Source: Gimesia benthica (lineage in GTDB: Bacteria > Planctomycetota > Planctomycetia > Planctomycetales > Planctomycetaceae). From it: a stretch of 64,000 nucleotides of DNA. The position numbers and the translations under genes are program-made. The stretch spans positions 4,434,501 to 4,498,500 of the forward strand of contig NZ_CP043930.1 in the NCBI RefSeq assembly GCF_009720525.1, in the 5' to 3' direction. This document shows, one piece after another, positions 1 to 64,000 of this stretch (the stretch's first letter is position 1; each line of letters starts with the position of its first letter). The notes under the pieces are model-generated. The model worked only from the letters and a program-made list of their open reading frames with translations. It was not told where the DNA came from and made no database searches.

Positions 1-1237
1 AGTCACCATAGGCTGCCAGGCAGACCGTCCGGCCGGGAGCCAGTTCCTGTGCTTTCAGCTGATATTCGATGAACAGTTCTCCCGGCAGATGCAGGATCGA
101 AGCTGATTTGAGGTGCAGGCAGGTGATGGGAATCTGATGTCCCTGGCTGGCCCGCTGGTACCAGACCAGGTTGAATGCAGCCGAAGCTCGTTCGCGCGGA
201 GTTTTACTAGTGTCCTCGACGATGGACTTGAGCTGTTCAGGATCCAGGTGTGCCGCGACGGGTAGCGCTGTCATTTCGGTTTTCCAGTGCAGGTCCTCGG
301 AATTCACAGCCACTTTCTGTTGACTCTCAAATGCCTGCTGCATGGCTTTCTCAATTCGCTGTGCGAGAACCGGACGCATTTCAGGCTCGCCATTATTGTA
401 CTTGCCGGCGGCAATATTGCCTGCAGCGCCGTTGAAGTAAACGTTGAGCGTTCCCGGCAGTGCTTGGTTGCGGGACTCCCGGGCCATGCCGACAAATTCA
501 TAATTGACATCTCCCTGACCGTAATAGCTTTGGGGATGCGTCGCATAGTAGTTCAGAACAGCGATGGGTTTCTCACCGTTCCAGAAACAGATTGAACGCA
601 GGTAAGGATCGATCACTCCTTCAGGTGCATTTATCGCTTCAGAGGCTTTTGACTTACTCCAGCGCATCAGTCGCACTTTGCCATCATCGCCCAGCAGTCT
701 GCGATTCGATGCCACCTTGTTGACTTTTGCTTTGCCAATACCCAGATGTGTTACTCTTTGAGGTTGTTTCAATCCCTTACGGATGGCACTCGCCACTTTC
801 TGGATGCACTGCAGGCCGTAGGCATTATCGTATTTCAAGCCTCCCAGTCCCTCGTTCTCCAGAATGCGCCCAGTGGCAAAATCGATACGGGGGGCGTCAT
901 GTTGATGCAGGGAATGAACGGCGACACGCTCCGGTGTGGTTCCGGCAGCCTCAGCCAGCTTTTTCCGCCAGGTATCGTAGCCTTCGTTTCCAATGCCAAT
1001 CGCATCCACGGCACACAGGATGACCGGCGCTTCATCAGAGAGCAGGACCACTCCGCGTGCATAAAGGGGCGTCACGATTTTCCGCGCGGGAGCATATGCC
1101 ACGGGCTGTCCCAACTCTGGAGTGACATCCTGATTGAAAGGAACGATTTGCAGATCGCCGGCGATCAGAGACCGCACGCTAAGAGAAACGATCAGGATGA
1201 GTAAAGAGGTCGAGGAGATTCGGTGCCGACACTGCAT
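1..1237 (-). CDS. Neutral/alkaline ceramidase-like secreted hydrolase (C-terminus beyond window)
   Basis: The frame reads in from the left edge, with its start at 1237; about 412 codons are visible and the stop lies outside. An AGGA box sits about nine bases before the ATG. Residues 1-27 form a signal peptide (basic start, then a leucine/isoleucine/valine core ending near SLIAG). The mature part contains HSLHQHDAP, which fits the zinc-site histidine motif of the neutral/alkaline non-lysosomal ceramidase family, and later NGAAGN followed by GKY, like the GAAGD/N segment of that family. Planctomycetes carry many such domains of unproven substrate, so ceramide cleavage is only the family's known activity. 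Family assignment is by motif and the exact substrate is unknown. Confidence 0.75.
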   Translation of the reverse strand, partial: MQCRHRISSTSLLILIVSLSVRSLIAGDLQIVPFNQDVTPELGQPVAYAPARKIVTPLYARGVVLLSDEAPVILCAVDAIGIGNEGYDTWRKKLAEAAGTTPERVAVHSLHQHDAPRIDFATGRILENEGLGGLKYDNAYGLQCIQKVASAIRKGLKQPQRVTHLGIGKAKVNKVASNRRLLGDDGKVRLMRWSKSKASEAINAPEGVIDPYLRSICFWNGEKPIAVLNYYATHPQSYYGQGDVNYEFVGMARESRNQALPGTLNVYFNGAAGNIAAGKYNNGEPEMRPVLAQRIEKAMQQAFESQQKVAVNSEDLHWKTEMTALPVAAHLDPEQLKSIVEDTSKTPRERASAAFNLVWYQRASQGHQIPITCLHLKSASILHLPGELFIEYQLKAQELAPGRTVCLAAYGD

Positions 1238-1619
1238 GTGGCTGTTTCCTGAAGCGAGTTATTCAGAACGCGTTGGTTCAGACGTTTCGATGAAAGCAGC
1301 TATTGAACTTATACAGTACTCTCAGTGGAAGCAAGCAGGTGGGGAAGCTGGTTGGGACTCCCGAATCTATACGTCCTGATAACAGACAGGAAAAAGTTGA
1401 AAGCAGGCTCTCTTCCCTTAATCGAGCATTTTGTGAAATTTTTTAATTTTTTCGCAATTTCGCATCTCTCACAGACGTCCAATCTTCCAGTGAATGAGCC
1501 AAAAAAACTATACTTAATTCTATAAACTCTGAATTTGACGCTTTTTACGCGATTACCCTGTTTACTGTCCATTCTCTACAGATGCCAGGGTACTGAGTAA
1601 TGTACAAAAGGTGGGTTAC
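1238..1619. other. AT-rich intergenic region between divergent genes
   Basis: This 382-base stretch separates the reverse ceramidase-like gene from the forward envelope gene at 1620, so it should hold two divergent promoters. It is markedly richer in A and T than its surroundings, with T and A tracts around 1436-1520 and a TTGACG hexamer at 1535-1540. I see no convincing matching -10 box at the right spacing, no RNA gene and no credible small ORF. Confidence 0.5.
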
Positions 1620-4600
1620 ATGCGCTGTCTGAGATGCACTCTTCGTTTCGTTCTTCTGATCTGTCTGGCATGCACATTACTGGGAGGAGTGTCCCGCTCG
1701 GCACTCGCTCAAGCCAAAGTCGAAGCAGAAAAACCTGCCGCTGGCGAGGCTGATTCATCAGGGAAAGAACAGGATGACTGGGATCGCCTGATCTATATCC
1801 CTTTTAAGAATATCAAGGACGTATTCCAGAAATCGGATGCGACGGTTTTCATGCCGTATGTCGAGTATCTGAAACTCTGGTCGCAGTCAGCGGGACTGGG
1901 GACGGACGGGAAGATTCAGTTTCCTGTCAAAGCCGTGGTGACGAGTTCGTCTTACACGGCCACGATCGAAGAGAATGTCGCCCGGATCCAATGTAATCTG
2001 ACCGTTCAGGTGATGGTCGATCCCTGGGTCGAGCTGCCCCTGCAGTTTGGTGATGCCGCCATTGGTAAAGTCACTTCGGAAAAATCAAAGGTCTTTCTGC
2101 GCGGCACCGGGCCGGGGCAGTACGCGCTGCTCCTGTCCGAAAAAGGCGAACACCAGGTTCAGATTGAACTCTTAACGCGGGTGAAAAATTCGCCGGAAGG
2201 ACATCAGTTTCAGTTTGCCTGTCCGACAGTAGGCATCACCACCCTGGATCTCACGATTCCCGAACCGGATCAGACCGTCAAAATCAATCCGCAACTGGTC
2301 CGCCTGCCCGCGAAGTCAGCTGAGAAATCGACCGTTGTGAAATCGACTGTCGGAGCCACCAATCAGATCAGTGTGCTCTGGTATCCCCGGGAAAGCAGCA
2401 AGCCGGAAATGGACCTGCTGGCCAGCGTCGAGAACTCTACCCTGGTTTTTATTCGTGATGGACTGGTACATACTCAGGCCACTTTAAAATACGATGTCCT
2501 GCGGGGAGACATGAAATCGGCCCGCATCGCGGTGCCCCTCAACGACCGAATTCTGGATCTGTCATCAGCCAATACAAAAATCAAGAGCTGGAAAGTTGAA
2601 AAGGGCGATGGGCGTCAGGTGATTCAGGTCGAATTTCTGAATCAGTTACAGGACGACGCGCAGATCGAAGTGCATACTGAAAAAGAAATTCCCGAAGAGC
2701 CGTTTGAGATCCTGGGACTTTCCGATTCCGCGACGCACGGAATTCATGCCTTGGACGTCATCCGGGAAAGCGGCCAGATCGCCATCGATGCGGGTGAGAC
2801 CATGACCTTCACCGTCACGAAGTTTGAGGGAGTGACCCGCAGCGAAGCCAACGGTATCCCAGAAAACATCCGCCGGCCCGGAGCTGTCTACTATCGCTTT
2901 TTCAATCCCTCGGCAACGTTGCAGATCCGTGTGCAGCCCCTGGAACCTCGAATCTTCGTTGCGCAACAGACGGACTGCTATTTCGGTGAAGACGAAATCA
3001 AAGTCACAGCGCAGCTCAATTACGATATCCAGCGGGCTGGAATCTTTTCCTTCCAGTTGAAAGTGCCCGAAGATCTGGAGATCGATTCCGTGAATGTTTC
3101 CGGGCTCAAAGAATATATCTTCGACAAAGAGTCCCGTCTGCTGACGGTGTCCCTGCAACAGAAATTTCAGGGAAAACTGAAACTGCAGGTTCGTGCTCAT
3201 CGGGATCTGGCTCAGGACGACCTCTCCGAAACGGTCAATATTCCGATTCTGGAAGCGACTGAAGTTGAACGTGAGACAGGCCAGATTGCCCTGTACGCAC
3301 CGGAATCGATGGAGCTGATTATCAGTAATCCGGATGTGGTTGGTGCCCAGCCGGCCAATAGTCCCCAGCAGCGACAGTCAGCCCGGCTGGCACTGGCGTC
3401 GGTATGGGAATACAACCGGCGTCCTGTGGTGATTCCGGTTGAGATTCAGATCAAACCGACGCGACTGGTCGCTGATGTCGCCACCTCCATCAGTGTCAAA
3501 GAACAGATTGCAGAGGTAACCAGCCGCATCAATTACCAGGTGCAGTTTGCTGGCGTCGATACGTTTCGGTTCGCAGTTCCGGAGGCGATCGCGGACCTGG
3601 TTCAAATCAGATCGCTTTCGCCCGCACCAGCCCCTTCTATCAAACAGAAAAGTCGGGCCGAGCAAGCCGTTGATGGCTGGGTGACCTGGACGATTATCAC
3701 ACAGCGGAATGTGCAGGGCCCCTACACTCTGGAAGTCCGTTATGATATCACACCTGGCCTGCAGGCAGTCGCAAAAGCTCCTGAAGTAAAGAAACCGGCG
3801 GCTGCAGGGGAAAAAGAAGCGAAAGAAAACGAAGACGCTGAGCAGGAGAAAACTAAAGAATCAGAGAAAGCGGCCGAGGATCCCTCTGGCGATATCGCCC
3901 TGAAGCAGATTGCCTTACAGCCGTTAAAAGTGTTGGGGCTGGAGAAAACTGATGACCAGCCACGCTCGCGAAACGTGCCACTCGCACGCGTGTATGGTGA
4001 AATCGCTGTCAGCAAGTCCAAGACCCTTTCGGTAACTACCGCTGAGTTGTCAGATCAACTGGAGCCGATCGACCTGAGAGAGCTGACTTTACTGCCGCGG
4101 GATGGTTTTCTCGCTTATCGTTATTTCAGCCAGCCAGTCATGCTCGACCTCGCTTCCACGCGTCATAAGATCCAGGAAGTCGTAGAGACAATCGTACTGA
4201 AGTCGCTGGTGGAAATTGTGGTCAGTAAAGAGGGACGTTCTACGTATCGTTGTCGCTATCTGATGAAGTCCAGCGAACGACAACAGTTGAAAGTTGCCTT
4301 GCCTGAGGGCATTGAGCCTTTAAGTATCACCGTTGCCGGTCAGCCGGTTCCGCTGGAGAAAGCAGATGACAGCGAGAGCGAAGAAGGCTGGACCAGCTAC
4401 TTCGTAAATGTCTCTCGCGATCAGGCATCGGACGAGTCGTTCCTCGTCAGCCTGATGTTTACCAAGTCTGTGCCACGTATTACTGATTCGCCCGGCGGTA
4501 AGCTGGGATTGCCGTTACCTCGACTGGGAGGTGTGCAGGCTGCGAATGTAGTAGTACAACAGTTGAAAACTGTGATCTGGGTGCCGGATGATTACGCTTT

Positions 4601-5165
4601 GGTTCGTTCCTCTGATGATTTTAAATCGGAGTTCGAACCTCATCTGTCCGGCGTGATTCCTAAACGGGGTGGGATTGATGCAGACGCATCCTTTTTCGAT
4701 TCCTGGATCGGCGTTTCAGCCGGATCACTGATCGATTTTCCGACAGAGGGCCGTGCTTACAGCTTCACCCGCCTGGGGGGCAGTCCTGAGATTGAAGTCT
4801 CCTGGTGGAAACTTTCCCTCTATAGCTGGGTTCTGGGAATCGCTCTGGTAGTGATTGCTGTCGTGATGCGCAAGACCCCCTGGGAAAACAAAGTGACGGT
4901 GCTGATCGTTCTCGGGTTTCTGTTAGCCATGTTCAGTCTGACCAATGCAGACAAAATTCTGCATGGCCTCTACGCGGCCCGATACGGAATTCTGGCTCTG
5001 TTTACGATCTGGATTCTGTATTCGATCGCAGCACTTCGCTCCGTGGGTATCGTTGATCATAAAGCTGACGATTCACAGCTGGACCTTGCCGGTAAATCAG
5101 CGGCAGTGATTCCGCCTCCCGGTGTATTCGATGATTTCCAGGATGACCAGACTGACGAGAAATAG
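1620..5165 (+). CDS. Large secreted, C-terminally membrane-anchored beta-repeat protein
   Basis: 1181 aa, no named family recognised. I chose ATG 1620 rather than GTG 1611 because the AGGTGG ribosome site overlaps the GTG. Residues 1-30 are a signal peptide ending near ALAQ. Residues about 57-88 carry a paired motif, IYIPFKNIKDVF then FMPYVEYLKLW, that reappears twice in the next gene. The long middle consists of alternating hydrophobic strand-like segments with recurring phrases such as ETGQIALYAPES, suggesting repeated beta-sandwich domains outside the cytoplasm. A Lys/Glu/Ala-rich linker covers about 720-758. Three hydrophobic helices at about 1066-1140 anchor the C-terminus, followed by a short acidic tail. 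It lies 84 bases before its larger relative, probably in one operon. Envelope or surface role is inferred; function is unknown. Confidence 0.8.
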   Translation: MRCLRCTLRFVLLICLACTLLGGVSRSALAQAKVEAEKPAAGEADSSGKEQDDWDRLIYIPFKNIKDVFQKSDATVFMPYVEYLKLWSQSAGLGTDGKIQFPVKAVVTSSSYTATIEENVARIQCNLTVQVMVDPWVELPLQFGDAAIGKVTSEKSKVFLRGTGPGQYALLLSEKGEHQVQIELLTRVKNSPEGHQFQFACPTVGITTLDLTIPEPDQTVKINPQLVRLPAKSAEKSTVVKSTVGATNQISVLWYPRESSKPEMDLLASVENSTLVFIRDGLVHTQATLKYDVLRGDMKSARIAVPLNDRILDLSSANTKIKSWKVEKGDGRQVIQVEFLNQLQDDAQIEVHTEKEIPEEPFEILGLSDSATHGIHALDVIRESGQIAIDAGETMTFTVTKFEGVTRSEANGIPENIRRPGAVYYRFFNPSATLQIRVQPLEPRIFVAQQTDCYFGEDEIKVTAQLNYDIQRAGIFSFQLKVPEDLEIDSVNVSGLKEYIFDKESRLLTVSLQQKFQGKLKLQVRAHRDLAQDDLSETVNIPILEATEVERETGQIALYAPESMELIISNPDVVGAQPANSPQQRQSARLALASVWEYNRRPVVIPVEIQIKPTRLVADVATSISVKEQIAEVTSRINYQVQFAGVDTFRFAVPEAIADLVQIRSLSPAPAPSIKQKSRAEQAVDGWVTWTIITQRNVQGPYTLEVRYDITPGLQAVAKAPEVKKPAAAGEKEAKENEDAEQEKTKESEKAAEDPSGDIALKQIALQPLKVLGLEKTDDQPRSRNVPLARVYGEIAVSKSKTLSVTTAELSDQLEPIDLRELTLLPRDGFLAYRYFSQPVMLDLASTRHKIQEVVETIVLKSLVEIVVSKEGRSTYRCRYLMKSSERQQLKVALPEGIEPLSITVAGQPVPLEKADDSESEEGWTSYFVNVSRDQASDESFLVSLMFTKSVPRITDSPGGKLGLPLPRLGGVQAANVVVQQLKTVIWVPDDYALVRSSDDFKSEFEPHLSGVIPKRGGIDADASFFDSWIGVSAGSLIDFPTEGRAYSFTRLGGSPEIEVSWWKLSLYSWVLGIALVVIAVVMRKTPWENKVTVLIVLGFLLAMFSLTNADKILHGLYAARYGILALFTIWILYSIAALRSVGIVDHKADDSQLDLAGKSAAVIPPPGVFDDFQDDQTDEK

Positions 5166-5249
5166 CAGATAAGTCTGAAACTACCAAAACGGATTCACCG
5201 AGAGTTGAATCAAATCCGACTGTGAGCGACTAACTGCATGAGGTTCGCC

Positions 5250-8200
5250 ATGAATATAAAATCAAAAACGATATCCGCATCTGCTGTTACTGGTGTGTCT
5301 GAAATACGCCGACTTGTGAATCTGGCACTGGCGATCACAGTCTGCCTGGGTTGCCTCTCGACGTGGTTTCCTCGGGAACTCCCCGCCCAGAAAAAGAACA
5401 GTAAAAAAGTGGCTGTCAAACAGAAACAGTCGATGCCCGCACCAAAGCCTCCTCACTGGCCAGAGACTGCCGTCTATCTGCCCCTGGATCAACTGGACGC
5501 ATTAATGTCACGCGACCGCAGCGGTGTGCTGTTGCCCCGTGCGCAGTATGAGTCGCTCAAAAAACAGGCGGAAGCCAATAACGGGGGGACCGGACTGCCT
5601 GATGCACGATCTGTTATTTATGGTGCTGCCTACGAGGCGACTCTCTCAGATCGGCAACTAGTCATTAAGGCCCGCATTTCGATTCGCCAGTTTCCTCAAC
5701 AACTGACGGCTGTCGAATTGCCTCTGCAGGGGCTGGCAGTGGAATCGGCCGAACTGGACGGGAAGCCTGCCATGCTCGCCCGACAGTCCGGAAAGAATTC
5801 GCAACTGCAGTTGTTCAGCAAGGGGGCAGGAGAGCATCAACTGGAACTACAGCTTTCAGCTCCTCTAAATACGGTTGGCAGTGATCAGGTCTCCCAGTTT
5901 CAGTTACTACCCGGTGTGCCCAGTCAGTTCAAAATGAAAGTTCCCACTGATCGGCACCTGGTGGTTAATGAATTGAAGGTGAAATCCGCTTCCCAGGAGG
6001 GAGAACAGGCTGCTTATGAGTTCCCGGTGGGGGGAGATGGTAAGGTCAGCATTAAAATCACCGAGCAGTCACAGCAGCAGGCCAACGATTCTCTGATCTT
6101 CGCACAGAGTGGGATTGGTGTTTCTGTCAGTCCCGGTAAAGTCGCCTGGCAGGCGCAGACCACGCTCAATATCTACGGCCAGTCACTGGATCGGGTGATT
6201 CTGAGTGTGCCCCAGTCTCTGGAAATTGTCAGTGTGGAATCAACGGGGCTGGAATCCTGGACGTTGAATGACAGCATGCGGGATCGTAACCGGACAGAAA
6301 TCACATTGAATTATCGGCAGCCAATCGAGGGCGAACGACAGATTATCTGCCGGGGTGTCATGACCACGGAAACGGATGAAGACTGGAATGTTCCTGATTT
6401 GTTCATTGAGAAGGTCAATTCTCATGTCGGTTCAATTCTGATCCGCTACCCGCCAGGAGTTCGACTCCAGGTCGAAAGAACGCGAAACGTCAGACGGAAA
6501 GCCCAGACTGCACCGGCGACTCGTCAAAGAACTCCCGTGCGACAGACTACGGGGCCGGGACTGGATTTCGATTTCTGGCAGGAAGATTTTCGTATCTCAC
6601 TAATCACGCAGGAAAAACGTTCCGAGGTGCAGATGGCAGCATCTACCGTGATTGACATCAATGAACAGGGAATGGATCTCCGCCTGGTGACCACGGTGGA
6701 AAGTCTGTTTGCTCCCATGTTTGAGTTTGAAGCAAACCTGCCTGCCGAGTGGACCATTCTGGGAGCGACTTTTAAAGATCAGCCGATCGACTGGAAAGAA
6801 TCATCTCGTGAAGCGGGTTCCAAACAGATACGCCTTCCTTTCCCGGATGCACTGCCGGCGAACCAGGAAGCACGTGTGATTATCACCGCACATCGCGATC
6901 TGGAGAACTGGCCCCCTGAAACAGAAGGCCAGCTACTCAACTTGCCTCAAATTGAATTACCCCAGGCCAAAATCCTGGAGGGAACTCTGGTCATCAATGC
7001 GGAGAATGACTGGGATCTGATTCCCAGCGAACTGACCGGCCTGGAGCCGATGCAGGAAAGTATTCCCAACATGCGGTTCGGGTATCAATATCAGGACAAC
7101 AGCTATTCAGGCAGCCTGACTGTTTCCCGAAAACCATTGCAGATGGCCGCACATCATCTGCAGTATGTCCGGCTCGACCAGACCACGCTCTTCTCACACT
7201 ATGAGGCAACTCTCAATGTTGAACGCGGGAGCTTCCGGTCTCTGATGGTTGCCCTGCCGGAAAGTGTGGGTACCGATCTGCAGTTTCAATTAATCAATTC
7301 CGCTGGACGCATCATTGAACAGGCAACCGAAGAACCTCAGAACGGAGTGCGCGTCTGGAAATTGAAGATGGATCGCCGCTTGAGTGGTAAGCAGACCCTG
7401 ACAGTAACCGTCGAACAACCTCGACCTGAAGGTGAGGTTGTGCAGATTCCGCAACTGCAGATCATGTCTGCAGATCGTCAGTATGGAGAAGTTGCATTCG
7501 AAGCGGAAGGTGATCAGCGTCTACAGATTAAAGCAACCGGCGTTCGAGGTCAGGCTCTGAATTCGATCGATGCCGCCGAGTTACCTGCCCCAATCACTTA
7601 CATGCCACAGGAACGCATTGTCGCTGCATTCCGGTTTGTGGGCGCCGGTCATCAGATACAGGTTCAGGAAACCCGTTTCGATCAGACGGCTGTACCCACC
7701 GCGATTGCGCATCAGCTTCAGATTCAAAGCGTACTGGGCTCTGCAGGAGAAGTTCAAAACGAAGCTGCACTCGACTTTTCTGCTGTCGGGATTCAGGCTC
7801 TGCAGGTCATACTCCCGGAGGGGGCAGAACTGTTGTCGGCCCAGATTGGTGGAACCCCGGTTGAGGTACGTCAGACAGGCGCTGCTTTCATGATCCCCGT
7901 GACTGCGGATAGCCAGACCGATGGCACGCATACCTTGAAACTCCTCTACGATGCGAATCGTGGAAACGTGGCCTGGAAAGATCGACTCTCCGCTGTGCCT
8001 CCACAGGTCGCCGTTGTTGACGGAGCTGGACAGATCCAGCCGCTACAGATTTTGAACCAGGCCTGGACGATTCTGTATCCCCAGGACACTTTCATTACCG
8101 ACAGCACCGGGGATTTTGTACCCGACCAACCCCTGGGACGACCGGGGATGATCGAACGGGTTCGTCAGCACCTCTCAATTGTGCCAATCCGCGAGATGGG

Positions 8201-11200
8201 CGGGCGCGTTCTGGCTGCCTGTGGTGCGCTGCTGATTGCTGTGGTAAGCGTCTACTCTTATCGCAGGGGTGGGGTCAACGTCGTAATTTCGCTGTTCGGC
8301 GGGTTTATCCTGCTTTGTATCGTCATCGCACTCATGCTGCCTGCTGTGCAGCAGTCACGAGAAGCAGCACGCCGTTCCATGTCTAAAAATGAAATGCGAC
8401 AGATTGAGTCATCAGTGCAGAGTGATCAGACAGGTGGGACTCAACTGGGATTCGAACCGAACTCCGGTGAAACACCAGCACCATCGACGGCTCCTACCCA
8501 AAGTTTTCAAAGAGGGCAACAGGTTGATGGGCTGACGAGAAAACTCAAGGAACCGACTTCGCAAACGGAGGAAATGAATCGGTCTGGTGAATCGAAATCT
8601 CGAGATGGCAAAGCCAAATTCGACAGGCTGGCTGGAGGTATGCAGGGCAAGCCGGCCTCTATGGCTGCGGGGGAAGGTTTAATCAAAGAGGCAGAGTATC
8701 CTCCTGCTCCGGCGAAAGCGCTGGGAGGTCGACTTTCGGTTGTCGCACCACTGCCTGCTCCAGAAGGTTATCGCTCACTGGAATTTCAATATTACGGCGA
8801 GCCACATAAATCCGGGCTGTCGCTGGATGTGACGTTGCAGGCCCTGAAAATTAATCGTCGACTGTTTCTGATTGTGATGGTCGGAGTGCTCTGGCTGGGC
8901 TGGTTAATGCGGAGCCGGACTTGCCTGCAGCGTTGCCTGGTGCTGTTATTGGGTGTTTTTCTCCCGATCACCTGCAGTGCGTTTCTCCCTGCAGGATTAC
9001 AACCGATTCTGGATGGCCTTTTCGTCGGTTCGCTGCTGGTCGGTTTATGCTGGAGTGTGGAATGGATGATCGGCAAACTGGGACGGGAATGCTGTCGCTG
9101 GAATGCTTCTGCAGACAAGAAGCAGGCGACGGTCAGCACTTTGCTCCTGCTCGGTTTCTGTCTGGGAGCTCCGGTAAGTGGAATTGCTCAGACGGACGTC
9201 AAACCACCTGTTCCCAGCCTGCCTCAAAACCTGGTGATCCCTTACGAAGCAGGCACTGATCCGCTCGACTCACAACGCATCTTTCTGCCGCAGAATGAAT
9301 TCAGAAAACTCTGGAATGCAGCGCATCCGGATGAACCCGTCGATCAGCAGGCAGCTTCAAAGGGGACTGTCAGCCAGGCACTCTATGCAGCAGAAATAAA
9401 ACCGGGAGCGGAAACCGGACAGGCGGTCGTGCATGTCAAAGGACGTCTGGTCATCCACACGGTTGGTTCCCAGCCGGTGACAGTCGCCTTGCCTTTAGGA
9501 AAAGCGGCCATCAGCAGTGCTCAGCTTGATGGAAAGTCGGCTACCTTGTTGACTCAGCCGGAACACAAATTCACCATTGATAAAATTGTTTCACAAACGA
9601 TGTATTCAATCGTGATTTCACAGGCCGGACTGCATATCCTCGATCTGGAACTGGATCTGCCCGCGCAACAGAGCGGGACGGCGGGGAGTTTCAAATTTGA
9701 TCTCCTGCCTGTGGCCAGTGGGCGATTGACACTCGATCTTCCCGATGTGACTTCGGAGGTCAGCATCACGGGAACCCGGTCCACTTATCGGAAACAGACA
9801 GCCGCAGGTAAATCGAAACTGGAGCTGCCTGTAGACCAGGGGGGCCAACTGCAGATTTCCTGGCGTCAGGCAGAAGAGCGGGGTGCGATTCAAGGCATTG
9901 TGCATTGTGATACCAGTCTGTCAGCGGTCGTCCAAGACGCGGGACTGCGGTTACACAGTCTGCATCAATATCAGGTGCGACAGGGGACGATTAACCAGGC
10001 ATTATTGAAAGTTCCCGGGGACATTCGCATTCAGTCCGTTACCGGTCCCGATGTGGGTGGCTGGGAAATGGTGGGGACCGGAGATGATCGACGTATCAAA
10101 GTATTTTTAAGACGCGATATCAAAGATGGGACACGCGTCAAAGTGGAAGCGTTTCAGTCGCTGTCTGTTGGAAAGCAGAATCGTTCGCTCAACCTGCCCC
10201 AGTTTGTTCCTGAAACTATCACAAATGAAACCGGGACCATCGGCGTCTACGCAGAGCCTCAGTTTCAGATTCGTCCGGAGAAAATATCCGGAGCGATACA
10301 AATCGATACACAGAAGTATGTGAATCCGGAAACCGCATCGCCGGTCTGGAAAATAGCAGGCCACACTCTGCAGCCCCAATGGGCTTACCGGTTTTCGCGT
10401 CGACCCGTGGAGACTCAGTTCTTCCTTTCCCGAAAACAAGCTGAAAAACAGGCCATCGCTGAGCATGGAGTTCTTGTTTCACCTCGCAAGCTGAGCGTTT
10501 CCAGCCGCATCCGCTATCAGCTTAAAGGGATTCCCGAATCGACGTTCGTGCTGGAACTGCCTGAAGCCTACCTGGTCTTGAGTGTCCAGGCACAGGGGCT
10601 GGATGACTGGTATGTGATCGAGCAGAACGCCGATGACATGCGGGTTCTGGTTCTCGAATTTGCCGAGCTCAAAACCAGTCTGGCAGAGATCGTGGTCGAT
10701 GGTGTGGTGCCCCGGGAGGGAAATCAGCAACAGGCTGAAGTGATGATCCCTACACCACTGGCGGTCGCCGCGGTACGCAGTGATCTGGCTATCTGGATCG
10801 ACGAATCTTTGGTAGCACGTGCCCCCGAACTGGAAGACTGGCGGGCGATTTCCTCTGCCGATTTGTCACCTGAATTGAAAGCACAGCGTCCGAGCCTGCC
10901 TCAATTCGCTTATCGATCCTCGGCAGAGTTACCGGAGTGGATCAAACTGGAACTCACTCCGGCTCAGCCAAATGTGACGGCTAACTCACTGGTGATGACG
11001 ACGGTGGGTAATGTGTCGGTCAGCCATACGGTGGGGATTCGCTGGTCGATTCAGGGAGCAGCAACCGATGTGTTGTCGTTTACTACCCCTGCCTGGCTCG
11101 GAGAACATCTGGACTTCCGTGGGGATTCGATTCGACAGATCAACAAACGCGTAATCGGCAATGAAATCATCCAATGGACAATTCACCTGCAGAACTCGGT

Positions 11201-13313
11201 CGAAGGAACGTATTTCATCACCGCAGAAACCACGCAGGCACCTCCGGTGACCGGGAAGATTGAGATTCCCCAGGTACGTGTCATGGACACCAGCATTCAG
11301 GTTGATTCACAAACGACCGAACTGGAAATTCAGCAGCATTATCTGATGCTGGTGAATCACAGCTGGGCACGGTTGAACCTGCTGAACCCGGAATCGATCA
11401 CAACGGTCGATCGTGAGGAAATGCCGCTGACACTCGATGATGCCCTGGCTAATCAGGCAATGACTCTGGCTCGGCTGCAGGGGAATGGTAAACCTCCCGA
11501 GTATCAGATTCAGCAGTTCCAGTCAGATCAGGGAGCCGCCGCTGCGGTGAATCTTTCGCAGTTGACGACCGTGCTGGCCCACGATGGTAGCTGGAAAACG
11601 CATGCAGAATACCGCTTGCGCAACCGGTCACGACAGTTTCTGGCAGTCATGCTTCCGGAACGGTCGCAGGTGTTGAGTGCGTTCGTCAAAGGCGTACCAA
11701 CCGCCCCGGTATTACTGAAACAGGTAGCGGAAGCAACAGAGAAGGGTGAAGAAAAAACAACACAAAATCAGGCGATCTATCTGCTGGCACTCCCCAAAAC
11801 GAGTGCGGCTGATCTTTCTTTTTCTGTCAATCTGATTCTCGTCGGTCGGCTGGAGTCCAGTTTGCCCCAGGGGAGATTTAACTGGCAGGGAAAGGCACTC
11901 GATCTGGAACCGCCGCGGATAGTCACACCTGCAGAGAATGCCGAGTATGGAATTCCCGTCGCCCAGACCAAGTGGACTGTCTATGTTCCCGACGATTATT
12001 CGGCAACTCCCTTACTGGATAACTCGCGAACGAATATGTCACCGGTTCTGTCGGAATCAGAGTACACCCAATATCAACTTTCGCTGACGAGTGTTCAGAA
12101 AGATGTGGAGAACCTTTACTCCGTATACAGCGGCAGTAAGAGTGACCGTGTGCGAAAACGGGTGATCTCCAACCTGAAAGAACTGGGGAAACAGTTAGAT
12201 ACGGATGACGATGCCCAGACCAGACAGCAGGGGCAGCGAATCAAACAGCAGATCAGCGAACTGCAGCGGAAGGAACAACAGCGTCAGGCACAGCAGGATA
12301 AAATGTTGAACGACGCGGTGAATACAAATGGAGTCTCCGATTTTGATTCCGAAGACGCTTTCAACAGCCTCGTAATCGGAAATAATGCCTCATTATACAA
12401 GTTGAATCGCGCTCCGGCTGAATCCTCGAACGGTGATGGAGCGGCTTCATCAAATACGGCCAGCGACCTGCCCAAACTGAAAAGTTTTACGATTCGCAAT
12501 GCAGCACCCAAGCAGGCGCCTGGAAAGAAAGGTATTCAGACAACACCTGCCGACAGCCGTGCCTTACGTCGTCAGCAGAGCCTGCAGAATGCGAATGATT
12601 ATGCGATGCCTCAGCAGGAGTTGCAGCAACAACAGGCGATGCCAAATCAGCCCCCGTTCAATCAGAGACAACACTTTGAAAACGGATCGCCATTTGGTCT
12701 CTCTCCCAGTGATCGAACACAGAATATGAGAGAATCACTGGAATATGATGCCTTCCAGAGAAGGGGGAGAGATAACAGCCTGGCTGAGGGACGCGGGCAG
12801 GCAGGCGGATTTGGAGGAGCAATGCTACCCAATCAGGGGGCCATCCAGGGGCAACCGATGGGGGATGTTTACGACCCAGGTTCCAGGCCTGCTTTCGGAG
12901 AAGCTCCCGCAGAATCTGAGATGCTGGGTGCTGAAGTACAACAGGCTGGCTGGACGCAAGCAGGTGGGATTTCACTGAAGTTTGATATTCCCCTGAAGGG
13001 ACACAAGCTGGAATTCACCAAGGTCAATGGACATCCCAAACTGGCACTCAAGGTCCGCCCTGAAAATACGTTTGCCTTCGGTTCTGCCCTGGTCTGGACG
13101 ATCTTCTGGGCAGGGATGCTGATCTTTCTGATTCTGATTGTCACCCGCTACGGAGATTCGATTGTGCTCCGAAAATGGGGCGGTATCATCCTGTCTCTGG
13201 TGGGGCTGATCGGCTGGTTGTTCCTCTCCGACTGGTTGGGGAACTTTGCACTGGTCTGCTTTCTACTGGGAGCGATCTGGCTCAGTGCACAGCGAATGAA
13301 ACCGACTGCTTGA
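5250..13313 (+). CDS. Giant envelope protein, apparent fusion of two beta-repeat modules
   Basis: 2687 aa, no named family. ATG 5250 has GAGG six bases upstream; ATG 5238 is an alternative start with a weaker site. A signal peptide covers about the first 47 residues. Module one starts with VYLPLDQLDALM and VLLPRAQYESL (about 74-105), matching the preceding gene, followed by beta-rich repeats. A hydrophobic block at 8200-8345 ends in LMLPAVQQSREAARRS (from residue 1028), resembling planctomycete DUF1559 pilin-like N-termini. More membrane segments lie at 8855-9075. A second signal-like stretch at 9127-9195 ends near SGIAQ, and then module two restarts with IFLPQNEFRKLW (about 1344-1356). Towards the end come a coiled coil (about 2287-2354), a Gln/Asn-rich region and several membrane helices (about 2611-2684). 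Function is unknown. Confidence 0.8.
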   Translation: MNIKSKTISASAVTGVSEIRRLVNLALAITVCLGCLSTWFPRELPAQKKNSKKVAVKQKQSMPAPKPPHWPETAVYLPLDQLDALMSRDRSGVLLPRAQYESLKKQAEANNGGTGLPDARSVIYGAAYEATLSDRQLVIKARISIRQFPQQLTAVELPLQGLAVESAELDGKPAMLARQSGKNSQLQLFSKGAGEHQLELQLSAPLNTVGSDQVSQFQLLPGVPSQFKMKVPTDRHLVVNELKVKSASQEGEQAAYEFPVGGDGKVSIKITEQSQQQANDSLIFAQSGIGVSVSPGKVAWQAQTTLNIYGQSLDRVILSVPQSLEIVSVESTGLESWTLNDSMRDRNRTEITLNYRQPIEGERQIICRGVMTTETDEDWNVPDLFIEKVNSHVGSILIRYPPGVRLQVERTRNVRRKAQTAPATRQRTPVRQTTGPGLDFDFWQEDFRISLITQEKRSEVQMAASTVIDINEQGMDLRLVTTVESLFAPMFEFEANLPAEWTILGATFKDQPIDWKESSREAGSKQIRLPFPDALPANQEARVIITAHRDLENWPPETEGQLLNLPQIELPQAKILEGTLVINAENDWDLIPSELTGLEPMQESIPNMRFGYQYQDNSYSGSLTVSRKPLQMAAHHLQYVRLDQTTLFSHYEATLNVERGSFRSLMVALPESVGTDLQFQLINSAGRIIEQATEEPQNGVRVWKLKMDRRLSGKQTLTVTVEQPRPEGEVVQIPQLQIMSADRQYGEVAFEAEGDQRLQIKATGVRGQALNSIDAAELPAPITYMPQERIVAAFRFVGAGHQIQVQETRFDQTAVPTAIAHQLQIQSVLGSAGEVQNEAALDFSAVGIQALQVILPEGAELLSAQIGGTPVEVRQTGAAFMIPVTADSQTDGTHTLKLLYDANRGNVAWKDRLSAVPPQVAVVDGAGQIQPLQILNQAWTILYPQDTFITDSTGDFVPDQPLGRPGMIERVRQHLSIVPIREMGGRVLAACGALLIAVVSVYSYRRGGVNVVISLFGGFILLCIVIALMLPAVQQSREAARRSMSKNEMRQIESSVQSDQTGGTQLGFEPNSGETPAPSTAPTQSFQRGQQVDGLTRKLKEPTSQTEEMNRSGESKSRDGKAKFDRLAGGMQGKPASMAAGEGLIKEAEYPPAPAKALGGRLSVVAPLPAPEGYRSLEFQYYGEPHKSGLSLDVTLQALKINRRLFLIVMVGVLWLGWLMRSRTCLQRCLVLLLGVFLPITCSAFLPAGLQPILDGLFVGSLLVGLCWSVEWMIGKLGRECCRWNASADKKQATVSTLLLLGFCLGAPVSGIAQTDVKPPVPSLPQNLVIPYEAGTDPLDSQRIFLPQNEFRKLWNAAHPDEPVDQQAASKGTVSQALYAAEIKPGAETGQAVVHVKGRLVIHTVGSQPVTVALPLGKAAISSAQLDGKSATLLTQPEHKFTIDKIVSQTMYSIVISQAGLHILDLELDLPAQQSGTAGSFKFDLLPVASGRLTLDLPDVTSEVSITGTRSTYRKQTAAGKSKLELPVDQGGQLQISWRQAEERGAIQGIVHCDTSLSAVVQDAGLRLHSLHQYQVRQGTINQALLKVPGDIRIQSVTGPDVGGWEMVGTGDDRRIKVFLRRDIKDGTRVKVEAFQSLSVGKQNRSLNLPQFVPETITNETGTIGVYAEPQFQIRPEKISGAIQIDTQKYVNPETASPVWKIAGHTLQPQWAYRFSRRPVETQFFLSRKQAEKQAIAEHGVLVSPRKLSVSSRIRYQLKGIPESTFVLELPEAYLVLSVQAQGLDDWYVIEQNADDMRVLVLEFAELKTSLAEIVVDGVVPREGNQQQAEVMIPTPLAVAAVRSDLAIWIDESLVARAPELEDWRAISSADLSPELKAQRPSLPQFAYRSSAELPEWIKLELTPAQPNVTANSLVMTTVGNVSVSHTVGIRWSIQGAATDVLSFTTPAWLGEHLDFRGDSIRQINKRVIGNEIIQWTIHLQNSVEGTYFITAETTQAPPVTGKIEIPQVRVMDTSIQVDSQTTELEIQQHYLMLVNHSWARLNLLNPESITTVDREEMPLTLDDALANQAMTLARLQGNGKPPEYQIQQFQSDQGAAAAVNLSQLTTVLAHDGSWKTHAEYRLRNRSRQFLAVMLPERSQVLSAFVKGVPTAPVLLKQVAEATEKGEEKTTQNQAIYLLALPKTSAADLSFSVNLILVGRLESSLPQGRFNWQGKALDLEPPRIVTPAENAEYGIPVAQTKWTVYVPDDYSATPLLDNSRTNMSPVLSESEYTQYQLSLTSVQKDVENLYSVYSGSKSDRVRKRVISNLKELGKQLDTDDDAQTRQQGQRIKQQISELQRKEQQRQAQQDKMLNDAVNTNGVSDFDSEDAFNSLVIGNNASLYKLNRAPAESSNGDGAASSNTASDLPKLKSFTIRNAAPKQAPGKKGIQTTPADSRALRRQQSLQNANDYAMPQQELQQQQAMPNQPPFNQRQHFENGSPFGLSPSDRTQNMRESLEYDAFQRRGRDNSLAEGRGQAGGFGGAMLPNQGAIQGQPMGDVYDPGSRPAFGEAPAESEMLGAEVQQAGWTQAGGISLKFDIPLKGHKLEFTKVNGHPKLALKVRPENTFAFGSALVWTIFWAGMLIFLILIVTRYGDSIVLRKWGGIILSLVGLIGWLFLSDWLGNFALVCFLLGAIWLSAQRMKPTA

Positions 13314-13389
13314 AATTGGACTTCGATCTGTTGTATCTTGCAGGTACGGAAATCAGGATCACTCCTTTCTCTTTACCTTCGAGGCAAGT

Positions 13390-14073
13390 ATGGCAACAAA
13401 GATTACCTGGCTGGGACATTCCTCCTTTCAGATTGAAACCAATGGTAAAACCATCCTCCTGGATCCCTTTCTGACAGGGAATCCCAGCGCGAGCGTCTCC
13501 GCCGATGCCGTCGAGGCTGATGCAATCATTGTCAGTCACGGGCACGGAGATCATGTCGGGGACACCGTTGAGATCGCGAAACGCACCAAAGCGCTGGTGG
13601 TTGCCAATTTCGAAATCATCGACTGGATGGGGAAACAGGGGATTGAAAATGTGCACCCTCAGCACATCGGTGGTTCCTATCAACATGAGTTTGGGACCGT
13701 CAAGCTGACAATCGCCCACCATGGGTCGATGCTGCCGGACGGAAGCAACGGCGGCAGCCCCTGTGGGATTCTCTTAAAACTGGAGGATGGGACGATTTAC
13801 TTTGCCGCTGATACCGGTCTGTTTTACGACATGAAGCTGATTGGTGAAGAAGGCGTTGACCTGGCGATCCTGCCGATCGGCGATAACTTCACTATGGGAC
13901 CGGAAGATGCAGTACGGGCGACGAAACTGATCGGACCCAAAAAGGTTATCCCCATGCACTACAATACCTGGCCTCTGATTGAACAGGACGCCGCTGCATG
14001 GGCTCATCAGGTACGAAGTCAGACCACGGCCGAACCGGTGGTATTGGAACCGGGTGGCTCCTGCGAGCTTTAG
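13390..14073 (+). CDS. UPF0173-type metallo-beta-lactamase-fold hydrolase
   Basis: 227 aa, the usual length for this small MBL subgroup. The N-terminal phrase ITWLGHSSFQIE is characteristic of UPF0173. Metal ligands are visible: HGHGDH at H50, H52, D54 and H55, then AHHGS (H110/H111), AADTG (D141) and PMHYNTW (H190). There is no signal peptide, so it should be cytoplasmic. The physiological substrate of the family is not established. GAGG precedes the ATG by six bases. Its stop codon overlaps the stop of the convergent Rieske gene by three bases, so transcription from the two sides must collide or terminate here. Confidence 0.92.
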   Translation: MATKITWLGHSSFQIETNGKTILLDPFLTGNPSASVSADAVEADAIIVSHGHGDHVGDTVEIAKRTKALVVANFEIIDWMGKQGIENVHPQHIGGSYQHEFGTVKLTIAHHGSMLPDGSNGGSPCGILLKLEDGTIYFAADTGLFYDMKLIGEEGVDLAILPIGDNFTMGPEDAVRATKLIGPKKVIPMHYNTWPLIEQDAAAWAHQVRSQTTAEPVVLEPGGSCEL

Positions 14074-14423
14074 TCAGCGGGAGTCGAGGGGGCCTCTTCT
14101 TCAGGGAGCTCCAATCCCACCTGGATGTCATCCCCTTCGATTCGCAGTGGGTAAACGGGAACCTGTAATTTCGATTTGGGATTATCCAGCCAGGTGCCAT
14201 CTTTGATACAGAATCGCCAGGCATGCCAGGGACAGGTAACCGCTCCCTCTTCGTCAACATAGCCGGTTGAGAGGGGCGCTCCCTGGTGAGGGCAGAAATC
14301 ATTGATGGCAGTATACTGACCTTCTTTGAGGAAAACGGCGATCATCAGGCCTTCGAGATGATAAGCGCGTCCTTCTCCTTCCGGAATGTCGCCGACTTTG
14401 GCGATCGAATGGTAGGTAATCAC
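14070..14423 (-). CDS. Rieske [2Fe-2S] ferredoxin-like protein
   Basis: 117 aa. Both cluster-binding loops are intact: FCPHQGAPL with C44 and H46, and TCPWHAWRF with C64 and H67. Length and arrangement fit the small soluble Rieske proteins related to NirD and to dioxygenase ferredoxins, which pass electrons to a partner enzyme. No oxygenase or reductase is nearby, so the partner is unknown. The start is GTG with only a weak ribosome site. It lies 13 bases after the DUF4350 gene and so is likely the last gene of that reverse operon. The C-terminus ends in a short acidic/proline tail. Confidence 0.9.
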   Translation of the reverse strand: MITYHSIAKVGDIPEGEGRAYHLEGLMIAVFLKEGQYTAINDFCPHQGAPLSTGYVDEEGAVTCPWHAWRFCIKDGTWLDNPKSKLQVPVYPLRIEGDDIQVGLELPEEEAPSTPAD

Positions 14424-14436
14424 AAATGGGCTTTCG

Positions 14437-15687
14437 TTATTTCTTCTGATATTTCCCAGGCGAAGCAGCCTGTCTGATTTTAGACAGTTTTCGAATCAGC
14501 TCACCCATCTGATGGCGATTCACTTTTTTACTCTTCGCGATTTGAGCAGCCTGTTTCAGGAATTTTTTGATCTGCTTTGGATCTTCATTCAAACGTCTCG
14601 CGATGGGATCGAGTACACGATGTTCCTCACCACGGAAATGCCTGAGGTTCAGTTCCGAAAACAGCTGCTTGATATACGCGAATAGTAAAGCACGCCCGTT
14701 GGCTTTTTTATAGTGTAAATTGCCGACGTTATCGGTATGCGAAACAATATTATGCCGGGGCAGAATGTGGGAAGAGAGGATCGGCCCGAAGCGATTGCTT
14801 CTCCACCAGCCGAAAATAAGCAGTGTGATCAGCAGCTGGATTGTCAGGGGGCGGAAGGTCGGGTCGATCAGCAGAGCGACGACTTTCGATGTTCCCGAAG
14901 CATTCAGTGATTCATCAACAACAAAATACTCGGGAGGTCCGGCAGCCTCAATGAGCCGAAATGCCGCAACGCTGCCGCCATCTACCATGGACTGATTTGA
15001 AAAGATTTCCGAGGAAGCGGAGACAACCACTGTTCCCAAGCCATGATGCAGCCGGACGGCCTGCTGGGTCTCTCCTGCAGTGACCAGAGCCTGACCCGTT
15101 GCGGAGGTAACCCGTGCATTGGTATCCCAGACGAGTGAAGGGACATCAGGAAACACGGTCGAGGCCTGGGTTTCGATCAGGTCATGTTCACCTTTTATCA
15201 GCAGGCTGAGATCGGATTCCTCTTTGTCTTCGTCATCCTCTTTTTTCTCAACACGCGGCATGTTTTCCCGTTCGACTTCATCGAGATATTCCACGCTGAG
15301 ATTCAGCGGTTCCACCTGGAACTGCGGATGTTTTGGATTAGCTGAAATGACCAGTCGCCCGCCCTCTTCGACCCAGGCCAGCAGAGACGACCATTCCAGT
15401 GGACTGGGATAGCGGGCCGGGCCGAGGATGCAGACGGTTTCGTCATAATCAAGTGATTGCAGCAGGACGCTCAGAGGAGTCCGGTTGCGTTCTGTTTGAA
15501 ACGATTCATGATCGAGCAGGAGATAAAATGCTTTTTTCCCACTGGCGGAGGAACTATAGGAATCGTCCAGCGCACCGGTACCGAACTCCGGAAACCAGAG
15601 GTGTAAAGGAAGTAGCAGACAGAGTGCGGCCAGCCAGAACCAGCCCGCATTTCTGCGTTCACGTTTCTTTCTGGAAGGCTGCTGCAT
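14437..15687 (-). CDS. DUF4350-domain membrane protein
   Basis: 416 aa from ATG 15687; an upstream ATG at 15753 would overlap the preceding gene by 95 bases and is less likely. A basic N-terminus (QQPSRKKRERR) is followed by one membrane helix at about residues 14-33. Next comes the DUF4350 region, with KKAFYLLLDHE and WVEEGGRLVISANP; in this family it resembles a GATase/ThuA-like fold without proven catalysis. A second hydrophobic helix lies at about 280-300, with a basic cytoplasmic tail rich in Lys/Arg. DUF4350 proteins commonly sit with RDD, DUF4129, SpoIIM, MoxR and DUF58 genes; the first three are here. Function is unknown, and an envelope-associated role is inferred. Confidence 0.8.
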   Translation of the reverse strand: MQQPSRKKRERRNAGWFWLAALCLLLPLHLWFPEFGTGALDDSYSSSASGKKAFYLLLDHESFQTERNRTPLSVLLQSLDYDETVCILGPARYPSPLEWSSLLAWVEEGGRLVISANPKHPQFQVEPLNLSVEYLDEVERENMPRVEKKEDDEDKEESDLSLLIKGEHDLIETQASTVFPDVPSLVWDTNARVTSATGQALVTAGETQQAVRLHHGLGTVVVSASSEIFSNQSMVDGGSVAAFRLIEAAGPPEYFVVDESLNASGTSKVVALLIDPTFRPLTIQLLITLLIFGWWRSNRFGPILSSHILPRHNIVSHTDNVGNLHYKKANGRALLFAYIKQLFSELNLRHFRGEEHRVLDPIARRLNEDPKQIKKFLKQAAQIAKSKKVNRHQMGELIRKLSKIRQAASPGKYQKK

Positions 15688-16441
15688 AATGCTGGAGTGT
15701 ACTTTCAAAGTGTTCTCGGGTTGCGACCCGACGGCCGAATCCCAGGGGTTCATAAGTGCGAATCATCTGACGCAGTGATTCGCCGGCCAGGCCATGAGGG
15801 CGTGCCGCACGCATATAATCGCGATAGGTTAATCCTTTACGGAACCGGATCCATCCCGAGCGTTCAATGAAGCTCATGGATCCATACAGTAGCTGGATGA
15901 TAGCTTGATGGTAGTTACCTGATCTGGCGAGTTCCTGTGCCCGTTCGAGGTAAGTGGCTGCCGCTAATTCCGCGGGCGAGACATGCTCCTCCAGCACCAT
16001 CTCCCCTTGCAACTGGGTTTTGTCGGATTTCATGTTGTGCTCTCTGGAAAGCTTAAAGCCAGTCACTGCTTTTACGAGCAGGAACAGAACCAGTAGACAG
16101 GCACAAATCACAGCAGCATACGACAGGTAGAGGAAAATCAATCCGGCAACACCGGAGATGGCAGAGGTATCATAGCTGCTCTGTGGGGGAGGATCTTTGA
16201 TCCAGTCATCCAGATCTACGTCGGCTTCCTGAGCGAGTTCGCGTTCGCGGGTCAGATGTCGAAATTCAGGCCGTTTCAGAATCTCCTGCATGTCCTGCTT
16301 CAGCATCACCTGGTCAGGAGATGACAGATCGGTGTAATCATTTTCCTGCTGTGCAGCGAGAAACACCGGGGTCAGCAGGATGATTCCCAAACTGAGAATC
16401 AGGGAGACTTTGCACTGGAAGCGAACTCGAGAGGCTGTCAT
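15659..16441 (-). CDS. DUF4129-domain membrane protein
   Basis: 260 aa. A signal or anchor helix spans about residues 10-29 (ILSLGIILLTPVFLAA), a short acidic extracytoplasmic part follows, and a second membrane helix lies at about 100-127. The C-terminal cytoplasmic domain contains AELARSGNY-like helices and ends with LRQMIRTYEPLGFG, typical of DUF4129, a domain found at the C-terminus of some transglutaminase-like proteins. Start and stop overlap its neighbours (ATGA at 16438-16441, 29 bases with DUF4350), which implies translational coupling. The MoxR/DUF58/DUF4129/DUF4350 gene set is widespread but its role is undefined. Confidence 0.82.
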   Translation of the reverse strand: MTASRVRFQCKVSLILSLGIILLTPVFLAAQQENDYTDLSSPDQVMLKQDMQEILKRPEFRHLTRERELAQEADVDLDDWIKDPPPQSSYDTSAISGVAGLIFLYLSYAAVICACLLVLFLLVKAVTGFKLSREHNMKSDKTQLQGEMVLEEHVSPAELAAATYLERAQELARSGNYHQAIIQLLYGSMSFIERSGWIRFRKGLTYRDYMRAARPHGLAGESLRQMIRTYEPLGFGRRVATREHFESTLQHYAAAFQKET

Positions 16442-17358
16442 AACGAAACCTCCTTGAATGTCAGATTCTCAGAGACTTCGGTCATTCGGAGTTCCATATC
16501 CCAGCAGTCCAGTCGCACCCGCAGGTCGATATAAGTAAAGAACCAGGCCAGGCGGCCAATGGGATAGACCAGCAGGATGAATGCCGTCAGCATGGCCAGC
16601 ACGCGGGGGTCTGTCGTCATCAGCAGCATGATATTGATCAGTGTATCATCGGCGGTTTTCGGGTCCAGCAGATATGGGATCTGTCCAATCAGGATCGGGA
16701 ACTCCAGCAGGGTGTAGCAGAGGTAGTCGAAGGTGATAAACAGGATCAGCGTCAGGATGTAGCAGAAGAGAAAGATGGCCAGTCCCCGGCCAAAGAGTGA
16801 GCCGAAGTTGGTCTTGATCAGGTCTTTTGTGCGATGATCGTGCGAGGCATCTTCCTGCGAGGCCACACCTGCAAAATCCAGAACGGCCTGTTCGACCCGG
16901 AATCCGCTGCGTACCAGAATCCAGATACCGGGAAAGAAACAGTAGATGAATCCCAGCAGGCCGAGCATATTGCCGGAAAAAAAGAGCAGGGCAGGTCCGA
17001 TAAAGAACAGAGCTCTCTCTGCCAGGCAGAGCAGCATCAAAGGAATCATCCGGAACTGGAACTGGCGTCTCAGGCTTCCCATGCCTGGAGTGTTTCCGAA
17101 CGCAAACAGGGCTGAATTCCAGGTGAGCAAGACCCCCAGCGGTGATGAAGCAAAGAAGGCCACGGTCAGTGCCATCCGCAGGTCCAGCAGAAAATAATAG
17201 CTGAGACAATACACGAGGGTGCAGGCCGGGATTGCGATGATCGCCCAGAGTTTGAGGATCGGGATCAGGAACCGTCCGTAGAAACGGATCGCGAGGTCCA
17301 GACAACTGCTGGCCTTCCGGGGAACCAGGGCGATATTGATCTTCTCGAAACGCATCAT
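16438..17358 (-). CDS. Polytopic membrane protein of the SpoIIM/RDD operon
   Basis: 306 aa, no named family recognised. After a basic start it has about six hydrophobic helices: two between residues 30 and 80, two around 100-150, then about 195-225 and 265-290. It ends with a Trp/Tyr- and Arg-rich stretch (YIDLRVRLDCWDMELR) typical of a cytoplasmic boundary. The ATGATG start overlaps the stop of the SpoIIM gene, and its own stop overlaps the DUF4129 start, so the three genes are translationally coupled. No catalytic motif is visible, so a transport or scaffold role is only a guess from its neighbours. Confidence 0.78.
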   Translation of the reverse strand: MMRFEKINIALVPRKASSCLDLAIRFYGRFLIPILKLWAIIAIPACTLVYCLSYYFLLDLRMALTVAFFASSPLGVLLTWNSALFAFGNTPGMGSLRRQFQFRMIPLMLLCLAERALFFIGPALLFFSGNMLGLLGFIYCFFPGIWILVRSGFRVEQAVLDFAGVASQEDASHDHRTKDLIKTNFGSLFGRGLAIFLFCYILTLILFITFDYLCYTLLEFPILIGQIPYLLDPKTADDTLINIMLLMTTDPRVLAMLTAFILLVYPIGRLAWFFTYIDLRVRLDCWDMELRMTEVSENLTFKEVSL

Positions 17359-18434
17359 GCCGATGGAAGCTCCCCTGGTTTCTCAGAAGGACCTGGTTGA
17401 GCCGCGGTCTCTCCCGTTTCATCAGACTGAAGTCCGGCAAAGGCGAGGTACAGAAAAACAATCAACCAGAGCACACTGCCGACACTGTACTTCAACATGG
17501 GGGATACATCAGAGGGAGACCAGAAGGCTTCGATCAATGCCGCTACCACCAGCATGACAGCTGCGCCGCCTGCGATTTGCACTGCTTCCAGTCCGCGAAC
17601 CTGCAACGACTGAAATCGCGTTCTCTGACCCGGATGAATCAGGGCATTTCCCAGCATCAGTCCGGCGCCTCCCGCAACGGCAATGGCCGTCAGTTCAAAA
17701 GAACCGTGCGAGATAACGAAGCTTAAAAAACGCTCACCGTGTCCCTGGCTGATGACGTAACCGGAGACGGCTCCCAGAAAAATTCCGTTAAACAGGAGGG
17801 TATAAACGGTGCCAATCCCGAGCAGAATTCCCAGTGCAAAACATTTCAGTGCAATGCCCACATTATTGTTGATATAGAAACCGGCCATCGTTGCCCGTTC
17901 ATCTCCAAAGCTGGATCGCCCTTCTGGTTCCGACTCTGACCCTTCCTCGCTCGCATTGTCCGGATCAGACTCGCCATGGTCTGAATACATCGTGTCAAAG
18001 CGGGACATGATTTCTTCGGGGATGACCCGCGAGGCGAGACTGGGATTGTTCTGCACCACATACCAGCTGATCCCCAGCGGCAGAAAGAACAACAGGCAGG
18101 CTGTCAGGAAGTAGCCAATATTGGCACGAAACAGACGGGGAAATTCGAGGGACACATATCTATAAAAAACGGAGAGATTGCTGGGCGGGGCGCCATAAAA
18201 CAGGTTATGTCCTCGCGCGACCAGATCGTTCAGGTAAGAGATCAGGTCGTGTCCCCAACCGCGAGACCGAATGGTGGCCAGATCGTGAGAAACTTCTCGG
18301 AGCAGCCGGGAAAATTCCGTGATCTGTTCCGCCTCCAGTTTGGACAGGGATTTGCGGGAGGTGCCGTACAGAAACTCTTCGAATCGTTTCCACTGGGGTC
18401 TGCGTTGCTGAATGAACTTATGCTTATTCATCAT
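17355..18434 (-). CDS. SpoIIM (stage II sporulation protein M) family membrane protein
   Basis: 359 aa. A soluble N-terminal helical part holds TIRSRGWGHDLISYLNDLV. It is followed by a membrane helix at about 100-120, an acidic Ser/Glu-rich extracytoplasmic loop at about 150-180, and four more helices carrying the family phrases NNVGIALKCFALGI, GTVYTLLFNG and ISHGSFELTAIAVAGGAGL. In Bacillus, SpoIIM belongs to the engulfment machinery. Planctomycetes do not form endospores, so this is the widespread SpoIIM/DUF95 version of unknown role. GGAG precedes the ATG. It overlaps the RDD gene by 11 bases upstream and the next membrane gene by four bases. Confidence 0.88.
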   Translation of the reverse strand: MMNKHKFIQQRRPQWKRFEEFLYGTSRKSLSKLEAEQITEFSRLLREVSHDLATIRSRGWGHDLISYLNDLVARGHNLFYGAPPSNLSVFYRYVSLEFPRLFRANIGYFLTACLLFFLPLGISWYVVQNNPSLASRVIPEEIMSRFDTMYSDHGESDPDNASEEGSESEPEGRSSFGDERATMAGFYINNNVGIALKCFALGILLGIGTVYTLLFNGIFLGAVSGYVISQGHGERFLSFVISHGSFELTAIAVAGGAGLMLGNALIHPGQRTRFQSLQVRGLEAVQIAGGAAVMLVVAALIEAFWSPSDVSPMLKYSVGSVLWLIVFLYLAFAGLQSDETGETAAQPGPSEKPGELPSA

Positions 18435-19317
18435 GGAACTCCCCGAAGCCAGACTGTTTCAGGTATTCGGAGACCACATCCTGTTCTTCTTCGGCCTGAC
18501 TGAAGCTGAATGTTTTATAGACGGCTGCCAGAAATGCCATGGGGTAGTGAGTCACTTTTTTCGGGTCCCCGGAATAGTGCAGTCGATCGGCCAGGTTTTG
18601 TGCCAGAATTCCGGCCAGGGCATGCCCCCGTTCATAGGTCAAAACATGACGGCGACCGATGAATTCGTCAATCAGCGACAGGACTTCGTCTCGCGGAAGG
18701 AAGCTGCCGATTTCATTTTTGTCGAGGGGTTTGATTTTATCCAGAATCACGGGTTTCCGGGGGAGTTTCAGCGAACGCTCCTGGATCACAACCGTGCCGG
18801 CAGCCAGATCCCCAAGTCTCTGGAAGCGACGTGTCAGCAGCATGGAGGTGATGCCGATTCCATAGAACATGATCGCATCGGCACTTCGCACGAGGTTTCT
18901 CAGTACGGCGGGCCAGAAGGTAATCGGGTAGCCCCCTTCACGGATCACGCGGATGCCGCAAAAGTGTTTCCCGATGGATTGTCCTTTGAAGAATCCTTCT
19001 GAGATCGTGTAGTAACCCCAGGTATTGAGGAACATCAGAACCAGGAACAGGCCGAGGGCGGTTCCGGGCAAGACCAGACTCATCATCGGCATGACGAACA
19101 TCAGTAATCCAATCATGACAACCATGCGGATGATAAGATCAATCAGATAGGCCAGATAACGTTGTGCTGGCCCTGCCAGCTGGTAGGTCAGAATGACATT
19201 CTCTGGGGTCTCAATCTGCATGTCCAGGCTCAGTTTTCGAGGCTGATTAGAATAGACCTCTTCCTGATAGACGGCTGAGGTCTGCGCCAGGTCCAGTTCT
19301 GAAGTTGCGGTCGCCAT
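18424..19317 (-). CDS. RDD-family membrane protein, first gene of the operon
   Basis: 297 aa. The RDD domain begins after about 35 residues: YQLAGPAQRYLAYLIDLIIRM holds the Arg and Asp that name the family, inside the first of about three membrane helices. The partner segment GKHFCGIRVIREGG follows, and PAVLRNLVRSADAI comes next. A roughly 100-residue soluble C-terminal tail (from about 190) is predicted to be helical and contains LPRDEVLSLIDEFIGRR. RDD proteins are often transport-related or found with MoxR-type operons; the substrate is unknown. It leads the six-gene reverse operon, so the promoter should lie in 19318-19659. Confidence 0.88.
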   Translation of the reverse strand: MATATSELDLAQTSAVYQEEVYSNQPRKLSLDMQIETPENVILTYQLAGPAQRYLAYLIDLIIRMVVMIGLLMFVMPMMSLVLPGTALGLFLVLMFLNTWGYYTISEGFFKGQSIGKHFCGIRVIREGGYPITFWPAVLRNLVRSADAIMFYGIGITSMLLTRRFQRLGDLAAGTVVIQERSLKLPRKPVILDKIKPLDKNEIGSFLPRDEVLSLIDEFIGRRHVLTYERGHALAGILAQNLADRLHYSGDPKKVTHYPMAFLAAVYKTFSFSQAEEEQDVVSEYLKQSGFGEFHDE

Positions 19318-19659
19318 GGGTGGAGTACTGAGTCAGTCCGGAGAATGAATTAAAGCCAGAAATCCCTGCATTCAGGAATTACACAGCTGATTATAGAGGA
19401 AACAGGGTACGGTTATCCATGACGCTGACAAATTTTTATGAAAACCGGAAATCGTCATTTTCCATCTGAATGGGGGACGGATATAATTAGCATGTACCCT
19501 CTGGTACCCCATCGTAGTGTTTTTCCTGTCTTAAGGTGCAGGCTCTGTCCCGGGCGTCACAGAGCTGAGTTCTCTTTTAGTTCCGTCTGAAATCCGGAAT
19601 GCAGGGATGATGCTGATTTTTGAGTGATATCCTTGAAAAACGAGAGTGAGGAACTGTTG
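19318..19659. promoter_or_regulatory. Divergent promoter region with one -10-like box
   Basis: The 342 bases separate the RDD operon (reverse) from the secreted toroid-fold gene (forward). A TATAAT hexamer stands at 19482-19487, with TTTCCA about 17 bases upstream as a weak -35; this would read forward, leaving a leader of roughly 165 bases before ATG 19660. No riboswitch-like fold or small gene was recognised. The promoter call rests on the hexamer alone. Confidence 0.35.
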
Positions 19660-20790
19660 ATGTTATCGAGCAGACGAGTTTTGAGTTTTGTCGGAATCTG
19701 TGCAGTGGCCTGGGCTGCGCTGGCTTCAGTCAGTTTTGCTGCCGACGCACCGGCCAAATCAGTCGATGCGGAGAAGTTGCAGAAGATCCGGAAAGCCGGC
19801 ATCAATTATTTAAAAAACAGCCAGCTGGAAGACGGTCTGTGGACGACTGAAACCGTGCCCGGTATCAGTGCACTGGTCACGACTGCCTTGCTGGAAAGTG
19901 GTGTGCCCGCCAGCGATCCCGTTGTGGCGAAAGCCCTGAAGCGACTGGAAGGTTACATTCAGAAAGATGGCGGGATTTACTACTCGAAAAGTAATCACCG
20001 TAACTATGAAACCTGTATCTCGATCATGGCGCTGCATGCAGCCAATAAAGATGGTCGTTATGATCAGACCATCAAGAATGCAGAGAAGTTTCTCCGCGGT
20101 CTGCAGTGGGATAAAGGGGAAGGAATCGAGTCTTCTGACACCTTTTATGGTGGTGCCGGCTACGGCGGACATCAGCGTCCTGACCTTTCCAATACCCAGT
20201 TTCTGATCGAAGCGCTGCGGAAGGCCGGAGTGAAATCAGACGACCCTGCAATTCAGAAGGCACTCGTGTTCGTATCGCGGACTCAGAACCTGGAATCGGA
20301 ATTTAATACGACGCCCTTTGCTTCGAAAGTCAACGATGGCGGTTTCTATTACACGCCAGCAGCGGGGGGAACTTCGCAGGCGGGGACAACTCCGGATGGC
20401 GGACTGCGTTCTTATGGCAGCATGACCTATGCAGGTCTGAAAAGCATGATTTTTGCCGGCGTTGATGAGAAGGATAAGCGGGTCAAAGCCGCTACCGAGT
20501 GGATCCGACGTCATTATACGTTGAAGGAAAATCCCGGCATGGGGCTGATGGGTCTGTATTACTACTTCCATACTTTTGCGAAAGCACTGGATGCGATGCA
20601 GGTCGATGAGTTTAAAGATGAAAAGGGAACGGCCCACAACTGGCGGGCCGAACTGGTCAATCAACTGGCTGAACTGCAAAACGAAAACGGCAGCTGGACC
20701 AACACTCAAAAACGCTGGTATGAATCAGATCCCAATCTGGCAACCGCCTATGCGTTGCTGGCGTTGAGTTACTGTCAGCCCGCGAAATAA
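19660..20790 (+). CDS. Secreted prenyltransferase/squalene-oxidase repeat (alpha-toroid) protein
   Basis: 376 aa. I chose ATG 19660, preceded by GTGAGGAA, over GTG 19624, because a clean signal peptide then starts at residue 1 ([16 protein letters not shown], ending near SFAAD). The mature protein repeats the terpenoid-cyclase/prenyltransferase helical hairpin motif: [61 protein letters not shown] and [13 protein letters not shown]. The DxDD motif of true squalene-hopene cyclases is not visible, and export also argues against a cyclase. It is more likely a secreted binding or scaffold protein of the toroid fold. A hairpin follows the stop codon. Confidence 0.85.
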
Positions 20791-20806
20791 AGGCTCAAGC
20801 GGCTCT

Positions 20807-20836
20807 CCCCGTTTCATGCTCAGGGATGAAACGGGG
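20807..20836. terminator. Hairpin between convergent genes
   Basis: An 11-base perfect stem (CCCCGTTTCAT with ATGAAACGGGG) and an eight-base loop lie between the convergent toroid and creatininase-like genes. The hairpin includes the stop codon and last codons of the reverse gene. There is no strong T tract on either side, so it is a possible terminator or mRNA-end stabiliser rather than a certain one. Confidence 0.45.
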
Positions 20837-21542
20837 GGATTTCTACCGTATTGCTGCCGTCGATCATGCTTGAGACGTACCCGGCGACCTGTTTGACGAT
20901 CTCGTCTATCATCTTCTGCCCCGCCTCTGCAGTGGCTTCCAGAGGTTCTTTGTCTTCCTGATCCTGCATCGCATCGTGCCGGACATTTTCCGGGAATGCC
21001 GCCATAGCAAATGCCGTTTCGAATTCCTGGGCATGACCGGGCCAGCGCTCTGTCTTCAGATTCGCCAGGGCAATTTCTTCCGGGAGTAGATTCCAGTAGG
21101 ACTCGAAATGCAGATTGATTTCCAGCCGCTGCTGGAACTGTCCCCACATTCCCAGGCAGGGGGCAATATTTCCGCCATGACCGTTGAGCACCAGGATGTT
21201 ATGAAAGCCCGCATGGTGCATACTGCGAATGGTGTCAAACAGCACGCTCAGCCAGCTGCCGGGCAACGCGGATAATGTGCCGGGGTGTCGCATGTGGTGT
21301 TCGCTGATTCCAATATTCATGGAAGGTGCCACCAGAACTTCTGGTGCCAGCAGGCGAGCGGCCTCGGTTGCGACCAGCATGACGCTTCTCCAGTCATGCT
21401 CCATGGCCAGGTGTTCCAAATGCTGCTCTGTGGCTGCCACGGGGATGATGCAGGCTTTCAGTTCGCCGGACTGCATACGCTCGCGGAATTCGCGGCGGGT
21501 CAGTTTGGGGAGCAGGATTTCACTTGATTCAGATTGTGACAT
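20820..21542 (-). CDS. Creatininase-family amidohydrolase
   Basis: 240 aa, normal length for the family. The N-terminal motif PVAATEQHLEHL corresponds to the metal-binding LPVGSTEQHG-HLP of creatininases, though the glycine/proline context is altered. A later NGHGGN motif supplies the second set of ligands, and D46 in MEHDW is a probable ligand as well. Members hydrolyse creatinine or amide bonds in cofactor and riboflavin-type pathways; the planctomycete substrate is not known. AGGA lies nine bases before the ATG. It stands alone on the reverse strand, 90 bases downstream of the GNAT gene. Confidence 0.85.
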   Translation of the reverse strand: MSQSESSEILLPKLTRREFRERMQSGELKACIIPVAATEQHLEHLAMEHDWRSVMLVATEAARLLAPEVLVAPSMNIGISEHHMRHPGTLSALPGSWLSVLFDTIRSMHHAGFHNILVLNGHGGNIAPCLGMWGQFQQRLEINLHFESYWNLLPEEIALANLKTERWPGHAQEFETAFAMAAFPENVRHDAMQDQEDKEPLEATAEAGQKMIDEIVKQVAGYVSSMIDGSNTVEIPPFHP

Positions 21543-21632
21543 GGATGTTGTTCCTGGAGTAGTGATTCATTAACTGGAGCCGTGGCGCAGGTGGAGATCC
21601 AAACTCGATTTTGGTCGTCTGGGGGCCTTCCG

Positions 21633-22094
21633 TCAACGATCGAGCATCTTTTCCATCACCTGGTAGCCGGGAAAGCCAAAACCCAGCTGGTGGTAGGTGG
21701 ACTGCGCACGGTCGTTTTCTTTTTCTACATAGAGACGCAGGCCGACGACATCGGGATTGGAGCGAGCCAGTTTTTCCACGTGGTCGGACAACTGTTTGAA
21801 CACTCCCTGCCGGCGGTATGCCGGATCGACATACACGCTCTGGAACCACCAGAATTCTCCGTTACGCCAGTCACTCCATTCTCGGGTGAACATGATCTGA
21901 CCAACTACGGTTTCCTGATGTCGGGCAACAAAATACTGACAACCGCGCGAATCACCCAGTGACTCCACCACGCCTGTGCGTACCAGTTCCGGGTCCAGAA
22001 TCTTTGATTCCGTTTCCCGCGCCAGCTCAAGATTAAAATGCGTAATGATTTCGCAGTCTTCCAGAGTGGCATAATCGATTTGAATTTCCAGCAT
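21633..22094 (-). CDS. GNAT-family N-acetyltransferase
   Basis: 153 aa from ATG 22094, which has CGAGGAT upstream; an extended start at 22133 adds a poorly fitting leader. The GNAT acetyl-CoA site is visible as VYVDPAYRRQGVFKQL (motif A, Q/RxxGxx-type loop), preceded by ETVVGQIMFTREW. It is followed by GLRLYVEKENDRAQSTYHQLGF, the usual C-terminal beta-alpha-beta end. Members transfer an acetyl group to an amine; the acceptor cannot be read from sequence. Soluble and cytoplasmic. Confidence 0.88.
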   Translation of the reverse strand: MLEIQIDYATLEDCEIITHFNLELARETESKILDPELVRTGVVESLGDSRGCQYFVARHQETVVGQIMFTREWSDWRNGEFWWFQSVYVDPAYRRQGVFKQLSDHVEKLARSNPDVVGLRLYVEKENDRAQSTYHQLGFGFPGYQVMEKMLDR

Positions 22095-22399
22095 GCTTAA
22101 ATCCTCGTATCTCAGTAGAAAACCAGCACACACTTTATCATGTTGGTACTGCGATTGTCATTGCTGTCAAACGAGTTGAGCAAAAATTCAGGAGACAGAC
22201 ATAGGTCATAGAAGTGATTCGAGCAAGCAGAATTTTTGGAATTGTTTGGGGTTTTGGGCAAGAATGAAGAAACTTCAAATGTAAAAATGGCGATAATAGG
22301 TAGTACAGCAGTAATGGTTTTGCAAGGATGCATGGTCAAAACCTACAGGATGTGCCAATTTTACGTCCGAGTTAAATCATCACGCTGGGAGATAGAGCC
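22095..22399. other. AT-rich intergenic region between divergent genes
   Basis: About 305 bases between the GNAT gene (reverse) and the 24-residue-repeat gene (forward). The stretch at 22200-22330 is AT-rich and purine-biased. I see no clear promoter pair, RNA fold or small ORF with a ribosome site. Confidence 0.4.
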
Positions 22400-23653
22400 T
22401 TGAGGACTTCAGGGGAAAGACAATATCGTTTAGATACCAACGCACGCCTTTCGACAATCCAGAACACCTGGGCAATGATGCTTGTTGGAGTGGCCGCTGG
22501 TCTTCTTAGTATGTATTTTGTAGTAGCACGGCCGATGCTGAGTCAGATCGGTCAGTTGCAGTCGGAGTTGGTGTCAGTCCAACAGGATATGGATAAACTG
22601 GTTGGTGCCAAAACCAGTGCCTGGCAGGTCAACAATCTGTTGACCGTACTCAATTCGCAGGCCAAACAGCTCTCCGAAGCCAAAGTAGCTGTGGCAGAGA
22701 TTCGCGATCTTCGAATCTTACTGGATAAAGAAGCTGAGCAGACCGAAGAGGCGCTCGCTTCCATCCAAAAGATCGATCAGTTTCAGAAACAGGTTCTCCA
22801 GCAGGAAGGCTTAACCACCAAAGCCCGTACCGCGCTGGATGATATGCTGGCGATGCAGGATCGCCTGGCCTCACAGGAGCAGCAGGTCAAACAGACCCAG
22901 TCGACACTGGATGAAATGATCAAGCTGCAGAAGCTGGCTGCTAACCAGTCCACAGGCATCAAAGATGCTCAGACAGCCTTTAGTGAGTTTCTGAATTTCA
23001 AGCAGCAGATTGTTGATCAGTCAGAGCGGTTGGAAGTTGCCCGTACCAACAGCCAGAAGATGATTGACCTGCAGCAGAGCCTGATTTCTCAGTCAGAACC
23101 GCTGGCAGCCGCTCAGAAGCACGCTGAGCAGATGGTCTCGCTGCAGCAGACACTGGCTGATGAGAATCTGAAACTGACAGAGGCTGACACCAACTTGAAA
23201 TCGTTGATGGATATTCAAACGAAACTGCTGGCTGAAACCGATCGCGTGGTCGAAGCTGCTGAAACGCTGGAAGTTCTGGGAGAGCTGCAGGACAGCGTGA
23301 AAGAACAGATCGCTTCCATGCAGGGTATGCGACGCGAAATGCTCGACATTATCCTGATGGAGAGCACTGTATCTAAAGCGACCCGCATCCTGGAACCGCT
23401 GGCCGAGTTGGGTAACCTGAAACGACTGAGCGATGCAGAAGTTCGGGAAGCAGCCCGCGTGATCATGGATCAGCGAGATACCCGCATGGGCAAAGCCACG
23501 ACCCGGTTCCGTCAGATTCGTCGCGAGCCTGCTCCAACTCGCACGACTAAGCTGACAACGCTTGACGGGAATGCCCTGTTTGGTGAAGAAGTCAAAGGTC
23601 AGGATGGTGAGATCGAAAAACTGGTCCCCAATCCTCCGACCGACAATGAGTGA
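22400..23653 (+). CDS. Membrane-anchored long-helix protein with 24-residue repeats
   Basis: 417 aa, no family recognised. The start is TTG with GGGAGA upstream. Residues about 24-43 form a membrane helix; the rest is predicted to be extracytoplasmic and almost entirely helical. From V98 to T289 the chain is made of eight consecutive units of exactly 24 residues, each with a hydrophobic residue at positions 4 and 7 and often Gln at 8 (for example LDEMIKLQ, SQKMIDLQ, AEQMVSLQ, LKSLMDIQ), with a ninth partial copy following. There is no enzymatic motif. The C-terminus (about 370-417) is basic then acidic and probably disordered. It looks like a rigid rod or spacer in the envelope, which is inference. 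A bidirectional terminator follows. Confidence 0.82.
   Translation: MRTSGERQYRLDTNARLSTIQNTWAMMLVGVAAGLLSMYFVVARPMLSQIGQLQSELVSVQQDMDKLVGAKTSAWQVNNLLTVLNSQAKQLSEAKVAVAEIRDLRILLDKEAEQTEEALASIQKIDQFQKQVLQQEGLTTKARTALDDMLAMQDRLASQEQQVKQTQSTLDEMIKLQKLAANQSTGIKDAQTAFSEFLNFKQQIVDQSERLEVARTNSQKMIDLQQSLISQSEPLAAAQKHAEQMVSLQQTLADENLKLTEADTNLKSLMDIQTKLLAETDRVVEAAETLEVLGELQDSVKEQIASMQGMRREMLDIILMESTVSKATRILEPLAELGNLKRLSDAEVREAARVIMDQRDTRMGKATTRFRQIRREPAPTRTTKLTTLDGNALFGEEVKGQDGEIEKLVPNPPTDNE
22691..23266 (+). repeat. Eight in-frame 72-bp degenerate repeats coding for 24-residue units
   Basis: Eight contiguous units without insertions encode residues 98-289 of the preceding gene, and a ninth partial copy follows. 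The register is kept exactly, while the DNA has diverged well beyond recognisable nucleotide identity between most units. This suggests old duplications held in phase by selection on the protein. Confidence 0.8.
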
Positions 23654-23683
23654 ACAGTCTCCTGGCTGAAAGTGGCTTGAATT

Positions 23684-23717
23684 AAAACAGGGCATGGATG
23701 ATCCATGCCCTGTTTTA
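23684..23717. terminator. Bidirectional rho-independent terminator
   Basis: A perfect 15-base inverted repeat whose arms read AAAACAGGGCATGGA and TCCATGCCCTGTTTT, with a TGA loop. On the forward strand it ends in TTTTATTATTTTT; on the reverse strand it also ends in a T run. It lies between the convergent 24-residue-repeat gene and the lipoprotein gene and can serve both. Confidence 0.88.
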
Positions 23718-23742
23718 TTATTTTTACAGCTCAGGCTGAAAA

Positions 23743-26124
23743 CTAATTATCTGTTTCAGCAGCTTCTTTCTTGGGTTCCGGCTTCGAGGCTTCCGGCTTT
23801 TTGTCCTCTGGTTTGGCCGCTTCTTTTTTCTCTGCCTCAGCAGGTTTCTTATCTGCTTCAGGTTTGGCCTCAGTTTTGGCTTCAGGTTTATCAGCTTTCA
23901 CCGGAGGTTTTGCTTCTTTGGCAGGTTTTTCTTTCGCGGGAGCGGGTTTCTCTTTGGCAGGCTCGGCGAGTTCCGATTTGTAAGTGAGCTTACCACTTAC
24001 CGGAACCGAAGCAACCTGGAAAACATCTTTCGAGAGTTCGCCTTGCACGAATACCACGAAGTGCAGTTTTTCCAGACCCAGTGGGACACCGGTGAAGTTT
24101 GCACCGGATTTTTCTTCAAAGGCGGAGAGGTAATCGCTGATACGACCTTTGAATTCATCCAGGTCCAGGGTTTTAGTCAGGCTCAGTTTGCCATCTTTGG
24201 CAGCGACGCCAGTTGGTTCACCCAGCATCGACCGAACGATCATTTCATGCAGGTTGATGCCGTTCGGAGCTTCATAGTAAAGTTCGTCTTCGGCCAGAAC
24301 GGCGACAAGGTGCAGCGGTTCTTTAATCTTATCTGTTCCGCTGACATTGGCTTTCAGTTCCAGTTTGCCATCTTTCGCAGCGGCAGAGAGTTCGATTTTG
24401 ACTTCCGTATCTGCTGAGAGTTCCGGAATCAACGCTTCGACCAGTGAATCATAGGAAGATTCGACTTCTTCCACTCCGCCGGCTGCTCCAAAGACCTGTT
24501 GACCGTTCAGATTGATCGAAGGGGTGCCACGGTGGTTGTAGTAAAAGAAACGTGCTTCCGAGTCTGAGTTGGTCAGCGGATCCGGTGCCGGAATGTGCTG
24601 GTGATAGCGCAGTACGATGACTTTCGAAGCGGGGAATGAAGACTCAACTACTCCGGTGGCCAGGTCTGCTGCTACACAGGGTGGGCAGGAAGCACCTGTG
24701 AATAATTCAATCAGTGAAGTCCGATTTCCTTTTTTGAGGTCGACTTCCTTCGCTTCTTTAGATACGAAACTGTCGAGGAAGCGTTTAAAGGACTCGGCCA
24801 GGTATTTGTCCAGCCCCTCGGTGGAGCCGTGTTTCTTTTTCCAGAGTTCGGTCAGAGTCTCCCGAGGATCATCGAATTTGACCGTCTGGGGACTCTGTTT
24901 TGAAGCAGCAATCATCTGACGTTCACGACCGGAAAGAGGAGAGCTGGCCAGGATTCCCAGGTACTCAATGGCTTTATCAATGCTGCCATGTTCTTTCTCA
25001 TAGCTGACCAGTTCAGTAATCAGCTCTCGATCGTGAGGATATTTTTTCGCTTCAGATTCCAGAAGTGCACCGGCTGCTTTAATTTTTTCCGGATCTTTGG
25101 ATTTCAGTCCGACACGAGCCTTAGCCAGCGCCATTTCCTGATCCCAGCTGCTGAGTGGCTTAACGCCTTCTTTGACCAGCTTATTGAACTGATCCATATA
25201 TTTCGTGGCCATGTCGCTGTTTTTATCAGTCCGTGCCAGCATGGATGTGATCCGCACCAGGGTGCTGGCTTCCATCCGTTTACCCCAGAGAGCAGAGGTT
25301 TCGGTATAGCGTTTAATAATATCTTCGATGGTTTTGGTATCTTTGTCACTGCTCAAAGCGAAGGCCAGCAGGGGAGGAAATGCATCCAGAGCCAGCGGGA
25401 ACATCTGCATTTTTTCGGTGAATTCATTCAGCGGTTTGAATGGATCTTGCGACTGCATGGCCTGGATCAGTTCCTGAGCACCGGGAGAGGGCATCGGCTC
25501 TTTGATCTTGGAGAGATCCTTTTCAATAGTGAAGAGCATCAGGGCGGGAATGCAGTTATCGTTGTTGAAACTGATATTGCCGTAGATAGCGCCACGTTCT
25601 TTATTCAGTGATCCCTCGAAGCTGAGCTGAATGAATTCCTTACCTTTATCATCCAGCAGGCTTTCAACAAACGTGACGGTCTGATCTGTCGTCTTTGATG
25701 AGACGATTTTGGCGGGGGCTACGTTCGGACCCTGAGAGACGATTTTGACACCCTGAAAATCGGATTTTTCTTTCTGATCTCCCTCGGCGGATTTGACTTC
25801 GGTCATGACGCGCAACAGGTAGAGTGGCATCAACTGCTGCTGCTGAGGCAGGACCAGAATCCAGTTGCCTTCAACTGTTTCCGGCATTTTGAACGCTTCG
25901 GGGTTTTCTTTCTCTTTTTCTTCAGCAGATTTATCATCCGCTTTCGCGGTCTTGTCGGCTTCAGGCATCTCAGCATCTTTAGAAGTGGTTTCCGCGGGGC
26001 TACTGGCGGCGGTTTCATCGTTGGCGGAGGTTTGATTTTCACTGCCTGATTCGGAGCCTTTCTGGCAGCCAACGGTAATCATCAGCAGACAGAGTAGCAG
26101 GCTAAAGCGGGAAATCGAAAGCAT
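23743..26124 (-). CDS. Large lipoprotein with thioredoxin-like CxxC domain and Lys/Pro/Glu-rich tail
   Basis: 793 aa. Residues 1-20 are a lipoprotein signal (hydrophobic core, then MITVGC, with lipidation at C20). An acidic low-complexity linker spans about 25-75. A beta-rich region and then a helical, TPR-like region occupy about 80-440. A thioredoxin-fold segment contains LFTGASCPPC (C480, C483) and the cis-Pro-like RGTPSINLNG; it resembles Omp28/TlpA-like periplasmic oxidoreductase parts. A beta-sandwich domain follows, and the last hundred residues are almost only Lys, Pro, Glu and Ala. GAGGAA precedes the ATG. A thiol role in the envelope is inferred from the CPPC motif; substrate and partner are unknown. 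Confidence 0.8.
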   Translation of the reverse strand: MLSISRFSLLLCLLMITVGCQKGSESGSENQTSANDETAASSPAETTSKDAEMPEADKTAKADDKSAEEKEKENPEAFKMPETVEGNWILVLPQQQQLMPLYLLRVMTEVKSAEGDQKEKSDFQGVKIVSQGPNVAPAKIVSSKTTDQTVTFVESLLDDKGKEFIQLSFEGSLNKERGAIYGNISFNNDNCIPALMLFTIEKDLSKIKEPMPSPGAQELIQAMQSQDPFKPLNEFTEKMQMFPLALDAFPPLLAFALSSDKDTKTIEDIIKRYTETSALWGKRMEASTLVRITSMLARTDKNSDMATKYMDQFNKLVKEGVKPLSSWDQEMALAKARVGLKSKDPEKIKAAGALLESEAKKYPHDRELITELVSYEKEHGSIDKAIEYLGILASSPLSGRERQMIAASKQSPQTVKFDDPRETLTELWKKKHGSTEGLDKYLAESFKRFLDSFVSKEAKEVDLKKGNRTSLIELFTGASCPPCVAADLATGVVESSFPASKVIVLRYHQHIPAPDPLTNSDSEARFFYYNHRGTPSINLNGQQVFGAAGGVEEVESSYDSLVEALIPELSADTEVKIELSAAAKDGKLELKANVSGTDKIKEPLHLVAVLAEDELYYEAPNGINLHEMIVRSMLGEPTGVAAKDGKLSLTKTLDLDEFKGRISDYLSAFEEKSGANFTGVPLGLEKLHFVVFVQGELSKDVFQVASVPVSGKLTYKSELAEPAKEKPAPAKEKPAKEAKPPVKADKPEAKTEAKPEADKKPAEAEKKEAAKPEDKKPEASKPEPKKEAAETDN

Positions 26125-26281
26125 ATTATTCCTCGAAGGTTAAATAGAATTTGGTCAAAACTGGTGCCTATTCCGGTTTTATACGAATTCCATACAAATG
26201 TTGATGGATATAAAGCAAAAAACGGTAATCTTCTGCAAATCGAACAGGGAACAGACGTTACGTTGAATCGTATCAGTTTAC

Positions 26282-27694
26282 TTACTGGTAAGCAGGTTTC
26301 AAAATGGGATCCTGAATCGACTTTTGCCACTCGATCAGCTGTTGTTCCAGCTCTGTGGCTTTCTCTTTTGATCCAGGGGGCATGCGTCGTCGTATCAGAT
26401 TTCGGGTTTCGTCCGGATCTGCCTCAAGGTCATATAGTTCGTCCATGTACCGGGCCCGATAGTGTTTGACGAACTTCCATTTTTCAGTGCGGATCATTCG
26501 CATGTAGGCCAAACCGTTATTGTGCAGGTCATACTGGCCGTAAATCGCGGTTCGTTCTGGAATCGATTTGCCGAACAAAAGGGGAGAGTAATCGATTCCA
26601 TGTAAGGACGCATTTTCAGGCAGGGGAAGGTCGAGTGCTCCCAGGACAAATTTGAACATGTCCACGTTAGAAACCATCTCATCGAAGTGGGTGCCCGGCT
26701 GTATCACACGCGGCCAGCGCATCACCAGCGGAACGCGGATTGAAGTGTCCCACATGTTGGGACGTTTGGGACCGGTGATTCCTCCCGCCAGCCAGTGACC
26801 GTTGCCTTTAGTACTGATGCCGTGGCGGCCGTTGTTGTAACCATGGTCGCTGGTAAAGATTACCAGGGTATTATCCGTGAGTTGTAGCTGATCCAGTTCC
26901 TTGAGCAGACGGCCGATGTTCCGGTCCACTGAGGAAATGCTCGCGTAGTATTCTTTGTTTTTCTGCTTGATCTGTGCTGGGATCAGCCCCTCGGCAATGG
27001 GCATCTCGATCTCAATGCCTTCGTAGTGGGAAGAGTCCTCTGCAGGGACCGGGCCATAAGGAGTATGCGGAGCCCGGAAGTGCAGACAGAGTGCAAATGG
27101 TCTGTCTTTGGATGCCCTGACAAACTGAATCGCATTATCGACCAGTAAATCGGGCAGGGGGCCTGTCTGTTTTTCTGTTACCCCCTCGATTTCCAGAATG
27201 GGGTCCATCGGCCGGGTGCCCCCCGAGAGAAATCCCATGAAGTGGTCGTACCCTTTTTTTCGCGGATGGAAGTCGGCCTGTTCGCCCAGGTGCCACTTCC
27301 CGATCAGGGCCGTTCGGTAACCGGCTTTCTGTAATACTGCGGGCCAGATGGGAGCGTGCAGCCCCGCGCCCTCGCGGGCTTCATCCGGGGAGATGTAATC
27401 TGTGATTCTCAACTCGGTAGGATAACGGCCGGAGAGGAACGTGGCCCGACTGGGGGAGCAGACCGGAGTGGCAACAAAGGCATTCGTAAAGACCGCCCCC
27501 TGCTTCCCAATCTGATCCATATAGGGAGTGTGGATCTGTTTATTTCCATACAGGCCCATGGCCCAGCGCCCCTGATCGTCGGTGACGATGGAAATCAGGT
27601 TCGGACGCGAAGCTGCGTTGCAACATGTGGAATCGATGGCGAGGAGCAGAAACAGGAACAGCCAGAGACAGGATGCCCATGAGATCGTTTTCAT
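26282..27694 (-). CDS. Secreted sulfatase (arylsulfatase family, formylglycine type)
   Basis: 470 aa with a signal peptide (about 1-27). The sulfatase signature CSPSRATFLSGRYP starts at C79, the cysteine that is converted to formylglycine. Metal ligands are visible in VTDDQG (D39/D40) and in FTSDHGYNNGRHG near the middle, and GKWHLG is the usual substrate-site segment. The C-terminal AlkP-like part ends with LYDLEADPDETRNLI, the standard sulfatase end. It probably removes sulfate from a polysaccharide or glycoside outside the cytoplasm; the sugar is unknown. The modifying enzyme is not in this window. GAGG lies upstream of the ATG, and UPF0502 precedes it by 29 bases in the same direction. 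Confidence 0.95.
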   Translation of the reverse strand: MKTISWASCLWLFLFLLLAIDSTCCNAASRPNLISIVTDDQGRWAMGLYGNKQIHTPYMDQIGKQGAVFTNAFVATPVCSPSRATFLSGRYPTELRITDYISPDEAREGAGLHAPIWPAVLQKAGYRTALIGKWHLGEQADFHPRKKGYDHFMGFLSGGTRPMDPILEIEGVTEKQTGPLPDLLVDNAIQFVRASKDRPFALCLHFRAPHTPYGPVPAEDSSHYEGIEIEMPIAEGLIPAQIKQKNKEYYASISSVDRNIGRLLKELDQLQLTDNTLVIFTSDHGYNNGRHGISTKGNGHWLAGGITGPKRPNMWDTSIRVPLVMRWPRVIQPGTHFDEMVSNVDMFKFVLGALDLPLPENASLHGIDYSPLLFGKSIPERTAIYGQYDLHNNGLAYMRMIRTEKWKFVKHYRARYMDELYDLEADPDETRNLIRRRMPPGSKEKATELEQQLIEWQKSIQDPILKPAYQ

Positions 27695-27723
27695 ATTGAT
27701 GCCTCGATCTGTACCAATCAGTT

Positions 27724-28494
27724 TCAGCTGCCCAGTTCCTGTTTCAGATCTGCCAGCTGTTGTTGTAACTGTTCAACCACGTCGGCCATGGATGCCACAT
27801 GTTGCGACAGCTGCTGGTTGTCGGACTGCAGACGCTCTACGGCTTCTTGTAAGGCTCCCAGCTCCGAGCTGGTATTGTTGACTGTAGGTACGGGAGCAGG
27901 AGTGGGAGCAGGCCGCGTATCCTCAGGCTCGCTGTCGGCTGAAGAATCGAATCCCAGCGCTTTGCCTTCACTTTCCTTGTACCAGTTGTGATCGACTTCG
28001 ATGCCGCGTCGTTCAATGCTGCCATTTGATTGTACATACTTCTGATCAAGAAGTCCCTTAAATTCCGCCCGCAACTGTTCGAGAGTCTCAATCGGCACCA
28101 TACGACTCGCCCGGCCGCGGAGTTCTCCCATCGTCTGCCGACCCCGCAGCCAGAGTTCAGTCAGGATGGCCAGTTGGGGTTCGGTAAAATTGAAACGATG
28201 ACGCATGTAATGGCGGTAACGTTCTGTGCGACCACTGTCTGAATGAATTACGGCTACAAGTCCTAATTCACGCAGCGATTCCAGGGTTTCATACACCTGC
28301 GTCTCACTGTAATTGCTGATGGGATCGCGGTTGCTCTTCTGATTGCAACCGGTGGTAACTGCTTTGAGTGTCAGTGGATATTGATCGGGAGTCGTAAACG
28401 CTTTTTCCAGTAATACCCCCAGCACGCGGCGCTGGGGTCTGGAAAGTTCAGAGATCTGCAGCAGTTCTTTATCTTCCTGTGTGGCGTCATTCAT
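27724..28494 (-). CDS. UPF0502 (YceH-like) protein
   Basis: 256 aa. The N-terminal two-thirds is the conserved YceH/DUF480 fold: RRVLGVLLEKAFTTPDQYPL, then TTGCNQKSNRDPI, YSETQVYETLESL and LTELWLRGRQTMGELRGRASRM. This is a tandem winged-helix arrangement that suggests nucleic-acid or protein binding; no activity is established. The C-terminal third is proline-rich and ends in a coiled coil (LQEAVERLQSDNQQL onwards), longer than in the E. coli protein. It lies 47 bases downstream of the M28 peptidase and 29 bases upstream of the sulfatase, all in one direction. Confidence 0.92.
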   Translation of the reverse strand: MNDATQEDKELLQISELSRPQRRVLGVLLEKAFTTPDQYPLTLKAVTTGCNQKSNRDPISNYSETQVYETLESLRELGLVAVIHSDSGRTERYRHYMRHRFNFTEPQLAILTELWLRGRQTMGELRGRASRMVPIETLEQLRAEFKGLLDQKYVQSNGSIERRGIEVDHNWYKESEGKALGFDSSADSEPEDTRPAPTPAPVPTVNNTSSELGALQEAVERLQSDNQQLSQHVASMADVVEQLQQQLADLKQELGS

Positions 28495-28541
28495 TTTTCT
28501 GTCAAAAGCCCTTTTCGAGCAGAGTGGAACGGGTAGTTGGT

Positions 28542-29429
28542 CTAGTAGCCCTGGTTCAAGATCTGCCTGGTTGCTTCCAGGCTGCCTTGCGTTACTTTCG
28601 TCAGGAACTCGAAATCGAGTGTATCAACGGTATCCGAGGGTTGATGGTAATGCGGATTTCTTAAGAAACTGGTGTCGGTAATCATCAGTGCGGGATAACC
28701 GGCATCCCAGAACGGACTATGGTCACTTAAACGCGTGGCCTGCAGCATTTCGCCATTTTGCGGAACCTGTAAGATTTCGACCGGCAGTGTTTCCACTGTT
28801 TTGAGACCGGTTTTAAATGCTTCGATCAGCTTTTCGGAATTCTGATTACCGACCACGGCGATAAAATCGCCCGTATCGGGATACAGGCCGACGAGCTCGC
28901 GGGGCAGCATCTGACTGCCCGGAGTGGGATCACAGTAGCCCAGCATTTCCAGCGAAACCATGCCGCGCAGATCTGTCTTTTTTTCCTGGTGCAGGCGGGC
29001 GTGTTCTGCTCCACCCAGCATTCCGTTTTCTTCCAGGTCAAACGCCACCAGCTCAATACTCCATGCACCGCCTGTCTGTTGTAATTCGGGAAGCAGGCGT
29101 CCCAGTTCCAGCAGGGCCGCGACGGCACTGGTATTGTCATCCGCACCGGGCGATTCGGGACGCGTATCCAGGTGGGCGCCAACGCAGAATAATGGTTTCT
29201 CCGGATCAGACAACCGGGGATGCCGGGCAATCAGGTTCTGACCTGAGAACGTGACCAGCATGGAATCCTGAGCCTGAAACGGATGCCGTTCGATCTCCCA
29301 TCCGGAAGTTTCCAGTTCCCGGCTCACATACTGGCGGGCGGCTTCCAGTGCTTCACTTTCAGCGGGACGAATGGACTGGCAGAGGTCTTCACAGAGCCGC
29401 TTCAGTCGTTGAGTGTCTATATTCGTCAT
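28542..29429 (-). CDS. M28-family zinc peptidase (aminopeptidase-like)
   Basis: 295 aa with no signal peptide, so probably cytoplasmic, unlike most M28 enzymes. Zinc-site motifs are in order: VGAHLDT (H86), PGADDNTSA (D97 bridging), LEENGMLGG (E133 general base, E134 ligand), then SDHSPFWDAGYPALMITDT and HYHQPSDT near the C-terminus. This is the co-catalytic two-zinc arrangement of M28 aminopeptidases and glutaminyl-cyclase relatives. Substrate is not predictable. It precedes UPF0502 in a likely transcript. Confidence 0.92.
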   Translation of the reverse strand: MTNIDTQRLKRLCEDLCQSIRPAESEALEAARQYVSRELETSGWEIERHPFQAQDSMLVTFSGQNLIARHPRLSDPEKPLFCVGAHLDTRPESPGADDNTSAVAALLELGRLLPELQQTGGAWSIELVAFDLEENGMLGGAEHARLHQEKKTDLRGMVSLEMLGYCDPTPGSQMLPRELVGLYPDTGDFIAVVGNQNSEKLIEAFKTGLKTVETLPVEILQVPQNGEMLQATRLSDHSPFWDAGYPALMITDTSFLRNPHYHQPSDTVDTLDFEFLTKVTQGSLEATRQILNQGY

Positions 29430-29512
29430 AATGGCTTTCGATTCCTTGCCAGGCCAGTCGATTTGAAAAAGAGAGTCCGATCTGAATGCACCGTGAAGTG
29501 GTCATCCTGCAG

Positions 29513-30049
29513 TCAGGAATTTTGTGATGTGTTACCTTCTGCAGCTTCGACGACGAACTGAAAATCTTTATCGTTTCGCAGTGTATTGAAGTCTGATTCC
29601 TCCGGAATCAGTTTCGTCAGGCGGGGTTCCATGCGTAAAGCACGCCCCAGCCACGACAGGGCGTTGGCTTTGTCATCCGCCAGCGCAAAATAGCAGGACA
29701 GGTTGTAAAGCACAACAGGTTCGTCAGCATGATGCTGGTAGGCTTCTTCCATGATCCCGATTGCAGAAGAGAGTTGATCGGTACGTTTAAAGCACCAGGC
29801 CATCCCCATCAGCGTTGTCAGGTTTTGGGGATTTTTTTCGTAAGCGTCCCGATAAGCGTCAAGTGCCTCGGTAAACCGCTCGGCCAGTTGCAGCGACTGA
29901 CCCAGAAAACGGCAGTACTTTTCCGAGTCACGATCTTGACCGGTAATGTGGGACAGCTCACGCAGTGCCTGCACGGGCATTTCCAGCATCAGATAGCCTT
30001 CGGCGGCATTGAGATGTCGTTTCCGTCGAGATGCGGGCAGGAGTACCAT
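29513..30049 (-). CDS. TPR-repeat protein
   Basis: 178 aa, helical. At least three tetratricopeptide-like hairpins are visible: AAEGYLMLEMPVQALRELSHI, FTEALDAYRDAYEKNPQNLTTLMGMAW, and VLYNLSCYFALADDKANALSWLGRALRMEP. It ends with an acidic segment. There is no signal peptide or membrane helix. It should be a small protein-binding adaptor; the partner is unknown. An AGG box precedes the ATG. It lies between the M28 peptidase and the terminator of the persulfide module. Confidence 0.82.
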   Translation of the reverse strand: MVLLPASRRKRHLNAAEGYLMLEMPVQALRELSHITGQDRDSEKYCRFLGQSLQLAERFTEALDAYRDAYEKNPQNLTTLMGMAWCFKRTDQLSSAIGIMEEAYQHHADEPVVLYNLSCYFALADDKANALSWLGRALRMEPRLTKLIPEESDFNTLRNDKDFQFVVEAAEGNTSQNS

Positions 30050-30073
30050 GGTAAAACCTGTCAGGGATAAATA

Positions 30074-30115
30074 AAAAACCTTTGCCCCATTTTAATGGAT
30101 CGGGCAAAGGTTTTT
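30074..30115 (-). terminator. Rho-independent terminator of the MBL-rhodanese gene
   Basis: An inverted repeat of 14 bases (AAAAACCTTTGCCC and GGGCAAAGGTTTTT) with a 14-base loop. On the reverse strand the 3' arm runs into a T tract. It lies about 60 bases after the stop of the arsR-ygaP-MBL unit and closes that transcript. Confidence 0.85.
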
Positions 30116-30174
30116 CTATTGTACCTGTGGCGATATTTTCCGCCTTCCGCAAAATCAGATGCTGCTAAGGTTTC

Positions 30175-31551
30175 TCAGGCAGCGATGGTCTGCCAGGCTT
30201 TGAAGCCTCCCACCAGATCGATGATATTGTCAAATCCCTGTTTCTCCAGCAGGCTGGCGGCAATCGAAGAACGGTAGCCACCCTGGCAGTGGACGATCAC
30301 GGTCTGGTCCCGGGGGATCTCAGACAGATGCTCTGCCAGGTGATTTAAGGGGATGTTGATGCTGTTCTCGATATGCCCCGTATTCCATTCAGCGGGCGTA
30401 CGAATATCGATAATGGTGACCGGTTCGTCCAGTTCCTGCATGGCCTGGGCAGAAATCCGCCTGGTTTGAGAGACCAGTTCAGGGTAGTCCTGAAGGCTGT
30501 TGAGGCCGTCTTTCAGGAATCCTTTCACGTGGTCAAAGCCAATCCGTCCCAGGCGAATGATTGCTTCTTCGATCTGATTCTCTTCACTGGCAATCACCAC
30601 GATAGGGGCCTGCTTATCCAGCATCGTACCTGCCCATGTGGCGTAGCGACCTTCCAGGCCGATATTGATGCTCCCTTTCAGATGGCCTGCTGCGAACTCG
30701 GCGACATCGCGGACGTCGATCACCTGTGTTCCGCTGTTGAGCATCTGCTGTACTTCAGCTAATGAGTAAGCATGCCAGGCGGCTTTGATACTTTCATCCA
30801 GGGTCTGACGTTCCTTGCGATTCAGAATCGCATCGTGCACAAAGTACTGAGGTGCTTCCGGTAGATCGGTGGTCACCATATCAATAAAGGCGGCTTTGCT
30901 CATTGGCTGCAGAGCGTAATTATAACGCCGCTGCTCACCAAGTGTGGTGACCGCTTCACTGCTGAGCTGTTTGCCACACATGGAGCCCGCCCCATGCGCT
31001 GGATAGACCAGAGTTTCATCCGGCAGCTTCAGGATCTTCTCATGGAGAGAGTCATACAACATGCCTCCCAATTCCTCGGCGGTGACACCCAGGGAAGCCA
31101 GCAGGTCGGGGCGACCAACGTCTCCCAGGAAGAGGGTGTCTCCTGTCAGAATCATTTGGGGCTGATCCTGATTCTCATTCAGATCGTAAACGACCAGCGA
31201 GATGCCTTCCGGTGTGTGCCCCGGGGTTTCCATGGTTGTGATTTTCACTGAACCCAGCAGCAGTTCATCACCTTCCGAGAGGGACTGGTGAGGGAATTCT
31301 GCTGCGCCCCTGCTGCCCAGATAGATCTGAGCGCCCACGGCTTTCTGCAGTTCGATGTGACCGGCGATGAAATCGGCGTGGAAGTGAGTGAGGATCACGT
31401 GCTTGATTTGCAGGCCGTGCTCTTTCGCATCTTCGAGGTAGATCTCAATATCACGTTGCGGGTCGACGACTACCGCGTCGCCCGTTTCTTCATCGGCAAT
31501 CATGTAAGATGCCAGCGACAGACAATCCAGATAGTAGCGTTGAAAGAACAT
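30175..31551 (-). CDS. MBL-fold persulfide dioxygenase-like protein with two rhodanese domains
   Basis: 458 aa from ATG 31551, which has GGAGGG upstream and follows the previous stop by 17 bases; a start at 31587 would overlap that gene. The MBL domain carries THFHADFIAGH (H56, H58, D60, H65), ETPGHTPEG, LTGDTLFLGDVGRPDL and YPAHGAG, the pattern of ETHE1/CstB/Blh-type persulfide dioxygenases that oxidise glutathione persulfide or related persulfides. The first rhodanese domain (about 265-350) lacks the active-site cysteine, having IASEENQ in its place. The second (about 365-455) has HCQGGYRSS with C422. CstB has a similar inactive-plus-active pattern. Cytoplasmic sulfide detoxification is inferred from domain and operon. 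Confidence 0.9.
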   Translation of the reverse strand: MFFQRYYLDCLSLASYMIADEETGDAVVVDPQRDIEIYLEDAKEHGLQIKHVILTHFHADFIAGHIELQKAVGAQIYLGSRGAAEFPHQSLSEGDELLLGSVKITTMETPGHTPEGISLVVYDLNENQDQPQMILTGDTLFLGDVGRPDLLASLGVTAEELGGMLYDSLHEKILKLPDETLVYPAHGAGSMCGKQLSSEAVTTLGEQRRYNYALQPMSKAAFIDMVTTDLPEAPQYFVHDAILNRKERQTLDESIKAAWHAYSLAEVQQMLNSGTQVIDVRDVAEFAAGHLKGSINIGLEGRYATWAGTMLDKQAPIVVIASEENQIEEAIIRLGRIGFDHVKGFLKDGLNSLQDYPELVSQTRRISAQAMQELDEPVTIIDIRTPAEWNTGHIENSINIPLNHLAEHLSEIPRDQTVIVHCQGGYRSSIAASLLEKQGFDNIIDLVGGFKAWQTIAA

Positions 31552-31568
31552 TGCAGGACCCTCCGCTT

Positions 31569-32135
31569 TTAAGCTGCTTTTTGACATTGTTGCTGTTCAC
31601 AGCCGGCAACCTGATTCCAGGGCATTTTGGCGAGTACCATTGCCATCCCGCAGGTATCAGTAATACCGGCAAACATTAATCCTGCCCCTACGAACCCCGA
31701 GATCCCACTGAACCAGGGATTGACGAACATGCCCAGCATGGCACCGGTAAAGACCAGGAAACCAGCTGCAATCCGAACCTGACGCTCCAGGGAAATCGTT
31801 TTCTTACCTCGTTCAACGGGCAACCCCTGTGCTTCCCAGGCTTTGGTGCCCCCTTCGACGCTGACTACGTTCAGACAGCCTGCTTCGATCAGTTTCTGGC
31901 AGGCGCGGGACGAACGGTTTCCACTCTGACAGATAATGTAGACCGGCTCGGCAGTGCTGCCATTTGTCAGCTCTTCAATATGGTCTGTCCCGATCTTGTC
32001 CAGGGGGATGTTGCGGGCCATTGTAGCGTGGACTTCCCGGAATTCCGCAGGAGTCCGTACGTCAATGACTGCAACATCCTGTTGACTGTGCAGTCGGGCC
32101 AGTGCTTCCGGTGTGATGGTTTTGACTTCTGCCAT
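31569..32135 (-). CDS. YgaP-like membrane rhodanese (rhodanese + DUF2892)
   Basis: 188 aa from ATG 32135 with GAGGT upstream; the longer reading frame to 32219 runs into arsR and the operator. The rhodanese domain (about 1-105) has VIDVRTPAEF and the active loop ICQSGNRSS with catalytic C69. Two hydrophobic helices at about 120-170 belong to DUF2892, followed by a cysteine-containing tail (CEQQQCQ). The same domain order occurs in E. coli YgaP, which is encoded with the ArsR-type regulator YgaV and carries sulfane sulfur. It lies between arsR and the MBL-rhodanese gene and has its own operator-like repeat just upstream. Confidence 0.9.
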   Translation of the reverse strand: MAEVKTITPEALARLHSQQDVAVIDVRTPAEFREVHATMARNIPLDKIGTDHIEELTNGSTAEPVYIICQSGNRSSRACQKLIEAGCLNVVSVEGGTKAWEAQGLPVERGKKTISLERQVRIAAGFLVFTGAMLGMFVNPWFSGISGFVGAGLMFAGITDTCGMAMVLAKMPWNQVAGCEQQQCQKAA

Positions 32136-32150
32136 GATTGATACCTCGTA

Positions 32151-32170
32151 ATGTCGTGAATATACGATAT
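32151..32170. promoter_or_regulatory. Putative ArsR operator, copy 2 (before the YgaP-like gene)
   Basis: ATGTCG, eight bases, CGATAT: an imperfect inverted repeat starting 16 bases before the YgaP-like start codon. It matches the repeat before arsR in arm sequence, spacing, the TGA just inside the left arm and the flanking GT after the right arm. It lies in the 53-base gap between arsR and the rhodanese gene. Confidence 0.65.
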
Positions 32171-32188
32171 GTTGTTGTAAAAAAATGC

Positions 32189-32497
32189 TCAGGACTGGAA
32201 AAAACGTCCTTCGATGCAATCCATGATCTTATTTAAATGAGGCTCGGCCACACTGTAATAGACGCTCCGGCCTTCCCGTTCACTCACAAAGAAACCACAG
32301 CGCTGCATCAGCCGCAGATGCTCTGAAGCAACGTTGCTTGGAATTCCACAGTCTTCAGCCAGTTCACCCACGGTGTACCGCCCGCGCAGAAGCAACTGCA
32401 CGATACGGATGCGAGCCGGGTGCGCCAGAACCTTCAGGCATTCTGCTGCCTGTTCCAGTGCGGGGCCGTCATAATTGGGAGTTTCTTTCAGTTTCAT
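32189..32497 (-). CDS. ArsR-family transcriptional repressor of the persulfide module
   Basis: 102 aa, a typical single winged-helix ArsR protein. CLKVLAHPARIRIVQLLL opens the fold, and TVGELAEDCGIPSNVASEHLRLMQRCG is the recognition helix-turn-helix. EREGRSVYYSV is the beta wing. Four cysteines (C20, C50, C67, C94) are present; C20 and C94 sit in the N- and C-terminal helices, roughly where BigR/SqrR/YgaV repressors form a sulfane-sulfur-responsive disulfide. Sensing of persulfide is therefore plausible but not shown. It probably represses itself and the two downstream sulfur genes through the two matching inverted repeats. Confidence 0.9.
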   Translation of the reverse strand: MKLKETPNYDGPALEQAAECLKVLAHPARIRIVQLLLRGRYTVGELAEDCGIPSNVASEHLRLMQRCGFFVSEREGRSVYYSVAEPHLNKIMDCIEGRFFQS

Positions 32498-32517
32498 ATT
32501 CTTACCTCATGTATATA

Positions 32518-32537
32518 ATATCGTGATGTTGCGATAT
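32518..32537. promoter_or_regulatory. Putative ArsR operator, copy 1 (before arsR)
   Basis: ATATCG, eight bases, CGATAT: a perfect 6-8-6 inverted repeat starting 21 bases upstream of the arsR start codon, a usual place for autoregulation. The same pattern recurs before the next gene at 32151-32170. The surrounding sequence is AT-rich. Confidence 0.65.
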
Positions 32538-32674
32538 GTCAATGAGGATTCTTTGAGATTTTTCAGCCGATTCTCAGCAGATAAATTCACTTCTGGGTCA
32601 TTGAATCTTCATAAATATATGCAACAATAAGACTTTACGTCAATAAATATAAAACCGGCAGAAGAGGTGATTCC

Positions 32675-33589
32675 ATGTCCCCAATCAATCCTGACTCCCG
32701 AATTTCATTAGGCAGACGTGCTTTTCTCCAGCAGGGAGCCCTGATTCTGGGCGGGCTGACTGCAGCGCCGTTGGGGCAACTGGCGGCTGCCGCTGATCAG
32801 AAACAAAGGGGGGCAGTCCGCGTGGGGCTGGTTACGGACCTGCACTACGCAGATAAGCCACCGGGAGGCTCGCGTCACTATCGGGAAACTTTGAAGAAAC
32901 TGGACGAAGCAGTCACTCAGTTTAAGAAAGACGAGCCTGACTTCGTGGTCTTCCATGGCGATCTGATCGATTCCGGTAAGTCGCTGGAGCAGGAAAAACA
33001 ACATCTGCAGACCATAGTCACAGCCATCGATGCCATTCCCTACCCACGCTATTTTGTGCTGGGGAACCATTGTGTCGACCAGCTGACCAAAGCAGAGTTC
33101 CTGAAAGGGGTGGGCCAGAAGGAGTCCTACTTCTCCTTTGATCGGGGCGGCTATCACTTCGTTGTGCTCGATTCCTGTTTCAAAAGCGATGGTACACCCT
33201 ACGGGCGTCACAATTTTAAATGGACAGACGCTAATATGCCTGCGTCTGAACTGAAGTGGCTCAAGGATGATCTACAGCAGACAAAGCTGCCGACCATCGT
33301 CTTTGTGCATCAGCCGCTCGATCTGAAAGACACGGCTGCCCACGCCGTCAAGAATTCTTCGCAAGTCCGTAAAATTCTGGAATCAGCGGGCAATGTCGCC
33401 GCGGTCTTTCAGGGGCACAGTCACCGAAATAAATACTCAGAAATTGGTGGTATCCATTACTGCACAATGGTGGCAATGGTGGAAGGTTCGGGACTGACAA
33501 ATAACGGGTACAGTACCCTGGATGTCTATGCTGACGGTTCCCTGGTGCTCAACGGATTTCGTAAACAGCAGGATTATCACTGGAGCTGA
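32675..33589 (+). CDS. Tat-exported calcineurin-like metallophosphoesterase
   Basis: 304 aa. The N-terminus has a twin-arginine signal ([17 protein letters not shown], cleavage after about residue 40). The metallophosphoesterase motifs follow in order: [24 protein letters not shown] (a variant of GNHD/E), FVHQPL and FQGHSHRN. These supply the two-metal site. It probably acts as a phosphatase or phosphodiesterase in the periplasm after folded export; substrate is unknown. AGAGG lies before the ATG. It starts the forward pair with the sulfatase at 33703, next to other secreted hydrolases. Confidence 0.9.
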
Positions 33590-33702
33590 GACGGCACGGA
33601 CCCGGGAATTCGAAGCAGACCATTGTTGCACCATGGTCTGAGATGCGTATAAGATGGATGAATCAACGATCCTACATCTGTCTGATTCTTCAGGAGCTTA
33701 TT

Positions 33703-35175
33703 ATGCGCCGTTCAGCCCCCGTGGTCTTATTCTCTCTGTTTATTCTTGGTTGTCTGACCAGCGCTGTTTCCAGTGCAGCTGCAGCCGAAAAACAGCCCCC
33801 TAACATCGTCTTCATTATCGCTGATGACCTGGGCTACAAAGAACTGGGTTGTTACGGCCAGAAATATATCAAGACGCCTAATATAGACAAGCTTGCTAAA
33901 GATGGAATCCGTTTCACCCAGTTCTATTCGGGTAATGCGGTCTGTGCCCCTTCCCGTTGCAATCTGATGACCGGCAAACATCCGGGCCATGCTTATGTGC
34001 GTAATAACGGCAAGCCTGACTATGTGCAGGACATGAAAGAGAAAGAGGGCTGGGAGTATCCGGGACAGCATCCGATTCCCGATGCCGAAGTCACCATCGC
34101 AGAGATGCTCAAACAGAAACAATATGCCACCGGTGCCATGGGCAAGTGGGGGCTGGGACACTTCGGGACGACCGGAGACCCTAATAAGCAGGGCTTCGAT
34201 CTGTTTTACGGCTTCAACTGCCAGGTGCATGCCCACAATCACTATCCCCGCTTCCTCTGGCGGAATCACACCAAAGAAACGCTGCCGGGCAACGACAGGA
34301 CTTTGAATGGCGAAACCTATTCGCAGGACAAATTTGTCGAAGTCGGAATGGAATTCATTCGAGAAAACAAAGATCGTCCCTTCTTCCTCTATCTGCCGTT
34401 CGCGGTTCCGCACCTGGCGATTCAGGCACCGGAGGAATCGGTCGCAGAATACCGGGGTAAAATTCCGGAAGAGGATTATAAGCATCGCGGATACATTAAA
34501 CGCCCCGATCCCCGTGCCGGTTATGCAGCCATGATCACACACATGGACAAAGGCGTTGGCCAGATCATGAACCTGCTCAAAGAATTAAATCTGGATGACA
34601 ATACCGTGGTCTTTTTCACTTCTGACAACGGTCCGACATACGATCGCCTGGGCGGATCTGATTCGGTCTTCTTTGAATCGGCAGGCCCCTGGCGCGGGTT
34701 CAAAGGCAGTCTGTATGAAGGGGGAATCCGTGTGCCACTGGTAGTTCGCTGGCCGGGACACATTCCTGAGGGTGATGTGACCGACCATCTCTCCGCGTTC
34801 TGGGATGTCATGCCCACCATCGCACAACTGACGGGAACTAAAGCACCTGCCGACATTGATGGCATCAGCTTCGTACCGACCCTGCTGGGCAAACCGCAGG
34901 AGCAGAAGCAGCACGAGTATCTCTACTGGGAGTTTCCGGCGTACACGGGACAGCAGGCGGTTCACATGGGTGACTGGAAAGGCGTGCGTCAGAATCTGTT
35001 GCGAAAGAAAAATCCGCAGATGAAGATCGAACTCTACAACCTCAAAGATGATCCAGGCGAACAGCACGACGTGGCTGATCAGAATCCGGAAGTAGTGGCC
35101 CGCATCAAATCCATTATGAAAACGGGCCGTACTCCGTCAAAGATGTTTCCGTTTCCGGCACTCGATCAGCAGTAA
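33703..35175 (+). CDS. Secreted sulfatase (arylsulfatase A-like)
   Basis: 490 aa from ATG 33703, which has AGGAGC eight bases upstream; a further-upstream start adds a non-signal leader. The signal peptide spans about 1-28 ([14 protein letters not shown] core). [15 protein letters not shown] provides metal-binding D41/D42, and [17 protein letters not shown] carries the formylglycine cysteine C81. [18 protein letters not shown] and FFTSDNGPT follow, and the end [17 protein letters not shown] is typical. Compared with the sulfatase at 26282 it belongs to a different subgroup (SDNG rather than SDHG). It probably desulfates an algal or host glycan; the substrate is inferred only from family and setting. 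Confidence 0.95.
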
Positions 35176-35202
35176 TCGACGAACAGATACTGTCTGACCG
35201 GT

Positions 35203-36411
35203 TTACCGGGAAACTTCTTTAATCCAGCTGAACACGCTGTCCCCGATCTGCAGGTAACCATTGCTGGCTGGGTGGACAGCGTTGTTCTGACGCAGTGTTT
35301 CTTCTGTGCTGTGTGAGTTCCAGGGAACTCGCTTCGCGGGATAGTTGTGTACGCAGTCAAGGTTCAGGTGTGTCGGTACCAGGTAGATCTGTTCTGCTTC
35401 TTTGCCACCATAATGTTTCAGCATCCGTTCCGCGACATAGTGTTGATTACGCTTGTATTGCCAGCGTGTCTGCTGCCGACCATTGGTGGTACCGAACGCG
35501 TCCTGGCTGGCGGCCGGCGGAACGGGCAGCATGAAACCGATTTTGGTCTTTGGATTAAAATCGTGAATCATCTTGACCAGAATATCCAGGTGCTTGACCA
35601 TCGTGTCCGTGCGTTCTTCAATGCTCTCATCCGTAGCTGAATAGACATCGTTGGGGCCGAGGAAAATTGTGACCAGGTCAGGCGCGTTGCCGTCATTGAA
35701 CTCTTTGCAGTAACGGGGAAAGTCGAGTTGCGGCTTCCCGTTTTTATCGGCATACAGGAATGGGCTGCCTCGTTCGCGGTAATTTCCCTGGCGGGCATTT
35801 TCCTTGAAGTGGGTCGCAAAACGGACTGCAGTCCAGCCGCCGTAACCTTCGTGTCGCACATTCGCTTCATTGCTTGGGTTGTGAGAACCGATCAATTTCA
35901 GTTTAGGACCGTGGAATTTTTCGCTCAGTTCAAATACGTGTCGGGGATAAACCGAATTGTGAGTCAGGCTGTCGCCAATCATCAGGAGACTGGTTGGCTT
36001 ATCTTTACCGGCTGCTGTGGGGACGACCCGCAGGCGTGATTCCTGGGACGCGATGATCTTGTTGTTCTGATCCAGCACGTTCAGCTTGAACTTGTAATCA
36101 CCGATCTCTTTTTCGTCGGGCGTGTAAGTCCAGCGTTCCTGCTGCAGATGTCCCCGGTTACAGTGCACGTCAAATACGTAGTTCCCCGGGTTGATCGTGA
36201 GCGACACATTGTCAAAGTAGACACTGGTTTCAATTCCGGGGAGCGCGTAGATGATGGGAGGCAGAATCAGCCGTACCGGATCCTGCGGTTCTGCTTCCGC
36301 GGCTGGCTGAGATTCCGGGGCTGGTTTGGCAGGTTCATCAGCCAGTGCGAGTGACGGCAACGTTACGATTAAAAGACTCAAGAGAGTGGTCAGACGAAGT
36401 AGAGTGTTCAT
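35203..36411 (-). CDS. Secreted SGNH/GDSL hydrolase
   Basis: 402 aa. The signal peptide (about 1-24) ends at ALAD. A Pro/Ala/Glu linker and an N-terminal beta domain (about 40-135) come before the catalytic SGNH domain. LLMIGDSLTHNSV holds the GDS serine (block I), GYGGWT the glycine (block II), FLGPNDV the Asn (block III, usually GxND), and NNAVHPASNGY the Asp/His-type block V (here N/AVHP). It is likely an esterase removing acyl groups from a carbohydrate, consistent with neighbouring sulfatases; the substrate is not known. GGAA precedes the ATG. It converges on the 33703 sulfatase. Confidence 0.88.
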   Translation of the reverse strand: MNTLLRLTTLLSLLIVTLPSLALADEPAKPAPESQPAAEAEPQDPVRLILPPIIYALPGIETSVYFDNVSLTINPGNYVFDVHCNRGHLQQERWTYTPDEKEIGDYKFKLNVLDQNNKIIASQESRLRVVPTAAGKDKPTSLLMIGDSLTHNSVYPRHVFELSEKFHGPKLKLIGSHNPSNEANVRHEGYGGWTAVRFATHFKENARQGNYRERGSPFLYADKNGKPQLDFPRYCKEFNDGNAPDLVTIFLGPNDVYSATDESIEERTDTMVKHLDILVKMIHDFNPKTKIGFMLPVPPAASQDAFGTTNGRQQTRWQYKRNQHYVAERMLKHYGGKEAEQIYLVPTHLNLDCVHNYPAKRVPWNSHSTEETLRQNNAVHPASNGYLQIGDSVFSWIKEVSR

Positions 36412-36469
36412 GCTGGTTCCATCAAAGGGTGAGTTCAGGTGGGCGAGTCTTGGAGTATGGTGTTTGAGA

Positions 36470-38065
36470 TTAACCGACCCAGATCGGGCTGGACCAGGCG
36501 AGTTGTCCGTTGTTTTGTGTCACGCGTACGTAATACCAGTCGGTTGAGTTTGCATCGGACCGCTGATCCTGCCAGCGGATTTGAGCCGAGTATTCGCTCT
36601 GACCAACCAGGCGATGCACTACATAGCTTTCGCTGGTAAACACGCCTGTGAATTCCACGACGTTATCGTCGATCAGATCCTGAAGTTTGGCACTGATGGT
36701 TTTCTCGTAAGGTTTGCGAATCTGCAGAGTGAGCACTGTGTCGGGCGTGCCTTCGATTTCGGTAACGACGCCCTTGGTGGGGTCCTCGGCGTAGCAGTTG
36801 ACGCGTGTGGTGTTTGAATCGAGGCGAAGTTCCTGATTCGAAACGACATTAAGTTTGTCACGCAGCTTTTCATTAAAGGGCGCTGACTGGAAGCAGGGGA
36901 TTGCGCGGGTGAAACGACCGCCGTCCAGTTTGATGGTCATATCCCAGAAGCAGGTGCGGCCCATCGCCAGATCCGCCCAGGGACCCCAGCCGTACTGCAG
37001 ACGGCATTTCACTTTGCCGGGCAGAATCGGTTTGTCATCCAGGTGATCTTCGGGGAAATGGCGTTCAATGACTTTGCCGTTGCGAATCAACTCGACCATG
37101 GAGATGGCGTCTTCTCCCTGCACGCGAACGTCGATCTGTCGATCGGTGGTCGCCGGCACATCACTGCCCATCGGGTGACCATTCAGCGAAACCTCCAGGG
37201 CAATCCTGTCGCCCGTGGCGGCATAAGTGCGGCGGGCGCGAATCGCTTCCATCAGCGAACGCGAAGAGAGATCTTCTGCCCAGACACCCAGAACTCCTTC
37301 GCCGTAAGCACCCGGATACCCCAGGTGATCATCGGACGAAGCGACAAAGCCAAAACGCATTCCTTTCTGCAACTGGGGGACAATCATGTTCGATGCGGAA
37401 CGCCCCCCGTTACTGTGGCGGATCATTGGGAAAGGGCTGCGGTCAGTTTCTGTGCAACCATGTTCGGAAAAGACTTCGACCACGGGAGAAGCTCCCGGAC
37501 GGAAATGCTTGAAGTTCGCACCGCGCCAGCCCTGCTTGTAACCCACGTGATGTGGAATCGCCAGTGCCTGGTTACCCTCCGCGAAGTCGAGCAGTTTTTC
37601 GACATGGTTCGGCAGGAACAGTTCAGGCTGGTCCTCGGGGAAGATCATGCAGTAGTCACCGAACTGACTGGAGTGCCATTCGTAGCCCAGAAACGCCACG
37701 AAGTCGTCGGAGTTCGCATCCTGAATCAGTTGCCGGGTCTTGGGCCAGTGTTTGGAGTGGACTTCGAATCCATTGACCCATTTCATGTGTCGGTTGCCCG
37801 GCATCTTCGGCATATCGTGCCAGGAAGCATGTCCGGTGAAAGCGAAGAAATCGAGGTGTTCCTTTGCCAGGTCAATGGAACGTTCCAGTGATCCTTTCGC
37901 GTAGCCGACGGCGTTGTGATTGTGTAAATCACCCCAGAACAACTGATACTTCTTTTGAGTCCCCGCTCCCTGGAGTTCAGAGTTCACACGCAGTCCAGAC
38001 AGCGCTGTTGCCGCCATGGTTTCACCCAGAAACGTGCGTCGGTTAATTTGAGGTTGATCAGTCAT
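36470..38065 (-). CDS. Tat-exported PHP-type DUF3604-like metal-dependent protein
   Basis: 531 aa. A twin-arginine signal (NRRTFLGETMAATALSG) starts the protein. The PHP-like core begins with FWGDLHNHN (metal His residues), then DFFAFTGHAS, FLGYEWHSS, AIPHHVGYK and FVASSDDHLG. This is the motif order of DUF3604/PHP amidohydrolase-like proteins common in Planctomycetes. The C-terminal part (about 300-531) is beta-rich and may bind substrate. The activity is not established; phosphoesterase or hydrolase chemistry is the family expectation. It follows the GDSL gene in the reverse direction with a gap of about 60 bases, and a terminator for the upstream gene stands just before its start. Confidence 0.82.
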   Translation of the reverse strand: MTDQPQINRRTFLGETMAATALSGLRVNSELQGAGTQKKYQLFWGDLHNHNAVGYAKGSLERSIDLAKEHLDFFAFTGHASWHDMPKMPGNRHMKWVNGFEVHSKHWPKTRQLIQDANSDDFVAFLGYEWHSSQFGDYCMIFPEDQPELFLPNHVEKLLDFAEGNQALAIPHHVGYKQGWRGANFKHFRPGASPVVEVFSEHGCTETDRSPFPMIRHSNGGRSASNMIVPQLQKGMRFGFVASSDDHLGYPGAYGEGVLGVWAEDLSSRSLMEAIRARRTYAATGDRIALEVSLNGHPMGSDVPATTDRQIDVRVQGEDAISMVELIRNGKVIERHFPEDHLDDKPILPGKVKCRLQYGWGPWADLAMGRTCFWDMTIKLDGGRFTRAIPCFQSAPFNEKLRDKLNVVSNQELRLDSNTTRVNCYAEDPTKGVVTEIEGTPDTVLTLQIRKPYEKTISAKLQDLIDDNVVEFTGVFTSESYVVHRLVGQSEYSAQIRWQDQRSDANSTDWYYVRVTQNNGQLAWSSPIWVG

Positions 38066-38101
38066 GATTTTCTTAGCTTCATTTAGTCAGAAGTTGAGTC
38101 G

Positions 38102-38134
38102 AAAAAAGAGGGACAGGTGAGTGACCTGTCCCTC
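38102..38134 (-). terminator. Rho-independent terminator after the PQQ-like propeller gene
   Basis: A ten-base perfect stem (AGGGACAGGT and ACCTGTCCCT) with a five-base loop; on the reverse strand it is followed by six T residues. It lies between the end of the propeller gene at 38158 and the DUF3604 start at 38065, so it separates the two transcripts. Confidence 0.88.
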
Positions 38135-38157
38135 AGAAAGCCTGATCGAAGGCGTTT

Positions 38158-39422
38158 TTACTTTTTGCCTATACAATACAGCTTGTCGGTCATCTTCAGA
38201 TAGATCTTACCATCCGAGAAGACCGGTGTGGCCAGGGCGAATCCTTCCAGCGGGTTTTCGGAAACGAGCTTGAATTCGTCTCCCTGTTCCACAACCAGGG
38301 TGGTTCCGTCTTCGCGGGTTACATAAATATGTCCGTCAGCCAGAATTGGCGAGGCACTGAATTTATGACGGCTGCGGGGCAGACGACCTTCCCAGATCTG
38401 TTTTCCTGTTTTGATGTCGAAGCAGAGGACTTCACCTTTGTCCGAACAGACGTAGACACGACCGTTGATGGCAGCTGGAGTCGGAACATCCGAGAAGGCG
38501 CCTTTGCCTTCCCCTTCTTTGGTCCAGACAACATTGGATTTTGTGACATCTCCCTGGCCGCCGAGTTTGATTCCGGTGAGTGAACCACCACGGGCGTAGG
38601 GAGCGATCAGGTAGCCATCGCTGATGACGGGTGAAGAGATCGAGCGGAAGTATTCATGCTGTGTGGGGTTCAGTCCCCCACGCGCCAGATTTCTTTACCG
38701 TTCTGTGCATCGTGGGCGGTGACATGGTCGGCTCCCAGAACGTAGATGATTTCTTTACCATTCTGTTTGGCGACTACCGGAGTCGTGTAACTCTGGTTGG
38801 CTTCTTTCGGGGCATCCAGGTTGCGGCCCTGTTTCCAGACTTCTTTCCCGGTCGCTTTATCGAAAGCAGCGATGTAGGAATTGTCGCTCTGGATGCAGGC
38901 GATGACAACCAGGTTGTCGGTCAATACGGGCGAGGTTCCCAGGTCCCACCAGAGGGTGTCTTCGCCATATTCTTTCTGCAGGTTTTTCTGCCAGACGATT
39001 TTTCCTTCTTTGGTCAGGCAAGCCAGATCCCCGCTCTTAAAGTAACCGAAAATGAACTGGTCATCGACTGCAGGCGAGGGGCTGCTGCCGCTCCCTTTTT
39101 TGTGCTTGCCGGCGCGTTCGGTTCCGAAGTCGGTGTGCCACTTTTCTTTCCCGGTGTTCTTGTCGAGACAGATCACCCGGTTCTTACCTTCTGAGTTTGT
39201 GGTCAGAAACAGATCATCGCCCCAGATCACGGGAGTAGATCCACTGGGCCCGGGGAATTTGACTTCCCAGAGAATATTTTTGGAGCTGTCCCATTCAACG
39301 GGATAACCGCTGCCTTCAGCGACGCCATTCGAATTCGGACCACGCCAGCCGGGCCAGTTGCCCGCATAGGTGGGGGCGGCAATAAACAGGGAGAGTAAGG
39401 CAGTCGCCAGTAAAGCTTTCAT
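38158..39422 (-). pseudogene. PQQ-binding-like beta-propeller protein, interrupted by a one-base frameshift
   Basis: The start frame (39422 down to 38670, 250 aa) has a signal peptide (LLATALLSLFIAAPTYAG) and propeller blades such as NWPGWRGPNSNG, VICLDKNTGKEKWH and IAAFDKATGKEVWKQG. It stops at TGA 38670-38672 right after EIWRVGD. Adding one base in the five-C run at 38675-38679 restores a frame that runs to a stop at 38158 and continues the propeller: NPTQHEYFRSISSPVISDGYL, then VYVCSDKGEVLCFD and a final YCIGKK. The restored protein is about 421 aa, the normal size of secreted planctomycete PQQ/BamB-like proteins. Either a real one-base deletion or a homopolymer sequencing error explains this; a programmed shift is less likely. 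Confidence 0.85.
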
Positions 39423-39536
39423 TCTGAATACCTCGGTATGTGTAAATTAGTGGGAATGAATTCTGGTTCATTCAGTTTGTATGGGGATCACAGTCTGGGT
39501 GAGAACTGCGATTATAACATGCCCGGAAACGCGATT

Positions 39537-41015
39537 TCATTCCGAATCGAAGTATTTTTTCACGATCCAGTCAGGTTGATGTGCGTCCGGTTTTCGCTTG
39601 CGGCCCGTCAGATCGATTTTTTCTGACTTGGGATGTTCGGATGTGAGCGGCTGCTTGTCGTCTGTTTTCTGCTGCCACTCTTTCAATGTTGTCAGCATCT
39701 GTTCGATGCGTGCCTGTTGCTCCGGATGTTCAGAGAGATCCTTCAGCTCAGCAGGATCGGTTTTGAGATCGAAGAGCTGTGTTTTATTGATCTGTGGATA
39801 GCGAATCAGCTTCCAGCGGTCATCACGGACCGCCCGCATCAGATCTTCGTAAGTCGTAAACAATGAAGTTCGAACGCCTTTCTGCTTGCCTCGCCAGATG
39901 GGGGCCAGGTCTAAACCTTCCACTCCAGAGGGAACACTGGTCTGTGTCAGGTCGCAGACTGTGGGAAAGATGTCATAGAGATAGACGAGGGCCTCGCTCG
40001 ATTCATTCTGCGGAATACCAGGGCCCTTAAAAATCAGGGGAGATTTCATGCTGTGTTCATACAGATTCTGTTTTCCCAAAAGCCCGTGACTGCCCACCGC
40101 CAGGCCGTGGTCTGATGAGAAAATCACGATTGTATTTTTGTCGAGCCCCTGTGCTTTGAGCGTTTTCAAAATACGGCCGATCTGCGAATCCATGTGCGTG
40201 ATCATCGCGTAGTATTCGGTCAGCTGCTCGCGAACGACTTCCGGCTGACGCGGCCAGCCGGCCAGTGCTTCATCGCGGCCGGTCATCCAGCCATTGTTGA
40301 ACGGATGCTGGGGCATGAAGTTTTTGGGAAGTGGCGGCTGTTTGTCCTTGTATGTTTCCAGCGCGGAAGCGGGAGGCATCCGTGGATCGTGTGGTGCAGT
40401 GAAGGCGACATACGCATAGAATGGTTTGTCCGCGGGCTGCGTTTTCAGAAAGTTGACTGTCGCGTCGACAAACAGTTCGCTGGAGAATTTCTCTCCCATG
40501 CGTTTGTTCTCAAATTTGCCATCCTTCAAATCAACTACGGGGACTTTGAGGTGATTCGACATGCCTCCCATGAAGGCAGCTGTTCCCAAAGTGAAACTTT
40601 TCTGGAATGACTCGCGGTGGTTGTGCCACTTCCCGGTGCCGAAGGTAGTGTAACCGGATTCTTTCAGCAACTGGGGCATCGTCTTCACCCCTTTGAGATC
40701 CATGGGCACATGATAGAGGGAGCGTCCGCTATTGAGCATGGCCCGACTCGGCTGGCAGACTGCGCCATGAATCGACCCCATGCAGTACGCGTTCCGGAAA
40801 CTGAAACCGGCGTGTGCCAACTGGTCCAGATTTGGAGTCTGAATGTGAGGGTTCTGATAAGCGCCGAGGGCGTCCGCACGCTGGTCATCGCTGAACAGGA
40901 ACAGAATGTTCGGACGCTGGAATGGTTTCTCTGCTGCGGAGACGGCATTTGGACCGATGAGCACACTCAGCGGGAAACAGAGAATAAGCAGCAGGTATCT
41001 CAGGTAGGTAGTCAT
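39537..41015 (-). CDS. Secreted sulfatase (choline-sulfatase/iduronate-sulfatase-like)
   Basis: 492 aa with signal peptide (about 1-28, ending VSAAE). LFLFSDDQRADALGAY gives metal-binding D43/D44. VCQPSRAMLNSGRS holds C87, the formylglycine site in CxPSR form. TGKWHNH, APHDPRMPP and FSSDHGLAVGSHGLLGKQNLYEHSMK match the iduronate/choline sulfatase branch, and the last region ends with LFDLKTDPAELKDLSEHPE. It should cleave sulfate from a glycan or small sulfate ester outside the cytoplasm; the substrate is not predictable. AGGAA precedes the ATG. It is the third sulfatase in 15 kb, each from a different subgroup. Confidence 0.95.
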   Translation of the reverse strand: MTTYLRYLLLILCFPLSVLIGPNAVSAAEKPFQRPNILFLFSDDQRADALGAYQNPHIQTPNLDQLAHAGFSFRNAYCMGSIHGAVCQPSRAMLNSGRSLYHVPMDLKGVKTMPQLLKESGYTTFGTGKWHNHRESFQKSFTLGTAAFMGGMSNHLKVPVVDLKDGKFENKRMGEKFSSELFVDATVNFLKTQPADKPFYAYVAFTAPHDPRMPPASALETYKDKQPPLPKNFMPQHPFNNGWMTGRDEALAGWPRQPEVVREQLTEYYAMITHMDSQIGRILKTLKAQGLDKNTIVIFSSDHGLAVGSHGLLGKQNLYEHSMKSPLIFKGPGIPQNESSEALVYLYDIFPTVCDLTQTSVPSGVEGLDLAPIWRGKQKGVRTSLFTTYEDLMRAVRDDRWKLIRYPQINKTQLFDLKTDPAELKDLSEHPEQQARIEQMLTTLKEWQQKTDDKQPLTSEHPKSEKIDLTGRKRKPDAHQPDWIVKKYFDSE

Positions 41016-41085
41016 ATTCAGGTTCCTGATTGTAATGAGCGACGAATAGAGAGGGGAACGCTGATTCCTGTTTCAGCGAACTGCC

Positions 41086-42393
41086 TCAGTCGATTTTGAA
41101 GAACCGCTTTCCTTTCAGTTCAAAGCGGGGCAGGGCACCAGGGGCAACCGTGGTGACCTCAGCATTGAAGTTCAACCGATCTTTGATCGCATGGCTGACT
41201 TCATTGACGATTTGTTTCTGCTGGTCCGTGGTCGAAAGGGATTCGATCGGTTCCAGTTCGATTTTCATGTGTTGCATGGCGCGAATGGTGCGGACTTCGA
41301 TCCGGTATTCGGCTACCTGCTCGAACGTACGCAGGATCGCTTCCAGGCTTGAGGGGAAGACGTTGTTGCCGCGAATGATCACCATGTCGTCTGCACGACC
41401 CAGGATGCCCCCTTTCAGACGCAGCAGGTTGCGACCCGAGGGACAGGGGGTTGTATCTTCACAGACCAGGTCACCTGTGCGATAGCGGATGAGCGGGGAA
41501 CCGACGCGGCCCAGGTTGGTAATCAACAGCTCGCCCTGGGCTCCGCGTTCGACTGGTTGCAGTGTTTCCGGATCGACGATTTCGGGAATGCATTCGGTTT
41601 CGAGAATGTTGAGACCGCCCGGGTTTTCGAGGGGCTCAATCCCAAGGGCGCCGATTTCGGTCATGCCCCAGTGATCGAATACGCGGGCGCCCCAGCCCTG
41701 GCCGATCCGCTGTTTGGTCGCTTCGATGTTGCCCCCCGGTTCTCCGGCAACCACGAGTGCCCGCACACGGCTGCCTGCCAGGTCGATGTTTTCCACCTCC
41801 GCGACTTCGGCCAGACGCAGGGCGTATGTCGGTGTGCAGCAGACGGCGGTGATTTTGTTGTCGAGGATCATTTTCAATCGGGCTTCGCTGCCCATGCCCC
41901 CGCCGGCCAGACAGAAGTTGCCGCGACGAGTGGCCCCTTCGAAGGCTGCCCAGAATCCGACGAACGGTCCGAATGAGAAGGGAAAGAACAGTCGGTCTTC
42001 CGGAAAGAGACCCACCATGCGATAAATCTGTGCCCAGCATTCCCCAAACCAGTCCCAGCTGGCTTTGGTGTCCAGCCAGCGCATGGGTGAACCGGTGGTT
42101 CCCGAGGTCTGATGCATGCGCGTGTAAGTTTCAAGCGGGTAGGTCAGGTTGGTGCCATACGGGGCGTTTGAGAGATGATCTTCAACCAGCTCGGCTTTGG
42201 TCGTGATCGGCAATTTCTGCAGGTCCGCGAGGCTCTGGATCGAGTTGACGTCGACACCCGCGGCGTTCCACTTCTGCTGCCAGAACGGATTCGAGGCCGA
42301 CACCTCTTTCAGAAGGTGTTGCAGTCGCTCAAGTTGGCGGGCTTCCAAAGCGTCCCGATTCAGGTTTTCCGGCTGGCTTTCAGATGGATTCAT
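41086..42393 (-). CDS. Phenylacetate-CoA-ligase-like AMP-forming enzyme
   Basis: 435 aa from ATG 42393; an upstream TTG start at 42462 adds a leader with no homology-like features. Adenylate-forming motifs are visible: [13 protein letters not shown] (P-loop), [22 protein letters not shown] and [23 protein letters not shown]. That order and length fit PaaK-type ligases, which activate aryl or other carboxylates to CoA thioesters with ATP. No phenylacetate degradation genes are near, so the true substrate is open. It lies alone between the 39537 sulfatase (downstream) and a divergent gap. Confidence 0.9.
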
Positions 42394-42744
42394 AAACTTG
42401 CTTGTCTGGTTGGAGCAGGGGCATGGGGAGATTTCTTGCAGGTATCCCTTATTCTGCCGCAACTTGAGTGATTTTCCAACCTAATGAGCAATCTCTGCCG
42501 GAAAAAACTGTGCTCTGGGCGGCTGATGAGAGAATCTGGAACCAGTTGTTATTTCAAGGGTTATTGAAGTGAAACTATCTAATACGACCATTCCAACAAC
42601 CTCTCAAGTCATGAAATGGTGAGGACGATGATATCGATACAGTAGGTTTTCCTGATTGACGAAAGAAGTACGGTTCAGATGAGAATCAGGATCACCTGAT
42701 CATTGTCGACAACACAAGAACTGACATCCGGAGAAGAGAACTTT
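42394..42744. other. Divergent intergenic region, nothing specific seen
   Basis: 351 bases between the CoA ligase (reverse) and the small conserved gene (forward). It must hold promoters for both but no confident -35/-10 pair, terminator or RNA fold was recognised. The middle (about 42540-42650) is AT-rich. Confidence 0.4.
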
Positions 42745-43275
42745 ATGGCCGCGGACGGTAACAGCAAAGAGTTGAAACTGGGATTCCTGACCACGATTGA
42801 ATGCCCGGATGGGGCGCTGATCGGAGGTCTGCTGGTGACGAATCATTTCGGTCGCCCCCTGGAATTTCAATGTACGACTCCCGTCAAACCGAACCGGACA
42901 CAAGAGGTATTGTATGGACCGACGCTGGTTCCGTTCCTGCTGGGGGAAGTGATTGGCCAGACGCTGGTTGACAAGATGAACGTCAAACCGAGCCTGATCC
43001 TCGTAGAGCAGGAACAGGCGCTGGAACTGCAGAACCATACTTCTATACCGGTCGCCATCCTGACCGATGTGGAGCAACTGGTCGAAGAGAGTGACGCCTA
43101 CCTCACAGAGCAGGTCGGGCGAAACCGGCTGCGGTTTGATGCTGCACACCAGATTGGAAAGTCTGCGATTGAAAAGACAAGTCAGCATATCCCGGGAGAT
43201 GCTGATCTCGGGGAGCCGTTTGAACGTGTGCGTGAAGCCTTGACGGAAGCGGTAAAGATGGGTTCCTCCCGTTAG
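42745..43275 (+). CDS. Conserved small protein upstream of SNF2 helicase
   Basis: 176 aa from ATG 42745 (GGAGAAGAG upstream); a TTG at 42703 is an alternative. No family name recognised. It is soluble, alpha/beta, with an N-terminal half of regular strands (ELKLGFLTTIECPDGALIGGLLVTNHFGRPLEFQ is compositionally beta), the phrase PVKPNRTQEVLYGPTLVPFLLGE, and a basic/acidic helical C-terminus. No catalytic motif is visible. It lies 62 bases before the SNF2 helicase gene on the same strand and is likely cotranscribed, so a helper role in the same process is possible but is only guilt by association. Confidence 0.75.
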   Translation: MAADGNSKELKLGFLTTIECPDGALIGGLLVTNHFGRPLEFQCTTPVKPNRTQEVLYGPTLVPFLLGEVIGQTLVDKMNVKPSLILVEQEQALELQNHTSIPVAILTDVEQLVEESDAYLTEQVGRNRLRFDAAHQIGKSAIEKTSQHIPGDADLGEPFERVREALTEAVKMGSSR

Positions 43276-43337
43276 ACCGCTTTCTGAGGCAGCGTTGAAT
43301 CAATTTATCAGGCACTACTTCCAGATCAGGCAGAGAC

Positions 43338-45260
43338 GTGGATTTTACCGAGTCATCATTTCAGCAGCAACAGGCACAACAAAAGGCACCTCACACGGGG
43401 GGACCGCATTTTCTGACCCCTTCTGCAGCCCCCGAGACACAATCTATTTCCGACACGGATCGCGAAGAACTGTTGCGGCAGATCAGCAGCGACACTGTCC
43501 CACTGATGGTCAACACGTCCGTGTTTGCATCCGGAATGAATGGTGCCCTGACCCGGAAATTCAATCTCGATGCTTCTGAAATCGAACTGATTGAACGCGC
43601 CGGCCTGCAGCCCAAGTGGAAGCCGACCAGGCCACGTGTCAGAACCTTCGGCATGACCTTTCCTGATGGCATGGAGTTTATTCCGCCCAAAGAGGAGAAA
43701 GAAGACAAGCCCGAACTGAGCAAAATGAAAGGTCCGGAAGTCGAAGGGGCCGAGGTCGCCCCACGTAAAAAGTCGACCCAGCTTAAACCACCGGCTAACG
43801 CGCTTTCACTCGAAGACCGTCTGTTTTACCTGTTGCAGCCGCCGCTGGAGACCTGGCTGGCCGGGCAGGAACTGATCATGCCTTTCGAACCATTCCCCTA
43901 TCAGTATGAGGGGATCGCCTGGTTGTTCTCTAAAAAGTCTGCGTTGCTCGCTGATGAAATGGGACTGGGGAAAACCATGCAGACGATTACCGGCGTGCGT
44001 CTGCTGCTGCGTAGTGGACAGGTGCGTCGGATCCTGCTGGTCTGTCCCAAACCGTTGATTCCCAACTGGCAACGCGAGTTCAAATTCTGGGCTGAAGAGC
44101 TGCCGGTCACCGTGGTACAGGGGGATACGAACCGCCGTCGCATGATCTGGGAGATGCCCAATACACCGATCCTGATCGCTAACTATGAGTCGATGGCACG
44201 CGACTTTGAAGCGATGGGCGAAGAGAACCTGCCCCGTTTCGACCTGGTGGTGCTCGACGAAGCACAGCGCATCAAGAATCGCGATTCACGGACCGCAGAA
44301 GTGGCCCGGTCGATTCCCCGCAAACGCAGCTGGGCGTTGACGGGGACACCGATTGAGAATCGTCACGAGGAAATGTCGTCGCTGTTTGAATGGATGGAGA
44401 TCATTCCGCCCCGAGGCACGCCCGATCTGCGTCAACTGCAGACGCTTTCGAAAGAGTTCATTCTCCGGCGGACCAAGGACCTGGTGATGACTGACCTGCC
44501 GCCCCGTCTGGACCGGCCCGCTTACCTCGATCTGAATCCGGCGCAACGAATTGCTTATGAGACAGCAGAGAAAGACGGTGTGATTCAACTGAATGAGATG
44601 GGTGACTCGATCACGGTGCAGCATGTGTTTGAGCTCGTACTGCGGTTGAAGCAGATCACCAATTTTGATCCGGTAACCGGCGACAGCGCGAAACTCGATC
44701 GCCTCGAAGCCGACATGGAAGAAATCGCTGCCTCGGGGGGGAAAGCGATTCTATTCAGCCAGTGGACCAAGCCTTTGGACTTCATGGCGCAGCGGCTGGA
44801 ACGTTTTGGAACCCTGGTTTATCACGGGGGGATTCCCACAAAACAGCGCGAACCGATTCTGGATCAGTTCAAGCACGATCCCGATTCGCATCTGCTGCTG
44901 ATGAGTTATGGCACCGGAGCCGTTGGATTGAATCTGCAGTTTGCTGGATACGTCTTCCTGTTTGACCGCTGGTGGAACCCGGCGATTGAGGACCAGGCGA
45001 TTAACCGCGCGCATCGCATCGGGCAGAAAACGCAGGTCATCGTTACCAAGTTTGTCTGCAATAACACGATTGAAGAGCGGATCGACATGGTGCTTGAACA
45101 GAAGCGGGAACTGTTCCGCTCGATTCTGGGCGATGGCGATACGACCTGCGAGTCACGCAGCCTGACTGCAGCCGAGATCTTCGGCCTGTTCGATCTGAAG
45201 CAGAAGAAAGGGGATATGACCCAGAAGATCGCCCCCAAGGTTCCGAACTCCGCTGCCTGA
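43338..45260 (+). CDS. SNF2-family DEAD/H helicase
   Basis: 640 aa, GTG start with AGGCAGAG upstream. The first about 160 residues are poorly structured and Gln/Pro/Lys/Glu-rich. The SNF2 ATPase follows: [15 protein letters not shown] (Walker A at about 205-213), [18 protein letters not shown] (DEAQ box, about 306), LTGTPIENR (about 336), then the helicase-C lobe with [26 protein letters not shown] and [11 protein letters not shown] (about 559). It should be a double-stranded-DNA translocase remodelling protein-DNA complexes; there is no zinc-finger SWIM domain. It converges with the alpha/beta hydrolase, with only three bases between the stops. Confidence 0.93.
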
Positions 45261-45263
45261 TTG

Positions 45264-46544
45264 TTACTTTACCAGTTTCGAAGAGAGCGGGCTGGAGGTC
45301 ATAGCGTCCTGTTCATCGGTCACATTGATGAACCAGATGACGGCGTTTTTGGGGGGCGCTGGTCCGGTGATCTTTGTGCCTTCAATCGTCAGAGGCACCG
45401 CTTGCCATTTGCGTTCGAGGTTCGGTCCTTCATCCGTCGTATATTGCAGGACAGCCGATTTCAGTTTGACCGGCTGTGCGAGTTCAGCAGTGATCTGTTC
45501 TCCCTGGATGACCGGTTTCTGAACGACGGCCAGCGGTGCTGCCTGCTTCAGCTTTTCATTGAAGAAGCGGGCGATCTCTTTTGGCTCCCAGCCTGCCGGA
45601 TGGCTGTGCCGCATTTTGACTTCGATGCGAATATTCTTCGGCGTTGATGCGGGGACTGCTTCGTAACTGCGTTGATAGGCTTGGAGCCAGTAATGAAAAT
45701 CGTTGGTACCATTCAGGAATAAGATCGGCATCTGAACTGCCCGCAGATAGTGCCCCGGGTCATAGAGTTGCATCCAGCGCTTGGCATCTTCGTCGGGGAG
45801 TTGGTTGATCGACCGCTCAAATACGGAATGGTTGTTGAGGAAGCCACAACCATAAACGGGAGCGGCTGCTTTAAATCGATTGTCCAGACCAGACACGATG
45901 CAGGTCAGGTAGCCACCCCAGGAGATGCCGGTGACGGCGGTTTTATCTTTATCGACTTCGGGGAAGGAGCGAATCAGCGAGTGAGCCAGGATCGCGTTGG
46001 CAGGGGCATGGTAGCACCAGTGTTCCGACTTGTCGTCTTTGATCGCGTTGAATTTTTCCGCATGAGACTGGTTCGGACCGCCGGCTGACAGACGCTCGCG
46101 ATGCTCGCGTTTGTGTGGATTCTTTCCTTCCAGCGGTCGGCTGCCTGCCAGGTCCATGGAGATCGCTGCATAGCCCTGCTTCGCCCACAGTTCGGCCCAT
46201 TCACGAAATGCAGTCCCACCACCGCCGTGAATCAATACGACGCCAGGGTAGGTTGCCTGCTTGTCTTTAGAGAGACCCAATGTGCGGGGAGAAGCGTAGT
46301 AAGCGAAGACCTGGGTCGGCTTCCCTTTGTATTCCAACCCCTGATACAGGAGCTCGTGAACCGGACCGGTCTGATCGATCCATTCAAATTCGGGTGTCTG
46401 GCTGAGTGCTGTCAGATCCCAGGGAGTCGATTCCGGCAGTCGAGGATCCGGTTTAATGACATCTGCGGCCGAAACGACGTCGGTACTGAGCAGAGTAATT
46501 CCGCAGAGCAGGAATATGATGATCGAAGTTCGTTGTTGTTTCAT
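45264..46544 (-). CDS. Secreted alpha/beta hydrolase (acetyl-xylan-esterase/dienelactone-hydrolase-like)
   Basis: 426 aa from ATG 46544 (MKQQRTSIIIFLL signal, ending VSAAD); an extended start at 46622 puts the signal in the middle. Catalytic features: VVLIHGGGGTAF (oxyanion loop), GISWGGYLT with the nucleophile serine in GxSxGG form, NGTNDFHYWLQ with the probable Asp, and MRHSHPAGWEP with the probable His. The C-terminal domain (about 310-426) is beta-rich, with TDEGPNLERKWQAV. The order resembles secreted planctomycete acetyl-xylan-esterase or S9-like hydrolases. A deacetylase or esterase role on a polysaccharide is inferred. Confidence 0.85.
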   Translation of the reverse strand: MKQQRTSIIIFLLCGITLLSTDVVSAADVIKPDPRLPESTPWDLTALSQTPEFEWIDQTGPVHELLYQGLEYKGKPTQVFAYYASPRTLGLSKDKQATYPGVVLIHGGGGTAFREWAELWAKQGYAAISMDLAGSRPLEGKNPHKREHRERLSAGGPNQSHAEKFNAIKDDKSEHWCYHAPANAILAHSLIRSFPEVDKDKTAVTGISWGGYLTCIVSGLDNRFKAAAPVYGCGFLNNHSVFERSINQLPDEDAKRWMQLYDPGHYLRAVQMPILFLNGTNDFHYWLQAYQRSYEAVPASTPKNIRIEVKMRHSHPAGWEPKEIARFFNEKLKQAAPLAVVQKPVIQGEQITAELAQPVKLKSAVLQYTTDEGPNLERKWQAVPLTIEGTKITGPAPPKNAVIWFINVTDEQDAMTSSPLSSKLVK

Positions 46545-46660
46545 CAGCAGCGCCACCAGTGATCTCAGGTTCGAATGGATAAGTGTTTTGATGATTATCC
46601 GATACGACCGAGGCAGACGCAAGACTCTGATGAAAATAGGGTACTTGTCAGCACTCTCTG

Positions 46661-47095
46661 CTAAAACAGTAAGCGGTAAATTGCAGAGCAGAAAATGATC
46701 CCGATGGTGATGATCGAACCAATGATACTCACGCCTACCGCCGCTGTTCCGACTTTGAACGTATTCTGTGATTCCGCCGGCAGATGGCTTCCCAGCAGTT
46801 TCCAGATGGACTTCAAGACCTGGTTAAACATCTGCGCGCAGAGCACGGTGGTCATTGCCAGAATGACGATTGCCCAGTGTGTGGCCGACAGGCCCAGCAG
46901 CATGCCTGTGGTAAGTACGGCACTGCCTGTAAAGAAGTGGATGAAGAACGAACTGTCCAGGCGCACGCCGAACGTGATGCCCCGCTCGACGTCGACCAGG
47001 CGCTGCCGCCATTCGGGACGGATTTTTTCGGCGTCTGAATTTCCAGCCGAGTGGATGCGAATTTTTCGGGACTGCGTTTCCGGTGATTGTAACAC
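46661..47095 (-). CDS. DgkA-like diacylglycerol/undecaprenol kinase homologue, catalytic Glu missing
   Basis: 144 aa from GTG 47095, nine bases after AGGA and 14 bases after the lptD stop; a longer frame starting upstream is out of register with the family. Three membrane helices (about 50-72, 72-96, 115-138) and the phrase VERGITFGVRLDSSFFIHFFTG match the DgkA fold. The catalytic segment, normally E-x-x-N-x-x-x-E (E69, N72, E76 in E. coli), reads Q88-M-F-N91-Q-V-L-K95: the Asn is kept, but both glutamates are lost. Kinase activity is therefore doubtful. It probably forms an operon with lptD. Confidence 0.78.
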   Translation of the reverse strand: MLQSPETQSRKIRIHSAGNSDAEKIRPEWRQRLVDVERGITFGVRLDSSFFIHFFTGSAVLTTGMLLGLSATHWAIVILAMTTVLCAQMFNQVLKSIWKLLGSHLPAESQNTFKVGTAAVGVSIIGSIITIGIIFCSAIYRLLF

Positions 47096-47109
47096 TGTCA
47101 AAATTCCTG

Positions 47110-50100
47110 TTATTGAGGCGGATTGCCAAAGAGTGAATTGAAGGCCCCTGGCCCGGCTCCAAAGTTTCCAAAGCGCGGCATAATCGTCAAGCCGATTCCG
47201 GCATTGCCCGTACTCTGGTCGTAGTTCATTCCGAGGCTCATGACGAAGTCGGCCCCGGTTCTGGTGATCATGAAGGTCTGCCCGCGGTTCAAGTTTTCGC
47301 CCAGGTCGTATGCAGTACTGACGCCGGCGCTCCATTTTTCGCTCATGATGTAATTCAGCGTGGCAGAGATGATCTGGCTGTCCAGGCCGCCGCCACCTTT
47401 GATCTGTTGTAATGCCACGTTAACTGTCATGCGGCGGGTCCGTTGACTGGTCAATGACATGTCCCACAACTGCTGTGCGCCATCGAACAGGTCGTAGTAG
47501 GCGTTGGCTGCCAGTGTTGTTCGGTCACCCAGGTACCAGCGGTAACGTCCACCCAACAGACCAAAGTCTTCGCCAAAGTTGTCACGCGTTGCGTCCGGGA
47601 AGTAGGACGCTTCCAGATCCAGGCTCATCCAGTCTTTGATCCGTTGTTGATCGGGGGGACCCGTTTTGGTCTGCAGACGATGCCGCCACGCCATCCGCAG
47701 GACCTGTTGATCGTCTACCATTTCATAGTACGGATCGGTCACACCCCGTGCGGCTCCCGTTCGTACGGCGTAAAAGCGGGGGTCGAACTGGGGAGGCAGC
47801 GTGCCACCGAAGGTGTTGATGACCAGACGTTCGCGGAATCGTTCCTGAGCGTTGTCATCGAATTCATTGTATTGTGCGATGTTGGTCAGGTTTTCACTCG
47901 AGTCGCTGAAGGAGTAATCCGCTTCAAGCACCATCTTGTGAGCCAGACCGTTCAGATTGAAAAACGGATTGTAAACCGTGGGGAAGACCCGCTCAGCCAT
48001 GATGCTGCTCCGCAGACCGGCAGAACCATACAGACGGTCGATCTGCTGTTGCTGCAGACCCTGTTCCCAGTAAGCGGCTTCCCCCATGACATAGGGAGTC
48101 ATGATGAAGGGACCCAGATTGAAGGGGGCTTCCAACTGGTTCCGGGTCATCGCAACCAGTCCTTCTGAATCCGCAACGAAGGGCAGGGGAGTAAAGACGT
48201 CCTGAGAGAGGTTGTATGGTGCGGAGCCGGGCTTCAGCTTTCCGTAACCGACGGAGGAATGGGAAGTCCAATTGACCAGGTTTCCGAAGAGGGGCTCGCC
48301 CAGCAGGAACAGATCCGCTTTGGGCAGCCAGTCTGTAGTGGTTTCGAATCCGTTCAACCGGGTTCGACCAATCATCGACCAGGACCAGTTCTCCTGTTGC
48401 TGCTTGAGGTGCAGCAGGGATTCAACATCTTTACCGGTGTCGAACGTATCTTCGAAGTATTCGTTCAGGAAGTTCCGGTCTGAGAGCAGACCGCCTTCGC
48501 CGGTGAGAGTCATGCCGAACGGCGATTCCTGACGATGATGCAGATTAATGAAATAGCGGTCCTCAGTGGAGGGGACCAGAGCCCGACGGTCGGCACCCAG
48601 GTTGTCGAGACCGGTATCGTGGATGTAGAACATCTTGGCGTCGCCACGGAAGACATTATCGAAGCCCAGCATGTTGGCTCCCTGATAGTCTCCGGACTGA
48701 CCAATGCCGACGCCACGGTATGAGTAGTAATCGACCTGACCTTCCCACTTCGTGCCGGGCAGACGTTCGAGGCCGAGCAGCTTATACATATCCCATTCGG
48801 TCTCGACCTGGAAACCAAAGATACGGTCGTTCCCGAATCTCAGACCCGTGATCGGAAAATAGATGTCTTCGGCCGGACTGGAGACGTACGGCAGATAAAA
48901 CAGCGGTACGTCACCAACCTGGAAGGTATTGTTCGAACTGGAGATCCAGGCGCGCTTATTCGGTACTGGTTCACCAGTGAGGGGATCAATTTGCGGTGAG
49001 CCTGTTCCCAGCCACGGAGTCGTATAGCGATCTTCGATGAACACATCCGAGGATTGAATTTTGTAGCCCGGCTTTCCAAACTGGCTGCCTGTTGCCCAGG
49101 CGTTCTGAGCCAGGTAGGCTCCTTTCGACAGCTGACGGATCTGGCTGGCCCGGACGCGGACATCTTCTCCCAGTTCGGGGATGTATGTTTTGAGCTCCGC
49201 ATCCAGCAGTACGCCTCGTTCTTCGCGGGCATCGTAGTAGGCACGGTTGGCCTGGAGATAATAGGTTCCCTGCCGGATCTCAATATTGCCTTCGAGGTAG
49301 ATTTCGAAAGGCGTTTCTTTGGACTGGCGGATTTCCGAGTTGAAGTTCTGCGTGTCCCGTCCATCGGTCCAGATGATAATCCGATCCGCGGACATGTCGA
49401 CCATGCCCAGACCTTCCACACCGTCGATCAGCAGGTTGACACCGCCGGTAATCACCCAGATCTGTTCCGGGGGAACAGTATGTGTCGAGGGAAAACTTTG
49501 TACGTTGTAAGGGACCGCACTACGGGGGAACAGGCGAATGCGGCGGAATCCGACGTTCATTTCCGGTTCGGGCATGGGAGCCAGTTCCGGTCCTTCAATC
49601 GGCGGTTTCTCAACGATGAACTGAGCACGCTTCAACTGATGATCGTGGGGGATACCCCGACGTTGTGTCGCCCGTTTGAGCAGGGGATCATCCTCGGCGG
49701 GCGTTCCGTTCGTCGGGCGACGGTATTTGGTTTTCAAGCCACTCTGCGTGACCAGATTGACGAGCAGGCTGTTCTCGCTTTTGGATTCTCCCGGCAGATC
49801 GACGCGGACTTCCCCTTCCAGATAGACCGAAATGCGATCCATCTTACGGGATTTTGCATGCCAGATAACCATCTGTCGCGAACGGAGAACGGCGTCGCCC
49901 TGTTGAATGCGGCAGTTCCCTTTCAAAATCGAAACATTGACGAAATCCTGCTCCCACTGCTGGGAGTATTCCGCCTCGATCTGGATCGATTCCTGTTCCG
50001 ATGGTTCGTATTCCGACTCTTCGTAAGACGCTTTGGGAGCACCGAAGAAACTGGTCTGAGCAGGCGCAACGGTGGTGACACCGCCGAGGATTGCAATCAG

Positions 50101-50163
50101 CAAAATCACTCGCCAGATACGAAGCGAAACATACCGAGAATCGGAATAGATCTCGCCCGACAC
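47110..50163 (-). CDS. lptD: LptD-type outer-membrane LPS assembly protein
   Basis: 1017 aa from GTG 50163, with AGGAG five bases upstream; a TTG at 50244 is an alternative that adds a non-signal leader. A hydrophobic segment near residues 18-35 (VILLIAILGGVTTVAPAQ) serves as export signal. The OstA/LptA-like beta-jellyroll part follows (EAEYSQQWEQDFVNVSILKGNCRIQQG and LYLEGN-type repeats, about 65-320). The C-terminal half is a beta-barrel with VGDVPLFYLPYVSSPAEDIYFPITG, a characteristic LptD phrase, and many alternating aromatic strands. LptD inserts lipopolysaccharide into the outer leaflet with LptE. The last barrel strands end at the stop, and the DgkA-like gene follows. Confidence 0.88.
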   Translation of the reverse strand: MSGEIYSDSRYVSLRIWRVILLIAILGGVTTVAPAQTSFFGAPKASYEESEYEPSEQESIQIEAEYSQQWEQDFVNVSILKGNCRIQQGDAVLRSRQMVIWHAKSRKMDRISVYLEGEVRVDLPGESKSENSLLVNLVTQSGLKTKYRRPTNGTPAEDDPLLKRATQRRGIPHDHQLKRAQFIVEKPPIEGPELAPMPEPEMNVGFRRIRLFPRSAVPYNVQSFPSTHTVPPEQIWVITGGVNLLIDGVEGLGMVDMSADRIIIWTDGRDTQNFNSEIRQSKETPFEIYLEGNIEIRQGTYYLQANRAYYDAREERGVLLDAELKTYIPELGEDVRVRASQIRQLSKGAYLAQNAWATGSQFGKPGYKIQSSDVFIEDRYTTPWLGTGSPQIDPLTGEPVPNKRAWISSSNNTFQVGDVPLFYLPYVSSPAEDIYFPITGLRFGNDRIFGFQVETEWDMYKLLGLERLPGTKWEGQVDYYSYRGVGIGQSGDYQGANMLGFDNVFRGDAKMFYIHDTGLDNLGADRRALVPSTEDRYFINLHHRQESPFGMTLTGEGGLLSDRNFLNEYFEDTFDTGKDVESLLHLKQQQENWSWSMIGRTRLNGFETTTDWLPKADLFLLGEPLFGNLVNWTSHSSVGYGKLKPGSAPYNLSQDVFTPLPFVADSEGLVAMTRNQLEAPFNLGPFIMTPYVMGEAAYWEQGLQQQQIDRLYGSAGLRSSIMAERVFPTVYNPFFNLNGLAHKMVLEADYSFSDSSENLTNIAQYNEFDDNAQERFRERLVINTFGGTLPPQFDPRFYAVRTGAARGVTDPYYEMVDDQQVLRMAWRHRLQTKTGPPDQQRIKDWMSLDLEASYFPDATRDNFGEDFGLLGGRYRWYLGDRTTLAANAYYDLFDGAQQLWDMSLTSQRTRRMTVNVALQQIKGGGGLDSQIISATLNYIMSEKWSAGVSTAYDLGENLNRGQTFMITRTGADFVMSLGMNYDQSTGNAGIGLTIMPRFGNFGAGPGAFNSLFGNPPQ

Positions 50164-50407
50164 GGGCACTCCTGAAGTGATAACCGGGTAGGTCAATCTT
50201 CTGATGAGAGGATAGGATCGAAGTGGAATACGCTCTGCTGCCAAGGGTTTAGCAGGGAAGAGGGTAACGGTTTGAGGTCGGCAGGCGGTAACTCAGTCTG
50301 TCGACCCGAGATAAATGGGTGCGGATTATAGGTCGATTTCTGAAAGAGTGTCAATAACAATCACTGGCCGGGAATGAGAGTCAGCCTGCTTGTAAGTGAT
50401 TGATTAT

Positions 50408-51772
50408 TCAGACTTTAGGGTGACCAGTGTTCGGGCGGTTCCAGAGTCGGTCGATTTTGCAGAAATGAATCAGATGGGACCAGCCAAAAACGCTCAGCAG
50501 GGCGATCGCAGGCACCAGCGGCGCCCGCATTCGCATGTTGGTCCAGTAGAACAGATGCACGATGGTAAAGCTCACCAGCAGCCAGATTAGTGGTGACCAG
50601 TTTCGCTCTCTTTTCCAGACTACCAGACACACCCCCCAGAGACAGCCCAACAGGACAACAAAATAGTAGCTCGCCACTCCCAGTAGCAGAGTACGAGAGG
50701 GTGTCTGCCCCGCACTTGCGAGAGGGGCGATATTCCAGAATCGTTTGAGTCGCAGCAGACATGATTGGGCAAACAGCGAAGGTTGGGATGAAATATTCTG
50801 GCGTGCCCGCTGGTACATCCAGCGATCCCGTTCCTGTTCGGTCTCGAGGGCTGGCTGCAGTTGCGCGATGTCCGCCTCCAGACTTTTCTGCCAGGCATCC
50901 AGACTCTCACCTGTCCACACCGTTCCCCAGGGCTGCTGCACCACTTCGTTGTAAAAGACCGGATTATTACCCAGCAGAAGCGTGTATCCTCCATGCGTGG
51001 TCGTCAGAATCGGTGCGCGAAACACGACCAGATTGCGAATCAGCCAGGGGGAAACAGCCAGAATAATTCCCGCTGCCAGAAATGCGAGCTGCTGGCTGAC
51101 TGACGTAAGCCGCAACTCCTCACTCTTTGAGAGCAGTCTCTGTTTGAGTGAATCCGCCAGGCGGATCACCAGCCAGACTCCCAGAAACGCCAGAAAAGTG
51201 GGCCGGCAGAGAATCGCCAGCCCCCAGACTGCGCCGGTCCAGAACAGCAGTGGTTTGTTGGTTGACGCTGATAATTCCTCTGCACGTGTGGAAAAACTGC
51301 AGATCAGCAGGTAGAGCAACAGGCTGCACAAGAACGTGGCCAGCACTTCGGTCATGGAGTAAGAGGTGTATTGTAGCAGAATCGGATCCGTCGCCACGAT
51401 TCCCGCTGCGAGCACAGCGGCCCATTGTAACTGTAATCGCTGCCCTGTTTTCCAGGTGAACCAGACGGTGGCGATTCCCAGCAGAACCTGGAGAATTCCC
51501 GTCGCCTGGGGACCTGCATTCAGATAGTAACCCACGGCCAGCAGGCAGGTGTAAAGGGGTGGACGAAAGGCCGTCGGTTCGAGGTCCTGTCCCGCCTCCA
51601 TGCTACTTGAAGTGAAACCATTTCCCGCAGCGAGGTTACGGGCAATCGCAATATAGGCATCCCGGTCTTCCCGCAGTTGATCACTCTGCCGTATTACGAT
51701 TCCCAGTCGCAGACCGCCTGCCAGGAGCAGAATCAGTACAAGGGCCGTCGTTAAGAATCCGGTTTTGGTCAC
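50408..51772 (-). CDS. GT39-like glycosyltransferase (ArnT/PMT family, membrane)
   Basis: 454 aa from GTG 51772 (GGA nine bases upstream); TTG 51778 is an alternative with tighter spacing. About eleven membrane helices are visible. The first loop after helix one holds LREDRDAYIAIARNLAAGNGF, with the acidic pair expected in GT39/GT83 enzymes that take a polyprenyl-phosphate sugar. FRPPLYTCLLA and YSMTEVLATF are typical of this superfamily too. It probably transfers a sugar to lipid, LPS or protein at the outer face of the inner membrane. It lies upstream of lptD in the same direction with a 244-base gap, so envelope assembly is a reasonable context. Confidence 0.82.
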   Translation of the reverse strand: MTKTGFLTTALVLILLLAGGLRLGIVIRQSDQLREDRDAYIAIARNLAAGNGFTSSSMEAGQDLEPTAFRPPLYTCLLAVGYYLNAGPQATGILQVLLGIATVWFTWKTGQRLQLQWAAVLAAGIVATDPILLQYTSYSMTEVLATFLCSLLLYLLICSFSTRAEELSASTNKPLLFWTGAVWGLAILCRPTFLAFLGVWLVIRLADSLKQRLLSKSEELRLTSVSQQLAFLAAGIILAVSPWLIRNLVVFRAPILTTTHGGYTLLLGNNPVFYNEVVQQPWGTVWTGESLDAWQKSLEADIAQLQPALETEQERDRWMYQRARQNISSQPSLFAQSCLLRLKRFWNIAPLASAGQTPSRTLLLGVASYYFVVLLGCLWGVCLVVWKRERNWSPLIWLLVSFTIVHLFYWTNMRMRAPLVPAIALLSVFGWSHLIHFCKIDRLWNRPNTGHPKV

Positions 51773-52239
51773 AGACAATGTTCCACTGTGGAATAGAGAG
51801 ATCCCGGGGGGGCAACCCGACTGGATCAGCGTATTCTCGATCTGGTGTTTCGATTCCCCAAAGTATTAACAATACGGCAGTTAACCATTGGGAAGACTGC
51901 CCTAAGTATGCAGATCTCACACGGCAGAAACAAGGGGACTCTGCTCACCAGAAAAGGGGTTTATGTGATTTCTGACGGCTGTAGGGACTGAACAGACCTG
52001 CGATTCGAAATGATCCAGATATCAGGAAATATCAATGCTGCAGGTTCTGAAGTATGCCCGTTGGAAAAAAACAACACGATGCAAAAAAGGCACACTTTGT
52101 CGTGAAATCATAGTTTCCGTGAGCTATAGTTCGACAAGAGTAACTGGGTTGCGTGAGCTGCGGAAGTTTTCCTGCATTATCGCAACGGGCCGAATTTTAA
52201 TCGTATTGCCTGTCGGGCAGCAGGAAGTGGTTTCCCCTT
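51773..52239. other. Divergent intergenic region, nothing specific seen
   Basis: 467 bases between the GT39-like gene (reverse) and the MMPL transporter (forward). I find no RNA gene, terminator, repeat or ORF with a credible ribosome site. Regulatory sites for two divergent promoters are expected here but I cannot point to them. Confidence 0.4.
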
Positions 52240-54534
52240 ATGAGTCGTCAACCAGAGAGCTGGCTGGAATCAGGGGTAAACCTGCTCTATAAACTCCGCT
52301 GGGGCCTGCTGGTCGTTTTTTTGATTCTGACCGGCTTCGCTTATTTTCCAGCGTCGAAGCTGGACTTCGAACAGTCGATTGAATCGCTCTATGCTAAAGA
52401 TGACCAGCACCTGCTCGATTACCTCGAGAGCAAACGGCTCTTCGGCGGCGATGAACTCGTTTTCGTTGCTTATACCGTACCCGGCCTGCTGGGCGAAGAA
52501 GGTTCCCGGGAAACCGATGAACTGAAAGAGGTCCGTAAATTCTCCCAGGAACTCAGTCAGATCCCGGGCATCAATGCAGACGTCACACAAAACCTGGCAA
52601 ATGCGCTCAGCCCTCCGAAATTAAACTTCCTCTTACGGGTATTGATTCGACAGAAACGCGACGAACTGATCGAACTCTCGCGCGGCGTGCTGATCGGTGA
52701 CGACAACGAAACCACGGCCATCGTCCTCCGCCTGCTGCCTGAAGATCAATCGCCCGTTCCCCGTGCTGAAACATTCAAACAAATCCGCGAGCTGGCACAT
52801 GCCCACGAGCCCCGCGCCTATGTGGTCGGCGAGCCCGTGCAGGTCTATGACATGTTCCGCTACGTGGAAGAAGACGGCGATGTACTGTTTAAAGTCTCGC
52901 TCAGTCTGCTGGCGGTCGTATTGCTGCTGTTGTTCCGTCGGCTGCGTTGGGTGGCCCTACCTCTCCTGGTTGTGATCTGTTCGATCTGGTGGACCGAAGC
53001 AGTGCTTGTCATCGGAAATCTCCAGTTGAGCATGGTCAGCTCCATGTTGAATTCCCTCGTGACGATCATCGGCATCGCGACGGTCGCACACGTGGCCGTC
53101 CACTTTCAGGCCCTGCAGCGCGAGAACGTTCCCCGCCCCGATGCGATCCGCCGGACGATGGTCGAACTCTTACCCGCGATCTTCTGGACCTGTGCCACCA
53201 CGGCTGCCGGATTCCTCTCGTTGTTGACCAGTGAAATCGCTCCTGTCCGCAGCTTCGGGATCATGATGGCCCTGGGTACTCTGATGGTGCTCATCGCCTC
53301 CACGGTCCTTCTGCCCGGCGGAATGTCGCTGGGTTATCTGCGTCAACCTTCAAAACAGTCGGACGATAAAGGTCTGGCCCGAAAGCTGAAACAGGTCGCT
53401 CAGATGAATGAGCGTTATCCCAAACGGATTCTCTGGGGTTCGCTGGTCTTCGTGATTTTTGCTGCAGCCGGCTTCAGTCGCTTAACCATCGAAACGGATT
53501 TCAGTAAAAACTTCCGCGACTCCAGCGAGATCGTCAAGGCGCTCGACTTCGTCGAAACCCGGCTCGGCGGTGCTTCCACCTGGGAAGTCAACTTTCCTGC
53601 TCCGTCTCAACTGAATAAGGAATACCTGGACCGCGTCCTGGCCCTGGCGGAAGACCTGCAACAGGTTAACCCTCCTGACAAAACACAGTTAACTAAAGTC
53701 ATCTCCATTACGGACACGCTCGACTTCGTGCCGGCAAAACCGTTCGCCTCCGACCCGATCCAGTCCAAGCTCGACCAGATCGAAGACCTGCAGGCGGACT
53801 TCGAAAGCAGCCTCTACAATCCCGAACAGGGGCGCATGCGAATTGTCCTGCGGGCCCTCGAACGACAGTCGGCTGAGGAAAAACTCTCCCTGATTCACAA
53901 GGTCGATGCCCTCGCGAAAAAACATTTTCCCGGCTCGGAAACGAAAGAGTCCGATCAGGAATCAAAGGCCGTTCATGGCGAGCCTGGTAAGGCCGCCGGT
54001 ATTTTTATTCTGCTCGCTTATCTGATTGACAGCCTGCTGCGAGATCAGCTTTACAGCTTCCTGCTCGCTGCCACCAGTATCTGGTTAATCATGTCACTCG
54101 CCTTCCGTAGTCTGAAACTGGGGCTGATTTCGATGGTTCCCAACCTGTTTCCGATTGTCGTCGTGATTGGTGTCATGGGCTGGACCGGACTGACGTTGAA
54201 TATCGGTACCGCCATGATCGCCAGTGTTTCAATGGGACTCACGACCGATTCGAGCATCCACTTTATCTCAAGCTTCTTAAGAGCACGTTCGCGTGGTGCT
54301 TCGACAGATGAAGCGCTACGATCCACACAGCACAGTGTCGGCCGGGCAATCATTTATGCCACGTCCGCCCTGGTTGCCGGCTTCAGTGTACTCACCCTGT
54401 CACACTTCATCCCCCTGATTTATTTCGGGGCGCTGGTGAGTGTTGCTATGGTGGGCGGCGTCTTTGGTGACCTCGTCCTGATGCCCATTCTGCTGCGACT
54501 GACCTATCCCGACAAAGCGGAATCAGCTGCGTAA
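52240..54534 (+). CDS. MMPL/RND-family exporter
   Basis: 764 aa. The typical duplicated layout is present: an N-terminal membrane helix (about 20-38), a first periplasmic loop (about 40-215), five helices (about 218-370), then a second anchoring helix (about 400-420), a second periplasmic loop (about 422-590, with a charged tail KESDQESKAV), and six more helices to the end. LSTTDSS-like phrases GLTTDSSIHFI and FRSLKLGLISMVPNLFPI mark the MMPL core. These pumps move hydrophobic compounds, lipids or hopanoids out of the inner membrane by proton antiport. Substrate is unknown; the nearby hpnE makes a hopanoid-related cargo (HpnN-like role) possible but unproven. Stop codon overlaps the convergent citrate-synthase-like gene by 12 bases. 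Confidence 0.88.
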   Translation: MSRQPESWLESGVNLLYKLRWGLLVVFLILTGFAYFPASKLDFEQSIESLYAKDDQHLLDYLESKRLFGGDELVFVAYTVPGLLGEEGSRETDELKEVRKFSQELSQIPGINADVTQNLANALSPPKLNFLLRVLIRQKRDELIELSRGVLIGDDNETTAIVLRLLPEDQSPVPRAETFKQIRELAHAHEPRAYVVGEPVQVYDMFRYVEEDGDVLFKVSLSLLAVVLLLLFRRLRWVALPLLVVICSIWWTEAVLVIGNLQLSMVSSMLNSLVTIIGIATVAHVAVHFQALQRENVPRPDAIRRTMVELLPAIFWTCATTAAGFLSLLTSEIAPVRSFGIMMALGTLMVLIASTVLLPGGMSLGYLRQPSKQSDDKGLARKLKQVAQMNERYPKRILWGSLVFVIFAAAGFSRLTIETDFSKNFRDSSEIVKALDFVETRLGGASTWEVNFPAPSQLNKEYLDRVLALAEDLQQVNPPDKTQLTKVISITDTLDFVPAKPFASDPIQSKLDQIEDLQADFESSLYNPEQGRMRIVLRALERQSAEEKLSLIHKVDALAKKHFPGSETKESDQESKAVHGEPGKAAGIFILLAYLIDSLLRDQLYSFLLAATSIWLIMSLAFRSLKLGLISMVPNLFPIVVVIGVMGWTGLTLNIGTAMIASVSMGLTTDSSIHFISSFLRARSRGASTDEALRSTQHSVGRAIIYATSALVAGFSVLTLSHFIPLIYFGALVSVAMVGGVFGDLVLMPILLRLTYPDKAESAA

Positions 54535-55644
54535 CGGCATCGGTTTGTATTTCCGCTGATCCATGCCCACATAGCGTGAGAGCGGCTGGTACAGGTGATT
54601 GTTCTCCGTCTGTTCGACGATGTGTGCCACCCAGCCTGCCATTCGCGAAACCGCAAAGATCGGCGTGAACAGCTCAGGCTCAAAGCCCAGGTAATGCAGC
54701 AGTCGACTCGCGTGCCATTCCACGCGGGGATGAACGCGGGAGACTTTCGCCATGACATCTTCGATGGCATCCGCGGTCGCTTCCATGGCATTCAACCCCA
54801 GTGCATCTGCAACCTGCACACAATAATTCTTCAGAACCGTAGCCCGGGGATCGCGTGGGTTACGCGGTGAATGCTGGAATCCGAGTACCCGACGCCCCTT
54901 GGTGATTTCCTGGCAGGCCCATTCCTCTGCATTTCCTGAATGCATCGCTTCCTGTAACGCATCCAGCACGCCGGCTCCGGAGCTGCAGTGCAACTGACCG
55001 TTCAGCGAACCGATGGCGGCGTTGATCGATGAATACAGGGGGCTCCCCGTCGATGCCACCACGCGGGCGGCAAAGGTGGATGGGGCCAGACCGTAATCGG
55101 CCTGTGAGATCAGCAGGGCATTGAAGGCTTCTTCTTCGAGCTGGGTTGGCTCGTCCCCTTTAAGCATGTACCAGAAACTGCCCGCATATGAATGCTGGAA
55201 GTTAGGCACCACCGGTTTCTTCCCGTTGACGTAATGATAACGGAACGAGATCAGTTGCGGCAGCATCGCCAGCAGGTATTGGGCATTGGAAATATCCGAC
55301 ATGAACATTCCATATTCCATCTGCGGGTCGAAGTGTGCCAGCAGGCTGACGCCGCTGCGGACCACTTCCATCATGTCGATGTGCGGAGGAATCGATTCCA
55401 GAGCCTTCAACACGGGGTAGGGGAGCTGACCCGATTCGATCAGCATCGTCTGAAAGTCAGCCATCTCTTCGTGGCTGGGAAGTTCACCATGCAGGAGCAG
55501 GTAAGCAACTTCGAGGAACATGGCCTCGCGGGCCAGTTCATCTACCAGGTAACCCCGATAAGTCAAACCATCCTGGATTTGTGAGATTTCAGTTTCTGTC
55601 GCGACGATCCCGGCTAACCCGGGGCGATAAGGGTGACGTTCCAT
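54523..55644 (-). CDS. Citrate-synthase-like protein with altered active-site residues
   Basis: 373 aa, aligned by eye along its full length with short bacterial citrate synthases (CitZ type): PSTFAARVVAST, YSSINAAIGSLNGQLH and ELFTPIFAVSRMAGWVAHIVEQ are clear. Key sites differ. The oxaloacetate His of ADHE is Y184 (ADYG). GPLHGGAN is GQLHCSSG, with H219 kept. GFGHRVYK is GFQHSPRN, with H258 kept but the next Arg lost. The catalytic Asp of NVDFYS is E309. The Arg of IRPR is Q353. It may be a citrate/methylcitrate synthase variant with a different acceptor, or non-catalytic. It is transcribed alone, overlapping the end of the MMPL gene. Confidence 0.85.
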   Translation of the reverse strand: MERHPYRPGLAGIVATETEISQIQDGLTYRGYLVDELAREAMFLEVAYLLLHGELPSHEEMADFQTMLIESGQLPYPVLKALESIPPHIDMMEVVRSGVSLLAHFDPQMEYGMFMSDISNAQYLLAMLPQLISFRYHYVNGKKPVVPNFQHSYAGSFWYMLKGDEPTQLEEEAFNALLISQADYGLAPSTFAARVVASTGSPLYSSINAAIGSLNGQLHCSSGAGVLDALQEAMHSGNAEEWACQEITKGRRVLGFQHSPRNPRDPRATVLKNYCVQVADALGLNAMEATADAIEDVMAKVSRVHPRVEWHASRLLHYLGFEPELFTPIFAVSRMAGWVAHIVEQTENNHLYQPLSRYVGMDQRKYKPMPLRS

Positions 55645-55821
55645 GTCTCAAACCTTTCGCTCTTCCTGAATACGATTTTAAGAGGCAGTCCATTTGCACA
55701 GAGTATAACCCAATTGAATCACAGAATCGACATACGTTACCGTCTGTTTTTTACAGGAACAGGGAAATAATTTACAGGTCCTTTTTTTGGGTTGACGTCC
55801 CGTAGGACAGTCGTTCGCACT

Positions 55822-56790
55822 TTAAAGCGCTTCCGGCGACCCGGGACCGGGCGAAATTAGTCGGTCTGCACCCGCTTCCAGCAGCGACTCCGCAGCCTTG
55901 ATTCCGGTTTCTGCAGCCGCTTCCAGTGCGCCACTTTCGGAGACGAAAATCCGCTCCTGACCGTCGCCGCTCAATACGACTGCTTCCAATGTCAGTTGAT
56001 TCTCTTCCAGCCGAGACAGACTGCCGATCGGAGCATGACAGCCCGCACGCAGATGCGAAAGCAGACTTCGTTCAGCCGTGGTCGCGGCGCGCACCGCGGG
56101 ATCGGAAATCGCTCCCAGAATTTCAATGGTTTCAGTATCGTCGTCCCGGCATTCGATGCCCAAGGCGCCCTGACCGACGGCCGGATAGACTTCCGGCGGA
56201 CTTAAGAGCAGCCAGTTCCGTTCGGCCAGCAGTTCCAGTCGCACCATTCCCGCTTTCGCCAGACACAGGGCGTCGTATTCACCGGAGTCCAGTTTCTTCA
56301 GACGTGTCTGCACGTTTCCGCGGACTTCGAGCATTTCCAGGTCGCTTCGCTGATGCAGCAGTTGAGCCCGGCGCCGCAGACTTCCCGTTCCAATCCGTGC
56401 CTGTTCGGGCAGATCAGCCAGCGACTCAATCGGCTCGGAACCCTCGGGCAGAATCAGCACATCGAACAAGGGACCCCGGTCCGGGATTCCCGCCAGGGTC
56501 AGACCGGGAGCTGGCTCGGTCGGTAAATCTTTGAGACTGTGAACCGCCAGATCAGCCCTTCCGTCCAAAACCGCTTTCTGCACTTCGCGAGTGAACACAC
56601 CCAGTCCGCCGAACTGGGATAGCGGCGAGGTCAGATCGCGGTCACCTTCCGATGTGATATGCACGATTTCAATCGGCCGTCCGCTCCCCTGAGCTTCCAG
56701 CAGGGCAGACACATGCTCTGCCTGCCAGAGCGCAAGCTTGCTTGCTCGGGTCGCGATGCGCAAGGGACGCGGTTCCGCTGTCTGATTCAT
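55822..56790 (-). CDS. hemC: Hydroxymethylbilane synthase (porphobilinogen deaminase)
   Basis: 322 aa, usual length. Family motifs: IATRASKLALWQAEHV, ITSEGDRD, FTREVQKAVLDGRADLAVHSLKDLPT, GTGSLRRRAQLLHQR and EVRGNVQTRLKKL. The cofactor cysteine is C251 in AGCHAPIG, which carries the dipyrromethane. The enzyme joins four porphobilinogen molecules into hydroxymethylbilane for heme and corrinoid synthesis in the cytoplasm. It lies 78 bases downstream of DUF502 on the same strand. No other hem gene is in the window. Confidence 0.97.
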   Translation of the reverse strand: MNQTAEPRPLRIATRASKLALWQAEHVSALLEAQGSGRPIEIVHITSEGDRDLTSPLSQFGGLGVFTREVQKAVLDGRADLAVHSLKDLPTEPAPGLTLAGIPDRGPLFDVLILPEGSEPIESLADLPEQARIGTGSLRRRAQLLHQRSDLEMLEVRGNVQTRLKKLDSGEYDALCLAKAGMVRLELLAERNWLLLSPPEVYPAVGQGALGIECRDDDTETIEILGAISDPAVRAATTAERSLLSHLRAGCHAPIGSLSRLEENQLTLEAVVLSGDGQERIFVSESGALEAAAETGIKAAESLLEAGADRLISPGPGSPEAL

Positions 56791-56868
56791 CAGTCAAATC
56801 TGCTTTCTATCCTGCGTATTCTGTTTTCGTGTCTCTCGTGACCGCATCGATCAACGTCAGACCGCGGT

Positions 56869-58053
56869 CTATTTTTCCGGTGGCTGCTCGGTGCTGTCAG
56901 TGGAATTTGACTCGGAAGCATCAGTCGTTTCTTCCGATTCGGAATGTTCGCTGGCGAGTGTGGTGGTCTGAGTCGTGGGTTCGGGCGGAGCGATCTGAAC
57001 TTTGAAGCCGGCCAGCTTGCGATCGCCCAACAGACGCTTACCCAGTTCCTCCCGCAGCAGTTCATCAGTCACTTTCTGTTGCGGAGGCACCAGCACTCCA
57101 CAAGACAGGCAGAACTGAAACGCCTGGTCGACGGTCAGGTTCAAATCTACAATCTCGCTGCGGGGAACACTCATCGTATAACCGGTAACCGGCATCGGTG
57201 AGGTGGGAATCAGGATCGCTACCAGGGGTTCACCCGCGGTCACCGTCATTTCGAGCATACTGTCTCCCGTGACGAATCCCAGCGACCAGATGCCGCGCCG
57301 CGGGTATTCCACGGCGACCACGCGACTGTAATCGACCGAGCGTTCGCTGAAGAAGAAGTCGGTCACCTGCTTCACCGAAGAATAAACGTTGCTCACGACA
57401 GGCAGTCTCGCCAGTACGCCCTGTTCGAACTTGTAGACCATCCAGGCGCCAATCCGGGCTGTCACGAAACGACCCAGGAAGTACAACGCTACAATCGTCA
57501 ATGCCACGGCAACCGCGCTCAGGTTGAACAGACTTTTGAACCAGCGGGTCGTCGCCAGTTCCATATAGAGCCCCATCGCCGTTGTCGGCATGTCGGACGC
57601 GCGAATTCGCTTCGCGACTTCCCGATAGTCAGTATAAGGTACCGCCCGATCTCCAAACGGAACCCAGGCCTTATCCGTAAGCTGACGACGGGGAATTCGC
57701 CCCAGCGTCTGATCGTCAATCGCTTCCAGTTCCGCTGCATCCGTCCTGCTGACGAGGTAATCTTTGCGACAGTATTCCAGAGGAGGCAGTCCTTCCACCT
57801 GCACGAAGCTATCCCGCGGCTGGGAATCGTCGGTGAAGTAGGCGATACAATAGCGCACCGTGGTTGTGGTAGGCGTGATGATATAGTCATTCACGATTCC
57901 CGCGACCCAGATGACGATCACCAGCGTCAGAATCGGCGGCAGGCTGATCGCCAGGCCCCGCAGAAAGAAGTGATGGGTTCTCCCGATCTTTTTCTTCTCC
58001 TTTTTTTCAGGCGAATTCTTACCAGGGGGTGGCGGTGTGGTACTCGCATCCAT
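56869..58053 (-). CDS. DUF502-family membrane protein
   Basis: 394 aa, longer than typical DUF502 proteins (about 200). A Pro/Lys-rich start is followed by helix one (about 31-52, FLRGLAISLPPILTLVIVIWV, the family phrase). An inserted segment of about 120 residues follows, then helix two (about 178-200, with LGRFVTARIGAWMVYKFEQGVLARLPVVSNVYSSVKQVTDFFF continuing the domain). Later phrases are MLEMTVTAGEP, PTSPMPVTGY and VDLNLTVDQAFQFCLSCGV. The tail is acidic and Ser/Thr-rich. Function of the family is unknown. It lies between comF and hemC on the same strand. Confidence 0.88.
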   Translation of the reverse strand: MDASTTPPPPGKNSPEKKEKKKIGRTHHFFLRGLAISLPPILTLVIVIWVAGIVNDYIITPTTTTVRYCIAYFTDDSQPRDSFVQVEGLPPLEYCRKDYLVSRTDAAELEAIDDQTLGRIPRRQLTDKAWVPFGDRAVPYTDYREVAKRIRASDMPTTAMGLYMELATTRWFKSLFNLSAVAVALTIVALYFLGRFVTARIGAWMVYKFEQGVLARLPVVSNVYSSVKQVTDFFFSERSVDYSRVVAVEYPRRGIWSLGFVTGDSMLEMTVTAGEPLVAILIPTSPMPVTGYTMSVPRSEIVDLNLTVDQAFQFCLSCGVLVPPQQKVTDELLREELGKRLLGDRKLAGFKVQIAPPEPTTQTTTLASEHSESEETTDASESNSTDSTEQPPEK

Positions 58054-58126
58054 CGAGATAACTTACCTTATCTGTTGTATCCACTGAAACAGCAGCCATT
58101 TCCGTGGAGTATCGATCTTAAATCTT

Positions 58127-58885
58127 CTATTGGCCCAGGGCCCTGGCAATGACTGCCACGTTGATCTCGCGGGCTCCTGCCTCCAGCAGCGCCTGCGTCG
58201 CAGCGTTGGCGGTTGAGCCCGTAGTCAGGACATCATCCACCAGTAAAATGCTCTGCCCCTGGATTCGCCTCGCTCGACGCACTCGAAACGCATCCCGTAA
58301 ATTTCGTCTTCGTTCTGAAGAATTCAATCCGAGCTGCGCAGGGGTCCGTTTTCGTTTCGCGAGTATATTCACGTCGAAAGGGGCTTGCAAGCGGCCCGAC
58401 AAAGCCTCACCAATCAGAGTCGACGGATTATGAGACCGGTAGAGCCGGGATGTCCAGTGCAGCGGGATCGGAATGATCAGATCAAAGTTCATGTTCTCCA
58501 GTGTTTCCTGATGGCGGTAGTATAGTAGATTTCCCAGGCTCACTCCCAGAGGGGCTCCCGGGTTCTGCTTCAGTTTTAAGATTAATTCGCTCAATGGTCC
58601 CTGATATTGACCCAGGGCTATCGCTCGCGTGAATAAAAAACGATCTTTCCTGCAGTGAATGCAGCCTGAAGACGTCTCTACATGCGGACCCACCGGTGCA
58701 CCGCACCGTCCACACGTGTGAGCCATCAGGGGGGCGATCTGGTCGATCCGGGGCCCGCAGTTCGTTCCATCGCACAGCTGGTCTTCACCGCACAGTACAC
58801 ACCGAGGCGGATAAACAAAATTCCTCCCCGCCTGCAGCCAGCCGCGGGAAAGTGTCTCAATCAGGGGAATCCCCGAATATTTCAT
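58127..58885 (-). CDS. comF: ComF-family phosphoribosyltransferase-like protein
   Basis: 252 aa. The N-terminal zinc-ribbon-like cysteines are CVLCGEDQLC, CGRCGAP and CIHC. The C-terminal type I phosphoribosyltransferase fold carries ILLVDDVLTTGST (about 215-227, the PRPP-binding loop). LIIPIPLHWTSRLYRSHNPSTLIGEAL and KRKRTPAQLGLNSSERRRNL are characteristic ComF phrases. In transformable bacteria ComF helps take up single-stranded DNA, but in many genomes, including planctomycetes, the role is uncertain. No signal peptide. It is the first gene of the comF-DUF502-hemC reverse run. Confidence 0.93.
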   Translation of the reverse strand: MKYSGIPLIETLSRGWLQAGRNFVYPPRCVLCGEDQLCDGTNCGPRIDQIAPLMAHTCGRCGAPVGPHVETSSGCIHCRKDRFLFTRAIALGQYQGPLSELILKLKQNPGAPLGVSLGNLLYYRHQETLENMNFDLIIPIPLHWTSRLYRSHNPSTLIGEALSGRLQAPFDVNILAKRKRTPAQLGLNSSERRRNLRDAFRVRRARRIQGQSILLVDDVLTTGSTANAATQALLEAGAREINVAVIARALGQ

Positions 58886-59023
58886 GATTTCACCAAAGTC
58901 ACTACTGGGATCTCAGCTGATTTTCGATATCCTCACATCTTAAAGCAGCAGTCCCGGAAAATACAGATCCAATGTACAGATGGGACAATTTCACATGCAC
59001 GGCACGTTGGTCAGGGAAAGTCA

Positions 59024-60478
59024 TTGGAAGACAGCAGCACAGCAACAGTCATTGTCGGAGGCGGTCTCGCCGGCCTGGCCTGCGCTGCGGCTCTCGCGGA
59101 GCGGAATCAGCCTGTCACCCTGCTCGAGTCCCGACCCCGACTCGGGGGGCGCGCGAGCTCCTTTGAAGACCAGCAGTCCCAGTCCCTGATCGACAACTGT
59201 CAGCACGTCAGCATGGGTTGCTGTCACGAATTCAATCGCTTCTGCGAGACCGTCGGCATCGCCGATTCCTTTGAGCGAGCCGAGCAGCTCTACTTCATCG
59301 GTCCCCATCAGAGCGGTCCCGTCAACGCCGACACCCGCTTTCAGGTGAACCGCTTTGCCTCCAGTCCGGCGCTCCCCACACCCCTGCATCTGTTTCCCGC
59401 CTTCGCGCGACTCTCCTATCTCAACTTCCGCGAGAAACGCGAACTGGCCCAGGGACTCAAACAGCTCGCACGCACCCGCGTCAATCTGCAAGACGAACCG
59501 ACCATGGCCGACTGGCTCCAGGCACACGGGCAGTCGCAAACCGTCATCGATCGCTTCTGGAACGTAGTTCTTGTCAGCGCACTCAGCGAAAGCCTGGAAC
59601 GCATCAGCCTCTCGCATGCCCGCAAGGTTTTTGTGGATGGCTTTCTCCGCGCCCGCGACAGCTGGCAGGTTCTGATTCCCACCACACCCCTCGAACAGTT
59701 GTACGGCACCACAATCAGTGACTGGCTGACCACACGTGGTACCGAGATCCGTCTCAAGACCGGCGTCAAACAAATCCACATCACCGACGGCAAAGTAACC
59801 GGCGTCGAACTTCGGGATGGCACTCACATCGATGCAGACCGCGTCGTGCTCGCCGTTCCCCACCAGCGCGTGCTCGATCTGCTGCCTGCCGAGTTCCCCG
59901 GTCGCACAGAACTGTCGCGCATCGCAGAGCTTGAAGCGGCTCCTATCACCAGCGTGCATCTCTGGTTTGATCGCGAAATCACGCCGCTCCCGCACGCGGT
60001 CTTCGTGGATTGTCTTTCTCAATGGATGTTCAACCGTACGCAGTTGATGCAGCAGGAGCACGACGGACGCTGGTATTACCAGATCGTCATCTCGGCCAGT
60101 CATCAACTCACCGCAGCCGGACGCCAGGGACGTTCGCAGGAGGAGATCATCCAGGAGGTCATCGCGGAACTCACCCGGATCTGGCCTGTCACCGGAGAGG
60201 CCCAACTGCTGCATAGTCGCATGCTCACTGAACATCATGCAGTCTTCTCCGTTCAGCCCGGTGTGGAACAGCTCCGCCCCGCGCAACGGACGCAGGTCGC
60301 AGGTCTGTATCTCGCCGGAGACTGGACTTCCACCGGCTGGCCCGCCACGATGGAAGGGGCCGTCCGCAGTGGATTACTCGCGGCCGAGGAACTGCTCCAC
60401 GATCTGGGGAAACCCGATTCATTGTTACTGCCTCCTGAAAATACGGCTTTTCTATCCAAAATGCTCTTCAGACTGTAA
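59024..60478 (+). CDS. hpnE: Hydroxysqualene dehydroxylase (squalene-associated FAD desaturase)
   Basis: 484 aa from TTG 59024, with AGGGA six bases upstream; no in-frame ATG fits. The FAD-binding motif VIVGGGLAGLACAAALAE (residues about 9-26) is right at the start, followed by ESRPRLGGRASSF. The HpnE-typical DNCQHVSMGCCHEF, WNVVLVSALSESLERIS, and the C-terminal YLAGDWTSTGWPATMEGAVRSG are present. HpnE removes the hydroxyl from hydroxysqualene to give squalene in the HpnCDE route to hopanoids and sterols. HpnC and HpnD are not in the window. The potassium channel gene starts 10 bases after its stop. Confidence 0.92.
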   Translation: MEDSSTATVIVGGGLAGLACAAALAERNQPVTLLESRPRLGGRASSFEDQQSQSLIDNCQHVSMGCCHEFNRFCETVGIADSFERAEQLYFIGPHQSGPVNADTRFQVNRFASSPALPTPLHLFPAFARLSYLNFREKRELAQGLKQLARTRVNLQDEPTMADWLQAHGQSQTVIDRFWNVVLVSALSESLERISLSHARKVFVDGFLRARDSWQVLIPTTPLEQLYGTTISDWLTTRGTEIRLKTGVKQIHITDGKVTGVELRDGTHIDADRVVLAVPHQRVLDLLPAEFPGRTELSRIAELEAAPITSVHLWFDREITPLPHAVFVDCLSQWMFNRTQLMQQEHDGRWYYQIVISASHQLTAAGRQGRSQEEIIQEVIAELTRIWPVTGEAQLLHSRMLTEHHAVFSVQPGVEQLRPAQRTQVAGLYLAGDWTSTGWPATMEGAVRSGLLAAEELLHDLGKPDSLLLPPENTAFLSKMLFRL

Positions 60479-60488
60479 ACTTTCACGC

Positions 60489-61547
60489 ATGTTTCACCAG
60501 CTGACCTCAACCCTGGATCCGAAGCGCTCGCAGAAGCAGTCGCTTGCGCACTTCTTCCGCATCATGGTTCTGTTGATCGGCTTTACGATTTTCGGAACGG
60601 TCGGCATTCGGGTGATCGAAGGTGCTTCCTGGCTCGACAGCCTGTTCATGATCGTGATTACCGCGACCACTGTCGGATATGAAGACCCGGTGTCGCTGTC
60701 TGATAACGGCAAAATCTTTATCATTTTCTACCTCATGTTTGGTCTGGGGATTTTCACCTACAGTGTCTCCCAGCTCGGTCAGTGGATTGTGCGCCAGCAA
60801 ATGAGTTCGGTTCTGGAGAAACGACGCATGCAGAAAACAATTTCCAATCTGGAAGGTCACTACATCGTGTGTGGACTCGGTCGGATGGGACACTCCATCT
60901 GTGAGTATCTGCACGAACGCGAAAAACAGTTCGTGGTCATCGACAGTAACGAAGAACGCCTGGAGCAGACCTGCACTCCCCGCAACTGGTTTTACATCCA
61001 GGGAGACGCCACCGATGACCAGGTCCTCAAAAGTGCCGGCATCGAACGGGCGGCTTCCCTCGCAGCAGCCCTCCCCGGGGACGCTGACAACGTCTACGTG
61101 GTCCTCACCGCACGGATGCTGAATCCCGGCTTTCAGATCATCGCCCGCGCCAGCGACGACAAGGCCGGAGAGAAGATCAAACATGCCGGCGCGAATCGCG
61201 TGGTCAGTCCCTTCCGCAGCGGCGCCGTCAAAATCGCCCGCTTCATGATTCACCCCGCGGTCGAAGATTTTGTTGAGGTCGCCAGCAAACATGTGGGTGG
61301 GTTCGAAGTCGCCGACCTGCAGATCACCGACGCCAGCCCCTACTGCGGCAAGAAACTGAGTGAAACCGATCTGAGCACCAAAGGCATAATGGTGGTCGGC
61401 ATCTGTCGTCCCGGTCATCAGCCCCAGATGCCCCCGTCCAGTTCGTCGATTCTCAACGCGGGCGACAGTATCTTCGCCCTGGGTTCCTCGGATGCGATTA
61501 CGCAGCTGATGGAAGAATTCAATCCGTCCACCGAGACATCCGCCTGA
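60489..61547 (+). CDS. Two-helix potassium channel with RCK domain, altered filter
   Basis: 352 aa from ATG 60489; the frame is open further upstream, within hpnE, but the protein begins sensibly here. Membrane helix one is at about 24-42 and helix two at about 75-98. The pore loop reads ATTVGYEDPV: the selectivity filter is T-V-G-Y-E-D (61-66), where K+ channels normally have TVGYGD, so the last glycine is Glu (E65). The RCK/TrkA-N domain follows, with YIVCGLGRMGHSICEYL (G129, G131, G134 of GxGxxG) and VIDSNEE; a TrkA-C domain occupies about 270-352. It resembles MthK-type channels gated by a ligand. Ion selectivity is uncertain. Confidence 0.9.
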   Translation: MFHQLTSTLDPKRSQKQSLAHFFRIMVLLIGFTIFGTVGIRVIEGASWLDSLFMIVITATTVGYEDPVSLSDNGKIFIIFYLMFGLGIFTYSVSQLGQWIVRQQMSSVLEKRRMQKTISNLEGHYIVCGLGRMGHSICEYLHEREKQFVVIDSNEERLEQTCTPRNWFYIQGDATDDQVLKSAGIERAASLAAALPGDADNVYVVLTARMLNPGFQIIARASDDKAGEKIKHAGANRVVSPFRSGAVKIARFMIHPAVEDFVEVASKHVGGFEVADLQITDASPYCGKKLSETDLSTKGIMVVGICRPGHQPQMPPSSSSILNAGDSIFALGSSDAITQLMEEFNPSTETSA

Positions 61548-61819
61548 AAAGCGTCCGCGGTTTCTCTTCGTCGGTCCCTGCGGCCCAACCTGAACATGGC
61601 TCACCGCTGTCTCAGAGGAAGTGCATAAACTCCCCTTGATCGCCTCCCGCCGATGCGTATGCTGTTCTAACTTTGGCTCGCGCGCGAGACAGGTAATCTG
61701 CACTAAAACATTCGGCACCAGTGACGCAACAACAGCTGAATCCCCGTTGCTTTTCACCGGTTGTCTACTGGAACAGATCGCACTACTTCGCAAAGTCAGT
61801 CCTTCAATGTTCAGGGCAA

Positions 61820-61904
61820 ACCAGGACACAAACCGGTCACAGCAGGACAAAATTCCGGACAGACCAGGACAAAATCCGGGCACAAGCGGACAAAATTCTG
61901 TCCC
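61820..61904. repeat. Four imperfect 21-bp tandem repeats
   Basis: Units lie at 61820-61840, 61841-61862, 61863-61883 and 61884-61904, built around GGACAAAATTCCGG-type cores with a two-base shift in the second. They are too few and too imperfect for a CRISPR array, with no constant spacer. The 21-bp length equals seven codons but no gene covers them. Confidence 0.65.
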
Positions 61905-62030
61905 GCCCCGATTCAGAAAACACATCAACCTGGAACAGAGATTTTACTGAAGAAACGGACTAATGTGTTCGCTCGCCTGACGACATCCCCGACAGCTCAA
62001 CCTCTGATCGAAATACATATGACACTCTCC

Positions 62031-62238
62031 CCTGAGCGGAATGGCGCTAGCCACCGGTAACACGGATAGACGCTGACCTCAGAACCAGTGCCGAGCCCTA
62101 TCACGCTCACTACTGATCCGTGGCCTAGGGTATCCTGTCGCTCTGGTTCTCGGGACTCCAACAACAGAAAATCCAAATTCGCCGCAGTGCGTTAGCCCCG
62201 GTTGAAACGACTTTGGTCTGGAGCATTCGAATTAAGAA
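62031..62238 (+). repeat. REP-like ~206-bp direct repeat, copy A
   Basis: Begins CCTGAGCGGAATGGCG and ends near CGAATTAAGAA. The start and end carry two similar short cores in the same orientation: GCGCTAGCCACCGGT at 62044-62058 and GCGTTAGCCCCGGTT at 62190-62204. The first core contains the palindromes GCTAGC and ACCGGT. It pairs with copy B, 344 bases downstream. Confidence 0.8.
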
Positions 62239-62374
62239 TCACGAACTGCCCACCAGCAGATTATAAGAAACCGCACCCACCACCCGCAGATAAACAGTAC
62301 GCAGCACTGAAAAGCCGGAACCGAAGCAAGGAGAACACTGCCGCTCACTCAACAGTGAAAACAACCCCACCAGA

Positions 62375-62578
62375 CCTGAGCGGAATGGCGCTAGCCACCG
62401 GTAACACGGGTAGATGCTGACCTCAGAACCAGTGACGAGTCCTATTACGCTCACAGATCCGTGGCCGAGGGTATGCTGTTACTCTTGTTTTCAGGACTTC
62501 AACAGCAGAAAAGAAAATTAGCCGCAGGGCGTTAGCCCCGGTTGAAACGTCTTTGGTATATATCATCCGAATTAAGAA
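62375..62578 (+). repeat. REP-like ~206-bp direct repeat, copy B
   Basis: Same orientation and order of parts as copy A, beginning CCTGAGCGGAATGGCG and ending near CGAATTAAGAA. Substitutions and small indels are mostly in the middle, while the GCGCTAGCCACCGGT start core is unchanged. A spacer of 136 bases separates the two copies. No transposase or target-site pair is evident. Confidence 0.8.
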
Positions 62579-62612
62579 ACGCTACCTAGCGCCTGGCCGC
62601 TCACAGAATCGG

Positions 62613-62789
62613 GTAAGCCCGAATGCAATTCGGGCCGAGCGTAGCGAGCAGGAAACTGCCAGGCAGAGAGCACGAACGAAAGGGAATCGTGGTTGCCGGA
62701 CATTTCATCTCATCGGACAGCGTTTCCTGAATGATTCGCCTACCCTGTCAGTTTCCTGTTGCCTGCGGCAATACCGGATTGCATCCGGT
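62613..62789. repeat. Inverted pair of small hairpin (REP-like) elements
   Basis: The left arm has the hairpin CCCGAAT-GCA-ATTCGGG (62618-62634) and then CAGGAAACTG with CAGG after one base. The right arm, read in reverse complement, has ACCGGAT-GCA-ATCCGGT (62773-62789), a small TTGCC/GGCAA hairpin (62759-62771), and CAGGAAACTG with CAGG after one base. The conserved CAGGAAACTG tail and ATGCAAT hairpin cores in inverted order are typical of paired REP elements. Confidence 0.65.
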
Positions 62790-62867
62790 ACCACCCATGG
62801 AAATAGAACCGGACACAAAAACCTTTTTCGTGCTTTTCGTATCTTTCATGGTAGCAAAAAAACAGGA

Positions 62868-64000
62868 TCAATCCCGCACCAGCGACCACTGCTGATCCAG
62901 AATCTTCGGCGACACCTTCAGCGCCGTTCCCAGTTTCTGGGCGAACAGCGACACGCGGAATTCTTCCAGCAGCCAGCGGAACTTGATCAGTTGCGGATCA
63001 ATAATCTCCCGCTCATGATGCTGCCGGGCCCGCTGGGCGTACATTTCAATGTACCGCGAAATACTGCGAATATTAGCGATGTCCCGCTGCAGTCCGCTCC
63101 CGCCGAGTTTACTCAACCGCATTTCCATCCCCTGCAGGTAACGGGGAACCTGTTGCAGCCAGGGGTAGGGCGTATTCACCAGGAAGCGGGCGTTGATCAG
63201 GGCATTCAACTGCGCCCGCATGTCGGCCAGCGGTTCATTCCAGGCGGGAACCTTGGTCTTATCCAGCGTGATCTTGATTTTGTGATACTGCTCAAACAGC
63301 GTCGGCAACAGTGCCGCCAGATCCTGTGCGGCGACCGGAATCTGGTTCCGCCATTCCTTGATCAACTGACGATACTCGGCCTCGGTCCGTGGCTGGCGTT
63401 CTTTCTGTCCGCACAGCACCCGCTCCGCCAGCAGTTCGACCAGTTGTTCCCGCAGATTGATCCCGCCGATCCCCGCGGCATACAGTGAGATCCGTTCCAG
63501 GCCCGGGATATTTTCCACCTGTGATTTCAATCGCCGATGTTCGGCCAGCACAAACAGCCGCCGCAATCCGAACCGCGTCTCATAGGCGGCCCGCTCGGGC
63601 GCATCCCGCAGGCAGAGCATCACCGACTTCCCTTCATCGACCAGGCTCGGAAACCCGGTGAGTGACAGATTATCATGATCGATCTGCACCTCGGCTGGAA
63701 AATCTCCGAACGTCCAGTCAGTCAACCCGCTCTGGCTCCAGTGATCATCCGAGAGTGCCGAGAAGCTGCTGGCCGCTTTCGAACCATATTCCTGTCGCAG
63801 CTGCGTCAGGTTCCGGTTGACGGCGATCGCATCGCCCCCCTGGTCCAGCACACGGATATTCATCTGCAGATGCTGAGGCAGCCGCTCCGTTTCAAACATC
63901 TCCTTCGTGATCCGCTCTCCCGAAATCTGGGACAGCAGTGTCGCGACTTTCTCTTCAAACGAACCCTTGCCGAACTCCAGCTGCTTCACGACCTGCTTCG
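62868..64000 (-). CDS. hrpA: ATP-dependent RNA helicase HrpA, C-terminal part (N-terminus beyond window)
   Basis: The frame continues past the right edge; about 377 codons are visible and the stop is at 62868. This is the C-terminal DUF3418 region of HrpA-type DEAH helicases: YGSKAASSFSAL-type linker, WTFGDFPAEVQ, GFPSLVDEGKSVML, SVMLCLRDAPERAAYETRFGLRRLF (family phrase), and late helices IPRYLQGMEMRLSKL-like and DPQLIKFRWLLEEFRVSLFAQKLGT. The helicase motifs would lie further right. HrpA rescues stalled ribosomes or mRNA in E. coli. The visible part looks intact. Confidence 0.9.
   Translation of the reverse strand, partial: KQVVKQLEFGKGSFEEKVATLLSQISGERITKEMFETERLPQHLQMNIRVLDQGGDAIAVNRNLTQLRQEYGSKAASSFSALSDDHWSQSGLTDWTFGDFPAEVQIDHDNLSLTGFPSLVDEGKSVMLCLRDAPERAAYETRFGLRRLFVLAEHRRLKSQVENIPGLERISLYAAGIGGINLREQLVELLAERVLCGQKERQPRTEAEYRQLIKEWRNQIPVAAQDLAALLPTLFEQYHKIKITLDKTKVPAWNEPLADMRAQLNALINARFLVNTPYPWLQQVPRYLQGMEMRLSKLGGSGLQRDIANIRSISRYIEMYAQRARQHHEREIIDPQLIKFRWLLEEFRVSLFAQKLGTALKVSPKILDQQWSLVRD

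Follow-up and report, generated by a model that had tools for sequence, protein, structure and literature searches.

The closest described counterparts of the proteins reported here are ribophorin I (Ost1, PF04597), a subunit of oligosaccharyltransferase (OST), and the N-terminal domain of M1 aminopeptidases (PF17900). The lumenal part of Ost1 consists of two similar domains, mainly of beta structure, and Ost1 may stop the glycosylated peptide from sliding back (PMC7226087). BLASTp found no bacterial or archaeal relatives of the non-catalytic OST subunits, according to PMC4973528. A study of Planctopirus limnophila counts 108 essential phylum-specific proteins of unknown function (PMC10632474). 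The envelope biology of the planctomycete phylum is poorly understood.

The window analyzed here, a 64,000-nucleotide stretch of Gimesia benthica (genome of 8.03 Mb, single contig), contains two adjacent genes, S and A-B, which together encode three copies (S, A and B) of one large module. Both proteins are predicted to resemble ribophorin I in carrying consecutive beta domains of its fold outside the cytoplasm and a C-terminal membrane anchor, and like it they have no apparent catalytic site. Unlike the two-domain ribophorin I, they are predicted to have five domains per module in another arrangement, and show no PF04597 match; in place of a single membrane helix with a cytosolic four-helix bundle, S has three hydrophobic helices and a short tail. 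Single repeats share the predicted fold of the M1 aminopeptidase N-terminal domain, and one repeat resembles it at the profile level. Unlike in an M1 aminopeptidase, these domains are repeated and come without HExxH or a catalytic domain. If the predictions are correct, S and A-B string together many copies of a domain whose other known occurrences are in aminopeptidases and the OST complex.

Three copies of one module in two adjacent genes

The two adjacent giant open reading frames (ORFs) described in an earlier note, made from the sequence alone, are both present and lie 72 bp apart, A-B being the largest ORF of the window (Table 1). Signal peptides, membrane helices and the internal signal-like segment were assigned from hydropathy and direct reading. 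The three modules match one another well beyond chance, as the note's reading of three copies implies: phmmer E-values were 1e-18 (S-A), 2.6e-19 (S-B) and 1.6e-22 (A-B), and hhalign gave a probability of 100 with E-values of 1.5e-56, 5.3e-57 and 4.7e-55 over 932, 897 and 903 columns. The double hydrophobic-P phrase singled out in the note proved a genuine N-terminal feature. A crude regular expression, derived from the same sequences in which it was counted, detects it close to the N-terminus in 36 of 60 single-ORF modules, 21 of 44 A modules and 31 of 44 B modules; among later segments of this set, 23 of 720 match.

Table 1. Features of genes S and A-B, in window positions
Feature	Position	Strand	Details and basis
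Gene S, single-module protein	1611..5165	+	1184 aa, GTG start; in-frame alternative ATG at 1620 gives 1181 aa
S predicted signal peptide, residues 1-34, ...SALA|QA	1611..1712	+	hydropathy and direct reading
S double hydrophobic-P phrase, residues 61-92	1791..1886	+	alignment, regular expression
S beta domains, read as five (about 105-265, 265-442, 443-617, 617-800, 800-1068)	1923..4814	+	model, fold matches, repeat analysis
S predicted three membrane helices (1065-1149), then ~35-residue tail	4803..5057	+	hydropathy, model
Gene A-B, double-module protein	5238..13313	+	2691 aa; later ATG gives 2687 aa
Module A double hydrophobic-P phrase	5472..5567	+	alignment, regular expression
Module A beta-domain region (residues 118-985), read as five domains	5589..8192	+	model; fold match; hhalign
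Module A hydrophobic pair (987-1042) between last strands and closing hairpin; includes DUF1559-like stretch	8196..8363	+	hydropathy, model
Module A closing beta hairpin (about 1179-1202), immediately before membrane helices	8772..8843	+	model, alignment
Predicted membrane helices following module A (about 1203-1278)	8844..9071	+	hydropathy (also in L044, a near-identical relative); model
A-B internal signal-like hydrophobic segment preceding module B (1297-1318)	9126..9191	+	hydropathy
Module B double hydrophobic-P phrase	9225..9317	+	alignment, regular expression
Module B beta-domain region (about 1365-2290)	9330..12107	+	hhalign, alignment
Module B low-complexity linker	12108..12947	+	alignment
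Module B closing hairpin	12954..13061	+	by alignment
A-B predicted C-terminal membrane helices (2611-2669)	13068..13244	+	hydropathy

Beyond what the note had described, every module is in turn made of repeated units; in S, self-alignment gives an offset of about 177 residues. When the domains of S were compared with those of A, D1 against D1 scored 99, D5 against D5 scored 96-97, and pairs among D2, D3 and D4 scored 72-98 except for S D4 against A D2 (3-5) and A D3 (20). Judged by sequence, the middle domains D2-D4 are plainly copies of one another. Scores against A D3 ranged from 65-76 for A D1 through 19-74 for S D5 and 6-31 for A D5 to 0-1 for S D1. Apart from the D1-D1 and D5-D5 matches, the sequence links of D1 and D5 are poor, so their membership of the repeat rests mainly on fold.

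Neither S nor A-B has a Pfam or NCBIfam match above the cut-off, and for these two collections the note's "no named family" holds. The candidates 7TMR-DISM, PLA2G12, Tetraspanin, MTBP_mid and SstD all fell below the cut-off. Pfam searches with the members of two alignments (14 and 16) gave only scattered weak matches, among them K-box in 3 of 16 members of alignment A1 (E 0.00062) and a best E-value of 0.015 in alignment A2. PF17900 had no match in the window's genome and is absent from the Pfam matches of S, A-B and the alignment members. The HExxH zinc motif is absent from both proteins, and the M1 catalytic profile reached a probability of at most 0.3; by sequence, the domains have no recognizable catalytic site. 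No publication on the family is among the literature matches listed.

Distribution and synteny

The gene S was matched in 17 of 17 genomes of the genus, its own included, and in 7 of 8 other genomes of the taxonomic family. In the class, where up to six candidates were scored per genome, the profile of the protein family matched 109 of 119 genomes and 62 of 70 genera. In a sample of the phylum, where two were scored per genome, it matched 85 of 294, so that misses there do not equal absences. Both counts are of profile matches, not of intact S and A-B pairs. Outside the phylum, plasmid records (tblastn) and PDB sequences (profiles) gave no match. This spread through the class is an addition to the note's reading of duplication and fusion, and it belongs to proteins that are widespread yet without a name in Pfam and NCBIfam.

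Conserved synteny, a check that the note had proposed, was found: in 43 of 56 loci, the ORF that follows S on the same strand belongs to the family and is at least 1812 aa long; some genomes appear twice in this set, as two fetches or two paralogous pairs. Among the 43, L038, L041, L120 and L122 have the ORF truncated at a contig end, L130 has an unrecognized second module and L064 a split S. Translational coupling is suggested by the 4-bp overlaps in L062, L065, L116 and L121. Elsewhere the second gene is shorter (L068, L131), two long genes are present (L125, L126, L128), three separate genes stand in place of S and A-B (L113), only the double occurs with S not recognized (L124, L127), S lacks an adjoining double (L057), S precedes a 1958-aa ORF unmatched by the profiles (L075), or the locus consists of contig ends or fragments (L040, L073, L074).

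The long genes of L125, L126 and L128 measure 1266-1635 aa; overlapping profile matches suggest extra repeats in L125 and L126, and the longer gene of L128 has weak TPR matches. L064 lies in the window's own genome (C1:2430000-2449900) and is a second, diverged S and A-B pair. Its S occupies two overlapping frames of 842 and 317 aa, and its relative in L065 is one 1158-aa ORF.

Phylogeny of the modules

A FastTree phylogeny was computed for 79 modules from 27 loci, with the genus represented by L044 (whose S is 98% identical to that of the window), L052 and L055. The S clade (21 tips) and the B clade (19 tips) have supports of 0.992 and 0.983, and the A clade (23 tips) is weakly supported (0.497). 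There are exceptions: S modules join their own B modules in L065, L066, L069 and L070 (0.980), and A and B group together in L118/L123 and in L124/L127.

The locus L113 (2334-12887) displays the modules as separate proteins. Its three adjacent genes place with S, A and B in gene order (support of 0.300 for the A-like gene), and all three combine a signal-like N-terminus with a double-P phrase and one or more C-terminal hydrophobic helices. Since L113 is nested, with weak support, among fused lineages, fission is as possible as an unfused ancestor.

The note had proposed duplication and fusion of a secreted, membrane-anchored beta-repeat protein. That reading stands, supported by the end-to-end homology of the modules, the three-gene locus and the hydrophobic segment before B. 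In 40 of 42 doubles, such a segment ends no more than 75 residues ahead of module B; the test is lenient, and an ordinary membrane helix also passes it.

Predicted fold

The modules S and A were folded from alignments of 16 and 13 rows that have sequences in common, so the two models are not independent. Their confidence is middling (pLDDT 69.1 and 67.4, pTM 0.35 and 0.33, respectively), and on both counts the arrangement of domains within them is not established. The predicted folds of S and A agree, the outcome that the note had looked for in a shared fold. Fold matches were obtained for residues 105-260, 268-700, 445-615 and 858-1066 of S and, in module A, for the first domain and for the third and fourth together; separate matches cover the domains of both modules other than S D4, A D2 and A D5.

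The predicted repeats contain a saddle-like beta domain as in the M1 aminopeptidase N-terminus, and the models appear to hold two tandem domains of the ribophorin I/Ost1 lumenal fold. Ribophorin I/Ost1 ranks highest in the fold search with domain pairs, and M1 N-terminal domains and Ost1 are both among the 50 matches listed in a second structural alignment of S and A. Ost1 lumenal domains resemble the M1 N-terminal domain, and the fold lists obtained here are consistent with this. The pairs superpose on Ost1 with an rmsd of 20-23 Å, so the two domains are arranged differently from those of Ost1. The M1_N profile matches one of ten single-domain profiles convincingly, the next scoring 25.9; against whole modules it scored 4.9 for B and 1.4 for S, the latter no better than the reversed control of S (1.3). 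This predicted fold also goes beyond the earlier duplication-fusion reading.

Proposed role

We favor, with about even confidence, the reading that S and A-B are two subunits of a periplasmic scaffold, anchored in the inner membrane and built of M1-N/ribophorin-fold domains, that acts by binding. The homology of the modules, their triplication, the conserved adjacency of the genes, the internal repeat and the absence of HExxH are observed, whereas fold and topology are predicted. Against this reading stand the middling confidence of the models, the high Foldseek rank of many integrin alpha chains and L057, where S has no double next to it. A signal peptide would export each of the three modules, A-B keeping a signal-like segment in mid-protein, and the C-terminal membrane helices would hold each module in place. 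The N-terminal signal together with several C-terminal helices points to the inner membrane. Each module would present a chain of five beta domains, perhaps rod-shaped, that stands in the periplasm, its double-P phrase lying at the membrane-distal end. Because the domains have no recognizable catalytic site, they most likely act by binding, and the chains may hold or recruit envelope clients. S and A-B would form one complex. With the fold assignment, what were two hypothetical proteins become a putative periplasmic complex that can be tested.

Genomic neighborhood and alternative roles

Neighboring ORFs of at least 150 aa were clustered across 43 loci, with 17 loci of the genus represented by 2. 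Apart from the pair itself, the recurring sets are all small (IMPase; DUF1501; ECF/vWA), which leaves the window's own neighbors uninformative on function. An inositol monophosphatase gene adjoins the pairs of L065, L070 and L075 (Pfam) and of L064 and L132 (BLAST cluster).

In L118 (G132) and L123 (G122), an ECF sigma gene, a gene for a zf-HC2 and vWF_A/VWA/YfbK_C protein, S and A-B follow one another on one strand, with 4 and 27 bp before S. In L127 (G160), a gene that clusters with these sigma genes by BLAST is followed by a vWA/YfbK protein gene 50 bp before the double, and in L124 (G093) a vWA/YfbK protein gene precedes the double. These arrangements would suit an envelope-state sensor, whose periplasmic chains feed membrane signaling with the vWA/zinc-finger protein as anti-sigma factor and the ECF sigma factor as output. 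We consider this unlikely: the arrangement occurs in 4 of the 43 loci with clustered neighbors, two of them (L124, L127) without a recognized S, and PF12450 has no match in the window's genome, so the vWA partner is not general.

In L066, L067 and L069, a gene for a PMT-type glycosyltransferase is found upstream of S. Together with the top rank of ribophorin I/Ost1 for domain pairs, this would fit an accessory role in a bacterial machine for protein or lipid glycosylation, like that of ribophorin I in OST. This role is very doubtful, given that the PMT neighbors represent two lineages, L067 and L069 being of one genus, and lie about 2.3-2.4 kb away in these two loci, that no glycosyltransferase is among the window neighbors scanned, and that the domain pairs are arranged differently from those of Ost1. 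In addition, PF04597 matched 0 of 40 genomes at E-values up to 10, a search with no positive control, as 0 of 14 control genomes passed the cut-off. It would likewise be a long shot to see in a periplasmic complex of 15 ribophorin/M1-N-type domains the bacterial equivalent of the ribophorin I portion of the eukaryotic/archaeal translocon-glycosylation machinery, serving as a substrate-handling scaffold at the membrane beyond the lineages with OST1 reported in the cited literature.

A surface layer, adhesin or cell-shape protein with an integrin-like beta chain is improbable too: the giant size of the proteins and the many integrin alpha chains ranking high by Foldseek E-value would favor it, but the query TM-scores of those chains are only 0.07-0.14, they are absent from the 50 matches listed in the second structural alignments of S and A, where M1 N-terminal domains and Ost1 do appear, and a signal peptide combined with several hydrophobic helices near the C-terminus suggests anchorage in the inner membrane. 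Integrin alpha chains, which have an N-terminal beta-propeller followed by thigh and calf domains, resemble S and A-B as long beta-domain chains ending in a membrane helix; an S-layer protein lies at the surface and has no inner-membrane helices, and the helices predicted in S and A-B speak against such an assignment. The speculative surface-layer or cell-shape role of the earlier note gains no support.

Several further observations concern the surroundings of the pair. A metallo-beta-lactamase-fold hydrolase gene (13390-14073) begins 76 bp beyond A-B and has a homolog at the same place in 14 fetched loci of the genus, with an unmatched ORF there in L044. On the opposite strand (14437-19317) lie genes for DUF4350, DUF4129, an unmatched protein, SpoIIM and RDD, and the first genes of this cluster also adjoin the pair in those other loci of the genus that extend to this point.

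In the A-B linker, the second hydrophobic segment (8318-8377, IALMLPAVQQSREAARRS) resembles the start of DUF1559 pilin-like proteins, of which PMC10632474 counts 68 paralogs in P. limnophila. Over 60 bp, the DNA of the segment shares 82% identity with a DUF1559 gene of the same genome (L111, Pfam); in all, ten other places match at E < 0.01. By regular expression, the stretch occurs in part of the genus, with a similar one in L062, and not in the other family doubles examined; it may reflect gene conversion or mimicry.
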